64,000 nucleotides of DNA, taken from positions 90,258 to 154,257 of the forward strand of contig LR991653.1 of the NCBI GenBank assembly GCA_905171695.1. The letters are read 5' to 3'. Below, one piece after another: positions 1-64,000 of this stretch (within the stretch, counting starts at the first letter, position 1; each line of letters opens with the position of its first letter). A program made the translations under genes and the position numbers. This DNA comes from Candidatus Methanoperedentaceae archaeon GB37 (GTDB taxonomy: Archaea; Halobacteriota; Methanosarcinia; Methanosarcinales; EX4572-44). The notes beneath the pieces are model-generated. The model made no database searches. It worked only from the letters and a program-made list of their open reading frames with translations, and had not been told where the DNA came from.

Positions 1-12
1 TAGGTCCAGATA

Positions 13-183
13 TCAGGGCCATACTCCAAAGTATGCGTTCAGTGCGAGCACTGCTATTGCTATTGCCACGCTGATCGAGACCAGTGTCTTCGGGTCGACG
101 AGGATTGATGTTTCTTCCGACTCGAAGTATCGCATGAGTCCAGCGGAAGACATCAGTCCGCTCTCACTCTTCTTTCGCGCCAT
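13..183 (-). CDS. secG: Preprotein translocase subunit Sec61-beta
   Basis: A 56-residue protein read on the minus strand, starting MARKKSESGLMSSAGLMRYF and ending in the family signature NAYFGVWP. It is the small subunit of the archaeal Sec61/SecYE translocon, which moves proteins across or into the cytoplasmic membrane. A cytosolic basic N-terminus is followed by one hydrophobic segment (about residues 34-51), as expected for a tail-anchored Sec61-beta. The length matches the family (about 50-60 residues). It lies 71 bases downstream of cfbC on the same strand. Identification rests on the whole-length match to the family pattern. Confidence 0.93.
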   Translation of the reverse strand: MARKKSESGLMSSAGLMRYFESEETSILVDPKTLVSISVAIAIAVLALNAYFGVWP

Positions 184-254
184 TTTATATTCTCCTTTGG
201 GTAATCTCTTATTCTTGTTTTATCACACTTTAATCTATCGTCGTTCTCGTTCCT

Positions 255-1088
255 TCAGTCATGCACGAGTTTTTTTAACCGTTCGGCGGCCCATTCCTGG
301 AGTTCTTCGATCTTCATCGGTGATGGTATGTTGCGGTCTTCGTTTTTGATTATCTTTTTTGCAAGCTCTCGGCAGATTTCTGCTTGTTTACTATCTGGAG
401 CGCATTCGATCACGGTTTTGCCTTGCAGTTCGCAGATGCGGACTCTTTTTGATCGTGGGACAAAGTCTATGATCTTTGTTCTTGTCCGTCTTGCAAAGTC
501 TATAAGTAGCTCTTCTTCGTCCGGGTTATTGATGGAGTTTCCTATGATGCCACCGAGTAGTGCGCCTCCACTCTTAGAGTACTTGCGGATTCCTTTGAAG
601 AGGTTGTTTGCTGCATACAATGCCATATAGTCGGCTGATGAGACGGTATAGATCTGTTCGGCTATGCCCTCACGTATGGGTGCCGCGAATCCACCGCAGA
701 CCACGTCACCGAGAACGTCGTATATCACCAGGTCAGGCTTGTACCGTTCGAAGGCTCTCTCCTCTTTTATCATCTTTATCGCTGTCAGGATTCCACGTCC
801 TGCGCAGCCTACGCCGGGTTCAGGTCCGCCGACTTCGATCGTCAGGATGCCGTTGAAACCCTCGTGTACGACGTCCTCGATCTCCACTCTATCTCGCTGC
901 CTCAGCGTGTCAAGGACCGTTGGTATGAATCTTCCGCCGCGCAGTGTGTTAGTGGAGTCACTCTTTGGGTCACAGCCTATCTGCATCACACGATAGCCCA
1001 TCGTGGAGAGTGCTGCGCTGATATGAGCCGCGATCGTGGACTTGCCGATGCCGCCCTTGCCATAGATAGCGACCTGTTTGATAGGCAT
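255..1088 (-). CDS. cfbC: NifH-like reductase, probable CfbC of coenzyme F430 synthesis
   Basis: A 277-residue NifH/BchL-type ATPase. The P-loop GKGGIGKST is at residues 10-18, and C95 and C131 are the two cysteines that would bridge a [4Fe-4S] cluster between subunits of a dimer. In methanogens this family (CfbC) passes electrons to CfbD for the reductive cyclisation of Ni-sirohydrochlorin a,c-diamide, a step in making F430, the cofactor of methyl-coenzyme M reductase. No nifD/cfbD partner lies in the window. A nitrogenase NifH is less likely: the N-terminus and C-terminal tail are not typical and no nif genes are nearby. The ATG start at 1088 puts the P-loop at the expected distance. Confidence 0.8.
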   Translation of the reverse strand: MPIKQVAIYGKGGIGKSTIAAHISAALSTMGYRVMQIGCDPKSDSTNTLRGGRFIPTVLDTLRQRDRVEIEDVVHEGFNGILTIEVGGPEPGVGCAGRGILTAIKMIKEERAFERYKPDLVIYDVLGDVVCGGFAAPIREGIAEQIYTVSSADYMALYAANNLFKGIRKYSKSGGALLGGIIGNSINNPDEEELLIDFARRTRTKIIDFVPRSKRVRICELQGKTVIECAPDSKQAEICRELAKKIIKNEDRNIPSPMKIEELQEWAAERLKKLVHD

Positions 1089-1190
1089 GAATGAACGCTA
1101 CTATGCCTTCTTAGATGATATTGGTTTTGTCTGCGCCTCAACTTCTCTGATCAAAATCCTCTTATATTACCTCGCTCTCTATTTGTCTTC

Positions 1191-1757
1191 GTGGAGATCT
1201 TTTCTTCGCCAGATCTGCTATGTTATGATGGTACTCAGATCAGGTCTCACTGGGCGTATGAGCGGTTTGGTCTTCAGGGCGACTCTATCGTGATCTTTCG
1301 GGGACCGATGAGTATTCCGGCAGACTCGATGCTCGACCTTGAAGATATACGTAGAGGGAGCGCGATAAGCGGAGACGACCTTGTTCATCTCATCGTTGAA
1401 CGCTTCGATTCGCCGCCGAGTATGCACCTTGCGTACTGTATGCAGCGATTGTTAGCGGTCTCGATCAGGGACGAGTTGCTACTTGAAGGGGTGAGAGCGG
1501 TGCGGATTGGCGACGATCTCTTCGTTGATGATCGCAAGCTCACGGTCTCGGTTGCAACCTGCGGAGTATCGAGCGAGAAGATCCACTTTGGGATAAATGT
1601 TGTGAAGAGTGGGGTTCCGCCAGGTGTCAGAGCTATTGGGCTGAACGATCTTGAGATAACCGATCCAGTAGGTTTTGCTGAACGGGTGGCATCTGGTTTT
1701 TCCAGGGAGATCGAGGGAATTGAAGTGGCTGTTGTGAAGACCAAAGGAGTACTGTGA
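1191..1757 (+). CDS. DUF366 family protein
   Basis: A 188-residue cytoplasmic protein of the archaeal DUF366 family, recognised from the stretch IRSHWAYERFGLQGDSIVIF followed by FRGPM and a D-L-E-D block. No biochemical function is known to me. The start used is GTG; no ATG gives the family N-terminus. It is divergent from cfbC, with only about 100 bases between the starts, so both promoters must lie in that gap. The DUF131 pair follows on the same strand after 31 bases, so these may be co-transcribed. Confidence 0.75.
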   Translation: MEIFSSPDLLCYDGTQIRSHWAYERFGLQGDSIVIFRGPMSIPADSMLDLEDIRRGSAISGDDLVHLIVERFDSPPSMHLAYCMQRLLAVSIRDELLLEGVRAVRIGDDLFVDDRKLTVSVATCGVSSEKIHFGINVVKSGVPPGVRAIGLNDLEITDPVGFAERVASGFSREIEGIEVAVVKTKGVL

Positions 1758-1788
1758 GTCTCTTCGGGTATGGGTAGGGGGTTCTTCG

Positions 1789-2013
1789 ATGGATACGATC
1801 AGACTTGGTATCATCCTTGTTGTGATCGGGTTTTCAGTTGTCTTATTGGGTTCGCTTCAGGGTGCAGAGAGTTCGACCAGTGTTGGCGGCATGGTGATGA
1901 TAGGACCGATCCCGATAATATTCGGGTCATCCCCATTGATAACACTTGGCGTTGCAATAGTCGGACTTGTCATGATGATACTTTACATCTTCTCTGTGAG
2001 GCAGGAGAGATGA
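1789..2013 (+). CDS. DUF131 small membrane protein (first copy)
   Basis: A 74-residue protein with two predicted membrane helices (about residues 5-24 and 49-68) around the loop GGMVMIGPIPIIFGS, the hallmark of the archaeal DUF131 / TIGR00304 family. Function unknown. Its stop overlaps the start of a second, longer DUF131 protein by four bases (ATGA), so the two are translationally coupled and probably act together in the cytoplasmic membrane. Confidence 0.8.
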   Translation: MDTIRLGIILVVIGFSVVLLGSLQGAESSTSVGGMVMIGPIPIIFGSSPLITLGVAIVGLVMMILYIFSVRQER

Positions 2014-2312
2014 ACCTGATTATAGTTGGCATAATTCTCATCCTGATCGGCTTTCTTCTTATATGGAGTGAGATACTTAAGCTGATCTTCAAGAGAGATA
2101 CTTGTATGATCGAACCTGGAAGGAGTGAAATGAGTGAAGGAGGCATGAGGGAGCTGAAGGGTGGTGGCGTGGTGATGATAGGACCGATCCCGATAATATT
2201 TGCATCTGATAAGAAATACGCCATCATCCTTGCTATAATCACAATAATATTAATGTTAACGGTGGCATTATTGAGTGCTGGAGTTTTGTATAATGTATCT
2301 CACAATGGATGA
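2010..2312 (+). CDS. DUF131 small membrane protein (second copy)
   Basis: A 100-residue paralogue of the preceding gene. It has an N-terminal membrane helix (residues 3-20), a charged 40-residue segment, the shared loop GGGVVMIGPIPIIFAS and a second helix. The ATG at 2010 is chosen because it overlaps the upstream stop (ATGA) and removes an unsupported N-terminal extension. The 3' end overlaps the start of the aconitase-X gene by about 20 bases. Tandem DUF131 genes suggest a hetero-oligomer. Role unknown. Confidence 0.75.
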   Translation: MNLIIVGIILILIGFLLIWSEILKLIFKRDTCMIEPGRSEMSEGGMRELKGGGVVMIGPIPIIFASDKKYAIILAIITIILMLTVALLSAGVLYNVSHNG

Positions 2313-2541
2313 AGAAGAGATCTATGATGGCGAGTCTGGCGAGACGCTTGCAAAGTGCATGGAGATCCTTGTCACACTCGGTGAGATCTACGGCGCCGAC
2401 CGACTCATCCCAGTGAGAAGCGTCCAGGTCGCCGGGGTCTCATACCGAACAATAGGTGATGCCGGGCTTGAATGGATCAGAGACCTTGAGGGAGAGGCGA
2501 GAGTTCCAGCCATTCTCAACCCTGCTGGAATGGATCCTTGA
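2293..2541 (+). pseudogene. Aconitase X large subunit, N-terminal part (frameshifted)
   Basis: Residues MYLTMDEEEIYDGESGETLA through the LNPAGMDP stop match the N-terminus of the aconitase-X catalytic domain (DUF521), the large subunit of phosphomevalonate dehydratase in the archaeal mevalonate pathway. The frame ends in TGA at 2539-2541, exactly where the family continues MD-LEEWKKMGIDEEF. Two extra bases, one in the C run at about 2536 and one G at about 2555, explain the break. The next frame continues the protein without loss. The ATG at 2293 fits the family start; the upstream in-frame start would only add residues lacking family support. Reported as a broken gene, although sequence error is quite possible. 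Confidence 0.75.
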
Positions 2542-3464
2542 GGAGTGGAAGAAGGATGGGTATTGACGAAGAGTTTGCAGAACGCCAGCTTGAGATCATA
2601 AGAGCATACGAGCGCCTCGGAGTCCGCCCTGAATGCACCTGCACACCATACCACGTTCACAACGATATTGCGCGCTTCAGAGACCACCTCGCGTGGAGCG
2701 AGTCTTCAGCAGTCTCATTCGCAAACTCGGTCATAGGCGCACGAACAAACCGCGAGGGCGCCCCCGCAGCACTTGCAGCAGCACTCATAGGGAAGACCCC
2801 GAACTATGGACTCCACCTCGACGAGGAGAGAGAGCCAACACTCACAATCAAAGTGGAAGGGAGACTCGAAGACTCTGACTTTGGTGCGCTCGGAGTGATC
2901 GCAGGACCACTCGTGAAAAGCGAAGTACCAATCTTCGAGTTCGAAGTCAAACCCACACCCGAAGAACTGAAGCAACTCGGCGCTGCAATGGCAGCAACAG
3001 GCTCGGTAGCACTCTACCACGTAAAAAAACTCACACCCGAGTCAGAGCTCTACAGAGAACCACGAGAGACGATAACGATTGAATGGAGCGAGATAAGAGA
3101 GGTCTACAACCACCACTGTGAACCCGAGCTGATCGCAATCGGATGTCCACACACAGGCCCAAAAGAGCTTGCAAGACTTGCAGAACTGCTAAAAGAAAGA
3201 GAAGTCAAAAGAGAGCTATGGATATTCACCTCACGAAGACTCGCACGAGAACACAAGGAAGAGGTGAAAGAGATAAGAAGAAGCGGTGCAAAACTCTTCT
3301 GCGACACCTGCATGGTAGTATCACCAGCAAGCGAAAGATTCAAATGCATGATGGTGAACTCAGGAAAAGCCCTGAACTACGTGCCAAAGATCTGCGGCGT
3401 GGAGTGCACACTCAGAAGAACAGAAGAATGCATAGAAAGAGCACTCACAGGAGAAAAGAAATGA
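2538..3464 (+). CDS. Aconitase X large subunit, main part (phosphomevalonate dehydratase)
   Basis: This carries the remainder of the aconitase-X large subunit: GIDEEFAERQLEIIRAYERL, ECTCTPYHV, WSESSAVSFANSV, GARTNREG and GKTPNYGLHLDE are all strongly conserved. The enzyme dehydrates (R)-5-phosphomevalonate to trans-anhydromevalonate 5-phosphate using an Fe-S cluster, on the way to isoprenoid ether lipids. The apparent TTG start at 2538 overlaps the stop of the N-terminal fragment (TTGA), but no ribosome-binding site precedes it, so a frameshift in one gene is more likely than a real two-gene split. The 3' end overlaps the small-subunit start (ATGA). Confidence 0.85.
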   Translation: MRSGRRMGIDEEFAERQLEIIRAYERLGVRPECTCTPYHVHNDIARFRDHLAWSESSAVSFANSVIGARTNREGAPAALAAALIGKTPNYGLHLDEEREPTLTIKVEGRLEDSDFGALGVIAGPLVKSEVPIFEFEVKPTPEELKQLGAAMAATGSVALYHVKKLTPESELYREPRETITIEWSEIREVYNHHCEPELIAIGCPHTGPKELARLAELLKEREVKRELWIFTSRRLAREHKEEVKEIRRSGAKLFCDTCMVVSPASERFKCMMVNSGKALNYVPKICGVECTLRRTEECIERALTGEKK

Positions 3465-3862
3465 AGATCAAAGCCCATCGCGTATCAAGAGGAAAAGCAA
3501 CTGGAAACGCCCTCATCACCACCGAACCGATATCATTTCTCGGAGGAGTCAACCCAGAAACAGGAATAATAACCGAGAAAAGATCAGCACTCAAAGGCAA
3601 GAGCATCAGTGGAAAAGTCCTCATCTTCCCCGGAGGAATCGGCTCAACCGTCAGCTCATACGTAATCTACCAGCTCAAGAAGAAGAACGTCGCACCAGCA
3701 GCAATGATCAACACCAAGACCGAACCGATCGTAGCAGTCGGAGCAATAATATCAAACATACCACTCGTAGACCAACCAGAAAAAGACCCATTCAAAACGA
3801 TCAAAAACGGAGAAAAAATCCACGTAAACGCCGACAACGGATACATAGAGTTAAAGAGTTAA
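3461..3862 (+). CDS. Aconitase X small (swivel) subunit, phosphomevalonate dehydratase
   Basis: 133 residues from the ATG at 3461, which overlaps the large-subunit stop by four bases. Motifs of the DUF126 / swivel domain are visible: FLGGVNPETG, GKVLIFPGGIGSTVSSYVIY and the C-terminal GEKIHVNADNGYIEL. The small subunit closes over the active site of the large aconitase-X subunit. Tight coupling of the two genes supports a working heterodimer, which argues that the frameshift upstream is either very recent or an error. Confidence 0.9.
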   Translation: MKIKAHRVSRGKATGNALITTEPISFLGGVNPETGIITEKRSALKGKSISGKVLIFPGGIGSTVSSYVIYQLKKKNVAPAAMINTKTEPIVAVGAIISNIPLVDQPEKDPFKTIKNGEKIHVNADNGYIELKS

Positions 3863-3886
3863 ATTAAATCGTTAAAAGAGGGCACG

Positions 3887-4012
3887 ATGATTGATTTGAA
3901 CAATCCATGGTTTGTGGGAATAATTGGCGGGGCTATCGGAGCCACTATAGCAGGGATCGTTCTCTATTATTTGTCTGAATATAGGAGAATAGAGTATGCA
4001 CACAGTAGATAG
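3887..4012 (+). CDS. Short single-pass membrane peptide (candidate)
   Basis: A 41-codon ORF, MIDLNNPWFVGIIGGAIGAT then a hydrophobic run and a basic C-terminus (YRRIEYAHSR). The NPW-VGI-GG-I pattern resembles the short N-terminal membrane anchors common on small archaeal proteins. A purine-rich GAGGG lies five bases upstream. The last residues run into the decayed transposase, so the protein may be truncated there. No function is assigned; it could be a fragment. Confidence 0.4.
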   Translation: MIDLNNPWFVGIIGGAIGATIAGIVLYYLSEYRRIEYAHSR

Positions 4013-4267
4013 CAGACGCATATCCGGCTTCGGCTTAAGTCCTTCCAATCCTTTCTCGTTCCACTTCTCAAGCCATACATAGCCTATGACTCTGCTCACC
4101 CCCACCTCTTTAGCTGCTCTTTTGGAACAACTGCTCCTTCGTAGAGTTCTTTGACGAAGAAAAGCCTTCTCAGGACTTTAGCGCATACTTTTCTACTTCG
4201 AATCTCTTCGCTTTAGCTCTTCCAAGGTCAGCCACTTAACAACTTCTTTTTCAGGTCTTCGTCCCAT
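4013..4267 (-). pseudogene. IS630-type transposase N-terminal remnant
   Basis: On the minus strand from 4267, three frames together spell an IS630-like N-terminal helix-turn-helix: MGRRPEKEVVKWLTLEELKR, then after stops the VKELYEGA / KRAAKEVGVSRVIGYVW segment, then LEKWNEKGLEGLKPK. Stops and shifts interrupt it at least twice, and the DDE domain is absent: it breaks off where the small membrane ORF on the other strand ends. A dead insertion-sequence fragment. Confidence 0.6.
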
Positions 4268-4967
4268 ACAGGTAAATTGTACTTGCTAGTTAAGAAATGT
4301 TTGGTCTGATACTATACATTTAAAGACAGATGTTGAAAGACCGATGTTGATTATGAACTCATAAGAGAAATTTGAGACAACAACCGCATCTATCTACCAT
4401 TCCCGGATGTTTCAGCTTCAATCTTTATCAGCTCAGTACGTTGAAGAGAAGGAAGGTCATTTAGCGATAGTTATCTCAAATCATAGAAAAATTGATGAAG
4501 AAGTCAAGCTTGCTCTGCACAGCCTGTTCATTCTCTTTACTCAAGGATGAAGGTATTTCAGGTGAGTTTGCAGGATATAGAACAGAATACAGCTTAACTG
4601 TTACAAAACACTACAGAGCCAATCCTAAAAAGAAGGGAAAATACTTCAAATATGGATAGATAGATCGGAGAAGGATGCTTTCAACAAAGCTATGAAGACG
4701 CTAAAGGAGATGGGAGCAAAGAAAAACTCTCCGGAATACAGAATAGGACTCGATTGGTTGAGGGCTATAGAGAGAAATCGTTAAAGCCCCATACAAGTTT
4801 TTAAAAAGGTTTTTAAGAACGTACTTCAAGAGAAATTTAAACGAGTCAGGTTTTTCTGCAGATAAAAGAAGATTTGTCATGTTTTCCTCTCTATTTTTTG
4901 TTTGGTGGTGTACTATATTTTAATAATCAATTAAATATATTATAAGTTATAAATCATAAGCTATAAG
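4268..4967. other. Gene-free stretch with decayed coding sequence
   Basis: About 700 bases without an intact gene. On the plus strand, short open runs such as AFNKAMKTLKEMGAKKNSPE (about 4677-4737) look like eroded protein sequence but are broken by stops in all frames; I do not recognise the parent gene. The last 90 bases are AT-rich with repeated ATAAGTTATAA-like words and probably contain the end of transcription of the methylthiotransferase gene, whose stop is at 4968. Confidence 0.4.
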
Positions 4968-6254
4968 TTAGGTGGCACGTGTGACTCGTTCGCCTATCAG
5001 ATACGTGCTCTTTGCGCCTGTTATTTTGACTGTGTGGCGTGATCCGAGTGGTAGTCTCTCTTTTATCACGATGTATCGGTAGTTATCGTCCCGTGCAATG
5101 CTCGTATGATCTCTTCCCCTTGTGGTCACTGTAACCTTGCAGACTTCGCCTATGTATCGGCTTAGGATCTCTCTTGCGATTCTCAGATGCTCTTCTGTCA
5201 GTCGTCTCGACCGTTCCTTCTTAACCCGTTCTGGAAGATCTTGAAGCCTGCTTGCATCTGTGTGGGGGCGCTTCGAGTAGCGGGTTATGTTGACCTTCAA
5301 GGGCTGCATCTCTCGAAGCAGCTTGAGCGTCTTCAAGAAGTCTGCATCCGTCTCGGTCGGATAGCCAACGATGAAATCTGTTGAGACGACACCGAGTGGA
5401 AAGTTATCAGTGAATCGACGACTTATCATCTGGTAGTCTTTCACGCTGTACTCTCTTCTCATATCGATTAGGACCTTCTCAGAGCCGCTCTGGACCGGGA
5501 GATGGAGGAACTTGTAGACCTTCTCAGATCGATAGGCTTCGATCAGCTCGTCAGTGATACTTCGTGCAGTGGCAGGGTTCATCATGCCGATCCTGATCCG
5601 AAAATCACCTCCAACCTTTGAGAGTTCAGATAAGAGCTCAGGGAGGCTCGATCCAGTATCCCAGCCATAACACGCTGTATCCTGGGATGTTAGCTGAATC
5701 TCCCAGACACCGCTTGCGACAAGCTTGGAGACCTCTTCAACGATCTCCTCAATGGGTCTGCTCTGAAGATCTCCTCTTGCCCGCTTCACTATGCAGTAGG
5801 AACACCTTCCAACGCAGCCCGTGGCGATCTCCACCGGTGCAACCGCGGCGTTCTCAGGTATGATCGGTTCAGAGCTACACCTCTCACGCTCCCTCGCACT
5901 CACACCTCCATCATCTGGTAGCAGTCGCCTGATCCTGTCAAGGCTCTTTGGAGTAACACTCCCCAGGATATCGAGGTCTCTGAGCTCTTCTGGTTGTGCT
6001 GCTGGAATGCATCCTGCAACGATAACATCCATCCCAGCACCAATCAAACGATCTATCTCTCTCATCACCTTCCTCTCAGTCTGCCCGGTGACCGTACACG
6101 TGTTAACGATCACAGCGTCAGCTTCCACCTCGCTGGAGATCGTGTGCCCAAGCCCTCTTACCATGCTAAGAATTCGTCGAGAGTCTGCTTGATTCGCGGT
6201 GCAACCATAGGTCTTGAGATGAACCCTCACTCTTACCACCTCAATCGCTCCCAA
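4968..6254 (-). CDS. tRNA t6A37 methylthiotransferase (e-MtaB / CDKAL1 type)
   Basis: A 428-residue radical-SAM enzyme that converts t6A to ms2t6A at position 37 of tRNAs reading ANN codons. The N-terminal methylthiotransferase domain has its cluster cysteines at C18 (KTYGC), C53 (NTCTVT) and C82 (GCIP). The radical-SAM triad C147-x3-C151-x2-C154 is in GCVGRCSYC. A C-terminal TRAM domain begins near residue 365. Length is normal for the family. The start at 6254 overlaps the dCMP deaminase gene by 14 bases; a GTG a few codons later would remove the overlap and still keep KTYGC at the expected place. Part of a minus-strand operon with the deaminase and EF-1 beta. Confidence 0.9.
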   Translation of the reverse strand: MGAIEVVRVRVHLKTYGCTANQADSRRILSMVRGLGHTISSEVEADAVIVNTCTVTGQTERKVMREIDRLIGAGMDVIVAGCIPAAQPEELRDLDILGSVTPKSLDRIRRLLPDDGGVSARERERCSSEPIIPENAAVAPVEIATGCVGRCSYCIVKRARGDLQSRPIEEIVEEVSKLVASGVWEIQLTSQDTACYGWDTGSSLPELLSELSKVGGDFRIRIGMMNPATARSITDELIEAYRSEKVYKFLHLPVQSGSEKVLIDMRREYSVKDYQMISRRFTDNFPLGVVSTDFIVGYPTETDADFLKTLKLLREMQPLKVNITRYSKRPHTDASRLQDLPERVKKERSRRLTEEHLRIAREILSRYIGEVCKVTVTTRGRDHTSIARDDNYRYIVIKERLPLGSRHTVKITGAKSTYLIGERVTRAT

Positions 6255-6687
6255 ACCTTACCACTTCCACCCCCGCGTCTTCGAAGAACCTGAGCGCATC
6301 AGCGTCAGGGTAAGACTTTTCAAAGACGACGCGTCTGATATGGCTGTTTATCAGCATCTTGGCACAGAGCACACAGGGCTGGTGTGTACAGTAGAGAGTG
6401 GCGCCTTCGATACTCACGCCGTGAAGCGCACTCTGTATAATGGCGTTCTGCTCGGCGTGCACAGCCCTGCAGAGCTCATGACGGGTTCCAGAAGCAACCC
6501 CCTCATCCTCACGCACACACCCGATCGCAAGGCAGTGCGTCATATTATGCGGAGCACCGTTATAACCTGTCGAGAGGATCCGCTTATCCCTGACGATCAC
6601 AGCACCAACCTGGTTTCGAAGACAGGTCGATCTCCGTGCCACCACACGAGCAATATCCATGAAATACTCATCAAGAGATGGTCTCAC
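6241..6687 (-). CDS. dCMP/cytidine deaminase family protein
   Basis: 148 residues with the zinc deaminase signature: H77-A-E79 (HAEQN) and P104-C105-x2-C108 (PCVLC). Zn2+-activated water would hydrolyse dCMP to dUMP, feeding dTMP synthesis. The N-terminal S/T-R-x-C-L-R-N-Q-V-G-A block is typical of dCMP deaminases (ComEB/Dcd1) rather than of cytidine or tRNA deaminases. It overlaps the EF-1 beta gene by four bases and the methylthiotransferase gene by 14, so it sits in the middle of a coupled operon. Confidence 0.88.
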   Translation of the reverse strand: MRPSLDEYFMDIARVVARRSTCLRNQVGAVIVRDKRILSTGYNGAPHNMTHCLAIGCVREDEGVASGTRHELCRAVHAEQNAIIQSALHGVSIEGATLYCTHQPCVLCAKMLINSHIRRVVFEKSYPDADALRFFEDAGVEVVRFGSD

Positions 6688-6953
6688 AGTGCCCTTCCAA
6701 CCTCGGTCACCTGTAAGCTCTCAACACCCTTAACGCCTGCAATCGCCGATTCCACAGGATCGGTACCGCCCTCAAGATCTCCGAGCACCACCGTCACGAT
6801 CAGAGCCTTAAGTCCGAAAGCAACAGGTTCTTCTGCAAAGCCTGATAAACGCACGCCAACAGGCATCACCTCAGATATCTCTCTCTTTAAAACCTCAAGG
6901 TCAGTCTCAGTTGACTCTGGCATCACTCTTATAGTCGCAACAACCTCACCCAT
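6684..6953 (-). CDS. ef1b: Translation elongation factor 1-beta (aEF1B)
   Basis: 89 residues from the ATG at 6953, MGEVVATIRVMPESTETDLE, with the conserved core EEPVAFGLKALIVTVVLGDL and the C-terminal VESLQVTEVGR. It is the GDP/GTP exchange factor for EF-1 alpha (itself at 45.3-46.6 kb here). The size equals the archaeal single-domain form. A GAGGTGAT ribosome-binding site sits just upstream of this ATG, which is why it is preferred over the TTG one codon earlier. The zinc-ribbon gene lies 11 bases upstream, an arrangement common in archaea. Confidence 0.93.
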   Translation of the reverse strand: MGEVVATIRVMPESTETDLEVLKREISEVMPVGVRLSGFAEEPVAFGLKALIVTVVLGDLEGGTDPVESAIAGVKGVESLQVTEVGRAL

Positions 6954-6964
6954 CAACGATCACC

Positions 6965-7135
6965 TCACGGCCCCTCAAAGCCACATGAAGGACACGAATA
7001 TGGAATGCTCTGATGCCGACACATCCTGCACCTGCCAAGCTCAGTTCCGCAGATCGGACAGGGAAACCTCACAAAGCCGGGTTCAACAAGATCAACATTA
7101 CACGAAACACACTTGGTAACTCTACTCTTCGCCAT
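6965..7135 (-). CDS. Small zinc-ribbon protein (HVO_2753 / DUF1610 type)
   Basis: 56 residues, MAKSRVTKCVSCNVDLVEPG through CPSCGFEGP. Four CxxC knuckles (C9/C12, C26/C29, C36/C39, C48/C51) would bind two zinc ions. Archaeal homologues often precede the EF-1 beta gene, as here. The precise function is not established; a nucleic-acid or ribosome-associated role is plausible. Read directly from the DNA on the minus strand. Confidence 0.85.
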   Translation of the reverse strand: MAKSRVTKCVSCNVDLVEPGFVRFPCPICGTELGRCRMCRHQSIPYSCPSCGFEGP

Positions 7136-7221
7136 CACAATCAACCACCAAAGAACACACTCCCAATAAAAGAAGCTTTTGCTGGCAAAGAATTAATAGC
7201 TTTAGCAAGCGAATTTAGCAA

Positions 7222-8085
7222 GTGAAGATTGAGAGGAGAGTGAGAACGAAACCGATGGCAGAGAATATAACCTGCAGAGTGGAGTGCGAGGAGTGTATCA
7301 TCCGATTGTCAGATCTGCTATCGGGGTCTGTTGTTAGGCTCGCTCAGAATCAGAAGAGAACTGCTATTGCGTTCTCTGGGGGTCTCGATAGCAGTCTAAT
7401 TGCACACCTTCACGCGGGCGTCTCTGAGGTTGAACTCTTCTCGGTCTTCATGAGTGGCTCGCACGACGAGAGAGCATCGGTCGAGGCTGCAAGGGTTCTT
7501 GGACTGGGAGATCGATTACACCCTTATCTCTTAAGCGAGTACGAGCTTGAAGCGATCCTCCCTCACGTGATAACTCTGCTTGGATCAAGATCCCTCTTTG
7601 ATCTTGGCATAGCCCTGCCGCTCTACGTCGCTGCACGAGAAGCGGAGAGAAGAGGCTTTAAAACGATTGCGACGGGGCAGGGAGCCGATGAGCTCTTTGC
7701 AGGTTACAGGCGCTACGAGACGATGAACCCTGGAGAACTCGAAGAAGAACTGAGAAGAGACCTCTTGAAGCTTGCCGAGCACGGTCTCAAGCGAGACTAC
7801 AGCGTTGCAAGAGCCCATTCCATCGGACTTCAGCTCCCATTTCTCGACCCGGAACTGGTAGAATTTGCAGAGGAGATACCTGTAGAGTTGAAAGTGAGAG
7901 ACGGGATTCGAAAGTACATCCTGCGGAGAGCTGCAGAGGCACTCGGCTTGCCACCAGAGCTCTCGTACAGAGAGAAGAAGGCAGCACAGTACAGCAGTGG
8001 CGTACACAGAACGCTCAAGAGAATTGCACGAAAGAACGGGTATCTCACCAGGGCTCCTTCTTCAGTTTCATCCGATACCCGATGA
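7222..8085 (+). CDS. Asparagine-synthase-like PP-loop ATPase
   Basis: 287 residues containing only the synthetase half of AsnB. The ATP pyrophosphatase motif SGGLDSS is at residues 52-58, and GQGADELFAGYRRY and LQLPFLDPELVEFA belong to the asparagine synthase domain. The N-terminal glutaminase domain of true AsnB is missing, so ammonia or another amine donor would have to be used, or the enzyme amidates a different carboxylate. The GTG start at 7222 gives an N-terminus with C20-region cysteines (CRVECEEC); an ATG at 7255 is the alternative. It converges on carS with a 41-base overlap. Confidence 0.8.
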   Translation: MKIERRVRTKPMAENITCRVECEECIIRLSDLLSGSVVRLAQNQKRTAIAFSGGLDSSLIAHLHAGVSEVELFSVFMSGSHDERASVEAARVLGLGDRLHPYLLSEYELEAILPHVITLLGSRSLFDLGIALPLYVAAREAERRGFKTIATGQGADELFAGYRRYETMNPGELEEELRRDLLKLAEHGLKRDYSVARAHSIGLQLPFLDPELVEFAEEIPVELKVRDGIRKYILRRAAEALGLPPELSYREKKAAQYSSGVHRTLKRIARKNGYLTRAPSSVSSDTR

Positions 8086-8572
8086 TGTTCGTTATCCTGT
8101 GAAGAATAGGGGTTGTCACAAGCACTATTAACAACTTTACCGGGGTGAAGTTCGCTGTGAACCAGAGAGGATCCAGAAGATATGTGAGCAGAAAGGCACC
8201 GGCAACGAAATCGAGTTGATCTGCAAGAGGAAGCTCCGCCCCCCTCTGAAGCCCAAGCCTTCGTTTGATAAAACTCTCAAAGAGATCGCCCATGAGCGCA
8301 CCGATCGAGAGCGTGCACACAACAGAGAGCGTATGCGCTCCCAGATAATAACTGAGAAGAGTATTCATCTGCACAAACCCGATGAAGACGCCGCAGACAA
8401 GACCGCCCAGAAGACCTCTGTACGTCTTACCATCTCCAAGAAGACGCCTCCCGTCAAGAAAGTTCCTGCCAAGATCGATCGGCCTGCCCCCGCCAAAGAC
8501 GACAGCCATCGGATTTGCGACATACGCAGGAAGCATAAGCCAGAGAGCACTGAAGAGAACCTCGATCATCAC
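8045..8572 (-). CDS. carS: CDP-archaeol synthase (CarS)
   Basis: 175 residues, integral membrane, matching DUF46 / CarS: MMIEVLFSALWLMLPAYVAN, NPMAVVFGGGRPIDLG, DGRRLLGDGKTYRGLLGG. The enzyme joins CTP to 2,3-bis-O-geranylgeranylglycerol phosphate to make CDP-archaeol, the branch point for polar ether lipids. About five membrane helices are visible. The 3' end overlaps the convergent PP-loop gene by 41 bases. The HD hydrolase gene ends 11 bases upstream on the same strand. Confidence 0.93.
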   Translation of the reverse strand: MMIEVLFSALWLMLPAYVANPMAVVFGGGRPIDLGRNFLDGRRLLGDGKTYRGLLGGLVCGVFIGFVQMNTLLSYYLGAHTLSVVCTLSIGALMGDLFESFIKRRLGLQRGAELPLADQLDFVAGAFLLTYLLDPLWFTANFTPVKLLIVLVTTPILHRITNIIGYRMKLKKEPW

Positions 8573-8583
8573 ACATCAACGCA

Positions 8584-9789
8584 CTATAGTGGATCGTCGA
8601 GTCGGTACTGCCTTGCCTCTCTTCTTATCTGGAATACATCCCTTGCAACTCGTCTTACCTCCTCTCTATATTCTGGCGGTGTGTATACTCCGAGTCGCCA
8701 GTTCTTGCGCTGTGATCTCTCAAGGGCTGCCACGATCGGCGATACCTTCTCAAGCGGAATCGTTCTCTCACGAGTTATTATCTGGACCTTACTCTCAGAT
8801 ATCTCTGGTGGTGGAGGTATGTCCACTATCACATAGCCAGGGTCGATCTTTGCCATCTCCGCTATCTCCTCTTCAAACCTCCTCCTATGCCTCCGATACT
8901 TCAAGATATCCCCTGGCAGATCTTCAAACCCAGTGTACACGGCTCGTTTGAAAAGCCTTCTATCATTCAGCCTCTCCGCAATCTCGCGTGGATAGTCAAG
9001 AAGAGAACTCGCAAACCTCGCAAAGAGGGTTGTATCATCCATCAGACGGAGCTCTTCACCCCCAAGCTCACCCCCCTCCAGCATACACTCGATCGCCTTC
9101 TGGCACATCGTCTCTGCTATACGGCTCACGTGGTGATAGTACACTGTTGGATGCATGAGAAAGCGTGATATGAGCAGTGCCTCCACCGCTTGCAATCCCC
9201 CACGCTCCACTCCGAACCTCTTTCCATAAAAACGCATCACATGAAGCAGCCTCTCGTCGTCGATTAACCCGTAAGCAGCGCCGGTGTAATGAGAGTCCCT
9301 GACAAGGTAGTCCATGCGGTCAACATCTATCTCGCTTACCAGTATCTGACTCTCATAGGTCTCACCCCTGATATGTCTCACGACCTCTTTTGGCGAGATC
9401 CCATCTGCTTCAAACACCTCTGCAAGACAATGCTCTGCAAGGATATCTTCAACGTCAGTATGTCTCCTTCGCGTCCAACCCCAGATGATCTCCTCAGTTG
9501 TATGTGAAAACGGACCATGTCCAATATCATGGAGCAATGCCGCAATCTCCACCTCCCTTCTCACACCCACATCATCTATCAAATGCGTGAGCTGACATGC
9601 AAGATGGTAGACACCAAGACTGTGCTCGAAACGGGTGTGATTGGCACCAGGATATGCAAGATAGGAAAAACCAAGTTGGCGCACCCGGCGAAGCCGCTGG
9701 AAAGGCGGTGTGTCGATAAGCCTTATCACACTCTCTCCAAGCTGGATATACCCATGCACAGGATCACGCACAACCTTCATCTGCCACAA
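8584..9789 (-). CDS. HD-domain phosphohydrolase
   Basis: 401 residues. The metal-binding HD signature is clear: H56 (RFEHSLGVY), HD at 87-88 (LLHDIGHGPFSH) and a downstream D in SEIDVDRMDYLVRDS. Opening residues KVVRDPVHGYIQL and FQRLRRVRQLG define the dGTPase-like subgroup widespread in archaea and bacteria. Probable activity is hydrolysis of a nucleoside triphosphate or nucleotide; the substrate cannot be told from sequence. It probably shares an operon with carS. Confidence 0.85.
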   Translation of the reverse strand: MWQMKVVRDPVHGYIQLGESVIRLIDTPPFQRLRRVRQLGFSYLAYPGANHTRFEHSLGVYHLACQLTHLIDDVGVRREVEIAALLHDIGHGPFSHTTEEIIWGWTRRRHTDVEDILAEHCLAEVFEADGISPKEVVRHIRGETYESQILVSEIDVDRMDYLVRDSHYTGAAYGLIDDERLLHVMRFYGKRFGVERGGLQAVEALLISRFLMHPTVYYHHVSRIAETMCQKAIECMLEGGELGGEELRLMDDTTLFARFASSLLDYPREIAERLNDRRLFKRAVYTGFEDLPGDILKYRRHRRRFEEEIAEMAKIDPGYVIVDIPPPPEISESKVQIITRERTIPLEKVSPIVAALERSQRKNWRLGVYTPPEYREEVRRVARDVFQIRREARQYRLDDPL

Positions 9790-10050
9790 AGGTGATTAAC
9801 TCCCACAGGCTTAAGGCTTTGTCTTCAATCCAAGAAGAGAACAAGAAGAGCAAGAAGAGAGGTTTCAGATATAACCTGTAGCATATACCTCCTCGTCCTC
9901 TTTGCTTATAAAAGAAGTTGCCGAAAGCGATATTGAGTGGTACCGAAGCATTCTATCCGATGCTAAGTGACCTGAGCGATAGCGATGGCAAGCTTGTCGG
10001 ATCTGCGATGCACGACATGGTTCGCTTGATCCGAATCTTCTCAACAAATT
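9790..10050. other. Intergenic region, no supported gene
   Basis: Short open runs occur on both strands, for instance IKEVAESDIEWYRSILSDAK on plus at about 9908-9970, ended by TGA. They may be remains of an old gene, but no family is recognised and no frame is long enough to call. Confidence 0.3.
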
Positions 10051-10332
10051 TCATGCCGCTGTACCCTCCTTATCTCTGTAGAATTTCCTGTATTCTTTCA
10101 GTAGCGATTCAGCATACGCGCCAACCGCATTATCAGGAATAAAATTGTAAAACGATGCCAAATCTACAATCTTTTCACCATCAACATCACCAAGACTCTT
10201 TTTAGAGTCGTACAAGTTGTACAATTCCTCAAAGACCCGGTCCAGCTTTGCAAGACCGACGGTAACATCTCCGATATTTACAACTGCCCGCTTCACTTCC
10301 CTTGGAGAACAACAACTACATCCACGTAGCAT
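10051..10332 (-). CDS. Small cysteine-containing protein, unknown
   Basis: 93 residues beginning MLRGCSCCSPREVKRAVVNI and continuing with VGLAKLDRVFEELYNL and AYAESLLKEYRKFY. A cluster C5-x-C7-C8 near the N-terminus followed by a beta-strand and helices looks like the small redox-associated family found near thioredoxin-like genes in methanogens; that resemblance is from pattern memory only. No such neighbour is present here. Codon usage is normal, so it is probably a real gene. Confidence 0.55.
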   Translation of the reverse strand: MLRGCSCCSPREVKRAVVNIGDVTVGLAKLDRVFEELYNLYDSKKSLGDVDGEKIVDLASFYNFIPDNAVGAYAESLLKEYRKFYRDKEGTAA

Positions 10333-10544
10333 TATATCACCTCATTTATTATGTGTCTATATTTAAATACTAACATCTTCTTTCTAAGTCTGTCGCCCAT
10401 TATAGAATCGTAAAAAGGGTGTCTCTGGTAACGATCGCAACATCCTCTGAAACCCGCATTGCGATGTATATCCAGTACTGCACCGGAGTCATGATTCATG
10501 ATGGTTGTGGCAAGCACATGATCACTGTTACTAGATCCAGTCTC
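10333..10544. other. Intergenic region
   Basis: 212 bases between the small cysteine protein and the stress-protein fragment. AT-rich TATTTAAATAC near 10360-10372 may be the TATA box of the downstream minus-strand gene. A 61-codon minus-strand ORF spans most of it but lacks any family or codon support. Confidence 0.3.
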
Positions 10545-10856
10545 TTACCTCTTCACCACTAAAACAGGTCTTTTGGATTTTCTTATGACCTTCTCAGAGA
10601 CAGAGCCAAGAAGCATCTCCTTGACGTTGCTCTTCCCGTGTGATCCGATCACGATCAGAGAAATATCTTCCTCCGTTTCATCGACCCTGAGTATCTCTTT
10701 GAACGGTATGCTTCTTACGAGTCTGACACTCGCTCTCATGCCCGCATCAACAAGCTCCTCCTTGATTGCACTCAACTGCTCCTGATTTATTATCCGACCG
10801 ATACTGGCAGGAAGATCGTGGAATGGATTGAAACGCTCTGAATGGCAAAATGGCAA
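10545..10856 (-). pseudogene. Universal stress protein, C-terminal fragment
   Basis: 103 codons whose last 80 residues are a classic UspA C-terminal half: DISLIVIGSHGKSNVKEMLL then GSVSEKVIRKSKRPVLVVKR, containing the nucleotide-binding G-x2-G-x9-G-S pattern. The N-terminal half (the strand with the conserved Asp and the first helix) is absent, and the sequence upstream does not encode it in any frame. The ORF-initial MPFCHSERFNPFH is unrelated to the family. Most likely a truncated remnant, though it could still be translated. Confidence 0.6.
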
Positions 10857-10992
10857 GAACCACGACTAACATTAAATGGTAGCAGCCAAATCGACACCGG
10901 TTTATTTCCCATGATACTTTTGCAGCATCCTTGTTACGGCATGCACATCACGTCCCTGCTGCCGTGCATCAAAATGCAGAAAACTGACCCGT

Positions 10993-12336
10993 TCACATCA
11001 CTGGCAGGAATTTTTCGATCTCGTATGGTGTGACCTGTATTCGGTAGTCGTTCCACTCGTGTTTCTTCATTGAGATGAATCTTTCGAATGTGTGGTCTCC
11101 GAGTGCTTGCCGTACAAGCTCGCTCTTCTCGGTCTCTGCGATCGCCTCGCCAAGGCTTGCAGGGAGGCTCTCAACGCCGAGGTCTTCTCTCTCTGATTCG
11201 GTCATCTTGTATAGGTTCCGCTCAAGTGGATCTGGCAACTCGTAGCCCTTCTCAATGCCTTCAAGTCCAGCGGCAAGCATCACGGCGAACGTGAGATATG
11301 GGTTGCAGACTGGGTCGGCAGCGCGGTACTCTATCCGTGTTGCAAGCTCCTTTCCTGGCTGGTACATCGGCACCCTGATCAGGGCTGATCTGTTCCGCCG
11401 AGCCCACGCGATGTATACAGGTGCTTCGAACCCGGGTACGAGTCGTTTGTAAGAGTTCACGCTCTGCGCATAGACAGAGCAGATCTCGCGGGAGTGGCGT
11501 AGTAGTCCAGCGATATAGGCTTTTGCAATATCTGAAAGACTGTATTCACCATCGGGATCGAAGAATGCATTGCGATCACCCTTGAAGAGTGACTGGTGAA
11601 TGTGCATACCTGATCCATTCTCACCGAAGATCGGTTTTGGCATGAAGGTTGCATAGACACCAAAGCTCTGAGCAACCTCTTTGACAACGAGTCGGTACGT
11701 CATCACATGGTCTGCCATTGTAAGTGCATCAGTGTATCTGAGATCGATCTCGTGCTGGCTTGGCGCAACCTCGTGATGGCTATACTCCACATGGATTCCC
11801 ATCTTCTCAAGGGCGATCACGGTCTCTTTACGGTACTCGGTTGCAAGGTCAAGTGGCGTCAGATCAAAGTACCCACCGTAATCAAGTACTTCAGGAGCCT
11901 TTGAACTCTTGAAGTAGAAGTACTCAAGTTCAGGTCCAACGAACATCTTAAGCCCCATCTTTGCTGCTCGCTCAAGGTTTCTCTTCAAAACGTATCTCGG
12001 ATCGCCTTCATAGGGCTTCCTATCAGGGGTTAGCACATCCACAAACATCCGTGCAGTCCGAGCAGTATCATTCGGTTTATTCGGTTTGAGTGGAAGGATC
12101 TGGAACGTGGAAGGATCTGGCATCGCAACCATGTCGCTCTCCTCAATATCCTGATACCCATCAATGGAAGCGCCATCAAAACCGGTTCCGTCATCGAGTG
12201 CACTTTCAAGCTCGTCTCTCGTTATCTCAACACCTTTCAACACACCCACGATATCTGTGAACCACAACCAGATAAACTTTATATTGCCCTCCTCAACTGC
12301 CGAGACCACATCCTCTTTTGTTACGGTCATATTCAT
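10993..12336 (-). CDS. glnA: Glutamine synthetase type I
   Basis: 447 residues. The N-terminal beta-grasp domain carries FIWLWFTDIVGVLKG and DGTGFDGASIDGYQDIEESD; the catalytic domain has GPELEYFYF (metal ligands), NGSGMHIHQSL and a Y-R-A-A-D-P metal/ATP loop (IEYRAADPVCNPYLTF). Makes glutamine from glutamate, NH3 and ATP. The length and lack of a long C-terminal adenylylation segment match the GSI-alpha type of archaea. ATG at 12336 is used; a second ATG two codons later is equally possible. It stands alone, flanked by tRNA-Val upstream. Confidence 0.95.
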   Translation of the reverse strand: MNMTVTKEDVVSAVEEGNIKFIWLWFTDIVGVLKGVEITRDELESALDDGTGFDGASIDGYQDIEESDMVAMPDPSTFQILPLKPNKPNDTARTARMFVDVLTPDRKPYEGDPRYVLKRNLERAAKMGLKMFVGPELEYFYFKSSKAPEVLDYGGYFDLTPLDLATEYRKETVIALEKMGIHVEYSHHEVAPSQHEIDLRYTDALTMADHVMTYRLVVKEVAQSFGVYATFMPKPIFGENGSGMHIHQSLFKGDRNAFFDPDGEYSLSDIAKAYIAGLLRHSREICSVYAQSVNSYKRLVPGFEAPVYIAWARRNRSALIRVPMYQPGKELATRIEYRAADPVCNPYLTFAVMLAAGLEGIEKGYELPDPLERNLYKMTESEREDLGVESLPASLGEAIAETEKSELVRQALGDHTFERFISMKKHEWNDYRIQVTPYEIEKFLPVM

Positions 12337-12462
12337 CTCCTGATAATCTTAGTAAGTAACCACCAACCGTATTTTGTTCTCATGCATAAGATTTGTGGTC
12401 AGTAATCAATACCCCTTGGAAGAGAGTTGTTTAGATAGCCGATCAACTCATTCAGTGCAGTA

Positions 12463-12536
12463 TGGGCTCGCGGAGATTCGAACTCCGGACCTTCGCCGTG
12501 TAAAGGCGATGTCATAACCACCTAGACCACGAGCCC
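12463..12536 (-). tRNA. tRNA-Val (anticodon UAC)
   Basis: 74 nt on the minus strand. Acceptor stem GGGCTCG pairs with CGAGCCC, with discriminator A. The anticodon stem TCGCC/GGCGA encloses loop TTTACAC, giving anticodon TAC (Val, GUA). The T-arm contains GTTCGAATC. CCA is not encoded. No intron. Confidence 0.95.
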
Positions 12537-12610
12537 AACCAGAACCTGTAACGAAAATTCTGATCAACACCGGATTTCTCAACCTGTTATCAACCTGTTA
12601 TGATGATTTT

Positions 12611-13039
12611 TCAGTCACTGTCTCTCTTTTCTTCTGTATCTGCTTCTGTCTCTTCCTGTGGTGGGGTGAGCATCTCCTCTATCGTCTTCCTGCCACGTTC
12701 GACTACCACAAGATTTATCTGACCGGTCTCGCTCGATATCTCCCTGCCGCGATAAGTCTTTCTCCTGCGCAACCCCGCTCTTTTAGGCTTGAAACCTATG
12801 CTCTTTGAGACGAGTAACTTTCTCCTTGCTGACCCCGGGAGGTCAGGGCGCATGGAAAAGCCATCTCGGTCACTTCCGCCTGTGATCTTCAAGGTGTAGC
12901 CACCAAGTCCGACAGCATCCCCTTCAATCATGTCACCTATTCTATGTCCTATGAACTTGTTTGCCTGGTTTCCGCTCACCTCAACTTGATATGACTTCCC
13001 AGTTGAAGGGTCTGAGATTACAACTCTAAAATCTGCCAT
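12611..13039 (-). CDS. rps6e: 30S ribosomal protein S6e
   Basis: 142 residues from the ATG at 13039, MADFRVVISDPSTGKSYQVE, with GNQANKFIGHRIGD, LKITGGSDRDGFSMRPDLPG and the basic RRKTYRGREIS. The C-terminal acidic tail (about 25 residues rich in E and D) is longer than in many archaea. The start four codons downstream of the longest ORF end is chosen because MADF is the conserved N-terminus of archaeal S6e. Component of the small ribosomal subunit. Confidence 0.95.
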   Translation of the reverse strand: MADFRVVISDPSTGKSYQVEVSGNQANKFIGHRIGDMIEGDAVGLGGYTLKITGGSDRDGFSMRPDLPGSARRKLLVSKSIGFKPKRAGLRRRKTYRGREISSETGQINLVVVERGRKTIEEMLTPPQEETEADTEEKRDSD

Positions 13040-13127
13040 TCGAATCGTCACCCGAAAGTATAACCTCTTACTTACAGATGACTCTACTTAAAACTTGTCG
13101 TGTTGAGATAGAAGAGTCTGCAGCCAT

Positions 13128-13622
13128 TCACTCCTCGATCTTTCCCACACCAGAGCGTGTCTCTACACCAACCCCACGCATGGCAGAGAGCATCTCAGCA
13201 GGTGCGAGCAGTGCTTTTCCAACACCGAGCAGGTCATCTGACTCGTTCACAATCAGGACCTCCTCGCCTGAACGAATCTCTGGATCGACGTCGATCACAT
13301 GCTTTGCAAAGAGAGTCCTGCCCTCAGCGACAAAGGGCGCTGCTTCACCACTGGCAACAACCCGCAGCGTAGGGTATGAAGTGGACGTGTGAAGCTTTAC
13401 AGCACCACGGATACTGAGAGTGAGCATGCCATCACGAGCACGGAGCGTTGCCAGTCGCTTCCCACCCTCGAATATCTGACGGATGCGCCCTGTTCTGGAG
13501 TGAGTCACGGTAACATCGTCTGGAAAGAGCAGCCTGCCCATGCCACGCCCAAACTGATAATCAGCAATCAATCGAATCTTCAAGAGTTCATCCGATCTCA
13601 CAAGAGAAAACTCTCCAACCAA
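13128..13622 (-). CDS. PUA-domain protein related to archaeosine tRNA-guanine transglycosylase C-terminus
   Basis: 164 residues. The first half (IRLIADYQFGRGMGRLLFPD, RTGRIRQIFEGGKRLATLRA) matches the C2 domain that precedes PUA in archaeal tRNA-guanine transglycosylase. The second half (FVAEGRTLFAKHVIDVDPEI, RSGEEVLIVNESDDLLGVGK) is a PUA RNA-binding fold. There is no catalytic TGT barrel. Such stand-alone proteins are thought to bind tRNA; the specific role is unknown. It may be co-transcribed with S6e, whose start lies 88 bases downstream. Confidence 0.75.
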   Translation of the reverse strand: MVGEFSLVRSDELLKIRLIADYQFGRGMGRLLFPDDVTVTHSRTGRIRQIFEGGKRLATLRARDGMLTLSIRGAVKLHTSTSYPTLRVVASGEAAPFVAEGRTLFAKHVIDVDPEIRSGEEVLIVNESDDLLGVGKALLAPAEMLSAMRGVGVETRSGVGKIEE

Positions 13623-13638
13623 TAACCATATAAGACGC

Positions 13639-13672
13639 TCATCGGAGATAGATAATCATCGGAGATAGATAA
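13639..13672. repeat. 17-bp perfect tandem duplication
   Basis: TCATCGGAGATAGATAA occurs twice back to back (13639-13655 and 13656-13672) between the PUA gene and tRNA-Asp. It is upstream of the PUA start on the minus strand and upstream of the tRNA on plus. It may simply be a slippage duplication. Confidence 0.8.
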
Positions 13673-13744
13673 GCTTGCTGCATGGATCCAAAAGCTTTAA
13701 GTCTGGAAGAATCGTTGTGGTGTTTCTATAAATAACGTTGTTCT

Positions 13745-13820
13745 GTCCGGATAGTGTAGCGGCCTATCATGAAGCCCTGTCGAGGCTTCGACCCGGGTTC
13801 AAATCCCGGTCCGGACGCCA
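13745..13820 (+). tRNA. tRNA-Asp (anticodon GUC)
   Basis: Acceptor GTCCGGA pairs with TCCGGAC, discriminator G, and a genomically encoded CCA at 13818-13820. The anticodon stem AAGCC/GGCTT has loop CTGTCGA, giving GTC (Asp). The T-arm has GTTCAAATC. TATA-like sequences at 13691-13702 and 13725-13734 lie upstream; the first is better placed for a short leader. Unlike tRNA-Val in this window, CCA is in the DNA. Confidence 0.95.
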
Positions 13821-13914
13821 TACCTCCTCTCTTCTCTGAAGGGATGGATCGCTCTCTTCGATTCTGCAGTTAAAGCTTTAAAGCCTGTGGTCGGGTATCT
13901 TCTTCTGGTCTATT

Positions 13915-15936
13915 ATGAAGCAGGGTATCTCAAGTGTTGATCTTGCCGCTCTCGTGAGGGAGCTTTCAGACTCTCTTCTCGGTGCGAGGATCGGGAAGAT
14001 TTACCAGCATTCGTCTGACGAGCTGCGGCTGAGGTTGCGGTCGGTTGAGGGTGGCATGCGTGATCTTGTGATCGTGGCTGGAGAGCGGATGCACCTGACA
14101 AGGCATCCGAGAGAGGCTGAGCGGGTAGCCGGGGCGTTTCCGATGTCGCTTAGGAAGCATCTCTCTGGTGGGAGGATTACTGAGGTTTTGCAGCATGATT
14201 TTGATCGGATCGTTAAGCTCGGTATCGAGCGTGGTGGTGAGAGGAAGGTTCTGCTCTGTGAGTTCTTTGCACGGGGCAATGTTATCCTTATGGATGCTGA
14301 TGAACGTATCATTCTTCCGTTGAGGTCGATCAGTTATCGGGATCGAGTCGTTCGGGGTGGGGAGGTGTACGAGCTCCCAAGACGACAGGTCAACCCGCTC
14401 GATCTTGGTGTGGACGAGCTTGCGAGGGTCTTTGCTGCGTCGAGTGGTGACGTGGTGCGCACGATCGCTACGCGGTTGAACATGGGGGGCTTGCTCTCTG
14501 AAGAGGTATGTCTCCGGGCAGGAATTGAGAAGGAGATGGCGTCTGATATGGTCTCTGCTGCGGATTGTGAGAGTATCCACAGGGCGATTGTGGAGATGCT
14601 CTCACCTCTTCTCTCAGGTAAGCTTAAGCCGCATATCGTCGTACAGGATGGTGTTTTTCTTGATGCTCTACCTTTTGAGCTTTCTTTGTACGAGGATTTT
14701 GAGAAGAAGTATTTTTCCACCTTCAATGAGGCTCTTGATGAGTATTACTGGAGAATGGTTGGAGAGACAAAAGAAGAGAGGGTCGGGAGTTCTCAGGAGG
14801 GTGATCAGGAGGGTGCTGGGAAGGTTGATCGGTCTGGTTTGTATAAGCGTCGCTTGCTCCAGCAGGAGGATGCCATCAGAAGGTTCAAGGCGGAAGAGGA
14901 GAGGCTCTCTCGTATAGGTGATGTGATCTACCAGGAGTACGGTCTCTTTGAAGAGATCCTATCTGGGGTGAGAGATGCAAGAGAGAAGGGGTACTCGTGG
15001 GTGGAGATTAAGAGGATTCTTGAGGATGCGTCTCTTGGTTCTGGAAAGGCGATTGAGTCGGTTGACCCTGAGACTGGGAGCATCGTTGTGGTTATTGACG
15101 GTCTTCGTGTGAGTGTGGATAGTCGTCTCACTGTTGAGCAGAATGCATCCGCCTATTACGCGCGTGCTAAGAAGTTCTCTTCAAAGATCAAGGGGGCGCT
15201 TGTCGCTCTTGAAAGAACGAGTAAGATGATTGAGAGGGCTGAGAGGGGGGAGAGGGGTGAGGTTGATGGTTCTGGGGTGAAGAAGAGGAGTGTGAAGCCT
15301 CTTCGTAGGAAGGAGAGGTGGTATGAGCGGTTCAAGTGGTTCGTCTCTTCAGATGGTTTTCTTGTGGTAGGGGGGCGGGATTCTGATACGAATGAGCTTA
15401 TCGTTAAGAAGTATATGGAGAAGAGGGATATGTTCTTTCACACACAGTATCCTGGATCGCCTGCCGTGATTATAAAGACCGAGGGGAAAGAGGTGCCTTT
15501 GACCACGCTAAAGGAGGTGGCAGAGTTCACGGTCTCGCACTCTATCGTTTGGAAGTCGGGGCAGGCCGTTGGTGAGTGTTACTGGGTGCTTCCTCAGCAG
15601 GTCTCAAAGACTCCTGAGCATGGTGAATTTCTGCCGAAGGGATCGTTTGTTATTCGCGGGAAGCGAAATTACATGAAGAGTGGCGTTGGGATTGCTGTTG
15701 GGGTGAAGGATGGTATGTGTATTGGTGGACCACCTGGTGTGATTGAGAAGAGAGCTGATTGTTTTGTGGAGGTTGAACCTGGCGAGTTTAATCAGAATGA
15801 TGTTGCAAAGAAGATATATCGGATATTTCTTGATTGGGCTGGCGATTCAGTCGCGATAAAGGCTGGTTGTGCTCCTCATCTGATAGCCAGGTTTCTGCCG
15901 CCAGGTGGTTCGAGGATAAAGCGGCATAAGCCCTAA
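13915..15936 (+). CDS. rqcH: Ribosome quality control protein RqcH (NEMF/Rqc2 homologue)
   Basis: 673 residues with NFACT architecture. The NFACT-N domain (about 1-230) opens MKQGISSVDLAALVRELSDS and contains LRKHLSGGRITEVLQHDFDR; a long helical coiled-coil middle (about 310-500) follows; the NFACT-R (DUF814) domain has KWFVSSDGFLVVGGRDSDTN, F-H-T-Q-Y-P-G-S-P and GKRNYMKSG. The protein binds the obstructed large subunit and peptidyl-tRNA and may add C-terminal tails to stalled chains. Full length. Transcribed alone, 95 bases after tRNA-Asp. Confidence 0.92.
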   Translation: MKQGISSVDLAALVRELSDSLLGARIGKIYQHSSDELRLRLRSVEGGMRDLVIVAGERMHLTRHPREAERVAGAFPMSLRKHLSGGRITEVLQHDFDRIVKLGIERGGERKVLLCEFFARGNVILMDADERIILPLRSISYRDRVVRGGEVYELPRRQVNPLDLGVDELARVFAASSGDVVRTIATRLNMGGLLSEEVCLRAGIEKEMASDMVSAADCESIHRAIVEMLSPLLSGKLKPHIVVQDGVFLDALPFELSLYEDFEKKYFSTFNEALDEYYWRMVGETKEERVGSSQEGDQEGAGKVDRSGLYKRRLLQQEDAIRRFKAEEERLSRIGDVIYQEYGLFEEILSGVRDAREKGYSWVEIKRILEDASLGSGKAIESVDPETGSIVVVIDGLRVSVDSRLTVEQNASAYYARAKKFSSKIKGALVALERTSKMIERAERGERGEVDGSGVKKRSVKPLRRKERWYERFKWFVSSDGFLVVGGRDSDTNELIVKKYMEKRDMFFHTQYPGSPAVIIKTEGKEVPLTTLKEVAEFTVSHSIVWKSGQAVGECYWVLPQQVSKTPEHGEFLPKGSFVIRGKRNYMKSGVGIAVGVKDGMCIGGPPGVIEKRADCFVEVEPGEFNQNDVAKKIYRIFLDWAGDSVAIKAGCAPHLIARFLPPGGSRIKRHKP

Positions 15937-16047
15937 CCACCAACCCCTTTATTTCAACTGGAAAAATATAAAAATGATCATTATTATGATGATGATGTTC
16001 TATGATGGAAGGCAACCGCAAGAGACTTCATATAACGTTCCGGGGAT

Positions 16048-16180
16048 GTGTGAAGTTTGTGGAGCGGAAGCGGAGCAAATTTAGGCGAAGCGTAGCGAAG
16101 CCATATATCCACCTGTTGTCCGAGTGCGATAACACCGAAGCGAGCGACAGCGAGCGGAGAATTGCGGGCGACAGGGACAC
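16048..16180. repeat. GCGA/GAAGC-rich low-complexity stretch
   Basis: A run of imperfect GCGA- and GAAGC-containing words (for example GGCGAAGCGTAGCGAAGCC at 16084-16102 and GAAGCGAGCGACAGCGAGCG at 16137-16156) fills the gap between RqcH and the AT-rich island. Composition differs sharply from both sides. It is open in one frame (60 codons) but the product is repetitive and basic, with no family. More likely a dispersed repeat or mobile-element edge than a gene. Confidence 0.4.
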
Positions 16181-17164
16181 TTAATCACCTTTCCCAAAAA
16201 TTTTTCCAATCTCTTTTAAGAAATCTTTCTTTTTAAATATTAACATTCCATCTACAGCAGGTCTATTGAAATTAACATCTGTTCGACTAATAACTTTCAT
16301 AGATTTTGGCCATGTTGGAAAAGGCAAAGTCTCGTAGAAATCTTTACCTCTTTCACAATCGTAATATTGAAAATCCTTTTTTACATCAACAAAACTACTG
16401 AAAGTGTAGGGTGAAAAGATTTCTTGGATTTCGTCTATTATGTCAAAAATTTCTCCGTAGTACTTTTCTTTTTGGGCGTGCTGAAGTTGTCTAAGTTGAG
16501 CTAAAAGTTTAAATTGTTCGCCTCTTCCTCCATGATGTTTACTCAGTATTTTTACAGCAATATCCAGTTGTTTTTTAAAAACACTCGGAACTTTCATTTT
16601 TATCTCATTATATACGGATACATCTACGCTAAAGTCGAGATCTTTAAGTTCAATGTACCCAAAGTTCTGTTTTAAGACATCTAAGTGCTTGAGCTGTGCC
16701 ACTAGCCAATATTCTGTAGTTTCATCATCCAATGATTCTCTTGCTACATTTCTATTTACTAAAGAATCAATAAATTTTTTGTCATCTATAAAATACTCTA
16801 TATCTAACAAATATATGATATCGCGCTCTAACTTGTTTAAACTTATTTCAAATCCATTTTCTACATAGGATATCGCATCAGGAATGCTTTGAAGTGACAT
16901 AATAGGTCTAAGGGTAACTCTCCTAACCTTTCCAAAATTAAACTTCTTTTTTTTCGGGAGAAGATGCAATCCCGAGACTTTCGTTTCAAATGTTACTGAA
17001 TAATTCTGAATTGATTGTGGACATTCAACCCTCATTTCTCTTCCAAGAATCTTAAAATCCTCACCAAGGGTTTCATCTATATTTTCTGATTTTTTCATCA
17101 TCTTTCTAATAGTTCCCTCAACGAGTGCTTTTCCAGCAGTAGATACCAATATAGATGGATCCAT
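16181..17164 (-). CDS. Unknown protein, second gene of AT-rich pair
   Basis: 327 residues, unrecognised. It begins MDPSILVSTAGKALVEGTIR; residues about 40-180 alternate short strands (VECPQSIQNYSVTFETKVSG, FGKVRRVTLRPIMSLQ) with helices, and residues about 195-260 are helical (VFKKQLDIAVKILSKHHGGR). The C-terminus ends KKDFLKEIGKIFGKGD. There is no signal peptide or membrane segment, so it is probably cytosolic. Its ATG lies two bases after the stop of the upstream gene, so the two are one operon. Base composition is much richer in A+T than the housekeeping genes, suggesting transfer. Candidate defence or mobile-element cargo, but nothing in the sequence proves it. Confidence 0.6.
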   Translation of the reverse strand: MDPSILVSTAGKALVEGTIRKMMKKSENIDETLGEDFKILGREMRVECPQSIQNYSVTFETKVSGLHLLPKKKKFNFGKVRRVTLRPIMSLQSIPDAISYVENGFEISLNKLERDIIYLLDIEYFIDDKKFIDSLVNRNVARESLDDETTEYWLVAQLKHLDVLKQNFGYIELKDLDFSVDVSVYNEIKMKVPSVFKKQLDIAVKILSKHHGGRGEQFKLLAQLRQLQHAQKEKYYGEIFDIIDEIQEIFSPYTFSSFVDVKKDFQYYDCERGKDFYETLPFPTWPKSMKVISRTDVNFNRPAVDGMLIFKKKDFLKEIGKIFGKGD

Positions 17165-17166
17165 TA

Positions 17167-18183
17167 TTATTCACCTTCTTTTTCGGATGAAGTAAAATCG
17201 AAGAGAAGATATACAGGTATTACATACTCTTTATTAGCTTTAATAGTAATATTATCCAATTCTATTGGTTTATATTCATTATATGCTAGGTCCGTTATGT
17301 ATAATTTCGCCGATAGTTTCATAGGAGTCGTAGAAACTTTGATAGCATTAATAGCATCCATAAAGATTATTTTATTCTCGTATACTGTTCTTAAATAAAT
17401 TAGAAAACTCTCTAACTCAGTTACAATTGATATATTTTTGAGATAAGATGTTAAGATTACATTGGCGAAGTCTCTGAGAAAAACCTCATCTTCCTCAAAA
17501 GCATTTAATAATCCATTAAATAATATTTTTAATTTTTCAAGTTCATCTTTTTTAAATATAGGGGGATTTTTTCCCATTTCAACAAATCCAACCAATAATT
17601 CATTATATTCCGGAAATTTTACTCTAAGTTTTGATGCTTTCCGCTCTACATCATCCCAGAAATTCTTTCTAAATTCTTCAATTCCCATAGGATTAAAAAT
17701 TTTTATATCTGAGCTATCAGAACATTCCAATCTCAATATCGCAGTTCCTCTGCCCCTATTTGCAATTTTTATTTTATTAGATATGTTTATTATATTTTGG
17801 TCTCCTAAAACTTCAAGTGATATGTGGTTGGGTGCCTCATATAGAGTTATATCCGGTCTAAATAGAATTATAGATTTTTTCTCACTATAAATAATCTGAT
17901 TATTTTTATAAATAGATATATCTACATCTTTTTTAGTACTAGGCTCATTTAATTTAGATATAAATTTAATGCCCAAATATCCATTCACATCTACTTTATC
18001 AACATAAAGAATGTTATCTTTCAATCTGAAATTTCCTTCACTTACATTGTAAATTTCTTTAATTTCTATCTCTTCCGAATATTCAATCTCTATTAAATCA
18101 ATATTTTCAGAACGCTCCCAGAGTATGTATAATGGAATTTCAGACCCTTGAAGTGAATGTATGGGCAAATACACATTTATCAT
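17167..18183 (-). CDS. Unknown protein, first gene of AT-rich pair
   Basis: 338 residues, unrecognised. Residues 1-160 look beta-rich (MINVYLPIHSLQGSEIPLYI, LIEIEYSEEIEIKEIYNVSE, NISNKIKIANRGRGTAILRL), like an immunoglobulin-type or arrestin-like sandwich. Residues about 165-270 are helical (FWDDVERKASKLRVKFPEYN, ELEKLKILFNGLLNAFEEDE). The C-terminus returns to strands. No catalytic motif, signal peptide or membrane helix is evident. It is first in a two-gene operon. Upstream lie direct and inverted TTCGTATAT repeats that could be its operator. AT-rich like its partner. Confidence 0.6.
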   Translation of the reverse strand: MINVYLPIHSLQGSEIPLYILWERSENIDLIEIEYSEEIEIKEIYNVSEGNFRLKDNILYVDKVDVNGYLGIKFISKLNEPSTKKDVDISIYKNNQIIYSEKKSIILFRPDITLYEAPNHISLEVLGDQNIINISNKIKIANRGRGTAILRLECSDSSDIKIFNPMGIEEFRKNFWDDVERKASKLRVKFPEYNELLVGFVEMGKNPPIFKKDELEKLKILFNGLLNAFEEDEVFLRDFANVILTSYLKNISIVTELESFLIYLRTVYENKIIFMDAINAIKVSTTPMKLSAKLYITDLAYNEYKPIELDNITIKANKEYVIPVYLLFDFTSSEKEGE

Positions 18184-18240
18184 TCCTTTACCTCCTCAAC
18201 CCCATCGCCCGCATTTTCGGACAACTCGTTCACAAAATGT

Positions 18241-18325
18241 TTCGTATATCATCTCCATTCTGCAGGATATACGAACTTCGTATATCATCTCCATTTTGGC
18301 AGTGTATCTGAGCTACTTCGTATAT
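18241..18325. promoter_or_regulatory. TTCGTATAT repeat array with perfect palindrome upstream of the AT-rich pair
   Basis: TTCGTATATCATCTCCATT occurs at 18241-18259 and again at 18277-18295. A third TTCGTATAT is at 18317-18325. Between the first two, arms GATATACGAA (18266-18275) and TTCGTATATC (18277-18286) form a perfect 10-bp inverted repeat with a one-base centre. The array starts 58 bases before the start codon of the 338-residue gene. This layout fits an operator for a dimeric regulator, or the recognition site of a recombinase. Confidence 0.6.
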
Positions 18326-18481
18326 ACATCAATCTGGATGAAGTCTTATTCTCTATAAAACGTTCCTCAATCATCCTTTACACTCCTTTCTTATTTTCAA
18401 ACAATCTATCCAGTGGACTTTTAATCCTGAGTATATCCCTGTTACTCACATGCGTTTATATCTCTGTTGTTTTTGAGCTCC

Positions 18482-19190
18482 AGACCCGTCCACATCAGAT
18501 GATTATAAATACGGGAAACTATTTTTTATTTATGCCGAGGGTAAGGGAAATTGTTGAAGAGTTGAGGTTGCGGGTGTTTGAGAGGAGTAATGTGCCTTTT
18601 ATAGGTTGAGATTCCCGGTGTTGCAACCTGTATTCAGACGTCTTCTCTGGGGGAGGACTGCCAGAATTCTCTCTCTGGCTTCATCCGGTCCATATAGACC
18701 TCTGTTTGGAACAGGGAATGTTTGAAGAGAAACCGCCTGTTGCATCAGAGAAGAAGAAAAGATACCTGATAACATTAGACGAAACAGTTGTTAAATCAAA
18801 TAAAAAGGTGTACTATGTTTATTCTGCTGTGGATGTGGAAAGAAATGAGTTAATTCTGATTAGAGTTTATACAAACAGGAATTATCTTGTTACAAGGTCT
18901 TTTCTCAGAGAAGTGCTAAAGTTCTGCGAGAACAAGCCAAAATTCATCGCTGATAAAGCCCATTGGCTTATAGATGCGCTGAAAAGCCTAGATCTGGAAT
19001 TTGAGCGATCAGTCCTTTCGGAGCATGAAATCCACCCAAGAGATTTCATGCAAGACTAAAAGAGAGGATAAAGATATTCTTCTGATCAATTAACTCTTTT
19101 AATCCTGTTAAAAACTGAAATTTGTTCTGTAAGCTCTTTATGCTTTATTATAATCGGTTGAGGTAGCGTCTATGTTAAGTGGACACGTCC
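18482..19190 (+). mobile_element. Insertion sequence with degenerate DDE transposase (copy A)
   Basis: A 709-bp element. The left end reads AGACCCGTCCACAT; the right end, read inward, GGACGTGTCCACTT; together they give an imperfect inverted repeat around GTCCAC. A second, shorter copy at 58871-59277 shares both ends and most of the flanking 200 bases on each side, which fixes the boundaries. The only coding content is a broken transposase. No clear target duplication is visible at the ends. Confidence 0.65.
18534..19059 (+). pseudogene. IS6-like DDE transposase, degenerate
   Basis: The N-terminal stretch MPRVREIVEELRLRVFERSN (from 18534) ends in a stop at 18607-18609. A separate open frame (18706-19059) carries the catalytic core: YLITLDETVVKSNKKVYYVY with the first Asp, a spacing of about 60 residues to FIADKAHWLIDALKSLDLEF with the second Asp, and then a collapse of the frame before the catalytic Glu. 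The pattern fits archaeal IS6/IS240-type transposases. Inactive. Confidence 0.6.
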
Positions 19191-19455
19191 ACCTCCCAAA
19201 CCAGCTCACATCTTGTCTCTCTGGCTTGAAAGGGATCAAAGAGAAGAAGTGAGAGAAGCTCAGGAACCAATGGAAGAGAGATCTTTACGTCAGTCATTCC
19301 TCGTGGCAGGTGGTTGGGAAGGGATCAAGCAGGAAGTACCACCACATCACAGAGGGTAAGAAGAGTTTAAAGAAGAGTTTAAAATGGTATGTAAAATGGT
19401 ATGTCAAAAGCTGATGAAGAGATTTGGTGCATTCTTTGAGTGATCTGATATCTCC
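19191..19455. other. Intergenic region downstream of IS copy A
   Basis: No gene supported. Short imperfect direct repeats AAGAAGAGTTTAAAG and AAAATGGTATGT occur twice each around 19360-19410. It contains the 3' flank of purA, which ends at 19456. Confidence 0.4.
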
Positions 19456-20898
<1,443 letters not shown>

Positions 20899-20940
20899 CT
20901 ACTCCTTTCTCTTCTATTTTTCACTTTCTTTTCTATTTTT

Positions 20941-21726
20941 TCACAGTAGTATTTCCTCTAATATAAGCTCGGCTGCTCGTTTTCCAGATAGAAGCATTCC
21001 GCCGAATATTGCGCCCATCCTTGGCGAGCCCAGGACTGCATTGGCAGCCATGCCTGTTACGACCAGCCCAGGATAGATCTCCCTCGTATTGTTGAGGATC
21101 TCCCCCTCTCCGATCTCTGCCCACATCGATCTCTCGCCAACCACTCCTCCAGTATCAGTGGTAAGTTTTGCACCAATCTTCTTCTGCACGATCTTACATA
21201 TCTCACACTCGTGGCCGGTTGCATCGATCACAACCCTCGACCTGATCGCGACCGGGTCAACGTGAAGATTTGCAATCTCCACCGCACTCCAGTTTAAGAC
21301 AAGCCCGCTTATCCGATCGCCTTCCCGTATCATCACATCCTCTACACTCATAAGATTGAAGATACGAGCCCCAGCCTTTACACACTCTGATATGATCGTT
21401 GAAGTTGACTCTATAGCGTCAGCGACCCAGTAGCCATCCTCATATCTACTTGATGAGACGCCGAATTCATTCAGAACCTCCTTTCCTTCATCCTGAACGA
21501 CGATACGTGAGAACATCATTCCACCGCCCCACATACCACCCCCCGGGCTCAGTTTACGCTCAAATATTATCGTCTTCACACCTTTCTTTGCAAGATAGTA
21601 CGCCGCAGTCATGCCTGCAGGACCTGCTCCCACAACAGCAACATCTGTCTCGGTTGCATCCATCAAATCTTCTGTATAACTCCCAATTATCGCCCTGGAA
21701 ATCTTTATCTCGTCTATTTTATTCAC
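20941..21726 (-). CDS. Archaeal Thi4 homologue (thiazole synthase / ribose-1,5-bisphosphate isomerase family)
   Basis: 261 residues from a GTG at 21726, which is preceded by GAGGTGAG at good spacing; the longer frame lacks a binding site. Residues [20 protein letters not shown] and the dinucleotide fold [20 protein letters not shown] are followed by [20 protein letters not shown], all diagnostic of Thi4. Archaeal members form the thiamine thiazole from NAD and glycine using sulfide, or in some annotation are called R15P isomerase. Some residues of the [18 protein letters not shown] and [12 protein letters not shown] blocks surround the active site. Transcribed alone, 195 bases from purA. Confidence 0.85.
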
Positions 21727-21989
21727 ATTCTCACCTCGAAACTGAGCGGTGACACACCACATAGGTAGGTACGCTCAGTCAGCTATCCGCTGATCAAATC
21801 AACTGATCAACGATCGCAAGAGACCAGATGTAACGATGATCGCTACATAAAGGTTGTGGTTAAAATGCTGTGTTGACTAAATGAGAAGATTTATTCGTAT
21901 TTTTGATGATAAAATTATAAAAACAAGTAAATTTTGTGGTATTGGGTTTATTATCACTATCAGGAGATCATTAGCTCAAGAAATGAAAT

Positions 21990-22523
21990 ATATGAGAGGG
22001 GGTAAAAATTCGAAGATAAGAGAGACTGGAAGGAATATAACGAGACGTTGGTCAGACGTGGAGAACTCTACCTCTCACTCGGTTTTCTGGATAGTTGGGA
22101 TGATGAACTTGCTATAGATGAATGCTGGTAAAAGAGGAGCACCTTTCTCATACCCAGATCAGTTCGTTGCTTTTATGGGATTTATATATTCGATATTTCA
22201 TATTCCCTACAGGCAAATGGAAGGATTCTTGAGGAAACTTTCAGGTTTAGTTTCCCGAGACATAACAGCGGATTACACGACTTTATTCAAACGTATATCA
22301 AAAATGAACTTTGATCTCCCCGAGACGATCTCGGAAGAAGAAGACGATATAGTAATAGCCGTAGATCTATCTGGTGTAAAGGTTACAAATAGTGGAGAGT
22401 GGATGAGAGAAAAATGGAGAGTGTACAGGGGAGGGATCAAGGTACATATAGCAGTAGATATCAGCACTAAAGAGACTCTGGCTATTGAAGTAACAGATGA
22501 GACCGTAACTGACAGTGAAAAAT
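21990..22523 (+). pseudogene. IS5-family transposase, left half
   Basis: The N-terminal part is in two frames (YMRGGKNSKIRE, then WKEYNETLVRRGELYLSL in another), followed from 22118 by an open frame: GAPFSYPDQFVAFMGFIYSI, YRQMEGFLRKLSGLVSRDIT and AVDLSGVKVTNSGEWMREKW with the first catalytic Asp. Coding similarity stops after VTDSEKF, where the oppositely oriented half begins; the frame continues to 22810 only as antisense of that copy. It lacks the second Asp and the Glu, so it is inactive. Confidence 0.65.
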
Positions 22524-23195
22524 TCGATACTTATCTCTCCGGGCTTCATATCCGAGTCTCTTCATTTCTCTCACCGTCTTGGATCTTGATGGAGATCCCC
22601 TTTGCTTTTGTGGATGAGTTCTTTCTCGTCTTTGATTATTGCCTTGATCTTCTCTTCATCAAGAAGGTTGAAGTTATCCTTACTATCATATCCTCCATCT
22701 CCATACAGTGCATCTATATCATCTCCATTGATACTCTTCTTAGTCTGTCTCACCAGTACTTTAAGCATCTTCCCATCATCGGTTCTCGCATCCTTCAAAG
22801 CCAACCTTGATCCAACCTTTACGTATTCTCCATTTATGTCTGATCCACTCTCCTCTACCTGTAACTTTCATACCAGATTTTCTATAGGTAAATCGATATC
22901 CAGCTTCTTTAACCTCTCACAGATGGAGATGGTGGAGTAATCTATAGTCTTTAGCTTTGGTATGTATTCGGACAGTCTTCTTATAAAGCCTTCTATCTGC
23001 CTGAACGGAAGAAAAGCTACAAGCCAAGAATTGGATGAAGGTCTGAGGAAACTCGAAAGATCCACCAACCTTACCGCTATTCATTTTACTCAGCTCTTCA
23101 TCCCAGTTCTCAAGGAAATCCAAAGAGATATAGAGTTCTCCCCTCCGCACAAGCTTTTCATCATACTCTTTCCAATTCCTCCTCTGCATCTCCAT
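22524..23195 (-). pseudogene. IS5-family transposase, right half
   Basis: Read on minus from 23195: RRNWKEYDEKLVRRGELYIS, then FEFPQTFIQFLA; after a shift FRQIEGFIRRLSEYIPKLKT; after a gap DDIDALYGDGGYDSKDNFNL (second catalytic Asp) and SPSRSKTVREMKRLGYEARR, ending at the fusion point near 22523. Several frameshifts and a region of missing sequence around 22805-22870. About as similar to the left half as a sister element, not an exact duplicate. Confidence 0.6.
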
Positions 23196-23451
23196 ATCTT
23201 TCCCTCCTGCAAATGAGAAGATACAATAAGAAACTCAAAAGTTATTCAACACAGCCACCAAAAACCACAACTTTTATACCTTATACATGAGAGACTCTGT
23301 GGTGAGGTAGAGGGTCGGCGAGGATCGGTTAGAGATGCAGAGAGATGCGTCATTTTTGCATCTGATCGCCATCTTTGCGATCGAGATATTTGCATTACAC
23401 TTCGGAGCGTTGCTCTTTTTTGTTGTATAAATCTGGAGAGGGTTGATGTGA

Positions 23452-26400
23452 ATGTATAGAAAGATAAAAAAGATAGATGTTTGGATTCTGGCATCGTTAT
23501 TGATTATGTTATCACCGTGCTCAATACTTGTAGCAGAGGCGGGCATGGATGGCTCGAAGCATGACTTTACGTTTGAGGGTGAGATTGCGCCAAGCGGTAC
23601 CTGTTCTGCGTGCCACAACTGGTGGATTGAGACGGGTTGGGCACGAAACCTGAGTGAAGAGGAAGCTTATTTCAATCAGACAGAAGATCCAAACTACGTC
23701 CATGATCCTACCATAAAATGCTATGACTGTCACAGTGGCACTGCGGCAGACAATGATCCCAGTTACACGCTTTTTATCAATACAACGCTTGGAAGATATA
23801 TCCCGCAGGACGTTGCCTTTGATGCCAATATGAAGGGAAACGATCTATCCTATGATAGCTCGCCATCTGATGATGAGATCGGATACTACGAGTCATCAAG
23901 ATCAGGCCACTACATAAAGACGAACGCAGCAGGTCTGACAAATATTGAACCTGGTGATAAGCTTCCATGCACCGACTGTCATGATCCACACAACACAGAA
24001 CTCACAAACGAGGTCTTCATAAAAGGGAGCTATAGGTACCCGCTTGGTAGAAAGGTTGTATCAAACTTAAAAGCGAGCACAAACACCCGATCTGGTACTG
24101 GCACTGGACGTGAGATCTGTGCGGTATGTCATGGATACAGCGATTCAGGCATAGCTGTCAGGTTTGTTGATGTTAATCCCCTCTATGGCTCGACCGATAG
24201 GATCGTTCAGACCCCCTCAACGGTATCACAGCATGCAGAGAATGATTCAACACCATGCACAGACTGCCACTCACACAGCACCCCGGCATCGTATTTTGTC
24301 GGAATCAGCAGCCACAACACCCACTTAACCGCCGAGTTTGGACCCAAAATATCCTCGTGCACAGGTGCCGATGGCTGTCACAGTGAGGGAAACTTCAGCC
24401 GCTTCAACGACAACCTCACACTCTCAGCGACTCATGCCTGCGATAACTGCCACAGCCCGAATGGAACATACAATGGTGTCACCCTTGCCAAGGCAAGCTG
24501 GGAAGAAGGCGTCTACAACGGCACAGACTTAAAATCAGGCAAGGAGAAGTGGTGTGCAGGATGTCATGATGAAGAACCTGCCAGCTCTATGGGGAATGGA
24601 AGCGGTATAAACGCCCCGAATATCGTCGGGATGAATCTAATCGGTAGCTGGCAGAGCCCCGTCGCTATTATAACAAATCAGACGGAAAACGTCAGTGATG
24701 CAACAAACCTGCTGGATGGTGACGTTGAGACCGGTGCGAGTGTGAGCGGGGCATCCCAGATCGTCTTTGATCTTGGAGAGAGTACAGAAGTCTCCCATAT
24801 CAGGCTTTACACATCTGCCAGTTCCACGGTCAAGTGGGAGGTGTACGGGAGCAATGATCTTTCAAACTGGACGAGAATACTCTATGGTCAGGATGTGATC
24901 TTTTCCGCTCCTGCATGGCTTACAGGTGAAGATGAGGGATGGGATGAGAGCAGGGTTGACAGGATCATATCTGTGAAATACATCAAGCTCTACAAGAGGA
25001 GTCCCTGGCCTGTGGGGAGTGGTTCTCAGCGTGAGTTTGAGTATAAAGCAGATATACGGTATGGATACTATACCACCGGTCATAAGATTGCCTGCACCAA
25101 CTGCCACAATAGAAGCAGCGCCGCGCATATCGATGGAATCTCACAGACCTACAACACAACCCTTGATAACTATCAGGCTGGTTTCAGGCTGAAATATCTT
25201 GAGGTTGAGAATGAAACCGTCCCCTCACTTGAGATACCAAGAGTCGACTGTAACTGGGGTGATTATCCAAAAACCTCAAACGACTTTGCACTCTGTTTCT
25301 CATGCCACAACAGGTATAACCTCCTCGGGGATGCGAGTGGTACAGGCGACTACCATAAGGATCCACCCCAGACAAACTTCAGGAACAACACCACAAACGC
25401 CCACCTCATCCATCTGCAGGGAAGGGGATACTGTGGAAACAATCCTGACTGGGACTCAGACTGGAACGGCACAGCAGACTCACCACAGAGTTGCACCGCG
25501 TGTCACAATGTTCATGGCTCTCCTGCTCCTGCGATGACAAGACACGGAGAACTTGTGAGTATCAACGATACCCTTGAGAAGGCTCCCCTCCTGAACCTGA
25601 AGTACATAAACGCAGACGGAGAGCTTGATCATAATCTCTCAGATGTTACCCAGAGTATCGGCGGAAGGACACAGTTCTATGGTGCAGGATCCGGAAACGT
25701 TGCGAAGAATAAGGTATGTAACATGTGCCACAATGATCAGATTACTTATTATCGCACACCAGTGCCTCCCACCGTAACCTGTGGTAATGGATCAGGAACA
25801 GGAGGCTGTCACAGCCCTACCGCATACTCTTCCTCTGCAGCAGGCAGCCACGATACTCATCTAACCGCACCCAGGGGACCAAACATAACATCCTGCACAG
25901 GCGCAAATGGCTGCCACAAAGGCAACCACACAGGTCTCTTCAACGATGGTTTACCGCTCTCAACAACCCACAGCTGTGATAACTGCCACAGCCCGAACGG
26001 GACATACGATGGTGTGAATGATTCCACGATCGGAGCAAAACCCAACTGGGAAAGTGGAGTGTACAACATTTCCACGACGTTAAAATCAGGCAAAGAGAAG
26101 TGGTGTGCAGGATGCCATGATGACGAACCGGCGTATAGTAAGGCAGAGTACAGCGAGGTCATCGTGGATAACACCGAAGCTTCTTTTGCTGGTTCATGGA
26201 GTACATCCTCTCACTCAACCGATTATGGAAGCAACTACAGATACAATGGTGCAGGTTCAGGCACTGAAACAGCAACGTGGACACCCAATCTGTCAGAATC
26301 TGGTAATTACTCGGTCTATGCATGGTGGCCCATATATGTTTCAGGAAGAGCAACGAATGCACCATTTACAATTTACTACAATGGTGGTTGTGAGACTGTA

Positions 26401-28785
26401 AGAGTAAATCAGAAGGTTGGTGGTGGCAGATGGAATTATCTTGGAACATGGAACTTCTCTGCTGGAAGCTCGGGTTACGTTGTGCTCAGTGATGATGCCG
26501 ATGGAATTGTAATGGCTGATGCCATCAGATTTGTTAAAGGCGGGAATGCCACCTACGCACCCAATATCATCGGTGATAATACAAGCTATGGGTTCTATGC
26601 AACAGGTCATGGTCGAAGCGGTGTTGTGGATTGTCTGTCCTGTCATGATACAGATAAAACCCATATCGATGGAATTCAGCGAACGTATGAAGCTAATGAG
26701 AGCACAGGTGACGCGATCACACCCTACAACAACAGCTATCGATTAAAAGATATTGATGGGTTGCCAGCGATGGTATTGCCAAGAAAAACAACATCCCCAT
26801 TTAATATGCATGCCTACTGGCGGGATTTTAACCTCTGTTTTGACTGTCACAACAGGTATGAGGTTCTTGGTGAGGAATCGTCAGATGTGAGTAACACCAA
26901 CTTCTGGAATAATGATTCAAGTATCTCAAACTCACACTGGCTCCATCTCGGGATAGATAGCAAACACTTTGACTCTGATTATGACAGCTCTGCAGACTCA
27001 CGCGAGAGCTGCATCGCATGCCACAATGTACATGGTTCTCCCACAGGACCAATGATAAGACATGGAGAACTTATAAGCTATCCAGGTACAACGAACAAGG
27101 TGCCTGCGCATAACTTCTATTATCTTCTCCCTGGAGATGGCTCAGCCACTGCCAGGTTTACACCCACACTTGCAGGCGGAACATATGACATCTATGCATG
27201 GTGGAGCTCGCACTCAAACCGTGCGACAAATGCAAAGTATATAATATACCATGATGGTGGTAGCGCTGAGGTAATCGTGAATCAGGAGGAAAACGGCTCA
27301 CAGTGGAACCTCCTTGGAGAGTTCAATATCACAACTTCAAACGGCACAGTCGTTCTGACATCAGATGGCGCCAACGAGTACATCATGGCAGACGGAATCC
27401 AGTGGAACAGAACAGATGGCGGAGATACTGTCTATGTTGATGACCCAGATGCCACCTATACTGGAAGCTGGACTGTGGAGACCTCAAACCCAGACAAATA
27501 TTACGGAAATAGCACGAGATACTACTATGCACCCATCAGGAATGCGACTGCAAACGTGAGTGAGAGTACTGGCGGCACCTTCTATGTAAGCGGTGCGATC
27601 ACTGCAAATCATCTCTGTCAGATGTGTCATAGCAATGTCCAGTACAACAGAGAGCCGTATACCGGGCCAAGAATTCCATACGGTGATGCAACCCCTGATA
27701 ACATCTCAAACTTTGAGAGTAACACTGTAACATTCACGGCTTTCGTTACCGATGTGGATGAGAACATAGCAAGCGTTACCATCGATCTCTCAAGTTTTGG
27801 TGGTAACGTTAGCCAGATGATGTACGATGACGGAACCCATGGCGATACCACGGCAAATGACGGTCTGTACAGCTACGTCTTCACAGTGCCTGCAGGTGTT
27901 GATGATGGTCCAAGGAGTATCACAGTCACCGCAACAGACGATGATGGTAATAGCGGTGAAGGTCTGATCGATCTTACCGTCTATCAGCCAGGCGCACTGA
28001 TCATCGATGATGAAGATGCAAGCTTCACAGGAACATGGGGAGAATCCACGGCAGACGAGACGACGTATGGAACAGGATACCGCTGGCATGCTGCAGGCAC
28101 CGGGAGCAATACAGCAACGTGGAGTATCAACATCACAACCGCCGGTAACTACACGGTCTACGCACGATGGGTTACGGGAAGCAACCGTGCTACAGATGCA
28201 CCCTACACGATTAACTATGAAGGAGGTAACGAAACGGTAAGGGTTTCCCAGCGGATAAAAGGAGGAGAGTGGAACCGTCTTGGCAACTACTACTTTGACG
28301 TCGGCGAGTACTCGGTCGTTCTCACAGATGATGCTGATAACTACGTTATAGCTGATGCGATAAAGTTCGAGTCCCAGAGCCCACCTGCATACTATCCATG
28401 GCCAATCGCCGACAATCCCGATGCTGAATACAACGGAACAGGATGGTATGCTGGAACAGCCGATAGCGGTTATTATGGCTCAGACTTCTACTACCATGCC
28501 TCAGGCACAGGAGAAAATACCGCAACATGGACACTCGCAGTTCCAGAAGCTGGAAAGTACGATGTGTACGCATGGTGGGCAGACGGCTCAAACCGTGCAA
28601 CTAATGCACCCTATACGATAAACTACGAAGGAGGCAGTGAAACAGTAAGGGTTTCACAGAAGGTAAATGGAGGAAAGTGGAACCTGCTTGGGACATATTC
28701 ATTCAATGCAAGTAACTACTCAGTGGTACTCAGTGACGATGCAGATGGATTCATCATTGCCGATGCAGTGAAGTTTGAGCCTTAA
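23452..28785 (+). CDS. Giant secreted multihaem cytochrome c with adhesive beta domains
   Basis: 1777 residues. Signal peptide at about 1-29 (basic start, WILASLLIML, LVAEAG). I count 17 canonical CxxCH haem sites between residues 51 and 1393, plus three odd sites: CX5CH at 303 and 815, and CX8CH near 785. Interspersed are a discoidin-like F5/8 domain (about 390-531) and golvesin-like sandwiches at about 903-1031, 1234-1323 and, at the C-terminus, 1518-1640 and 1652-1777, with a degenerate one near 1327-1365. An Ig-like module lies at about 1407-1505. Residues 303-760 and 815-1393 are a duplicated haem module. The protein probably sits outside the cell and conducts electrons, as proposed for ANME and alkane-oxidising archaea. 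No membrane anchor or S-layer domain is visible. Its start codon is 180 bases downstream of the IS fusion. Confidence 0.88.
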   Translation: MYRKIKKIDVWILASLLIMLSPCSILVAEAGMDGSKHDFTFEGEIAPSGTCSACHNWWIETGWARNLSEEEAYFNQTEDPNYVHDPTIKCYDCHSGTAADNDPSYTLFINTTLGRYIPQDVAFDANMKGNDLSYDSSPSDDEIGYYESSRSGHYIKTNAAGLTNIEPGDKLPCTDCHDPHNTELTNEVFIKGSYRYPLGRKVVSNLKASTNTRSGTGTGREICAVCHGYSDSGIAVRFVDVNPLYGSTDRIVQTPSTVSQHAENDSTPCTDCHSHSTPASYFVGISSHNTHLTAEFGPKISSCTGADGCHSEGNFSRFNDNLTLSATHACDNCHSPNGTYNGVTLAKASWEEGVYNGTDLKSGKEKWCAGCHDEEPASSMGNGSGINAPNIVGMNLIGSWQSPVAIITNQTENVSDATNLLDGDVETGASVSGASQIVFDLGESTEVSHIRLYTSASSTVKWEVYGSNDLSNWTRILYGQDVIFSAPAWLTGEDEGWDESRVDRIISVKYIKLYKRSPWPVGSGSQREFEYKADIRYGYYTTGHKIACTNCHNRSSAAHIDGISQTYNTTLDNYQAGFRLKYLEVENETVPSLEIPRVDCNWGDYPKTSNDFALCFSCHNRYNLLGDASGTGDYHKDPPQTNFRNNTTNAHLIHLQGRGYCGNNPDWDSDWNGTADSPQSCTACHNVHGSPAPAMTRHGELVSINDTLEKAPLLNLKYINADGELDHNLSDVTQSIGGRTQFYGAGSGNVAKNKVCNMCHNDQITYYRTPVPPTVTCGNGSGTGGCHSPTAYSSSAAGSHDTHLTAPRGPNITSCTGANGCHKGNHTGLFNDGLPLSTTHSCDNCHSPNGTYDGVNDSTIGAKPNWESGVYNISTTLKSGKEKWCAGCHDDEPAYSKAEYSEVIVDNTEASFAGSWSTSSHSTDYGSNYRYNGAGSGTETATWTPNLSESGNYSVYAWWPIYVSGRATNAPFTIYYNGGCETVRVNQKVGGGRWNYLGTWNFSAGSSGYVVLSDDADGIVMADAIRFVKGGNATYAPNIIGDNTSYGFYATGHGRSGVVDCLSCHDTDKTHIDGIQRTYEANESTGDAITPYNNSYRLKDIDGLPAMVLPRKTTSPFNMHAYWRDFNLCFDCHNRYEVLGEESSDVSNTNFWNNDSSISNSHWLHLGIDSKHFDSDYDSSADSRESCIACHNVHGSPTGPMIRHGELISYPGTTNKVPAHNFYYLLPGDGSATARFTPTLAGGTYDIYAWWSSHSNRATNAKYIIYHDGGSAEVIVNQEENGSQWNLLGEFNITTSNGTVVLTSDGANEYIMADGIQWNRTDGGDTVYVDDPDATYTGSWTVETSNPDKYYGNSTRYYYAPIRNATANVSESTGGTFYVSGAITANHLCQMCHSNVQYNREPYTGPRIPYGDATPDNISNFESNTVTFTAFVTDVDENIASVTIDLSSFGGNVSQMMYDDGTHGDTTANDGLYSYVFTVPAGVDDGPRSITVTATDDDGNSGEGLIDLTVYQPGALIIDDEDASFTGTWGESTADETTYGTGYRWHAAGTGSNTATWSINITTAGNYTVYARWVTGSNRATDAPYTINYEGGNETVRVSQRIKGGEWNRLGNYYFDVGEYSVVLTDDADNYVIADAIKFESQSPPAYYPWPIADNPDAEYNGTGWYAGTADSGYYGSDFYYHASGTGENTATWTLAVPEAGKYDVYAWWADGSNRATNAPYTINYEGGSETVRVSQKVNGGKWNLLGTYSFNASNYSVVLSDDADGFIIADAVKFEP

Positions 28786-28825
28786 CGTGGGATGAGCAGT
28801 GAGCAGTGTGTGGTGTTGGGTTGAA

Positions 28826-30007
28826 TTATCTCTCCATTATTTTCTTTTGCATTCGTGCCTGGAAGCCGTGGTATTTTGAAAAGCCTTCAGCGTCTCTCTG
28901 GTGGAGGGCGCTGCTCTCGAAGGATACGAGTTCTTCTCTGTAGAGGGCGTTTGGGGATTCTCGCGCTATTGGCGTGGCGCTTCCTTTGTAGAGTTGGAGT
29001 TTAACACTGCCTGTTACGCGTTCTTGTGTCTTCTCTATGAAGGCGTTCAGGTCTCTATAGAGTGGTTCGTCCATGAGTCCCATATAGGCAAGCTCGCTCC
29101 ATCGGTCGTCCACTATTCGTTTGAACTGTAGTTCTGCTCTTGTCAGTACCAGTCTCTCGAGATCGGCGTGTGCTCTGAGGAGGATCGTTGCTGCGGGGTG
29201 TTCGTAGTTTTCACGTGCCTTCAAGCCGAGCACACGGTCTTCCATCATATCTGTTCTGCCAACGCCATGCTTTCCGCCTGTGGCGTTCAACTCTGTGATG
29301 AGTGTGACGCCGTCGATCTCTTCTCCGTTCAAGCCCACTGGAACACCTCTTTCGAACATGACCTCTATAGTCTCTGGCTCGTCGGGTGCCCTGAGTGGTG
29401 GGGTTGTCCATTCGTAGATCTCTTCTGGTGGGGTGAAAGACGGGTCTTCAAGTCTTCCTCCTTCGATGCTCCGACTCCACAGGTTTTCGTCCACGCTCCA
29501 TGGTCTTCTCTCAGAGACCGTTGTCGGGATTCCTTTCTCTTCTGCGTACTTGATCTCCCAGTCTCGTGTCAGTTCAAGTTCTCGCATGGGTGCTATCACT
29601 CTGTACTTGGTTGCGCGGAAGACTGCTTCAAATCGAAGCTGGTCATTGCCTTTGCCTGTGCAGCCGTGTGCCAGGGCTGTTGCACCGACCTCGTCTGCAA
29701 CTTCAACGACTTTTTTTGCAATCAGTGGGCGTGCAATCGCCGTGCCCATGACGTATCCTTCATAGCATCCGTTTGCTTTTATGAGTGGAAAGATGTAATC
29801 TGTAACAAACTCGTCTGTTGCGTCGATTGTCACGTGTTCATCGCTTATTGCGCGGGCGCGGGTCTCTGCCGACCCGATCTCGCTCTCGGGCTGTCCCACG
29901 TCAACGACGACTGTTACGATGTGATCAAATCCGTACCGCTCGCGAAGAAGTGGTACACAGACAGATGTATCAAGACCTCCAGAGTATGCAAGAACAACCT
30001 TCTCCAT
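28826..30007 (-). CDS. argG: Argininosuccinate synthase
   Basis: 393 residues from the ATG at 30007, [20 protein letters not shown], with the ATP pyrophosphatase loop [24 protein letters not shown] and [19 protein letters not shown] are signature blocks, the latter binding citrulline/aspartate. It condenses citrulline and aspartate in arginine synthesis. The inner ATG is preferred over the one three codons upstream because [11 protein letters not shown] is the family start. It converges on the giant cytochrome gene with a 40-base gap. Confidence 0.95.
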
Positions 30008-30095
30008 AAATATCACAACGTTCTAAGATAACATACCACTACTACTTTAACCTTTAGCAACCAACCCCAACCCCCAGTTTATACTGTTAATACTG

Positions 30096-32192
30096 TTAAA
30101 AATTTTTTAAATTATTTCTTTTGCGCGCCTCTTTGGCGAGTTCGATTATGAAGAAGACTGAGCTTGCAACGAGTATTATTACTGGCCATTTGGCTGGTTC
30201 GAGTGGTGCTGTGTGGAATATGGTGTTCATCATTGGGTGGTAGGTGATCAGCATCTGGAGTAAGACAACTATTGTGACTCCAAGCAGCATGAACTTGTTT
30301 CTTAATAGCCTTTTGAATACGTGCTCGTCTATTGATTTGGAGTTCAGGAGGTAGAAGATTTCGAAGAGTACTATGGTGTTGATTGTGATTGTTCGTGCAA
30401 CGTCCACTCCTTCATCTTCGAGGTTTATCAGGAAGAGCGTTAAGGCTCCGGTGACCATCAGGACCGACACGAGTATCACCAGTTTCTTTATCAGTGGCTG
30501 GAGCAGTGGTTCGCTTGCCGGGCGGGGTGGTCTGTTGAGCAAGCCTCTCTCTTTTGGTTCTGCGATCAGTGTTGTTCCAAGTCCGATGGCTGTTACGGTG
30601 TTTATCCAGAGTATGTGCAGTGGTAGGAGTGGGAGTGTGAGTCCGAGCAGCAGTGCAGCCATCATTGAGAGTCCTTCGCCGCCGTTTGTTGGGAGTGTCC
30701 AGAGTATGATCTTTGAGATCTTCCCGTAGACGTCTCGCCCTTCCTCAACGGCTGCTACGATCGATGCGAAGTTGTCATCTGCGAGTATCATGTCTGCTGC
30801 TTCTCTGCTCACCTCTGTTCCTGTTATGCCCATCGCTATTCCGATGTCAGCGGTCCTCAACGCGGGTGCGTCGTTTATCCCGTCTCCTGTGACTGCCACA
30901 ACCTCTCCTCTCTTCTGGAGGTGTTGCACGATCTTGAGTTTGTGTTCTGGAGACGTTCTTGCAAAGACCGATATATCGGTGAGGATAGCTTCAAGCTCGG
31001 AATCTTCTATTTCATCGAGTTTTGAGCCTGTTAAAGCGCCCTGGGTCTCGATTCCAACCTTTTCGGCTATTGCGAGTGCTGTTTTTTCGTGGTCTCCTGT
31101 TATCATTATTACGCGTATTCCTGCCCTCTTGCATGTCTTTATTGCGTCTATCACTTCATCTCTTGGCGGGTCTATCATCCCAACAAGCCCGAGAAAGACG
31201 AGGTCTCTCATATCATCAGGGGTTATCCGATTCTTCTCAGAATCCACTTTCTTGTATGATACTGCAAGAACTCTGAGTGCTTGTGTTGTCATCTCATCGG
31301 CTACGCCAGTGATCTCTTCAGAGTCAAGAGAGTCTCTTCCCTCTGATCGTTTGGAGAAGGATAGGATGCGCTCTGGCGAGCCCTTGACATAGATGATATT
31401 CTCGTGATCGTTTAGCCTGTGAAGGGTTGCCATGTACTGGTTTTCAGGCTCGAACGGTATCACGTCGAGGCGTGGCAGATCAAGTCTTGTCCCTGCCTTG
31501 AGGGCGGAGACGAGGAGTGCACCCTCGGTTGGATCGCCCTCGATTCCGTATCCATCCTCTCTCATTGCGGAATCGTTGCATAGCGCGCCAGCTTCAAGAA
31601 GGAGGGCGAGTGTTTCGTCTGAGAGTGGATCCACTTCTCGTTCGCCTGAGAAGAAGCTTCCACTTGGCTCGTACCCTGTGCCAGTCACCCGGTAGCTCTT
31701 TCCACCAGCGTATACGCTTGTAACGGTCATCTGATTCTTTGTGAGCGTCCCTGTTTTGTCGGTGCATATGAGAGTGGTGCTGCCGAGCGTCTCGACCGAG
31801 GGCAGGTTGCGGATGATTGCGTTTCGATCTGCCATCTTCTTAACGCCGATTGCAAGTGTGATCGTTATGGCGGCAGGCAGGCTTTCTGGTATGGCGGCAA
31901 CGGCAAGCCCGACTGCGACGAGAAAGATGAATACCGGGTCATAATCCTGTGCGATTCCCCATAAGAATGTGAAGAGTGAGACTGAAACGATTATAAGGGA
32001 TAACTGTTTTCCGAAGACTTCGAGCTTCTGTAGAAGTGGTGTTGAGAAGTTGGGGGTCTTTTCGATAAAACCCGAGATCTTCCCGATCTCTGTCTCTGCC
32101 GCGGTTGCAACGACAACGCCCATTCCCTGACCCTGTGTGACTGAGTGTCCCGGCAAAAGCCATATTCCGCTGATCGCCGATGGGAAGATCAT
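30096..32192 (-). pseudogene. P-type cation ATPase (IIA, Ca2+/cation type), main part after frameshift
   Basis: Carries the larger part of a PacL/SERCA-like pump. VTQGQGMGVVVATAAETEIG (end of the actuator domain), the phosphorylation site ICTDKTGTLTKNQMT, ATP-binding VKGSPERIL and the hinge MITGDH and VTGDGINDAPALRTADIGIA are intact, followed by six C-terminal membrane helices. The in-frame start region (MIFPSAISGIWLLPGHS) is out-of-frame reading of the N-terminal part; true coding in this frame begins at about 32142. One extra base there separates it from the N-terminal ORF. The pump would export or import a divalent cation with ATP. Confidence 0.85.
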
Positions 32193-32733
32193 CGCCTTCT
32201 ATCACGTCTCCCGTCTTTTCAACCGGCATCGACTCGCCTGTCAGGGCTGACTCGTCCACGCGCAGATTCTTAACATAGAAGAGGCGCATGTCTGCTGGCA
32301 CGCGCCCCCCGCTATCGAGTATGACCACGTCACCTACCACGACCTCTCTACTTGGGACAACTCTTCTCCTCTCGCCTCGCAGAACCACTGCCTCCAGGAC
32401 GATCATCTTTGCGAGGGATTCGAGTGCGTGCTGGGATTTTCGCTCCTGTATAAATCCTATTATAGCATTTGCAAGGACAACGCCGAGAATCACGCTCGTA
32501 TCTGCCCATTCTCGAAGGAAGAATGTCACAATGCCTGCTGCTATGAGAACGTAGATCAATGGACTCGTGAACTGTTTTAGGAATTGGTGAATTGGGCTCT
32601 CTTCCTTCTTGAAGCTGACTTCGTTTGCGCCGAACTCTTCGAGCCGTGATAGAGCCTCGTTCTCTCCCAGTCCAGATTTGCTGGAATTGAGGTGTGAGAG
32701 TATATCATCGATAGAGTATCGGTACCATCTCAT
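31939..32733 (-). pseudogene. P-type cation ATPase, N-terminal part before frameshift
   Basis: From the ATG at 32733, MRWYRYSIDDILSHLNSSKS leads into the cation-ATPase N-domain, the first two membrane helices (SPLIYVLIAAGIVTFFL and SVILGVVLANAIIGFI) and the actuator loop VDESALTGESMPVEKTG. It matches the family up to NMAFAGTL, then a single extra base (in CTCAGTCACACAG on minus, near 32142) sends it out of frame; the last 67 codons are meaningless. Choosing 32733 avoids overlap with the trehalose gene. Sequence error is as likely as mutation. Confidence 0.8.
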
Positions 32734-32743
32734 CTCTGGCAAG

Positions 32744-34174
32744 TTATTCTGGGGCAGGCGTTCTGTTTCTGTTGTAGACCTTCGCCCATTCATGGAAGAA
32801 CTTTTCCATCCACCAGTTGATATCCCGGTTCTTCACCTTTGCCTTGAGCGCCTTGAACCGTTCCTTCTTCTCATCCTCTGGCATCTCAAGTGCTCTCTTT
32901 ATGCTCTCTGCAAGTGCGTGTATGTCATAGGGGTTTACGATTATTGCCTCTTCAAGCTCTTCTGCTGCACCTGCAAACTCGCTCAGGATCACCACTCCAG
33001 TATCCTTCTTTGCAGCTATATACTCCTTTACAACGAGGTTCATTCCATCCATTATAGGGGTTACAAGTGCGACATCTGCCGCCCTGTAGTACTGGATGAG
33101 CTGGTTGAACGAGATCGTATGGTAGAAGTACTTGACAGGCGTCCAGTTGAGAGTGCTGTACTCTCCGTTGATGCGTCCAACACTCCTCTCAACATCCTGT
33201 TTCAACGTCCTGTACTCTTCAACTCGTGTCCGCGATGGAGTAGCCACCTGGAGGAGGGTGACCTCGCCATGCCACTCTGGATTCTCTCTCAGGAACTCTT
33301 CAAAGGCGAGGAGGCGCTCAAGAATCCCTTTGGTGTAATCGAGTCGGTCGATCCCGAAGATGATCTTACCACCTTCAAACCTCCTGATAGATCCGCTTGC
33401 TCTCGTCTTTGCAGATGCAAACTTCTGGTAATCTATTCCGACCGGGAACGCTTTGATCTTCACATCCCTATCCTCGTGGTGAACAACACTCCTCTTCTTA
33501 TCGACCTGATAACCCATCGCTTCGGCGCATTCAAGAAAGTTTCGCACATGATACCTGGTATGAAGACCTATCAGATCGCTTCCAAGGAGTCCATTTAATA
33601 TTTCCTCTCTCCACGGGATCTTGCTGAACGTGCCCCATGGCACCCATGGTATATGCCAGAAGAAACCGATACGCTCCACAGAACCGCGCACCATCGATGG
33701 TACAAGGCTGAGATGATAATCATGCACCCAGACAGAAGAGTTTTGACCTACCACCTCTTCAACGCTGCTTGCAAACTTCCTGTTTGCCCTCTGATACGCT
33801 CTCCAGTACCTGGTGCTGAAGACCGCTCTCTCTGTGAAGAGATGGAAGACGGGCCACAGAGTCCTGTTGGAGAACCCCAGGTAGTAGAACTGCTTATCTT
33901 TTGGAGAGAGCTTCACGCGTTTCAAGCGATACCTCGGTGAATCACAAGGAACTTCAACAAGGTCGCCACGATCAAAATCAGCACTGCCACTACCCCACGC
34001 AATCCAGATGCCGCCCTCCCACTGTTGCATCACTGCATCGAGCGCACTCACAACCCCACCTATAGCCTTCTTACAGAGAACGCCGTCAGAGGTGCGCTCA
34101 TGAACGTATGGCTCCCTGTTTGTGACAATCACAAGATCGCCAAACTGATCGCCAAACTCTTCATACACCTCCAC
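32744..34174 (-). CDS. otsA: Trehalose-6-phosphate synthase (GT20)
   Basis: 476 residues. [13 protein letters not shown], the [20 protein letters not shown] block, [37 protein letters not shown] and [20 protein letters not shown] are GT20 signatures. It transfers glucose from UDP- or GDP-glucose to glucose-6-phosphate. Trehalose is a compatible solute. No phosphatase (otsB) gene adjoins, so dephosphorylation is encoded elsewhere or the enzyme has another acceptor. Full length for a single-domain synthase. The P-type ATPase follows on the same strand. Confidence 0.9.
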
Positions 34175-34276
34175 AATGTACCCCTCTATATACCTCTGTC
34201 ACATGGTAATTATTCGTATTCATTGATAAGTGTTGTCGCAGGGGATCATTGAACCCTTGTGCCATTGAAAGATCTG

Positions 34277-34657
34277 TTATATGAGTTCTTTTACCTCTTC
34301 TGCTGCCTCTTTTACTTCCTGCAGTACTTCATTCAACTCTTCCTTTGCGGTGGTGAGTGTGACAACGAATGTATCTGAGGAGGCTCTTCTTATGATCAGG
34401 TATCTCTCAGGTGTCTCTACGATTATGGACTGTGGCGCTTTCTCACTCAGGCGCTTGATTATGGTCTCTGCTGAGAGGTTGAGTGTTGCTGTGAGTGCTG
34501 CAAATGTGCGGATTTTAACTTTTCTGTGATCCTGGCTCGAATCTGTTGCTATGATCAACCCATCTCTCGAGATTATGGCTGCCATCTCGATCCTGTTAGA
34601 TGCTCTCAAGCCGTTCAGAATATTTTCTAATTTTTCTTTAAGAGTTACAGTGCTCAT
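34277..34657 (-). CDS. Roadblock/LC7 domain protein
   Basis: 126 residues covering one Roadblock domain: LENILNGLRASNRIEMAAII, SRDGLIIATDSS and the C-terminal half with YLIIRRASSDTFVVTLT. Such proteins form dimers and often partner small GTPases (MglA-like) in archaea and bacteria, acting on polarity or regulation. No GTPase gene is adjacent, so the partner is unknown. The short gap (35 bases) to PAN on the same strand suggests co-transcription after the ATPase. Confidence 0.82.
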   Translation of the reverse strand: MSTVTLKEKLENILNGLRASNRIEMAAIISRDGLIIATDSSQDHRKVKIRTFAALTATLNLSAETIIKRLSEKAPQSIIVETPERYLIIRRASSDTFVVTLTTAKEELNEVLQEVKEAAEEVKELI

Positions 34658-34692
34658 ATTTTAATATTTTAGTAGAGGGTCTGAAGGACGTG

Positions 34693-35925
34693 TTACGTGA
34701 ACATGCCCTCGACATGAAACTTCTCTTTCCTGGACGATTCTCTTATCTTCTTAAGAGCCTCTTTAAAATCAGACAACTCCACAAACTCTCTCTCCTCTCG
34801 AATCGCAAACATCCCCGCCTCCATCACAACAGCCCTGATATCAGCACCACTCATCCCCTTCGCAAGCCCTGCAAGCAGACCAAAGTCAACATCATCCGAG
34901 AGATTAAGTCCTCGAGAGTGAATCCTGAATATGCTCTCGCGTGCAGAATCGTCAGGCATCGGAATACTTATCAACCTGTCAAACCGTCCAGGCCGCAAGA
35001 GCGCCCCATCCAGCATATCAGGCCTGTTCGTCGCCCCAATGATCCTCACATTCCCCCGCTCACTGAAGCCGTCCATCTCTGCAAGGAGCTGCATCAGTGT
35101 ACGGTGAACCTCTCGATCCCCAGCCGTTGCAACATCGAGGCGCCTGGCACCGATCGAATCGAGTTCGTCGATGAATATGATACTCGGCGACTTCTTCCGC
35201 GCCATCTCAAAGACCTCACGCACAATCCGTGCACCCTCACCGATGTACTTCTGAACAAACTCTGAACCCACAATCCTGATGAACGTCGCATTGGTCTCAA
35301 AAGCCACAGCCTTTGCAAGCATCGTCTTCCCGGTCCCAGGAGGCCCATACAACAGCACGCCCTTCGGCGGAGCAATCCCGACGCGCGAGAAGAGCTCCGG
35401 CTTCAAGAGCGGGAGCTCAACAGTCTCTCTCAACTCGCGGATCTGCTCGTCTAACCCGCCGATATCCTTAAACGAAACATCGGTGCTCTCACACACCTCC
35501 ATATTACTAACCAGTGGATCAGAACTCGCAGGCAAGATGCTCATCACCGCGAGCGTCTGGTGATTGAGCGTCACACGAGTTCCAGGCAAGAGATCCTTCT
35601 CTTTGATGAACCTTGAAACGTTAACCACAAGCTGGGGGCCCGTGGTGCTGGAAACGATAACCTTTCCATCCTCAAGCGTCTCCACAACTGTTCCGACGAG
35701 CATCGGAGTGGTCTTGAGCTGTTCAAGCTCGCTTCGAAGCTCGCGAACCTCACGCTCATACTTCAACTTCTGACTCTCAACATACTGTTTCTCAGACTCT
35801 ATCCGATCTCTCTCTTCCTTCAAGATATTGTTCCGCTCTTCCAGAAGCCGCATCCTATCCATCAGGTAACCTGTGTACTCGTTGAAATCGATGGCGTTAT
35901 CCTTATGCGGAGATGTCGTACCCAT
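34693..35925 (-). CDS. pan: Proteasome-activating nucleotidase (PAN)
   Basis: 410 residues from the ATG at 35925, which has AGAGGTC eight bases upstream; longer frames run antisense into rtcA. The N-terminal coiled coil (about 18-72) is followed by an OB domain (75-135) and an AAA+ domain: Walker A GPPGTGKT at 194-201, Walker [10 protein letters not shown] near 249-256, second region of homology [20 protein letters not shown]. The C-terminus ends GMFT, close to the HbYX proteasome-opening motif but with Phe instead of Tyr. It unfolds substrates for the 20S proteasome. Confidence 0.95.
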
Positions 35926-36054
35926 CAAAATGACCTCTGAAAACAGCCTGCATGCATCTATGATCTTGCCAATATAAATCATTTTTCGCCACTCTATAGA
36001 GTCCAACCGTAACGAAATATTTAAAGTATTGGAAGATGGTTCAGTGAAGACGGT

Positions 36055-37050
36055 TTGATTGTAATCGATGGCAGTTTCGGTGAGGGTGGTGGGCAGATCG
36101 TACGCACAGCGATTGCACTCTCTGCTGTTACCGATACTCCCATTAAGATCGAGAAGATCAGGGTTGGCAGAAGCCAGCCAGGGCTTAAAGCACAGCATGT
36201 AAAAGCGATAGAGACTGTGGCTCGCCTCTCACGCGCAGAGTACCATGGTGTTGATATCGGTTCGAGAGAGATCACCTTCGCACCGAATCGGATAACAGGC
36301 GGCGCGATGCGAGTGGATATCGGAACGGCTGGCAGCATTCCACTCCTTATACAATCTGTGATACCTCTTGGTCTCGTTGCCTCTGACCGAATCACCCTGC
36401 GGTTGATTGGAGGAACTGATGTTCTATGGTCACCATCGATCGACTACACGATGCATGTCTTCTTTAAAGCACTCTCGGAGATGGGTTTTGATCTCAGGGC
36501 GAGAGTTATCGCGCGTGGCTACTATCCAAGGGGTGGTGGCGTGGTCGATCTTGAGATACTTCCCTCTTCTATTCGCCCATATCGCTTTGAAGCCTCTGAG
36601 TGCGGGGTGGTCTCTGGAATCTCGCACGCTTCAAACCTGCCGATTCACGTTGTTAAGCGGCAGAGAGTGGCTGCCAGCGAGATACTCTCTTCACATGGTT
36701 TTGAATGCGATATAGTTGAAGAGCCTGGGTCTTTTGAGTCTACGGGTTCGGGTATCACGCTCTGGTGTGGACACATTGGTGCATGCAGTTTTGGCAAGCG
36801 GGGTCTTCGTGCAGAACTCGTAGGATCTGAGGCGGCCAGTGTCATGGTATCCGAGCTTAAGAGTGGTGCTGGCGTGGATCGCAATCTTGCGGATCAGTTA
36901 ATACCGTACATTGGGCTTGCAGGTGGCGGCAGTCTCACGGTGAGAGAGCTATCGAGCCATACAGAGACGAGTATACACGTGGTGGAGCAACTCCTGAATG
37001 TCAGCTTTCTCGTTGATCAGAGAGGAGATATGATCAGGATCTCACTTTAA
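36055..37050 (+). CDS. rtcA: RNA 3'-terminal phosphate cyclase
   Basis: 331 residues: [20 protein letters not shown] (signature), [29 protein letters not shown] and a C-terminal [16 protein letters not shown] containing the nucleotidylated-His region. It converts RNA 3'-phosphate to a 2',3'-cyclic end with ATP. The start is TTG at 36055; no ATG/GTG fits the family N-terminus. It is divergent from PAN and converges on the RNA 2'-phosphotransferase gene, overlapping it by nine bases: two RNA-end enzymes side by side. Confidence 0.92.
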
Positions 37051-37659
37051 CTGGCTCAGGTATTCTGGTGGAACCTCGTCTGTTAGCACGATCTCGTCAG
37101 TCGCCTGCATCATCAGAATACCATCCTTCTGCGCTCTCATGGCATCCACTTCGATTATTATAGGGTTCTCGGTGTGGACGCTTGCCACCTCGGAAGCTTT
37201 CTCGATACTCGTACTTAAATGAACGTAGCGCTGTCTAACAGGTTTGATTCCATTTTCAAGAATTATATCAGCTTCTTCCTGGCTTGTGCCATAGTAAAGC
37301 TTTGAATTTGTGTTTTCTTCAAAATCAAGGTCGACATTGATCGAATGCCCATAGCGCGCGCGTATCCGTCCACCCTGCAACTCATACCTACCTTTCTCGT
37401 CAGACTCGATCATTGCTATAAGACGCTTCTTGGTCGCCCATCTGTAACGCTCATGCATGACCTCTGAGAGGAGGTTCAGATCCACCCATCCCTTCGAGCT
37501 TATCGCAAGCCCAAGATCATCTGGAAAGTGACGCAGTGCGCCTGATATGAACCGACCCAACCGTTCGGTCCGGGCATCGTCAAGCACGAGCCTGCCCGTC
37601 GCTCCACAGAGACACCTCTCACCTCTGAAGGGACCATGTTCAGGACACTCACGTATCAT
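37042..37659 (-). CDS. kptA: RNA 2'-phosphotransferase (Tpt1/KptA) with zinc-ribbon N-terminus
   Basis: 205 residues from the ATG at 37659. The first 25 residues contain paired cysteines and histidine (CPEHGPFRGERCLCG), a small zinc knuckle seen in archaeal members. The KptA core has SGALRHFPDDLGLAISSKGW, KLYYGTSQEEADIILENGIK and RYVHLSTSIEKASEVASVH with the R-H-x-R type catalytic residues of the family. It removes a 2'-phosphate from an RNA splice junction using NAD. The longer frame adds 15 residues without family support. Confidence 0.88.
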   Translation of the reverse strand: MIRECPEHGPFRGERCLCGATGRLVLDDARTERLGRFISGALRHFPDDLGLAISSKGWVDLNLLSEVMHERYRWATKKRLIAMIESDEKGRYELQGGRIRARYGHSINVDLDFEENTNSKLYYGTSQEEADIILENGIKPVRQRYVHLSTSIEKASEVASVHTENPIIIEVDAMRAQKDGILMMQATDEIVLTDEVPPEYLSQLK

Positions 37660-37776
37660 TGTGATGGTGAGATAAGCAACACGGCATAAATAGTTTACCA
37701 GCAATGAGCCGCCCCCACCCGAGAATCAGCGTTCTCATCGTAAGATTTATCCATTCTTAGAGTATTGTTTTTTCTG

Positions 37777-39660
37777 ATGAAGTCTCTTTTACTCGTATTT
37801 CTTCTCTTCTCTCTGGTTGTGCCAGTTGGTGCGATCTCTGCAGATGACGGTGTGAGTGTTCCACTCGTTGCAGATTACATCGGTGGTCGTCATGAAGAGG
37901 GGGTCTTCCTGGATGCGTTCGTTGTGGTGAGACCTGGTGATGGGCATGTCTTCGTGGATACAAGTCCATATGCTCAGGTGGATCTGCAGGGTTCTGCGCG
38001 GCTTGCCGCGATGGTGGCGTCTGATATCACTGGCATCGATCAGGCAGAGTATGATTTTTATTACGTGATCAATGTGCCATCTCCGATCATTGGAGGTCCC
38101 TCTGCCGGAGCGGCGCTGACAGTAGCAACCGTTGCAGCGATCAATAATTGGTCTCTCATCGATGGCGTGGCAATGACTGGCACGATCAGTCCTGATAATT
38201 CGATCGGGCCTGTTGGTGGTATTCCGCACAAACTCGAAGCTGCAGCAGAGAATGGTGTTACGCTATTTTTGATCCCTGAGGGACAGCGCAAGGCAACGGT
38301 TTTATATGAGACGAGGAAGAGTGGTCCAGGCTTCGTCTTTACCGAGACGAAGACGAAGGTCGTCGATCTCGTGGAGATGGGTAAAGATCTTGGTGTCAAG
38401 GTTGAAGAGGTCTCTGACATCTACGAGGCTATCAGGCTGATGACTGGGAAGGAATTGACGGTTGAAGAGGTTGGTGGCAAGGTCATAAGTGGAGATTATA
38501 TTGAAGCGCTCAAGCCACTTGCTACATCGTTGCGTGCTGAAGCCAGGGGCATGTACAGTGATACCGCTCTCCTTGTGAATGAGGATCTGCTTGGAGATGC
38601 AGGAGAGATCCTCCAGCGTGCCGATGAGATGTACGGCGAGGGGAATTACTATACTGCAACTTCACTCTACTTCAATGCGATGGTGGTGCTCCGAGGAATT
38701 CAGTGGCGCGAAGAGTACAACCGTGCAGAAAATAAGGACGAAGTGCTTGTAGAATTAAGAGAACGTGTTTATAGACAGATAAATGCTTCTGAAATGGACA
38801 TAGAACGCTTCAAATCAGAAGGAGTGCGTGATCCCGAAACAATCGGTGCTGCCGAGTCAAGAGTCACACGTGCACGCCAGATGGTAGAACATGCAGATAG
38901 AAGAGATCCACTCGAATATATCAAGGCACTTGCATTCGCAAACGAGCGGGCGCGAACAGCCCAGTGGTGGCTCACGTTAACCAAGTCTGAATTGATCGTG
39001 CCAGAAGAAGAACTGCGGAGGCGTGCCGGCTGGTACCTCTCACAAGCACAATCTGTCACCACCTACGCAGAGACACTCCTCAGCGAAGCCACACAATACC
39101 ACGGAAGCCTACCCGGAGCTGCCAGCGAATACGTGACCAATGCACGAATCCAGTTTGAACGAGGGTACTACTCAGGCGCAATCTTCGATTCCATACATGC
39201 AATCGTAGAAGCAAGCACTCTGATCGGGTTAATGAGCGCAGGTGACGTGGAAGAACGAGTGAAAAAAAGCGAACAGGAGGCAAAAAACGCTATCATGGAA
39301 GCACGCCATAGAGGTATCGAACCAACACTCGCAATAAGCGTATATGAATACGGAAAGACGCTTGCAGAGGCAGAGGAGCAGATCACACAGTACAAATACG
39401 CCAGATCGATCGCAAAGACAACAGTGATACTGAACTCCAAAGGCGTCAACGCAACCAACACCACAAACCCCCCAATCACAAAGATAACACACCCAACAAT
39501 CAAAGCCACAAGAAGTGCAAAAGAGAAGAAGAGCGATACCACCGGGAAAGAAGGAAGACCCAACACAAAGAGAGTCACTCCAGCCCCAAGAGTTCACTCC
39601 ATCCTCGCATGCATCATCGCATCTGCAGCCCTCCTCTCAAGACGGAAAGAGAAACAATGA
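37777..39660 (+). CDS. Secreted Lon-like (S16) serine protease without ATPase
   Basis: 627 residues from the ATG at 37777. Signal peptide 1-19 (LLLVFLLFSLVVPVGA). Residues about 24-215 are an S16 protease domain with the Ser-Lys dyad: Ser109 in IIGGPSAGAALTVA and Lys152 in GPVGGIPHKLEAA. Residues 240-550 are helical repeats with coiled-coil character. The Thr/Lys-rich linker (about 555-605) precedes a hydrophobic stretch (SILACIIASAALL) and a basic end, a likely C-terminal membrane anchor facing outwards. It lacks the AAA+ module, so it would cut unfolded proteins at the cell surface. Single gene. Confidence 0.85.
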   Translation: MKSLLLVFLLFSLVVPVGAISADDGVSVPLVADYIGGRHEEGVFLDAFVVVRPGDGHVFVDTSPYAQVDLQGSARLAAMVASDITGIDQAEYDFYYVINVPSPIIGGPSAGAALTVATVAAINNWSLIDGVAMTGTISPDNSIGPVGGIPHKLEAAAENGVTLFLIPEGQRKATVLYETRKSGPGFVFTETKTKVVDLVEMGKDLGVKVEEVSDIYEAIRLMTGKELTVEEVGGKVISGDYIEALKPLATSLRAEARGMYSDTALLVNEDLLGDAGEILQRADEMYGEGNYYTATSLYFNAMVVLRGIQWREEYNRAENKDEVLVELRERVYRQINASEMDIERFKSEGVRDPETIGAAESRVTRARQMVEHADRRDPLEYIKALAFANERARTAQWWLTLTKSELIVPEEELRRRAGWYLSQAQSVTTYAETLLSEATQYHGSLPGAASEYVTNARIQFERGYYSGAIFDSIHAIVEASTLIGLMSAGDVEERVKKSEQEAKNAIMEARHRGIEPTLAISVYEYGKTLAEAEEQITQYKYARSIAKTTVILNSKGVNATNTTNPPITKITHPTIKATRSAKEKKSDTTGKEGRPNTKRVTPAPRVHSILACIIASAALLSRRKEKQ

Positions 39661-39762
39661 GGCTATAAACCAGAAAAGATCATTCTTTTCCTCTATTTTC
39701 TTCCTTTTCAGGTTTTCTGCCCATCCAGTGATTTACAATCCAACAGTTAATAGAGTTTTGTC

Positions 39763-41031
39763 TTAGACATAATTGGATTCTTGTAGTTTAGTAATCTTTT
39801 CCTTAAGTTCTTCTTCAAGTTCTTCTCTTTTGGTGGATAGTTGTTCAGCTTTCTGCACGTGTCTCTCTCTCTCGGTCTGAAGCGTCTTCAGAGTATTTGA
39901 TGTCTCGTCTCGGACTCTTTCAATCTCTTTAATCTTCCTCTGCACCTCTGACTCTCTGATCTTCTCTCTGAGTTTTGAGAGTTCGAGGCTTGTCTCTCTG
40001 TATGCTCTCTGTTGTTCCTCAAACGTGTGGCTCAGGATGAGGTATTGGAGGTGTGAAGTTATCTTCTTCATCTTCTGCGGGTTTACACCGAGATTGTCAC
40101 GTGCGAGAAGTTCGCTGAGATATTTAAAGAATGGTTCCGGGTCATCTGCTGTGTGTGGTGTTGTGAGAAGCTCTTTCAAAGTTTCTGCATGGCTCTCGCT
40201 GAGGTGGTGTCGTTTGCTCTTGCACTGCTTCTCAAGCCGCTTCAGGACTTTCACAAGGGGTGATACCTGGTTATTGAGCTGGCTACGTATACGTTCCTTG
40301 GCACTCACAAGTTCTTCCTCAAGCTTCAGTAGGCTACTATACTTCTCCCACTCAAGAGTTCCTTTGATCTCTTCAAGCTCTTCGTCGATCGTGTCGATCT
40401 TCGTTTTTGCACGTTTTATCTTCTCGTCGAGTGCGCAGATCATCTTTTTTTCATCTGAACACTCTCTCTCCTTCTCATTCAACTTCTTTACTATCTCCTG
40501 CACGGCTGTGAGACTGTGTATTACCTTCTTCTTCTCTTCAAGCTGGTTCTGCAGTCTGTCCAGAAGAATCTTTATCTCTTTGACAAGTTCGATCACGTCA
40601 CGTGAGATAGGAATTGGAACTTTTACGTACTGGTAGCTCTTAAGCGAGTTTTCAAGCGAGATTCGGAGGCTATGCTCACTCTTCTGGTGAAAATCTATCA
40701 GTTCTTTATAGGTATAATCTGCTGGAAGAACGAGATTTTCAAGAAATTTTCTGACCTGTTTCACCATATTGTTCTTATTAAATTCTATGATCTTCTTTTT
40801 CTGCCCACCACCCTTGATACTGACTTCATTCATCTCCTCAATCTTGGACGCAAGGATGCTGATGGCATCTCCAAGGTCCTTCATCAGTCCCTCCAGATCA
40901 AAATCAAAGCGTACGGATTCTCTTTCAATCCTGTGAACCAACCATTCTTCCAGTTCCGGATGGCTAAGGAGGCTTAAATCAGGAGAATTCTTATTAACAT
41001 CTTTTTTGAATAGCCTCTCAAAAAACATCAA
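39763..41031 (-). CDS. Coiled-coil protein, unknown
   Basis: 422 residues, rich in Glu/Lys/Arg with heptads over about 150-250 and 345-415. Residues 1-140 contain a compact helical head (LEEWLVHRIERESVRFDFDL). No Walker motifs, so it is not SbcC/SMC despite the coil. No signal peptide or membrane helix. The next minus-strand gene is a membrane protein 44 bases upstream. Function unknown; possibly a structural or scaffolding protein. Confidence 0.6.
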   Translation of the reverse strand: MMFFERLFKKDVNKNSPDLSLLSHPELEEWLVHRIERESVRFDFDLEGLMKDLGDAISILASKIEEMNEVSIKGGGQKKKIIEFNKNNMVKQVRKFLENLVLPADYTYKELIDFHQKSEHSLRISLENSLKSYQYVKVPIPISRDVIELVKEIKILLDRLQNQLEEKKKVIHSLTAVQEIVKKLNEKERECSDEKKMICALDEKIKRAKTKIDTIDEELEEIKGTLEWEKYSSLLKLEEELVSAKERIRSQLNNQVSPLVKVLKRLEKQCKSKRHHLSESHAETLKELLTTPHTADDPEPFFKYLSELLARDNLGVNPQKMKKITSHLQYLILSHTFEEQQRAYRETSLELSKLREKIRESEVQRKIKEIERVRDETSNTLKTLQTERERHVQKAEQLSTKREELEEELKEKITKLQESNYV

Positions 41032-41074
41032 TCAAACAACTCACGGACCACTCTAAACGAGAAGTGACTTGGAC

Positions 41075-41479
41075 TCACGGCCTCTCACCTATATAAGTCG
41101 TCATAACCACACTCACGATGATACAAAGCGCCAGTATATACACCGATATATTCCAATCAAGCCCAGCAAACCTACCATCGATTATATACTGTATCCCTCC
41201 AAAGACCGCCGTGAAGATGAAAGTGACTCCAAGTGCTGCCACACCACCACCAATAAGCGACCATGGATAAACAGCGCCCCGATCAACAAAGAACATCGAC
41301 GTGAATATGAACGCGAGAGCAAAAACAAGCAGCAAAACAGGCATAGGCACCATAGCTCTCTCTGTATCACCAGACGCAAGGTATATAATCCCAAGAATCA
41401 TCGCATAGAGGAAGAGTGCTATCACCATCACCACTACAAATCTCCTTAAGATACGATCGTTCAACAACGTGCCAGTCAT
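41075..41479 (-). CDS. Conserved four-helix archaeal membrane protein
   Basis: 134 residues with four strong membrane helices (about 13-35, 44-63, 73-95 and 110-128) and short charged loops (ASGDTERAMVPM, FFVDRGAVYPW). It resembles small polytopic proteins found widely in haloarchaea and methanogens, without known function. The coiled-coil gene follows downstream on the same strand, so the two may be an operon. Confidence 0.6.
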   Translation of the reverse strand: MTGTLLNDRILRRFVVVMVIALFLYAMILGIIYLASGDTERAMVPMPVLLLVFALAFIFTSMFFVDRGAVYPWSLIGGGVAALGVTFIFTAVFGGIQYIIDGRFAGLDWNISVYILALCIIVSVVMTTYIGERP

Positions 41480-41586
41480 CTCTGATCAAAGAGAGATAGA
41501 TAGGATAGGGCGTATATAGTATTTGTCCAGTGAAACTGAAGAAACGTTGCCTGAATAACTTGATCGACTGAATCGAGGATCTGGGG

Positions 41587-42861
41587 TCACTCGCTTGTTT
41601 CGAGATGGTTCGTTGTTGTGCTCGGTGTGATCTCGCCTGCGATGTTTGTGGTCATTATCTTTCTCACTTCTTCTGGTTTATCTGTCTGTGCGAGTGTCCA
41701 CATGAGTTTTACGAGTGCCACTTCTGGTAGCATGTCTTCTCCTTCGATCACTCCTGCTCTGAGCATGTCTCGCCCGGTATCGTATACTCGGTCGCAGATT
41801 CGTCCGCTCAAGCACTGTGAGGTTATGACGACCGGTATCTCTCTCTCTGTTGCGTCTTTTATCCTGGGTATCCATTCTGTTCTGACGTGTCCGAGTCCTG
41901 TGCCCTCGATAACGATCCCTCTGTACTCCCTCTCTATATAGTGGTCTATTATGTCTGGGCTTGCACCTGGTGTGTACTTTATCAGGGCTACTCTTGGTTC
42001 GAGTCTTGCGTTGAGTCTCAGTCTCTTCTCGCCGCGTCTTGTGTAATCTGTGAGGGTTCTTATTCTTCGTTCTGGGTAGTCTATCGTGGCGATCGGTTCT
42101 GTGTTGATCGACTTGAAGGCGTCTCTTCGTGAGGTGTGCATCTTTCGAGCTTTTGTCCCCCGGTGTATGTAGCATCTGTCGTCTGAGGTTGTGGCGTGCA
42201 TGACGATAGAGACCTCTGCGATCTCGCTCGTTGCGACTGTTGCTGCAGAGATTGCGTTCATGGCATTGTCGCTGCTCGGTCGATCGGCGCTTCGTTGGCT
42301 TCCGACGAGTACGATGGGCACGGGTGTCTCTATCATGAATGAGAGTGCGGCTGCGGTGTAGCTCATCGTGTCTGTTCCGTGTGTGATGATCACGCCTTCT
42401 GCGCCGCTCTCTATCTCGTTGTGGACTGCCTCTGCGAGTTTGATCCAGTACTCTGGGCGCATATTCTCGCTCAGGATGGTGTAGATCACCTTGGAGTTGT
42501 ACCGTGCGATCGTTGATAGTTCCGGGATTGCTCTCAGGATGTCGTCTGCTGTGAACTGGCTTGTGACAGCACCTGTGCGGTAGTCCACTCGGCTTGCGAT
42601 CGTGCCACCTGTTGAGAGGATGGATACGAGTGGGAGGTCTTCGTTCTGGTGGATGGGAGGCTCGGCTTTGGCTCTTCTTATCTCTTCTGATCTTTTTATC
42701 AGTTGGATCTGGGTCTTCTTGGGATCAAGGCCTATGTTGTAGCCGTTCTCAAGCTTTACGACGAGGGTCTCCCCGGTGGCTGGCATCAGCACGCCTTCAT
42801 ACGCTCTTGTCCCACGTATAATCTTCACTCGGTCCCCGGCTCTTGCATCCACTCTCAGCAC
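41587..42861 (-). CDS. gatD: Glu-tRNA(Gln) amidotransferase subunit D
   Basis: 424 residues. The N-terminal ~70-residue tudor-like domain ([20 protein letters not shown]) is followed by an L-asparaginase fold: [17 protein letters not shown] with the catalytic Thr, and [20 protein letters not shown] with the second Thr and Asp. GatD releases ammonia from glutamine/asparagine for GatE to amidate Glu-tRNA(Gln), the archaeal route to Gln-tRNA. gatE is not adjacent. The aminotransferase gene ends three bases upstream. Confidence 0.94.
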
Positions 42862-42863
42862 CC

Positions 42864-44006
42864 TTATGAAATCGTTCTCTCGATTCGGAGAAGTGCTTCT
42901 CTTATTCGTTCCTGTGAGGTCGCGTACGATATTCGGATGTAATTAGCCCCCACGCTTCCGAAGGCACTGCCTGGTGTGACTGCCACGTGAGCCTCTTTTA
43001 AGAGGCGCTCTGCAAACTCGTCACCGCTTCCATATCTGCTGACGTTTGTGAAAGCATAAAAAGCACCATCTGGCAATGGAGTATCAAGACCGAGCTCGTT
43101 AAGCCCCTTAACAATGAGGTTTCGCCGCTTCTCAAACTCGGTGGTCATATCGACGACGCACTGCTGATCTCCTCTGAGTGCGGCGAGTCCGGCGTGCTGA
43201 ACAAAGCTTGCAGCCTGGCTTACAGAGTGCGAGTGAACCTTCATAATCTGGCTTACCAACTCACTGGGTGCTGCAAGGTATCCGAGTCGCCAGCCGGTCA
43301 TCGCATATGCCTTCGAGAAGCCGTTGACTGTTATCGTGCGCTCTTCCATCCCGTCAAAGGCTGCAAGGCTCTCATGCCTCTTCCCATAGATCACCTTCTC
43401 GTATATCTCATCAGATAGGACGAGGAGGTCATGGTCTATCGCAAGCTCTGAAATCTCTCTGAGCACCTCTCTATCATACACTGCACCCGTTGGATTGCCG
43501 GGTGTGTTCACTATTATGAGCCTTGTCTTCGCTGTTATATGCTCGGCAAGGTTCTCTGGTTTAAAGCCATCATATAGATCTGTCGGCACCCAGACACTCC
43601 TGCCACCTGCAAGCCTCACACATGCATCATAAGAGACCCATGCTGGGTCAAAGAGCAAGACCTCGTCGCCATCATCGACAACACTCAGGACGGCTTCGAA
43701 GACGGCTTGCTTGGCACCAGGTGTAACGATGATATTCGATGGCTCTGCCTGGATATTATTCTCTCTTTGAAGCTTTAATGCGATTTCTTCTCTCAGTTCC
43801 GGGATTCCTGCAGAGGGCGCGTAATGCGTCTCGCCTGCATCGAGCGCCTCCTTCGCAGCCTCGCAGATGTGGGGTGGAGTGGTAAAGTCTGGTTCTCCTA
43901 GGCTTAGGCTGATGAGATCAACACCCTTTCGCTTAAGCTCACCTGCAAGACTGGCTATGCGCATGGTAGCCGACTCGCTGACGCTTCTAACACGCCTTGA
44001 AGCCAT
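42864..44006 (-). CDS. Pyridoxal-phosphate aminotransferase (aspartate aminotransferase family)
   Basis: 380 residues of class I aminotransferase: [49 protein letters not shown] and the PLP lysine in [19 protein letters not shown]. The Arg binding the alpha-carboxylate is in [10 protein letters not shown]. It may be aspartate or aromatic aminotransferase; substrate cannot be read with certainty. Gene order ribH - this - gatD with gaps of four and two bases suggests one transcript. Confidence 0.9.
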
Positions 44007-44010
44007 GATC

Positions 44011-44421
44011 CTATTCCTTCAACCGTTTCACAAGTTTCACTGCAGCTTCAACGGCACGCTTGGCATAATCCACCCGTTCGTGCGCCTCTAGTCGCGTCAT
44101 CCCGGGCCCTGCAATGCCAAGTGTCACGGGCTTATCATACTCAAGTGAGAGATCGGTTATCTTCCTTGCTGCATGCTGGACCACCACTTCATCATGCTCG
44201 GTAGCACCCTCGATCACGGCTCCGAGCGTGACCACGGCATCAACATCAGAACGTTCAAGAAACTTTTTAACTGCAAGTGGCATGTCATACACGCCGGGAA
44301 CAAGGATCGTGCCAACCACTTCAGCACCGAGAAAGAGAGCATGTTCACGACCCAGAATCTCCATCTGATATGTAATATCCCTGTTAAACTCCGATACAAC
44401 GAAACCAAGTCTGATACTCAT
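44011..44421 (-). CDS. ribH: 6,7-dimethyl-8-ribityllumazine synthase
   Basis: 136 residues: [55 protein letters not shown] containing the catalytic His region, and [20 protein letters not shown]. It joins the ribityl-aminopyrimidine and dihydroxybutanone phosphate on the way to riboflavin; in F420-using archaea the pyrimidine also feeds deazaflavin synthesis. Archaeal size (about 135-150). First gene of a three-gene minus-strand operon. Confidence 0.92.
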
Positions 44422-44454
44422 TATTAATCCTCCAACCTTTCGCGTTCCACGCCT

Positions 44455-44985
44455 TCACATCTCTCCTCTGTGCCGTTCATACTCACTGATGATGCAGCCG
44501 CAATACTTCTGCCGGTATAACCCGAGTTCGAAGGTGAGTCGCCTCGAGTCCCTGTACCCTCTTCGGAAGTCCCTATAAAAGAAGGGCACATCGTGCTCTT
44601 CAGAGAGTTTTTCGCCGATCTCTCTGATCAGATCATGCTGCTGGTACGGTGAAATTAAAAGAGTGCTGGTGAACGCCTCAAAACCCTCCTCTGCCGCAAG
44701 AGACGCGGTTCTCTCGAGACGATCCATGTAGCAGTACTCACACCGATTCTTGCACGCAAGAATACCTTTTAAAAATTCTTCAATCTGGTATTCATCATCG
44801 TATATCACAGCAACTCGCTTCATCTCTGCATATCTGACGAGTGAATCCCGCCTCTTTCCATACTCTTCGAACGGATGGATATTCGGATTGTAAAAAAAGC
44901 CTGTGACGGCGTGTCCATCATCGATCATCGTCTCATGCACATACGTGAAACATGGTGCGCAACAGACATGTGAGAGAATCTTCAT
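44455..44985 (-). CDS. queH: Epoxyqueuosine reductase QueH (DUF208)
   Basis: 176 residues with the N-terminal signature MKILSHVCCAPCFTYVHETM (adjacent cysteines), FYNPNIHPFEEY, and the second cluster cysteines in ACKNRCEYCYMDRL. Family members reduce epoxyqueuosine to queuosine in tRNA, using an Fe-S cluster and a nearby iron. In archaea, which make archaeosine, the real substrate is unclear. It follows rps10 closely (eight-base gap). Confidence 0.85.
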   Translation of the reverse strand: MKILSHVCCAPCFTYVHETMIDDGHAVTGFFYNPNIHPFEEYGKRRDSLVRYAEMKRVAVIYDDEYQIEEFLKGILACKNRCEYCYMDRLERTASLAAEEGFEAFTSTLLISPYQQHDLIREIGEKLSEEHDVPFFYRDFRRGYRDSRRLTFELGLYRQKYCGCIISEYERHRGEM

Positions 44986-44992
44986 ACGCCTT

Positions 44993-45304
44993 TTAGCTTG
45001 TGAGAACGATCTCGATACTTACATCCTTCGGCACCTGGATCCTCATCAACTGTCGCAGGGCACGTTCATCAGCATCAAGATCTATCAACCGCTTATGGAC
45101 TCGCATCTCCCAGTGATCCCACGTCTCAGTCCCCTCACCATCCGGGCTTTTACGACATGGAACCACCAGTTTCTTCGTTGGAAGCGGGATCGGACCTGCT
45201 ATATTCACACCCGTCTTCTCAGCTATCTTCCGAACCTCGCCACAGATCCCGTCAAGTGTTCCCGGACTTGTGCCTGTAAGTCTGATCCTTGCCTTCTGCA
45301 CCAT
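44993..45304 (-). CDS. rps10: 30S ribosomal protein S10
   Basis: 103 residues: [60 protein letters not shown] and [11 protein letters not shown]. Archaeal S10 follows EF-1 alpha in most genomes, as here (42 bases upstream), so the two are co-transcribed. Full length. Confidence 0.96.
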
Positions 45305-45345
45305 AGAACAACCCTAAAAAACAAAATGATTCAATTGAGGGGAGA

Positions 45346-46617
45346 TTATGGTTTCAGTTTGATGTCCATCACCATTCCAGCGGCGATCGTCTGACCCATA
45401 TCCCGTATGGCAAACCGACCCAGTTGTGGAATCTCTTTAACCTTCTCGATACAGAGTGGCATCGTTGGCCTGACCGTCACTATTGCAGCGTCACCAGTCT
45501 TGATAAACGTCGGATTCTCCTCTTTCACTTGACCGGTCTTTGGATCGAGCTTCTTGTCAAGCGATGTCAGAGTGCATGCAACCTGCGCCGTGTGACAGTG
45601 GAAGACAGGCGTGTACCCAACTGTTATGGCTGATGGGTGCTGGAGGACTACAATCTGCGCAGTGAACTCTTCAGCAACAGAGGGTGGCTTATCAACATGG
45701 CCACAGACATCACCCCTGCGGATACTCTTCTTATCCACACCACGCACGTTCCACCCGATATTATCTCCTGGTAGAGCCTCCATTATCTCCTCATGGTGCA
45801 TCTCGATCGACTTAACCTCACCCGACGCCTTGCTCGGCATGAATATAACCTTATCACCTTTCTTCATCTTACCGGTCTCAACCCTGCCAACGGGCACTGT
45901 GCCGATGCCTGAGATGGTGTATACGTCCTGCACAGGTATGCGCAGGGGTAGGTTGACAGGCTTTTCAGGCTCCTTGAGCATATCGAGTGCCTGCAGGATC
46001 GTTGGTCCCTTATACCACTTAGTCTTCTCACTCAGCTTTGCGACGTTGTCGCCAAAGAAGGCAGAGGTTGGTATGAAATGCATCTCCTCTGGTTTGTATC
46101 CTACCATCTTGAGCAACTGAGTCAACTCATTCTTCACGGCAGTGAACCTCTCCTCGGAATAGTCGACCTCATCCATCTTGTTCATCGCAATGATGATCTG
46201 GTTGATACCGAGCGTTCGAGATAGGAAGACGTGCTCCTTTGTCTGAGCCTGCACGCCATCCTTTGCAGATACGACGAGGATTGCTGCGTCTGCCTGGCTT
46301 GCACCGGTGATCATATTCTTCACAAAATCCCTGTGTCCGGGGCAATCCACGATGGTGAAGTAATACTTATCAGTGTCAAATCTCTTATGTGCAACATCGA
46401 TCGTGATGCCTCGTTCTCGCTCCTCCTTGAGTGTATCCATCACCCACGCAAAGGCAAAAGACTCCTTACCCTTAGCTTTCGCTTCCTGCTTAAACTTCTC
46501 AATTATATGCTCAGGTACGGCACCTGTTTCATACATCAATCTTCCAACAAGCGTCGACTTGCCATGGTCAATATGACCAATCATTGCCAGATTCATATGT
46601 GGTTTCTCTGCTGCCAT
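45346..46617 (-). CDS. tuf: Translation elongation factor 1-alpha
   Basis: 423 residues from the ATG at 46617, [20 protein letters not shown]. GTPase motifs: G1 GHIDHGKS, G3 DCPGHRDF, G4 NKMD, G5 TSAF region. It brings aminoacyl-tRNA to the ribosome; its exchange factor EF-1 beta is at 6.7-7.0 kb. The start three codons inside the longest frame is chosen because archaeal EF-1 alpha begins in this way. Heads the tuf-rps10-queH group. Confidence 0.96.
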
Positions 46618-46748
46618 AATACTCATGCCTCTTCTGTAAATTCAGACTATCTCTGCCACTACTAATACAGTTTTTGTTTTTAAACTTTCCGCCCCTAAAA
46701 AGCACTCTCGACAGGGGCGCGTTAAGCTCTTTGGGAGTGGGGTTTTGG

Positions 46749-47417
46749 TTAATCTATCTTCTTTATTTCTGCGAGTGCGAAGTATGTGCTCTCGAGTTGT
46801 TTTATCTTTATTATTACGGATGCGTTCTCACTTGTTATGCTGGCTCGTTTCATGGCATCTGGTATTAATTCATTTCTGACTCGTTCGCCCATCTCTTTTG
46901 TCCCGGGTGCGAGTGTGACGACCATTGTGCCGCTTGGTGCAAGCAGATTGAATGCGGCTTTGATCACGTCAACGCTCAGATCCATCATCTCCTCGTTATA
47001 GATCTTCCATAGGTGTGGATTCGGGAGCAGGACTCCGAAGGCTGCGTGGACGATCACGATCTTGTTGAATATTGGCTTGCAGAATGGGAGTAATGGTGCT
47101 GCTGCGCGTATCAGTGAGACGTTCTTCTTCTCTCGCAGGTTTCTTCTGGCTCGTTTCAGGATCGCTTCACTTATGTCAACCCCGATTGCTCTTCTAGCGA
47201 TCTCGCTCACATCGTTTATGAAGAGGCCGGTTCCGCATCCGATGTCGAGCAGCGTATCGCTTCTCTCAAGATTGAGACTCTTCAGTACCCATTCGTATTC
47301 ACCAGCACTCCGCCGTCTCCTGGCGTGCCACTCTTCGTCTTCAGGGCTTCTGATTCCCCAGCTGTCCCGTACTTCCTCGAGTATGGCACGAAGCGGGTCT
47401 CTCTCCAAGCGAAACAC
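46749..47417 (-). CDS. Class I SAM-dependent methyltransferase
   Basis: 222 residues. Motif I DTLLDIGCGTGLFINDV and motif II AIGVDISEAILKRARRNL give a Rossmann methyltransferase; the substrate is not identifiable. An unusual acidic/basic start (DPLRAILEEVRDSWGIRSPE) precedes the domain. It starts six bases from the end of the upstream helical-repeat gene on the same strand. Confidence 0.75.
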   Translation of the reverse strand: MFRLERDPLRAILEEVRDSWGIRSPEDEEWHARRRRSAGEYEWVLKSLNLERSDTLLDIGCGTGLFINDVSEIARRAIGVDISEAILKRARRNLREKKNVSLIRAAAPLLPFCKPIFNKIVIVHAAFGVLLPNPHLWKIYNEEMMDLSVDVIKAAFNLLAPSGTMVVTLAPGTKEMGERVRNELIPDAMKRASITSENASVIIKIKQLESTYFALAEIKKID

Positions 47418-47423
47418 AACCTT

Positions 47424-48698
47424 CTATTGTTCCAACAACTCTTTTACTCCTGCTATCTTCTCTTCTATCTCTGCAACATGTCGCCTTCTCGCGCGATCCA
47501 GTTTTTCTTCTGTAAGTCTGGTCCCCAGTGCATACTTCAAGCCGGTCTCATAGTACTCAAGTGCGCGCTCATAATCCTTTATGAGCTCCATGTTCTCCCC
47601 TGCGTCAAGGTAGTGCTGGGATGCGTCGAGGAGGTTACCGAGGACGTACTTTATCTTCCCGCTGATCACGTTATACTCGGCGGCTCTCCTGATCTCGCGA
47701 GCGTTCTCTTCAGGTGTTGTGTCGGCAAAGTAAAATAAAAACTCGATGTTTTCAACTGCTCGCTTGTAGCTCCTTTCTGCCTCTGTGAAGTTCCCGATGA
47801 GGAGATGTGTCTCGCCTACTATCGCATTCATCCGCTCAGCCTCTAAGAGCTTGAGGTACTGGAGAGTCTCGGACGCTTTGTTTGCATCCTTTGTGATCGC
47901 GCTGAGTACAGAGAACGGATCGGTGGTTCTCTCCCGAAACATGTATTCAAGTAGTAGGGGGTGAACCCTTGCCCGGGGAGAGAGTTTCACCGTCTCAATC
48001 GCTACTGCCCGTGCTCGCTCAGAACGGATAGGGACGAGCACTTCTTTGATATCGGTCGCGCTGTGTGATTGCTTCTCATAGTATGAGATAGATCTGTCAA
48101 AGAGCTCGACTCCTTTCTTAGGGCGAACGATGTAGACATTGTTTGCTACAATAGAATAATTCTCTGCTATCCGCAGATCATCGACGACGCTCTTCTCCAA
48201 GAGAAAATCGATTGCCTTTTCAGCATTCAGGAGATACCCGTCAAAGTCAAGCTTTGTCTTGTGATAGTTTGCAAGAAGCCCATAGATCCTGCTGGCATAC
48301 TCCAGTGCGTCGTCAGACCTGTTCTCTTCACTGAGCCGATTTGCGGCACGCTCGATGCCGCGCTTCAACGTCTTTTCAACAGCCGCTCCAAGCTCATCGG
48401 ACTTACCAAGTTTCTTTGCAACCCACCACACATCGAGATACCAGAAGATGTCATCACTTCCAAGTTCGTATGAGAGCTTGCCAGCGTCCATGTGAAGCTC
48501 CAATACTCGTTCGAAATCACCCACTCTGAGCGCCTCAGATGCAGCTGATACAAGCATCTCGCACGCATAACCATCCCCGGCTTTATGGTACTGCATCGAA
48601 GCCTTCCTGTAGAGATCGATCTTGTCATCCACATCAACTGCGTCTCTCGCCTTCTCTTCAAACTCTCTTGCAGCCCTTCTAAAATCCTCTCTTCTCAT
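47424..48698 (-). CDS. Helical-repeat (TPR-like) protein
   Basis: 424 residues, almost wholly helical, with TPR-like pairs: ARDAVDVDDKIDLYRKASMQ, LLIGNFTEAERSYKRAVENI, LGNLLDASQHYLDAGENMEL, IKDYERALEYYETGLKYALG. No signal peptide. Possibly a protein-protein scaffold similar in build to SNAP-type repeat proteins. Likely co-transcribed with the methyltransferase. Confidence 0.7.
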   Translation of the reverse strand: MRREDFRRAAREFEEKARDAVDVDDKIDLYRKASMQYHKAGDGYACEMLVSAASEALRVGDFERVLELHMDAGKLSYELGSDDIFWYLDVWWVAKKLGKSDELGAAVEKTLKRGIERAANRLSEENRSDDALEYASRIYGLLANYHKTKLDFDGYLLNAEKAIDFLLEKSVVDDLRIAENYSIVANNVYIVRPKKGVELFDRSISYYEKQSHSATDIKEVLVPIRSERARAVAIETVKLSPRARVHPLLLEYMFRERTTDPFSVLSAITKDANKASETLQYLKLLEAERMNAIVGETHLLIGNFTEAERSYKRAVENIEFLFYFADTTPEENAREIRRAAEYNVISGKIKYVLGNLLDASQHYLDAGENMELIKDYERALEYYETGLKYALGTRLTEEKLDRARRRHVAEIEEKIAGVKELLEQ

Positions 48699-48836
48699 AA
48701 CAGATCAACCATACCTATGATACCTATGAGTATTGATTAGTCAAGGGAAGTTGAATAGCAACTACCCTTTAATGTACCTTTCGAATGCACAAGTCTTTTG
48801 TATAACCTTCCACAATAATAACTAAATAAAGAAGGC

Positions 48837-50372
48837 GTGCGAATGGCTGATGAAATTACTCCTAATGGAGTTATTATCACTGATTCGTCATCAGACGACG
48901 ATGAGGTTATGCTGCCACACTTTGCAGTGCTTGGGAGTGGTGGGATAGGTTCTGCCGTTGCCAAGATACTTGAAGAGCAGGATAAGAGACTGATACTTGT
49001 CGATCTCGATGAGAAGAAGGTTGAAACGCTTCATGAGCAGAACTTCAATGTCATTCTCGGTGATATCTCAAAGTTTGAGACGATCGAGGGTATTCCCAGG
49101 GACGAGCTTAAAGCTGCCTTTGTACTGAGTGCGTCGGTTGATGTGAACATGAAGGCTATCATGCACCTGCGAAAACTCCTCCCAGATATTATTATAGTAA
49201 GCAGGGCTGACAATCCTGCTGATAAGGAGAGACTTGAGTCGGCTGGCGCGGATATCGTGGTGATACCATATGGTCAGAGACTGAGAGCCATTGCAGCCAC
49301 GATGATCGAGCAACTTGAGATCTTCGCGTTGAGCAGAAACGTATATAACCTGATACGAGAGATTGAAGGCGTGGGTGAGGGGACTCTTGCAATTGTGACC
49401 CATACCAATCCAGATCCTGACGCGATCGCGAGTGCAGTCGCATTAAAAGAGATCGCGGCAAGCGTGGGCGTGAATTCGAGCTTAATCTTTGGGGGTGTTG
49501 TTGGGCATCGTGAGAACGAGGCTTTTGTGAATCTCCTGAACTTCGATGTTGAGCCGACTAGGGTATTTCACCCAGCAGAGTACAGTAAGATAGCACTTGT
49601 TGACTCTTCGCAACCAGGTATCAACAACCTTCTATCGCCTGATACGAAGGTGGATATCGTAATTGATCACCACCAGGTTGATAGGAGCCATGTCTCTGGG
49701 AAACATGTTGATATTCGCCCGGATGTCGGTGCCACTGCAACGATACTCGCTTTTTACATGAGAGAGCTTGGAATACCATTGAGCACTGAGATTGCAACAG
49801 CACTGATGTATGGCATTCGAGTGGATACAAACGATTTCAGGAGGAATACCAGTCCAGTGGATTTCATGGCTGCTGCCTTCCTCCATCCCCATGTTGATCA
49901 TGAGCTGATAGAGAAGATCAGTACGCCCTCAATCTCTACCGAGTCGCTCGACGTCCTCGGCGATGCGATCCAGAACCGGGTGATCTATGGCAGTTATCTG
50001 ATATCGAACGTCGGCTTTATTCGTGACAGTAGCTCGCTTGCACGAGCAGCTGATTGTCTCCTGAACCTTGAGGGCATCACCACAACACTCATCTTTGGCA
50101 TAGGTGCGGACAAGATATATATCTCGGGTCGAAGCCGTGATGTGCATGTTAATATCGGTAAATATATGAAGGATGCCTTTGGAGAAGAGTATGCTGGCGG
50201 TCACGCAGCTCTTGGGGCAGCCCAGATACCACTCGGCATCTTCAGCGGCACCAAGGACAAGGACGCGCTCTTGAAGCTCTGTGACGAAGCTGTGGTGAAG
50301 CGCTTCCTGCGCGTGGTCGGCTTTGACAACCAAAAACCGTTCCAGGTTCAAAGGAGTCTAAGCAAGAGTTGA
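48837..50372 (+). CDS. RCK (TrkA-N) - DHH phosphoesterase fusion
   Basis: 511 residues. A TrkA-N dinucleotide-binding domain (about 28-150; FAVLGSGGIGSAVAKILEEQ) is joined to a DHH/DHHA1 phosphoesterase: VTHTNPDPDAIASAVAL (motif I), the D-S-S-Q and VIDHH (motif III) blocks, and GGHAALGAAQIPLG at the C-terminus. Archaeal and bacterial relatives degrade nanoRNA, pAp or cyclic dinucleotides; the RCK part implies control by nucleotide or by a linear/cyclic signal. The start used is GTG at 48837; an ATG two codons later is also possible. It overlaps moaA in TGATG. Confidence 0.85.
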   Translation: MRMADEITPNGVIITDSSSDDDEVMLPHFAVLGSGGIGSAVAKILEEQDKRLILVDLDEKKVETLHEQNFNVILGDISKFETIEGIPRDELKAAFVLSASVDVNMKAIMHLRKLLPDIIIVSRADNPADKERLESAGADIVVIPYGQRLRAIAATMIEQLEIFALSRNVYNLIREIEGVGEGTLAIVTHTNPDPDAIASAVALKEIAASVGVNSSLIFGGVVGHRENEAFVNLLNFDVEPTRVFHPAEYSKIALVDSSQPGINNLLSPDTKVDIVIDHHQVDRSHVSGKHVDIRPDVGATATILAFYMRELGIPLSTEIATALMYGIRVDTNDFRRNTSPVDFMAAAFLHPHVDHELIEKISTPSISTESLDVLGDAIQNRVIYGSYLISNVGFIRDSSSLARAADCLLNLEGITTTLIFGIGADKIYISGRSRDVHVNIGKYMKDAFGEEYAGGHAALGAAQIPLGIFSGTKDKDALLKLCDEAVVKRFLRVVGFDNQKPFQVQRSLSKS

Positions 50373-51712
50373 TGGACACTCTTCTCGTTGACAGATATGG
50401 GCGCAGGGTGAAGAGCCTTCGAATCGCTCTCACAAAGAGGTGCAACCTCAGATGCATCTACTGTCACGGCGAGGGCGAAGCAGAGAATAGGTCTAATAGG
50501 TCTGTTAGGGAGATCGATCCCACAACCATACACACCCTTGCAGAGGTTGCAGTGAAGCATGGTGTGGAGAAGATCAAATTCTCAGGTGGAGAACCACTCC
50601 TGCGGCGTGATCTGCCCGATATACTCAGTGATCTCCCCGATCTGAAGGATGTCTCGCTAACAACCAACGGCACGCTCCTCTCAAAGAGAGCAGAGGATCT
50701 TGCCGATTCCGGGCTTGACCGGGTGAACGTCAGCCTCGACACACTCCGCCCAGAGGTCTATCGTCTGATCACTCAGACCAACCGAGACTATCACACCAAG
50801 GTATTGGATGGGATCCATGCAGCGATCTCTGCAGGACTCACCCCGGTCAAGGTGAACATGGTCCTCCTCGGTGGTCTGAATGATTCTGAGGTGTGGGATA
50901 TGGTGGAGTTCACAAGAGGGTGCGGTGAAGAGGTGATACTTCAGTTAATCGAACTCATGAGCTTTAAAGGGCTTCCAGAGAGAGTGGTTGAGGTTGATAT
51001 GAACGAGATCGAGAAGAGACTGGATGAGAAGGCTTCGCACAGCGTTGAGCGAGAGATGCACAGACGGAGAAAGTACTACATAGACGGTGCCGAGGTCGAG
51101 CTCGTCAGGCCAATCGACAACTCCACCTTCTGCCAGAACTGTAATCGGCTCCGTGTAACATCCGATGGAAAACTGAAGACCTGCCTCCTCCATAATGAGA
51201 ATCTCATAGATATCAGGGGAAGAAGAAGAGGAGAAATGGAAAAACTGCTCCAAGAGGCTGTCTTGAGACGAGAACCATACTATAAGCCAGAAGAAGAGAT
51301 TGAGAGGCAAGGCTTATGCTGCAGAGTGAACTCGAACAGCTTCCTCTTAGAGGACCTTGGAGGAGGCATCTACCCAGAGATAATACCAGCCAATCTGACC
51401 ACTGGCGCAATAGTGATAGCAGAAGAGTCCTGGCACACTAGCCGGGATCTACGAAGCTTCACAGGTCTTCAACCACTTCGACGTCGAGGTCGTATCGATG
51501 GTTGGCGACTGGCACGAGTGTTGAAGCTGGAACCACCATACTCGAGGTGTCAGGTCCCTGCTAACGGGATATTAAAGTCAGAGCGGCTCGCACTGAACTT
51601 CATCGGCAGAATGAGCGGAATTGCAACCCTCACCCACCAATGCAAAGAACTTGCAGGCGACGTGATCGTTGCTGGCACAGAGAAAGACCACGCCTGGTTT
51701 TCGCAAATTTGA
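50372..51712 (+). CDS. moaA: GTP 3',8-cyclase MoaA, reading frame extended by frameshift
   Basis: The first ~310 codons are MoaA: VDRYGRRVKSLRIALTKRCN with radical-SAM C-x3-C-x2-C (CNLRCIYC), KIKFSGGEPLLRRDL and the C-terminal cluster in FCQNCNRLRVTSDGKLKTCL. It makes cyclic pyranopterin precursor of molybdopterin or tungstopterin. MoaA proper should stop near REPYYKPEEE (about 51300), where a TGA lies in another frame at 51301-51303. The frame instead runs into nadC sequence and ends at 51712, so codons after about 310 are not MoaA. The start is the ATG overlapping the upstream stop. Confidence 0.8.
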   Translation: MDTLLVDRYGRRVKSLRIALTKRCNLRCIYCHGEGEAENRSNRSVREIDPTTIHTLAEVAVKHGVEKIKFSGGEPLLRRDLPDILSDLPDLKDVSLTTNGTLLSKRAEDLADSGLDRVNVSLDTLRPEVYRLITQTNRDYHTKVLDGIHAAISAGLTPVKVNMVLLGGLNDSEVWDMVEFTRGCGEEVILQLIELMSFKGLPERVVEVDMNEIEKRLDEKASHSVEREMHRRRKYYIDGAEVELVRPIDNSTFCQNCNRLRVTSDGKLKTCLLHNENLIDIRGRRRGEMEKLLQEAVLRREPYYKPEEEIERQGLCCRVNSNSFLLEDLGGGIYPEIIPANLTTGAIVIAEESWHTSRDLRSFTGLQPLRRRGRIDGWRLARVLKLEPPYSRCQVPANGILKSERLALNFIGRMSGIATLTHQCKELAGDVIVAGTEKDHAWFSQI

Positions 51713-52139
51713 AAAGAAAGCAATAATACTCGGAGGCGGCGACCCACACCGATACAACCAATCAGATACCGTGATGATAAAGGATAACCACATCAAACTC
51801 ATGGGACTCGAAGCAGCAATTGCAAATGCGAAGATGGTAGCAGGATTCACACGCAAGATCGAAGTCGAAGTAGAGAACGCAAGTGACGCAGTGAGAGCAG
51901 CAGAACTCGGAGTGGAGATCGTCATGCTCGACAACCGCACGCCACACGAGATAAGAGAGATCGTTCACATCCTCAAGAAGAAGGGTCTGCGCGAAAAGAT
52001 CATACTCGAAGCATCAGGCGGAATCACACCCACAAACATCGAAGAATACAGAGAGACAGGAGTCGACGTCATATCGATCGGCAGCCTGACACACAACGCA
52101 CCATGGCTCGACGTAAGCCTCACAATAACCAACGAATAA
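51316..52139 (+). pseudogene. nadC: Nicotinate-nucleotide pyrophosphorylase NadC with several indels
   Basis: The NadC start (ATG at 51316, MLQSELEQ) and its family sequence can be traced across three frames: LLEDLGGG, then PEIIPANLTTGAIVIAEES, then fragments out of frame (AGIYEA, FDVEVVSMVGD), GILKSERLALNFIGRMSGIA, CKELAGDVIVAGT; the catalytic C-terminal part from about 51669 is clean (KAIILGGGDPHRYNQSDTVM, IMIKDNHI-like, VISIGSLTHNAPWLDVS). At least five single-base changes fall in 51340-51700. NadC makes nicotinate mononucleotide from quinolinate. Since NAD synthesis is essential, a local run of sequencing or assembly errors is plausible. Confidence 0.7.
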
Positions 52140-53098
52140 CACCTAAGAAGAATACCAACTTCGCTCAACTATTAGAAGTTAGATGTGATCTTTGATACCA
52201 CAATCAAGACAACACTTCCCACATCCAAAGGAATGATGCTCCGATCACCTATGGGCACCCGGATGTTACCACAAAACTTTTAAGAAAAGTTTCATCAAAA
52301 TGCTTCACAGCGTTTGCAATCGCTCCCAGTCACTTGAGCATGCTGCTTACGTTGTAAGCAACTCTCGATCACGAAGTAATCGCGAACATAAAGCCATGCT
52401 TTACATGCTAAAACAAAGCCTTTATACACCAAAAACGCTAACAATCCATGTACCATGCCGTCCAGGCCGAGGCATATTATATTTGTGGAGGGGTGACGGG
52501 GCGAATGCACTTTATGCAGCCGATCTGAAACCATGGGCAATTGGTGTTAGGGTGGTGTTAGGGCTGCTGCCTGCTACCTACTGCATCGCTTCGATGAAGC
52601 GATTGATGCCGCTGATCGAGCTTTGGAGATTGAACCAAAATGGTCCATTCCACGCGAAGCCCGCGCTCTTTCATGCTATCGGTTGGGGTGCTTCGACGAG
52701 GCTGTATCTGACGCTCGTGTCCTTTCGGCTGCCGATCCAGATAATGTAGCTGCTCACAGAATCCTGCGCAACCTTTGGTTTCATGATCTGTGAATGATAG
52801 ATAGTCTAATGAAGGGTGGCGTGACTGGGGCTGGGCTTCGGGGGGATGGTGTGATGGATGTGGGGGCCGGGTTGGTCGCGTGGTGAATCGGATAATGGAA
52901 ATATACGAAATTTCTTAGACTGAAAAGGTTTATATTCTATTAATGTACGGGGAATGTACGGGGGTTTTGGGACAAAATTCAACTAATCCTTGACAATGAT
53001 CACATATGCTCTCCACTCAATATACCTCTTTGGTACATCAACTTTTGCTGAATTACCGAAAGGTAATCAATTAAGAATAATTTTATGTGATTCTCTCT
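52140..53098. other. Gene-poor stretch with a TPR fragment
   Basis: About 960 bases. One identifiable piece is a TPR fragment at 52557-52792. A direct repeat GGTGTTAGGGTGGTGTTAGG lies just before it, and GTACGGGG repeats at 52944-52962. AAAGGTTTATATTC at 52925-52938 resembles a TATA box but drives nothing I can see. Neither strand has a supported full gene. Confidence 0.4.
52557..52792 (+). pseudogene. TPR-repeat protein C-terminal fragment
   Basis: In the frame ending at 52792: LHRFDEAIDAADRALEIEPK, PREARALSCYRLGCFDEAVS, then DPDNVAAHRILRNLWFHDL and TGA. These are two TPR units of a larger protein. Upstream in this frame a TAG interrupts, with no start codon, so the N-terminal part is lost or out of frame. 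Confidence 0.45.
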
Positions 53099-53677
53099 TT
53101 ACCAGAAGTTTCCCTTGTATTGTCCGATTGCAGGGCAGCCGAGGCATCGATCGTTTTTGTATAAGGAGCAGTCCTTGCATTCGGTCTTTATTCCGCAGGG
53201 TTGTTTTTTAACCCGTTTGATGTGCATCTTGATGGGTGTGATCAATTCTTTTACTGTGCTTATTATTATGTTGAACTCGACGCTCACGACTTCTTCGAGG
53301 GGTCTTATGTGTCCGTTCACGATCGCTTCGAGTGTTGGTATCTCTTCGCCTGCGAAGAGTAGGCAGACGTTCTTCTTGCCTGATGTGATGAAGCCGTTTA
53401 GAAAGTATGGGCAGTCTATGAATCTGTTGATCAGTTCTTCGGTGTCTGTTGTTACGACTTCTACTTTAGCTATGTGGAGTCCCAGTTTTGTTGGAGCTAT
53501 CCCGCACTGTTTCTCGATTGCGCCCATCTTCTTCAGTTTTTTAAGCCGCATTGCGACAGAGGGTTGGGTGAGTCCGATCTTCTCTGCGATCTTGTGTTGT
53601 GAGATCTCAGGGTTCTCGATTATGTGTGTGATTATTTCACGGTCTTTTTGGTCTATTCTGAATTCCCTCTCTATCAT
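53099..53677 (-). CDS. Lrp/AsnC-type regulator with C-terminal cysteine cluster
   Basis: 192 residues. The N-terminal winged helix (residues 8-55: QHKIAEKIGLTQPSVAMRLK) is of Lrp/AsnC type; the middle (70-145) is a RAM-like ferredoxin fold; the last 35 residues carry C161-x5-C167-x2-C170-x7-C178-x2-C181, a likely Fe-S or zinc site. This tail is unusual for Lrp proteins and could sense redox state. It is divergent from the sulfite-reductase-like gene, 262 bases away, with an operator-like palindrome between them; control of that operon is the obvious guess. Confidence 0.8.
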   Translation of the reverse strand: MIEREFRIDQKDREIITHIIENPEISQHKIAEKIGLTQPSVAMRLKKLKKMGAIEKQCGIAPTKLGLHIAKVEVVTTDTEELINRFIDCPYFLNGFITSGKKNVCLLFAGEEIPTLEAIVNGHIRPLEEVVSVEFNIIISTVKELITPIKMHIKRVKKQPCGIKTECKDCSLYKNDRCLGCPAIGQYKGNFW

Positions 53678-53740
53678 TTTACCTGACGTCTATTCTTTCC
53701 AGACTATATTTCAACCTTTCGATAATATAACATGTAACCA

Positions 53741-53760
53741 ATTATCCTATATATTATAAG
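53741..53760 (-). promoter_or_regulatory. Candidate TATA box of the regulator gene
   Basis: On minus, CTTATAATATATAGG lies about 70 bases upstream of the regulator start codon. It gives a leader of about 45 nt if transcription starts 25 bases downstream. Confidence 0.35.
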
Positions 53761-53768
53761 CAAAAGTA

Positions 53769-53807
53769 CTATATATAATAAAATCGTTCTGTTGTCAGTG
53801 ACGTCAC
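53769..53807 (+). promoter_or_regulatory. Candidate promoter with palindromic operator of the redox operon
   Basis: CTATATATAAT (53769-53779) is a good archaeal TATA box. The perfect palindrome GTGACGTCAC (53798-53807) lies about 25 bases from its centre, on the expected transcription start. A dimeric repressor binding here would block initiation. The divergent Lrp-like regulator is the obvious candidate. Confidence 0.45.
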
Positions 53808-53816
53808 GCAACCAGT

Positions 53817-53859
53817 CTAAGGGACCACGATGTCAGCCCGCTAAGGGTCCCTCTAAGGG
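53817..53859 (+). repeat. CTAAGGG direct repeats and leader hairpin
   Basis: CTAAGGG occurs at 53817-53823, 53841-53847 and 53853-53859 (spacings 24 and 12). AGGGACC (53820-53826) and GGTCCCT (53846-53852) can pair as a 7-bp stem around a 19-nt loop. All lie in the presumed 5' leader of the sulfite-reductase-like mRNA, about 80-125 bases before its ATG. Confidence 0.5.
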
Positions 53860-53939
53860 TGTGTGTCACGGTCGTCTCATAGAGTGGTTGCAGAGAGACG
53901 TTGTAATACCAGATAGAACGGGACGGAGGATAATAGAAT

Positions 53940-54611
53940 ATGTCAGATGAGAAGAAGGATGATCTGCCAGAGAAAGGTGCAATCGTACAGCAGGATTATG
54001 AAACCTATGCGATAGCGCCTCACATCCCAGGAGGAGTATGTGATCCTGCAACACTGCGAAAAATAGCGGACGTTGGGGAGAAGTATAACGCAAAGGCTTT
54101 GAAACTGACCTCTGCACAGCGAATAGCCATCGTTGGCATCAGAGAGGAGGATATTGACGACGCATGGCGCGATCTTGGAATACCGCCAGGCCATGCAATT
54201 GGGCTCTGTGTGAGAAGCGTAAAATTCTGCCCAGGAAGAACATTCTGCAAGCGAGGAAACCAGGATTCGGTGAAACTTGGACTTGAGCTTGACAAGCGGT
54301 ATCACGGAACGGTTCTGCCATCGAAGTTCAAGATCGGTGTCTCAGGCTGCACCAACTGTTGCGGCGAGTCATGGATAAAGGACATGGGCTTCATCGGAAC
54401 GCCAAAAGGCTGGAACGTCGTTGTTGGTGGGTGTGCCGGGGCAATTCCATCGATTGCTGAGGTGATAGCAGAAGACCTGAGTGATGACGATGCCATCGCA
54501 CTGGCAGATAAGATCATAAGCCACTACAAGAATTGCGATACCAAGAAACGTCTGGGCAGATACATCAAGAAAATTGGGCTTGAGGAATTCAAGAAAGATT
54601 TAGGACTATAA
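53940..54611 (+). CDS. Small sulfite-reductase-like sirohaem protein
   Basis: 223 residues with ferredoxin-like and sirohaem domains of the nitrite/sulfite reductase family. Residues C97-x5-C103 (FCPGRTFC) and C137-x3-C141 (GCTNCCGES) are the ligands of the sirohaem-[4Fe-4S] pair. It is half the length of assimilatory enzymes and lacks a second repeat, matching the small Dsr-like proteins of methanogens. The true substrate (sulfite, nitrite or other) is unknown. A strong GGAGGATAAT precedes the ATG by six bases. First gene of an operon with a cupin and an octahaem cytochrome. Confidence 0.88.
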   Translation: MSDEKKDDLPEKGAIVQQDYETYAIAPHIPGGVCDPATLRKIADVGEKYNAKALKLTSAQRIAIVGIREEDIDDAWRDLGIPPGHAIGLCVRSVKFCPGRTFCKRGNQDSVKLGLELDKRYHGTVLPSKFKIGVSGCTNCCGESWIKDMGFIGTPKGWNVVVGGCAGAIPSIAEVIAEDLSDDDAIALADKIISHYKNCDTKKRLGRYIKKIGLEEFKKDLGL

Positions 54612-54665
54612 TAATAAATAGTATAATAGTGAAAAAGTGGTTGGCAGTGCAAGAGAGGTTATATT

Positions 54666-54992
54666 GTGGAGATAATAAAACTTGAAGATAAAGAGTCTTT
54701 CAAACCTGACTCGAAGAGCGTTGTACAACTGATCGATGAAGACTACCTCCAGTTGAACATGATCTGCCTTGAGGCAGGACAGGAGGTTCCATATCACAAC
54801 GCAAACTCGAATGTGAGCCTCATGGTCGTGAGGGGCGAGGGGGAATTGGAGCTTGCGGGCGAAAAAGAGCGATTGGAGCCTGGTAAAATTTACCGGGTTC
54901 CGTTCAAAATCAGGATGAGAATCGTGAACGACACAGACAATAGACTCTCTTTCCTCGTATTTAAAACTCCAAATCCAAAAGAAATGATATAA
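54666..54992 (+). CDS. Cupin-domain protein
   Basis: 108 residues: an RmlC-type cupin barrel (CLEAGQEVPYHNANSNVSLM, VVRGEGELELAGEKERLEPG, VPFKIRMRIVNDTDNRLSFL). One metal-binding His (H60-region, PYHNAN) is seen, but the second motif lacks the usual His pair, so metal binding is doubtful. The GTG start at 54666 follows the first gene by 54 bases. It may bind a small ligand or assist the redox proteins on each side. Confidence 0.75.
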   Translation: MEIIKLEDKESFKPDSKSVVQLIDEDYLQLNMICLEAGQEVPYHNANSNVSLMVVRGEGELELAGEKERLEPGKIYRVPFKIRMRIVNDTDNRLSFLVFKTPNPKEMI

Positions 54993-55024
54993 TATATAAT
55001 AAAAATTATAAAATAGGTGATGAG

Positions 55025-56395
55025 ATGAAAATTAATCCATTTCTGTCTCTAATCTTGCTTTTAACAGCCGTAACAAGCATTGCAGCAGCATCAGAGTGTA
55101 CGGACTGCCACAGCACCACCACACCGAAGATCGTTGAAGACTTCAAGAAGAGTACGATGGCAGATGATCTTGACTGCGCAAACTGCCATGGATCCGCACA
55201 CACATCTGACGATGACGCAGACGAGGCTAAACTACCAACCCCTGATACCTGCGCTCCATGTCACAACATACAGAAGACCCAGTTCATGAAGGGCAAACAC
55301 AGCATCGCATGGGCAGCACTCTTTGCACCACCAACAACCACTGATCAGCCAAAAGAACTCATGGAAGGGCAGAAGGGTTGTGGAGGCTGCCACAAAATCG
55401 GAGTAAAGAACGAAACAGGCTGGGAAGAGTACGAGTACGGCACAGCAAGCTGCGATAACTGCCATACGCGCCACAGCTTCTCGGTAGAGGAGGCAAGAAA
55501 GCCTGAGGCGTGCCTGCCATGCCACCAGGGATTTGACCATGCACAATGGGAGATGTACTCAACATCGAAGCACGGCGTGATCTACCAGACAGAAGGTGAT
55601 ACGTGGAACTGGAGTCTGCCACTCAGTGAAGCAGGAGACGAGTACACCGCTCCAACGTGCCAGCTCTGCCACATGCCAGATGGAGACCATGGAGTGATCA
55701 CAAGCTGGGGCTTCCTCGGTGTCAGGGTTGAAGAGCCAGATGAGGAATGGGCAAGTGACCGCGTATCTATACTCAAGGCGTATGGCGTCCTTGATGCAGA
55801 GGGAAATCCAACGCCACGATTCGATCTCGTGGGTGCTGCGAAGCTTGCACGACTCACGATGGAGGAATGGAACGCTCCAAGAGAAGAGATGATTGCAACG
55901 TGCAGTGACTGCCATTCTGAGACGTTTGCAAGGAACTCACTCGAAGAAGGCGACCATCTCCTGAGAGAAGCTGACAGAATCTATGCAAGCTCGATCGAGA
56001 CCGTTGCAAGCCTCTACAGCGATGGGATACTCCCAGAGCCTGAATACATCGACGAGCTACCATCATACCCCTACCCAGATGTCCTGAGATTCTACGACCA
56101 GGCAACACCGATCGAAGAAGACCTCTGGCTCATGTGGATGGAATACAGGATGCGAACATTCCAGGGAGCATTCCATGCAAACCCAGACTACGCACAATGG
56201 TACGGATGGGCGCCACTCAAAGAGACCGCAGTGCGAATCAAAGCAGAAGACAAGCGGCTCAGAGCCGAAGCAGCAGGTTCAAAAGAGAGAACAGGTGAGA
56301 GAAGAAGCACCAGAGAGAGTCCAGGATTTAACGCAATCCTCGGAATCCCTGCAATACTTGGACTGGTTCCACTCCTAAGAAGAAGGGGCGGATAG
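55025..56395 (+). CDS. Octahaem cytochrome c (HAO-like) with PGF-type sorting tail
   Basis: 456 residues. Signal peptide at 1-22 (PFLSLILLLTAVTSIAA). Eight CxxCH sites: CTDCH, CANCH, CAPCH, CGGCH, CDNCH, CLPCH, CQLCH and CSDCH, in the order and spacing of the hydroxylamine-oxidoreductase-like multihaem family (the HAO-type motif SKHGVIYQTEGDTWNW is present). The last 26 residues, SPGFNAILGIPAILGLVPLL then RRRGG, are a PGF-CTERM-type signal recognised by archaeosortase, implying lipid anchoring to the outer face. The catalytic crosslinking Tyr of HAO cannot be confirmed here. Likely reductase or oxidase of nitrogen or sulfur oxides, or an electron conduit. Confidence 0.88.
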   Translation: MKINPFLSLILLLTAVTSIAAASECTDCHSTTTPKIVEDFKKSTMADDLDCANCHGSAHTSDDDADEAKLPTPDTCAPCHNIQKTQFMKGKHSIAWAALFAPPTTTDQPKELMEGQKGCGGCHKIGVKNETGWEEYEYGTASCDNCHTRHSFSVEEARKPEACLPCHQGFDHAQWEMYSTSKHGVIYQTEGDTWNWSLPLSEAGDEYTAPTCQLCHMPDGDHGVITSWGFLGVRVEEPDEEWASDRVSILKAYGVLDAEGNPTPRFDLVGAAKLARLTMEEWNAPREEMIATCSDCHSETFARNSLEEGDHLLREADRIYASSIETVASLYSDGILPEPEYIDELPSYPYPDVLRFYDQATPIEEDLWLMWMEYRMRTFQGAFHANPDYAQWYGWAPLKETAVRIKAEDKRLRAEAAGSKERTGERRSTRESPGFNAILGIPAILGLVPLLRRRGG

Positions 56396-56439
56396 GCGAC
56401 CCTTTCACCATTCCTCCATTTTTTATTATTTTTTATTTT

Positions 56440-57426
56440 TTATCTGAATAAAATCCCAAGAAGACCGTGCCATCTCTCTATCGTGGGTGTGAAGTAGATC
56501 ATCGCTGCCACAAGTACGATCAGTATCATTGATGCTCTCAGGACGAGCTTCACACTCTCTCCAATATCCTCTGGTCGTGGTGGAGGAGCACTGGCGTTCA
56601 GGATGTAAGCGCCCGGTTTTTCAAGCCTCACTCCGAGAGCGCCCGCTGCTGCCGCCATTGGCCACCCCGAGTTTGGGGATGGTGTCTTCTCGTGCTCAGA
56701 GCGCGCGCAGTTCAGTGCTTCCACCCGGCGCTTGGTTGCGGCTGCAAGGATGATGATTATCGCTGATATGCGGGCTGGGATGTAGTTCAGGATGTCGTCG
56801 AGTTTTGCCGGCAGATAGCCGAGATTCTGGTAGGGTGGTTCCATGTACCCGATCATGGAGTCGATCGTGTTCACTGCTTTATATGCAAGAGCGCCAGGCA
56901 GCCCGAGCAGTGTGAAGTAGAAGAGCGGTGAGAGTATGGTGTCAAGATAACTTTCAGAGACTGATTCTATCACTGCAGATGTTGTTTTTTCTTCATCGAA
57001 TCCCTCTGTCTCTCTGCTTACAAAGATGGGTAGTTTTGACCGTGCAGAGTCGATATCACCCCTTTCAAGTTCTTCTTCTACTCTTTTTGCCTCTCCAGTT
57101 AGCATCTTTATCGAGAAGGTTGACTTCAGGAGATAGATGGATAGAAGGATGCCAGCGATCCCGGCGAGTGTGAGTGAATCATTCGCCTCCAAGAGATAGC
57201 CTGCGATGGTGAAGGGTGCTGCGGTCAGGATCACAATGATCACCCCCCAGAGTCTTTGATGGTTCTCTATACTGTGCTCTTCGAGTGCTGCTATGATCCT
57301 TCCCATCCAAACCACCGGGTGCATCCTCTTCGGTGGTTCACCGATCAAGAGGTCGAAGAGCACTGCTCCAAGAAGTATCCCTGCTGGTAGGGTGTTCACA
57401 GGAGTGGCTCCATCACACGTTTCCAT
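56440..57426 (-). CDS. cbiB: Adenosylcobinamide-phosphate synthase
   Basis: 328 residues, membrane enzyme: LLGAVLFDLLIGEPPKRMHP, HPVVWMGRIIAALEEHS, KAVNTIDSMIGYMEPPYQNL and SPNSGWPMAAAAGALGVRL are the CobD/CbiB signatures. It attaches aminopropanol phosphate to adenosylcobyric acid. About five membrane helices. It overlaps the end of the upstream aminotransferase-like decarboxylase gene (31 bases), which makes the aminopropanol phosphate: a matched pair. Confidence 0.92.
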   Translation of the reverse strand: METCDGATPVNTLPAGILLGAVLFDLLIGEPPKRMHPVVWMGRIIAALEEHSIENHQRLWGVIIVILTAAPFTIAGYLLEANDSLTLAGIAGILLSIYLLKSTFSIKMLTGEAKRVEEELERGDIDSARSKLPIFVSRETEGFDEEKTTSAVIESVSESYLDTILSPLFYFTLLGLPGALAYKAVNTIDSMIGYMEPPYQNLGYLPAKLDDILNYIPARISAIIIILAAATKRRVEALNCARSEHEKTPSPNSGWPMAAAAGALGVRLEKPGAYILNASAPPPRPEDIGESVKLVLRASMILIVLVAAMIYFTPTIERWHGLLGILFR

Positions 57427-58868
57427 GCTGTCTTCCGATCGGTACCTTTCAAAAACTCCCCAAGAAGCTTCTTAGCCACTTCAGGTCTGTGTGGGAGGTC
57501 ACACCTCATGCAGCTCCACACCTTGCTCCCGCTCGCACGCTCGATATACTCGCCACCTGTGCGCAGATCTTCACATGGATAGAACGGGCAGAAGCAGAAC
57601 GTACAATCCTGACCCTCAAAGTGACAGGGATAATACTCACAGGCAACACGACTCTTCTCAACATCTCCCTCTTCGATCGCATTCTTCAGAGCTTCCTCTC
57701 CCATCTTCCGCCCCCATTCCATCACAACCTCTTCAACCGAGTGGATGAAGCTCAGGTTCTCATCACGACTCCGCACAGCAACACGTATGTGGCTGGGAAG
57801 CCCAAAGGATGTGCAGTCACGGATCATAATACCCTTCTCGAGAAGCTTCTCTGAGAGCTCTCCTGGTCCGAGTGGAAAACGAGCGATCTCGACCAGAATA
57901 AAGTTTGCCTTGCTCGGAATCGGCTTGAAACCATGGATATTTGCAAGCTGCACAGAAAACCAGTCCCGCTCGCGCTTGATAAAAACCCTCGAGTCTTCAA
58001 GAAAGACTCTCCCATTCTCAAGCAACCACCTCCCAACCCTCTCACCGACGATGTTCAGGTTCCATGTGAGCCGTGCACGATTCATAAGAGATGCAACCCT
58101 CTCATGCGCAACCCCAAAGCCAACTCTAAGCCCAGCAACCCCAAAAGCCTTCGTGAGAGAACGCAGGACAAAGAGCCACTCATACTCCAATACGTCCTGC
58201 ACGACACTGCACCCTGGATCAGAGAGATCGACGAATGCCTCATCCACAAAGAGAATAGTACCGGCGCGAGCACATCTCTCGAGCAGGTCGCGAACCTCAC
58301 TTGCCTCAAGTAGACTGCCAGTGGGATTGTTTGGATTGCAGAGAAAGACCGCCTTGAAACCCGAAAGCTCGTCCTCTGTTATGGCAAGCACCTGATCGAA
58401 GTCCCATCTGACGATGCGCGCACCCATCAACCTCGACTGCGACTCATACTCACCGAACGTGGGCGTTGGAATCAAGACAGGATCACCATGAGAGATAACA
58501 GTCTCTGCAAAGAGACGTATCAACTCAGTAGAACCATTACCAGGTATAATATTCTCAGGAGACACCCCAACAAAATCAGCAGCAGCAGAAGAAAAATCCA
58601 CGTAATCAGGATCTGGATAACAATCAATGGAGCTGCAAGCATCTCTCAGAGCCTCTCCCAGATCAATCTTGAGCGGATTGATACTGCTGCTCAGATCGAG
58701 AAACTCCGACTCTGGAATCCCCGTGACATCAGAAGACTCCCGAAGCCTTGCACCATGAAGACACCGCTCAAGACCAACAACCTCCCTTCTGAAAGGAGTC
58801 GCATCTGAAAACTCGGTCACAGAGACGAAGAATGCACCCACACCTATATAAGATTTTATTAAGAGCAT
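57396..58868 (-). CDS. cobD: L-threonine-phosphate decarboxylase with cysteine-rich C-terminal domain
   Basis: 490 residues. The PLP aminotransferase fold (about 40-380) has DLSSSINPLKIDLGEALRDA, NGSTELIRLFAETV, FLCNPNNPTGSLLEA and FVLRSLTKAFGVAGLRVGFG with the catalytic Lys. The C-terminal ~100 residues hold ten cysteines (CEYYPCHFEGQDCTFCFCPF, then CEDLRTGG, CMRCDLP), probably a zinc or Fe-S domain found in archaeal members. It makes (R)-1-aminopropan-2-ol phosphate for the cobamide loop. The N-terminus may be shorter: a GTG at VTEFSD is an alternative; the first 15 residues look atypical. Confidence 0.88.
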   Translation of the reverse strand: MLLIKSYIGVGAFFVSVTEFSDATPFRREVVGLERCLHGARLRESSDVTGIPESEFLDLSSSINPLKIDLGEALRDACSSIDCYPDPDYVDFSSAAADFVGVSPENIIPGNGSTELIRLFAETVISHGDPVLIPTPTFGEYESQSRLMGARIVRWDFDQVLAITEDELSGFKAVFLCNPNNPTGSLLEASEVRDLLERCARAGTILFVDEAFVDLSDPGCSVVQDVLEYEWLFVLRSLTKAFGVAGLRVGFGVAHERVASLMNRARLTWNLNIVGERVGRWLLENGRVFLEDSRVFIKRERDWFSVQLANIHGFKPIPSKANFILVEIARFPLGPGELSEKLLEKGIMIRDCTSFGLPSHIRVAVRSRDENLSFIHSVEEVVMEWGRKMGEEALKNAIEEGDVEKSRVACEYYPCHFEGQDCTFCFCPFYPCEDLRTGGEYIERASGSKVWSCMRCDLPHRPEVAKKLLGEFLKGTDRKTAWKRVMEPLL

Positions 58869-58870
58869 TT

Positions 58871-59277
58871 GGACCCGTCCACATAGGATTATAAATACGG
58901 GAGACTATCTTTTATTTATGCTGAGGGTAAGGTGGGATTGTTGGAGAGTGGAGGTTGTGGGTGTTTGAGAGGAGTAAGGTGCCTTTTGATGTTAAGGTTC
59001 TCGGTGTTGCAACCTTGTATTCAGACGTCTTCTCTTAGGGAGGACTGCCAGAATTCTCTCTGGCTTCATCCAGTCTCTAAAACCTCTCTTTGGAAAGAGG
59101 GAATGTTTGAAGAGAAATCCACCCAAAAGATTTCATGCAATACTAAAGCAGAGGATAAAGATATTCTTTTTCTTAATTAACTCCTTTAGTCCTGTTAAAG
59201 ACTGGAATTTATTCTGTAATCTCTTTATACTTTATTATAATCGGTTGAGGTGGTATTTATGTTAAGTGAAGACGTCC
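58871..59277 (+). mobile_element. MITE-like deleted copy of the 18.5-kb insertion sequence (copy B)
   Basis: 407 bp sharing both ends and flanking ~230 + ~180 bases with copy A (GGACCCGTCCACAT left; GTTAAGTGAAGACGTCC right). About 300 bp present in copy A, the DDE core, is missing: the sequence passes directly from GAATGTTTGAAGAGAAA to TCCACCCAAAAGATTTCATG. It is non-autonomous and would depend on a transposase elsewhere. Confidence 0.65.
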
Positions 59278-59343
59278 CTTGCGGTGTGAAGATACTTTTA
59301 TAAAGTTCGAATAAAATAACAAATATGAATGAGGTTAGGAGAG

Positions 59344-59521
59344 ATGCGACAGTTTAAAATGATAGTTGAAAAGTGTCCTGGGGGTTATGTGGCGTATCCT
59401 CTGGGGCTAAAGGGTGTGGTGGTGGGTGAAGGTGATCAAATTTCATAAAGAGGCACTTGGAAGAGAGATTTTTGAAACTGAAGAGATTATGGAAACCTTT
59501 GTTGTGGAAGTAGTAGTATGA
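59344..59521 (+). pseudogene. hicB: HicB-type antitoxin remnant
   Basis: MRQFKMIVEKCPGGYVAYPL and GLKGVVVGEGD match the start of HicB antitoxins; the frame stops at 59448. The other frame then supplies FHKEALGREIFETEEIMETF with VVEVVV to 59521. The loop between the two parts is about 15-20 residues short, so a deletion with frameshift has occurred. The sequence after it does not give an intact HicA. Confidence 0.55.
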
Positions 59522-59602
59522 TGAAATTCCAGAGATAGGCTCTTATTCGAAAATTTCGGATTCAGAATATGTTAGATTGAAAATGATTTGGGATGAGGAG
59601 AT

Positions 59603-62008
59603 ATGGCAATAAAAAAGACGCAGCTTTATACCCATTTATGGGAAGCCGCTAATGCTCTTCGTGGAGGAATGGATGCAAGCAGTTACAAGGATTATGTGCT
59701 GACGATCCTATTCGTCAAATATGTGACAGATAGATACAAAGATGATCCTTACCCCGATTTTGTAGTTCCTGAAGGTGGCAGTTTTGATGATCTGATAGAA
59801 GCAAAGGGAAAATCAGATATTGGAGAGAGGATTAACAAAATCCTCTCAAAATTAGCAGAGAATCAACTAAAAGGTGTAATTGATCTTGTAGATTTTGATG
59901 ATGAGACAAAACTTGGTAGGGGAAAAGAAAAGGTTGATAGATTAACGAAACTTATATCCATATTTGAGAACCCTGAGCTCAATTTCTCAAAGAATAGGGC
60001 TGAAGGTGACGACATCCTTGGTGATGTATATGAATACTTCATGAAAAAATTTGCAACAGAGGCGGGTAAGAGTAAAGGACAGTTTTACACCCCTGCTGAG
60101 GTTTCAAGAGTCATTGCTAAGATTATAGGTGTGGAAAATGCTACAGCCCCTCACCAAACAGCCTATGATCCAACATGTGGCTCTGGCTCCCTCCTTTTAA
60201 AGGTAGCAGACGAGGCACCAGTTGGTATTTCTTTATATGGGCAGGAGATAGATATCGCGGTGGCAAACCTTGCCAATATGAATAGGATCATGCATGGTAG
60301 GCCAGATGCTGAGATTGAACAGGGCAATACATTATCGAAGCCCAAATTTAAGGAGGATGGAAGGCTTAAAACCTTTGACTTTGCCGTAGCCAATCCTCCG
60401 TTTTCACAGAAAAACTGGATGAACGGCGTTAATGTTGAGAATGATCCATATCATAGATTTGATGACGGGATTCCTCCTGCAAAGAACGGGGATTATGCTT
60501 TTCTTTTGCATTTAATCAAATCACTGAAACCTGGGAAAGGTAAGGGTGCTATTATCCTACCGCATGGCGTTCTTTTCAGAGGAGGAACAGAAGCCCAGAT
60601 AAGGAAGAACCTAATCAAGAAAGGATATATCAAAGGAATCATAGGATTGCCCCCAAATCTCTTTTACGGCACTGGAATTCCTGCGGTTATCGTCGTCATA
60701 GATAAGGAGAATGCCGCTGCCCGAAAAGGGATATTCATGATCGATGCATCGAAGGGATTCAGGAAGGATGGAGCAAAGAACAGGTTGAGGGAGAGGGATA
60801 TCCACAAAACAGTTACAACTTTTGTTAGCTTCAGGGAAATTCCAGGATACTCCAGAATGGTAAGCCTGGGTGAGATCGAAAGGAACGAGTACAACCTCAA
60901 TATTCCAAGATATATAGATAACACAGAAGAGGACGATCTTCAGGATATACGCGCTCATCTGCATGGAGGCATTCCCAGGGGAGATATTGATGAGATTGAA
61001 GGGCTGAAGGTTTTCAGGAGATTGAAAGAGAGCCTCTTTGAAGAGAAAGAGAAGGATTACTATCGTTTGAAGATAGATATTGATCGACTGGAGGAATCTG
61101 TGGAGAAAGACGAGGAAATAAAGACATTTAAGAGCGATGCTTTAGGCGTCTTCAGGCAATGGACAAGTGAGAAGATTCCCATGCTTAAATCAATCGATAA
61201 AGACACAAAAACAAAGCACCTCATAAAAGAGTTGTCTGAAAGACTACTTGAAGCATTCAAGCGTCCTGGACTTGTGGATGAATACGCCATTTACCAGATT
61301 TTAATGGATTACTGGGATGAAGAGATGAAAGATGATGTTTACATGATAATTGAGAACGGCTGGGAAGCAAAACCGCAGAGGATCATAGAGAAGAACAAAA
61401 AAGGCAAAGAAATTGACAAGGGCTGGACGTGCGACATTTTGCCAAAAGAGATTGTGATAAACGAGTTTTTCAAGCAGGAGAAAGAGGAAATCGAGGAACT
61501 GGAAGCAAAGAGAGAAGATATAGAAAGGCAGATGGAAGAACTTAAAGAAGAGCACGCTGGCGAGGAAGGAATACTGGAAGAAGTAAAAAATGAGAACGGA
61601 AACATTACAAAGAAGGATTTGCAGCTAAAAATCAATGAACTGAGATGGAATCCTGAGTTTAAAGATGATCTGGAAATCCTGCAGAAATATCTCAGATTGA
61701 TGGATGAACAGGCAAAGATTAAAAAACAGATAAAGGAGAGCGGGAAGGAACTCGATGATAAACTCCTGAGAAAGTATGCAGAGCTAACAGAGGAGGATGT
61801 GAAGAGACTTGTTGTCGAAGAGAGATGGCTTGCACGACTGGAAGAAGGCATAAAAGATGAACTTGACAATATAGTTATGAGTTTAACAAGCAGAATAAAA
61901 GAGCTTGCAGAAAGATACGCCGAACCAATGCCAGCTATAGAGCAGGAAGTTGAGGGTTATGAGAGCAATGTAAAAGAGCATCTGAAGGTGATGGGGTTTG
62001 AGTTATGA
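59603..62008 (+). CDS. hsdM: Type I restriction-modification DNA methyltransferase HsdM
   Basis: 801 residues. The N-terminal HsdM helical domain (LYTHLWEAANALRGGMDASS) is followed by the N6-adenine methylase fold: motif I DPTCGSGSLLLKV and motif IV NPPFSQKNW. A long Lys/Glu-rich coiled C-terminal region (about 480-800) is unusual; typical HsdM is about 500-530 residues. It methylates the host site and, with HsdS and HsdR, restricts foreign DNA. It overlaps hsdS by four bases. Confidence 0.93.
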   Translation: MAIKKTQLYTHLWEAANALRGGMDASSYKDYVLTILFVKYVTDRYKDDPYPDFVVPEGGSFDDLIEAKGKSDIGERINKILSKLAENQLKGVIDLVDFDDETKLGRGKEKVDRLTKLISIFENPELNFSKNRAEGDDILGDVYEYFMKKFATEAGKSKGQFYTPAEVSRVIAKIIGVENATAPHQTAYDPTCGSGSLLLKVADEAPVGISLYGQEIDIAVANLANMNRIMHGRPDAEIEQGNTLSKPKFKEDGRLKTFDFAVANPPFSQKNWMNGVNVENDPYHRFDDGIPPAKNGDYAFLLHLIKSLKPGKGKGAIILPHGVLFRGGTEAQIRKNLIKKGYIKGIIGLPPNLFYGTGIPAVIVVIDKENAAARKGIFMIDASKGFRKDGAKNRLRERDIHKTVTTFVSFREIPGYSRMVSLGEIERNEYNLNIPRYIDNTEEDDLQDIRAHLHGGIPRGDIDEIEGLKVFRRLKESLFEEKEKDYYRLKIDIDRLEESVEKDEEIKTFKSDALGVFRQWTSEKIPMLKSIDKDTKTKHLIKELSERLLEAFKRPGLVDEYAIYQILMDYWDEEMKDDVYMIIENGWEAKPQRIIEKNKKGKEIDKGWTCDILPKEIVINEFFKQEKEEIEELEAKREDIERQMEELKEEHAGEEGILEEVKNENGNITKKDLQLKINELRWNPEFKDDLEILQKYLRLMDEQAKIKKQIKESGKELDDKLLRKYAELTEEDVKRLVVEERWLARLEEGIKDELDNIVMSLTSRIKELAERYAEPMPAIEQEVEGYESNVKEHLKVMGFEL

Positions 62009-63342
62009 GTATGGGTAAAATGAAAGGGGAAAAAATCCCACCCGGCTACAAGAAAACCGAAATCGGCATAATTCCGGAAGATTGGGAACTTGTAAAAATC
62101 GGAGACGTATTTAATTTTAAAAATGGTCTGAACAAAGCAAAAGAATTTTTTGGCAAAGGAACTTCTATCGTTAACTATATGGATGTTTATCAGCATCCAG
62201 GCATTACCAAAAAAGAGATAAAGGGTAAAGTAACAGTTACAAAAGACGAATTAAAAGCATATGAAGTCCGAAAGGGAGATACATTTTTTACTCGTACATC
62301 TGAAACTGTAGAGGAAATCGGTATTGCATCTACCATTGTTGATGAAGTAAATGATACCGTGTTCAGCGGATTCATTTTAAGAGCACGACCAAAAAGTGAT
62401 AGATTAAATCTAAATTTCAGGAAATATTGCTTTGCGTCACAAATAGTTAGAAAACAAATTATATCTACTAGTTCATATACCACACGAGCTCTGACAAATG
62501 GCCGTTTATTATCAAATGTGTATGTCCCTGCACCAAAAACTCAAGAAGAGCAGTGCGCCATCGCCCGTGTTCTCTCGGATTTTGACCGCCTCATTGAGTC
62601 GCTGGACAGGCTCATAGAGAAGAAGAAGCTCATCAAAAAGGGCGCGATGCAGCTTTTACTTACGGGTAAAAAGCGCCTGCCCGGATTTAAAGGCGAGTGG
62701 GTGAGGAAGAAAACCGAAATCGGCATTATTCCAGAGGATTGGGAAGTGAGGAGGCTGGGGGAAGTTTGCAGAATCAATCCAGAATCTCTTTCCGAAAATA
62801 CACCCAAAGAATTTGAATTTAATTATATTCCACTTGAATCAATAGATAAGGGACGTCTGAAGGGATTTAATAAGTTGAAATTTGAAAACGCTCCAAGTAG
62901 GGCAAGAAGAGTGGTGAGAAAAGGAGACGTGTTACTTTCCACTGTAAGACCTTATCTTTTATCGCATTTTTATTATAACGGCTATCCCAAAAATACAGTT
63001 TGTTCAACTGGTTTTTCTGTATTACGGTGTAAATCGGACTTGTTAAGTAAGTATTTATATTTTCATTTGTTTTTTAAAACAATAAACAGGCAAATTGACA
63101 AAATTTTAGCGGGGTCTAATTATCCAGCAATTAATTCAAATGATGTTAAATCTTTCCAGATTTCCCTCCCACCCCTCCCCGAGCAGCGCGCCATCGCCCG
63201 CGTTCTCTCGGATATGGATGCAGAGATTGAAGCGCTTGAGAAGAAAAAGGAGAAGTGTGAGATGCTCAAAAAAGGTGCTATGCAGTCGCTTTTAACTGGG
63301 AAGGTGAGGTTGAAAGATCATATTGATGAGGTGCTAGCATGA
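62005..63342 (+). CDS. hsdS: Type I restriction specificity subunit HsdS
   Basis: 445 residues in two halves. Each starts with a similar block (KKTEIGIIPEDWELVKIGDV near 16 and KKTEIGIIPEDWEVRRLGEV near 234), a variable target-recognition domain and a conserved coiled coil (EEQCAIARVLSDFDRLIESL; EQRAIARVLSDMDAEIEALE). The two domains bind the halves of a bipartite DNA target. Coupled by ATGA to both neighbours. Confidence 0.93.
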   Translation: MSMGKMKGEKIPPGYKKTEIGIIPEDWELVKIGDVFNFKNGLNKAKEFFGKGTSIVNYMDVYQHPGITKKEIKGKVTVTKDELKAYEVRKGDTFFTRTSETVEEIGIASTIVDEVNDTVFSGFILRARPKSDRLNLNFRKYCFASQIVRKQIISTSSYTTRALTNGRLLSNVYVPAPKTQEEQCAIARVLSDFDRLIESLDRLIEKKKLIKKGAMQLLLTGKKRLPGFKGEWVRKKTEIGIIPEDWEVRRLGEVCRINPESLSENTPKEFEFNYIPLESIDKGRLKGFNKLKFENAPSRARRVVRKGDVLLSTVRPYLLSHFYYNGYPKNTVCSTGFSVLRCKSDLLSKYLYFHLFFKTINRQIDKILAGSNYPAINSNDVKSFQISLPPLPEQRAIARVLSDMDAEIEALEKKKEKCEMLKKGAMQSLLTGKVRLKDHIDEVLA

Positions 63343-64000
63343 GCCGTATAAGCGTTGGTCAGGCTGAATGGGAAACACAGAGGAGAGTTGTTAATTTTTT
63401 CAAGGATGTTTTGGGTTATGATTATCTTGGTAACTGGGAGTATAGGGAAGGAAATTCCAATATTGAGGAGGAGTATTTAACCGCCTTTCTTGAGAGACAG
63501 GGTTATAGTGATGAGATAATCAGAAAAGCCATAGAGAAGTTGAAGAAGTCTGCGACCCATCAGCACAAAAGCCTTTATGATAAAAACAGGGAGGTTTATC
63601 AGCTTCTGAGGTATGGCGTGGATGTTAAGCCAGGTCCTTCAGAGCAATCCATTCATGTCCATTTCATTGATTGGGATAATCCAGAAAACAATCACTTTGC
63701 AATTGCCGAGGAAGTGACGGTAAGGGGTAAACATGTAAAGAGACCAGATATTGTTATCTATGTAAATGGCATTGCTGTTGGTGTTCTGGAGCTTAAAAGA
63801 TCGAGGATTTCGATAAGTGAGGGGATAAGGCAGAATCTGGATAACCAGGAAAAGGAGTTTATTCAGGACTTCTTTGCCACGATTCAGCTTGTGATGGCTG
63901 GGAATGATACGCAGGGATTGAGATACGGCACAATAGAAACGCCTGAAAGGTATTATCTGGAATGGAAAGAGGAAGCCCCTGAGTATGATCACAACAGAAA
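63339..64000 (+). CDS. hsdR: Type I restriction endonuclease HsdR, N-terminal part (runs off window)
   Basis: 220 codons before the window ends; no stop. The ATG overlaps the hsdS stop (ATGA). MSRISVGQAEWETQRRVVNF leads to the nuclease region KRPDIVIYVNGIAVGVLELK, with the D and E-x-K of the PD-(D/E)xK motif, followed by QNLDNQEKEFIQDFFATIQL. The helicase motor would follow outside the window. Confidence 0.92.
   Translation, partial: MSRISVGQAEWETQRRVVNFFKDVLGYDYLGNWEYREGNSNIEEEYLTAFLERQGYSDEIIRKAIEKLKKSATHQHKSLYDKNREVYQLLRYGVDVKPGPSEQSIHVHFIDWDNPENNHFAIAEEVTVRGKHVKRPDIVIYVNGIAVGVLELKRSRISISEGIRQNLDNQEKEFIQDFFATIQLVMAGNDTQGLRYGTIETPERYYLEWKEEAPEYDHNR

Follow-up and report, generated by a model that had tools for sequence, protein, structure and literature searches.

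The 64-kb window (the whole stretch of DNA analysed) contains, at 53099-56395, a cluster of four genes that is not accidental, its families recurring together in other genera and families, and that is probably an inducible operon protecting the cell by reduction of nitrogen oxides (nitrite, NO and hydroxylamine). Defence against nitrogen oxides is the most likely function because relatives have substituted reductases known to act on nitric oxide, nitrite and hydroxylamine. On the best reading the module is exchanged horizontally and works like the bacterial HcpR regulon, with an unrelated regulator.

Gene content of the locus

The regulator gene is on the minus strand, divergent from the genes encoding the sirohaem protein, the cupin and the octahaem cytochrome, which are on the plus strand and separated by 54 bp and 32 bp, respectively. 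The operon is followed by a convergent CbiB-like gene (56440-57426), and an Rfam scan of the window shows nothing beyond two tRNAs. The features of the locus are:

53099..53677, minus strand: Lrp/AsnC-type regulator P0001, 192 aa, with an N-terminal winged HTH and a RAM-like middle
53135..53197, minus strand: C-terminal cysteine cluster of P0001
53724..53781, no strand: conserved promoter/operator element, two overlapping 36-bp registers
53808..53891, plus strand: long imperfect hairpin
53940..54611, plus strand: small sirohaem-[4Fe-4S] reductase P0002, 223 aa, alSir / group I Dsr-LP type, NirB-like
54666..54992, plus strand: small cupin P0003, 108 aa, GTG start
55025..56395, plus strand: HAO-family octahaem cytochrome c P0004, 456 aa, 8 CxxCH
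55535..55540, plus strand: D171-H172 codons of P0004, matching the HAO catalytic Asp267-His268
56321..56392, plus strand: PGF-like C-terminal anchoring tail of P0004, by eye

The sequence-only reading had described these four genes in this order and at these places, with both sirohaem-cluster cysteine pairs intact, five clustered cysteines in an Lrp-type regulator and an HAO-like octahaem with a PGF-type tail, and all of this is confirmed, the tail by eye. P0001 shows an AsnC-type HTH in the domain search and the Lrp/AsnC fold by Foldseek, an N-terminal HTH with a RAM-type alpha/beta fold, in a model of pLDDT 60 with an unreliable C-terminal tail. Of its five cysteines (161, 167, 170, 178 and 181), four are conserved in 6/6 aligned regulators, and the cluster is a probable metal or Fe-S site.

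P0002 contains a NIR_SIR domain (E=2.3e-30) and a ferredoxin-like half-domain (1.3e-14), its best model is NirB (E=7e-51), and its cluster cysteines are C97-x5-C103 and C137-x3-C141, with an extra C140. It fits the alSir / group I Dsr-LP proteins (PMC3448663, PMC6286981), which have about 220 aa, both cysteine pairs and a single sirohaem-[4Fe-4S] unit with no extra ferredoxin (Fe-S) domain, and whose physiological role is unclear (PMC6286981). P0002 differs from them in a CCGES variant of the cluster motif and in an operon that includes an octahaem cytochrome. The CCGES variant is present in 10/10 octahaem-linked sirohaem proteins, and also in five SiRs of ANME-2c, on contigs with no octahaem in view, and in one f12 SiR (L327). 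Nearly all Methanosarcinales (177/186) have a member of the SiR family, most of them without the octahaem, and no SiR relative was found in the viral contigs searched. A flavodiiron gene is located upstream of SiR in most f10 loci, and a rubrerythrin gene adjoins it in f1, f4 and f6 loci. P0003 shows a Cupin_2 match (1e-7), and the functional reading of the locus was built without it.

P0004 belongs to the HAO family of octahaem cytochromes, with 8 CxxCH motifs, a PF13447 match and its best PDB matches in 6h5l (E=4e-37), which we take to be the complex of HAOr kustc0458, and 1fgj (E=2e-34); none of its PDB matches to E=1 is an octahaem sulfite or tetrathionate reductase (MccA or OTR). The N-terminus is signal-like and the tail, SPGFNAILGIPAILGLVPLLRRRGG, is PGF-CTERM-like by eye, a short motif that gave no match in NCBIfam. 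The catalytic Asp-His is kept in 98/98 homologues. At the position of the cross-linking Tyr (Tyr467 of N. europaea HAO) P0004 has Q391 or W392, and column 391 of the homologues shows T/Q/L/H/F, never Y. On these residues P0004 would be a reductase-type octahaem, because the Asp-His is kept but the Tyr is absent, the pattern of reductive HAO-like proteins (HAOr, epsilon-HAO); the absence of the Tyr also led to rejection of an oxidative HAO/HDH of the P460 type. Bacterial relatives of the octahaem are mostly solitary, and no conserved neighbourhood was found in their loci. HAO-family proteins outside the ammonium-oxidising clade are spread over 65 phyla, mostly without known function, and their nitrogen or sulfur substrate is open (PMC9213671).

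Recurrence of the cluster and its promoter element

The exact set of four genes was found in no other genome examined. The co-occurrence looked for in related genomes holds in part: two genomes, both of another family (f20), each combine three of the four families, at 74-88% identity. One contains the regulator (75%), a flavodiiron protein, the sirohaem protein (88%), the octahaem (85%), a rubrerythrin and the ferredoxin FrdX; the other contains the regulator (74%), CODH, the cupin (82%) and the octahaem (80%). ANME-1-like genomes show regulator/HCP/octahaem or regulator/HCP/Fsr, and Methanoperedens-like genomes show regulator/CODH/octahaem/CBS/HPP. Among the loci of regulator homologues, L008 and L247 contain HCP-octahaem-DUF2249, L254 contains HCP-Fsr, L246 contains flavodiiron protein-SiR-octahaem-rubrerythrin-FrdX, and L175-L177 contain FrdX and CODH-octahaem-CBS-HPP, with CBS and HPP not in view in L178. 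The Fsr of L254 is a coenzyme F420-dependent sulfite reductase by sequence, and in G264 an Fsr is in the HCP operon of the regulator. HCP and FrdX adjoin regulator homologues in relatives; the window operon itself has neither.

A chance neighbourhood of unrelated genes is scarcely credible. Gene order and strand do differ between genera and SiR is common, as chance would allow, but octahaem and SiR are within about 6 kb of each other in seven archaeal contigs of several genera and in one bacterial contig, the close f20 versions include the regulator, and the promoter element is shared. The operon idea is thus supported well past the evidence on which it was proposed, as the families recur together elsewhere and the promoter element is conserved.

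The palindrome of the regulator-sirohaem intergenic region is real and is inside an element conserved upstream of regulator homologues, a predicted operator that supports the proposed link between regulator and palindrome. This element contains a 36-bp motif, trained on Methanoperedens promoters, in two overlapping registers (53746-53781 and 53724-53759) with a repeat of about 22 bp, and the second and third best motif scores of the window are both in this intergenic region. The informative methods for the motif were a log-odds matrix and a sequence-only covariance model, part of whose signal AT-rich core promoters could explain; nhmmer with a Methanoperedens-only operator profile gave no significant match (the match in the right place has E=19), and a sigma-70 promoter scan is uninformative for an archaeon. 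In Methanoperedens the motif marks CODH(-octahaem) promoters, with several sites directly upstream of CODH genes. The window genome shows one significant site, at this operon and not at a CODH gene. The motif was not found at the f10 regulators (L247, L254), and weaker matches (E above about 0.003), mostly beside unrelated genes, were treated as noise. The hairpin, which the operon mRNA probably carries in its 5' leader, shows 28-nt arms, 75% complementary, with CTAAGGG(A/T)CC repeats, a z of only -1.9 and a single copy in the genome.

Probable nitrogen-oxide defence and rival functions

For nitrogen-oxide defence we infer the substrates, the electron donors, the effector and the direction of regulation. 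The octahaem, tethered outside the cell, would draw electrons from the membrane/multihaem pool of the archaeon and, working reductively with the Tyr cross-link absent, would reduce nitrite, NO or hydroxylamine on the free haem beside Asp171-His172. Nitrite or hydroxylamine that enters the cell would be reduced there by the small sirohaem-[4Fe-4S] protein with low-potential electrons, and the cupin may be an accessory of this protein, binding a metal or small ligand. The regulator would control the operon from the conserved intergenic element, with its cysteine-bound metal or Fe-S site serving as the sensor of nitrosative or redox stress. More tentatively, at a little under even confidence, the locus would represent an undescribed archaeal regulon for nitrogen-oxide stress, in which a Cys-cluster Lrp-type sensor governs an outside/inside pair of an extracellular reductive HAO-family cytochrome and a cytoplasmic CCGES sirohaem reductase, spread by horizontal transfer between alkane-oxidising archaea, where HCP, CODH-type, flavodiiron and Fsr modules can take its place.

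Several observations support the defence reading. Regulator homologues are beside or before classical nitrogen-oxide and redox defence genes (HCP, flavodiiron, Fsr, FrdX and rubrerythrin), which replace or are added to the genes of this operon in relatives, and bacterial nitrogen-oxide regulons are typified by HCP, the NorV-like flavodiiron protein and FrdX; handling of nitrite or hydroxylamine (or sulfite) is the better half of the function first guessed. The invariant Asp-His without Tyr agrees with nitrite reduction by a tyrosine-less HAOr, and the NirB model of P0002, the flavodiiron and rubrerythrin neighbours of SiR and the shared promoter element point the same way. Against defence count the presumed habitat, which would be sulfidic anoxic sediment with little nitrite if the organism really is an ethane oxidiser of the kind that it looks like; the near-universal SiR, mostly without octahaem, with alSir described as a sulfite reductase (PMC6286981); the mostly solitary bacterial octahaems and the sulfur substrates proposed for HAO clade I (PMC9213671); the window genome, with neither HCP nor a match to the DUF2249 partner; and CODH, no classical nitrogen-oxide enzyme, as the gene that the motif most often accompanies in Methanoperedens.

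Sulfite handling and a CO-linked regulon are live rivals, and electron export is weakly supported. Sulfur oxyanions as substrates are unlikely, though they deserve real weight: P0002 would be a sulfite reductase of assimilation or detoxification, the octahaem would reduce sulfite, thiosulfate or tetrathionate outside, and the regulator would respond to sulfite or the sulfur redox state. This agrees with alSir/group I Dsr-LP proteins, which act on sulfite and reach high expression in ANME (PMC6286981), with the proposal for HAO clade I, with a presumed sulfate/sulfide-dominated habitat and with G072 and G041, where TusA and a group III-type Dsr-LP come after a distant octahaem; it fits poorly with the missing PDB match of P0004 to octahaem sulfite or tetrathionate reductases, with the partners in relatives (HCP, flavodiiron protein, rubrerythrin, FrdX) and with the tested ANME-2c Fsr, a nitrite reductase with its native donor (PMC9295563). 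The CooS-type CODH (TIGR01702 above cut-off) that follows the regulator in G207 and Methanoperedens, and the motif sites directly upstream of CODH genes, would suit a regulator of CODH, FrdX and associated cytochromes that takes CO or Fe-S status as its signal, with the octahaem as electron outlet or inlet and not a nitrogen-oxide reductase. We consider this distinctly improbable, as the only Prismane/CODH-family frame of the window genome (844 aa) is far away, its sole significant motif site is at this operon, the same slot in f10 is taken by HCP, a CODH homologue of different function, and flavodiiron protein and rubrerythrin fit poorly. That the anchored octahaem is another conduit to a syntrophic partner, with incidental neighbours, is very improbable: the organism, if Ethanoperedens, expresses many cytochromes for syntrophy (PMC7175092) and 7-haem cytochromes are near the locus in ANME-2 relatives, but the catalytic Asp-His, superfluous in a pure conduit, is in all homologues, and the partners in relatives are stress reductases. 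The neighbouring genes thus give no indication of the electron export once suggested.

If nitrogen-oxide defence is true, it would give a function to two widespread families with unsettled roles, HAO-like octahaems and small sirohaem proteins, and would explain how archaea that oxidise alkanes, and whose Mcr is sensitive to nitrite (PMC9295563), shield themselves. Both families are tied to one regulator, with relatives beside known NO, nitrite and hydroxylamine defence enzymes, which makes the prediction concrete and assayable.

Comparison with known systems

Reverse-HURM nitrite ammonification of Nautilia profundicola reportedly combines an HAO-family octahaem outside the cell with a cytoplasmic hydroxylamine-reducing HCP. 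The window locus shares the external octahaem and a cytoplasmic reductase, but its cytoplasmic partner is the small sirohaem protein, its role is presumably defence and not respiration, and the locus shows no Nap or HaoC-like quinol dehydrogenase. HAOr (kustc0458) of Kuenenia, which reduces nitrite, belongs like P0004 to the HAO family, with eight haems and no Tyr cross-link (PMC11897245, PMC12758564); the sequence match is only moderate, and P0004 differs in its PGF-like anchor and in its operon. FNiR, the group II Fsr of ANME-2c, is a sirohaem nitrogen-oxide reductase of an alkane-oxidising archaeon and reduces nitrite and hydroxylamine, not sulfite, with F420H2 (PMC9295563); it is a two-domain F420 enzyme, whereas P0002 is a small stand-alone protein, and the Fsr of G264 could be group I or II.

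The statement that no system of this composition has been described holds as far as composition goes; in function, the bacterial HcpR regulon is a described analogue (PMC545781, PMC1274295). In Desulfovibrio, Clostridium and others this regulator is linked to HCP, FrdX, a sulfite/nitrite-reductase-like gene and coo genes, in Desulfuromonas a cytochrome c adjoins frdX, and hcp-frdX is nitrite-induced (PMC545781, PMC1274295). The likeness is that of one regulator tied to comparable redox genes, HCP and FrdX being found beside regulator homologues in relatives and not in the window operon. Membership of the regulon was rejected by the regulator: HcpR belongs to the CRP/FNR family and its sites are CRP/FNR-like palindromes, whereas P0001, of the Lrp/AsnC type, has a Cys cluster at its C-terminus and goes with an AT-rich element unrelated to those sites.

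Gene organization of the operon and of its relatives

The four genes lie where the sequence-only reading had placed them (53099-56395). The gene of the Lrp-type regulator with the cysteine cluster, P0001, runs leftward, and 262 bp away the genes of the small sirohaem protein (SiR, P0002), the cupin (P0003) and the octahaem cytochrome (P0004) run rightward, with gaps of 54 bp between the sirohaem protein and the cupin and 32 bp between the cupin and the cytochrome. The operon ends at the cytochrome, since the gene that follows is convergent:

56440-57426, convergent with the operon, CbiB-like gene, next after the cytochrome

An imperfect long hairpin with CTAAGGG repeats (53808-53891) lies in what is presumably the operon's 5' leader; it is present once in the window genome and has no Rfam match. 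By eye, a MoaA-like frame (50369-52139) reads into NadC/ModD-like sequence that is resumed in another frame (51669-52139), possibly through a frameshift or sequencing error, and TPR-like sequence divided among frames (52300-52793) looks like a decayed gene.

The window genome is a single 1.92-Mb contig; the relatives are mostly draft MAGs with fragmentary contigs, whose genes are mechanical ORFs labelled by homology, and their recurrences are not fully independent owing to shared ancestry. The four families had been proposed as one set; subsets of it recur in relatives (G259 and G207), and the exact four-gene set was seen only in the window. These two genomes, which belong to the same genus of family f20, outside the order, contain the closest operon relatives. 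G259 shows the order regulator (75%), flavodiiron protein, SiR (88%), octahaem (85%, with a frameshift that divides it), rubrerythrin, FrdX and DUF166, and G207 shows regulator (74%), an 88-aa protein, a CooS-type CODH, cupin (82%), octahaem (80%), FrdX and cupin. Identity to Methanosarcinales proteins is at most 67% for the window SiR and at most 48% for the regulator, against the higher f20 values, which makes exchange between lineages the simplest account. Seven contigs of ANME-2, Argoarchaeum and GoM-Arc1 show an octahaem (65-72%) with SiR (58-62%) 0.5-6 kb away; in most cases a DUF2249-like protein is encoded upstream, and a rubrerythrin or cupin close by. The ANME-1-like family f10 shows regulator-HCP-octahaem-DUF2249, and G264 shows regulator-HCP-Fsr. 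Nearly all Methanoperedens-like genomes have the regulator divergent from FrdX, and four show CODH-octahaem after the regulator; in three of these four the pair is joined by CBS and HPP membrane genes. In cyanobacteria and plastids, HPP proteins transport nitrite.

Sirohaem protein, cupin and cytochrome

P0002 is a single unit of 223 aa with both cluster cysteine pairs. Its top NCBIfam match is NirB (E=6.7e-51), under the whole-protein cut-off of the model, as expected of a single domain. Its features agree with the alSir/group I Dsr-LP class, described as biochemically sulfite-reducing and of unclear role (PMC6286981). The SiR family is near-universal in the order (177/186 genomes), and the octahaem is patchy (33/186). 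SGCxxCCGES is found in all nine loci with SiR within 6 kb of an octahaem and in f20 locus L307 (10 in total); the usual reading in other Methanosarcinales SiRs is [ST]C[AS]E. CCGES also occurs, with no octahaem in view, in five sequences from ANME-2c and one from f12, and the CCGES set makes up one side of a branch of the SiR tree (98/89). One of the nine loci, on a Deltaproteobacteria-titled MAG contig (L079:9180-11257), has the CCGES-type SiR immediately upstream of the octahaem; the pairing is present in bacteria too.

In three ANME-2c-type contigs (L003, L004 and L012), PGF-tailed 7-haem cytochromes adjoin SiR or SiR-cupin, and L012 contains a tandem pair of SiR copies. Most f10 loci show a flavodiiron gene upstream of SiR, adjoining or with one small gene between; in L308-L328, an IscU-like scaffold and a radical-SAM-like protein (both labelled by eye alone) flank SiR together with the flavodiiron protein. 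In this second setting of SiR, also conserved, the octahaem is absent.

A cupin of the CUPb family is located 3' of SiR in most loci examined of Methanosarcina-type genomes, so the SiR-cupin pairing probably predates the link to the cytochrome. P0003 shows 28% identity to the ANME-2c cupin and 82% to that of G207.

P0004, with its eight CxxCH motifs, is a member of the hydroxylamine-oxidoreductase (HAO) family. Among solved structures it matches 6h5l (E=4e-37) and the Nitrosomonas HAO 1fgj (2e-34) best, and neither MccA nor OTR is among the matches. In the phmmer alignment, HAO Asp267-His268 corresponds to D171-H172, both invariant across 98 aligned sequences, and the cross-linking Tyr467 to Gln391 (Trp392 if the gap is shifted), a column with T, Q, L, H or F in homologues and never Tyr. 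HAO-family members without this tyrosine are predicted to be reductive, as demonstrated in one case (PMC12758564, PMC11897245). In an unrooted tree including bacterial relatives, the cytochromes of alkane-oxidising archaea form one supported group; the bacterial octahaem copies are for the most part solitary.

Intergenic element

When both strands of the 64-kb window were scored with a matrix for a 36-bp element, trained on Methanoperedens regulator intergenics alone, the second and third scores were at 53746-53781 and 53724-53759, minus strand, both within the regulator-SiR intergenic; the top score was at 17527. The intergenic score is above 200 of 200 first-order resamplings of this intergenic. 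A sequence-only model, trained with the f20 and window sites added, which are thus not independent, has one significant hit in the window genome (E=0.0025). Because the element coincides in part with AT-rich core promoters, some of the signal may come from promoter conservation; at f10 regulators the element was not found. We infer that P0001 may bind it. In Methanoperedens, the same model places untrained sites immediately 5' of CODH genes; in one case the CODH gene is paired with an octahaem gene, and the pair diverges from a cupin. The element lies upstream of several CooS-type CODH genes (L295-L304, with the CODH-octahaem/cupin divergence in L296:2879-6714), which suggests a broader CODH-containing regulon there.

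Proposed function

These CODH genes at motif sites make a CO-linked regulon possible. Sulfur oxyanions are also possible substrates, a reading that draws on PMC9213671 and on the TusA-linked octahaem of two Methanoperedens-like genomes, G072 (L185:163-2783) and G041 (L107:3-2403). In both, a distant octahaem (32-36%) precedes genes for a TusA-like protein and for a Dsr-LP of group III type; this second octahaem-sirohaem pairing points to sulfur. The gene set of the relatives, with HCP, NorV-like flavodiiron protein, FrdX, rubrerythrin, Fsr, SiR and a reductive octahaem, corresponds to a defence against nitrogen-oxide and related oxidative stress, and from this set and the parallel with HcpR the window operon is read as most likely a compact version. 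In such a defence operon, the octahaem cytochrome would be the outside arm and the sirohaem enzyme the inside arm, and the regulator would sense via its own cysteine cluster. The group II Fsr of ANME-2c reduces nitrite and hydroxylamine with F420H2, and not sulfite (PMC9295563); sirohaem enzymes of such archaea can therefore serve as nitrogen-oxide reductases. The same defence theme is found in bacteria under HcpR, the CRP/FNR-type regulator of the HCP/FrdX regulon, whose targets include a sulfite/nitrite-reductase-like cluster, as well as a coo operon in D. vulgaris (PMC545781, PMC1274295).
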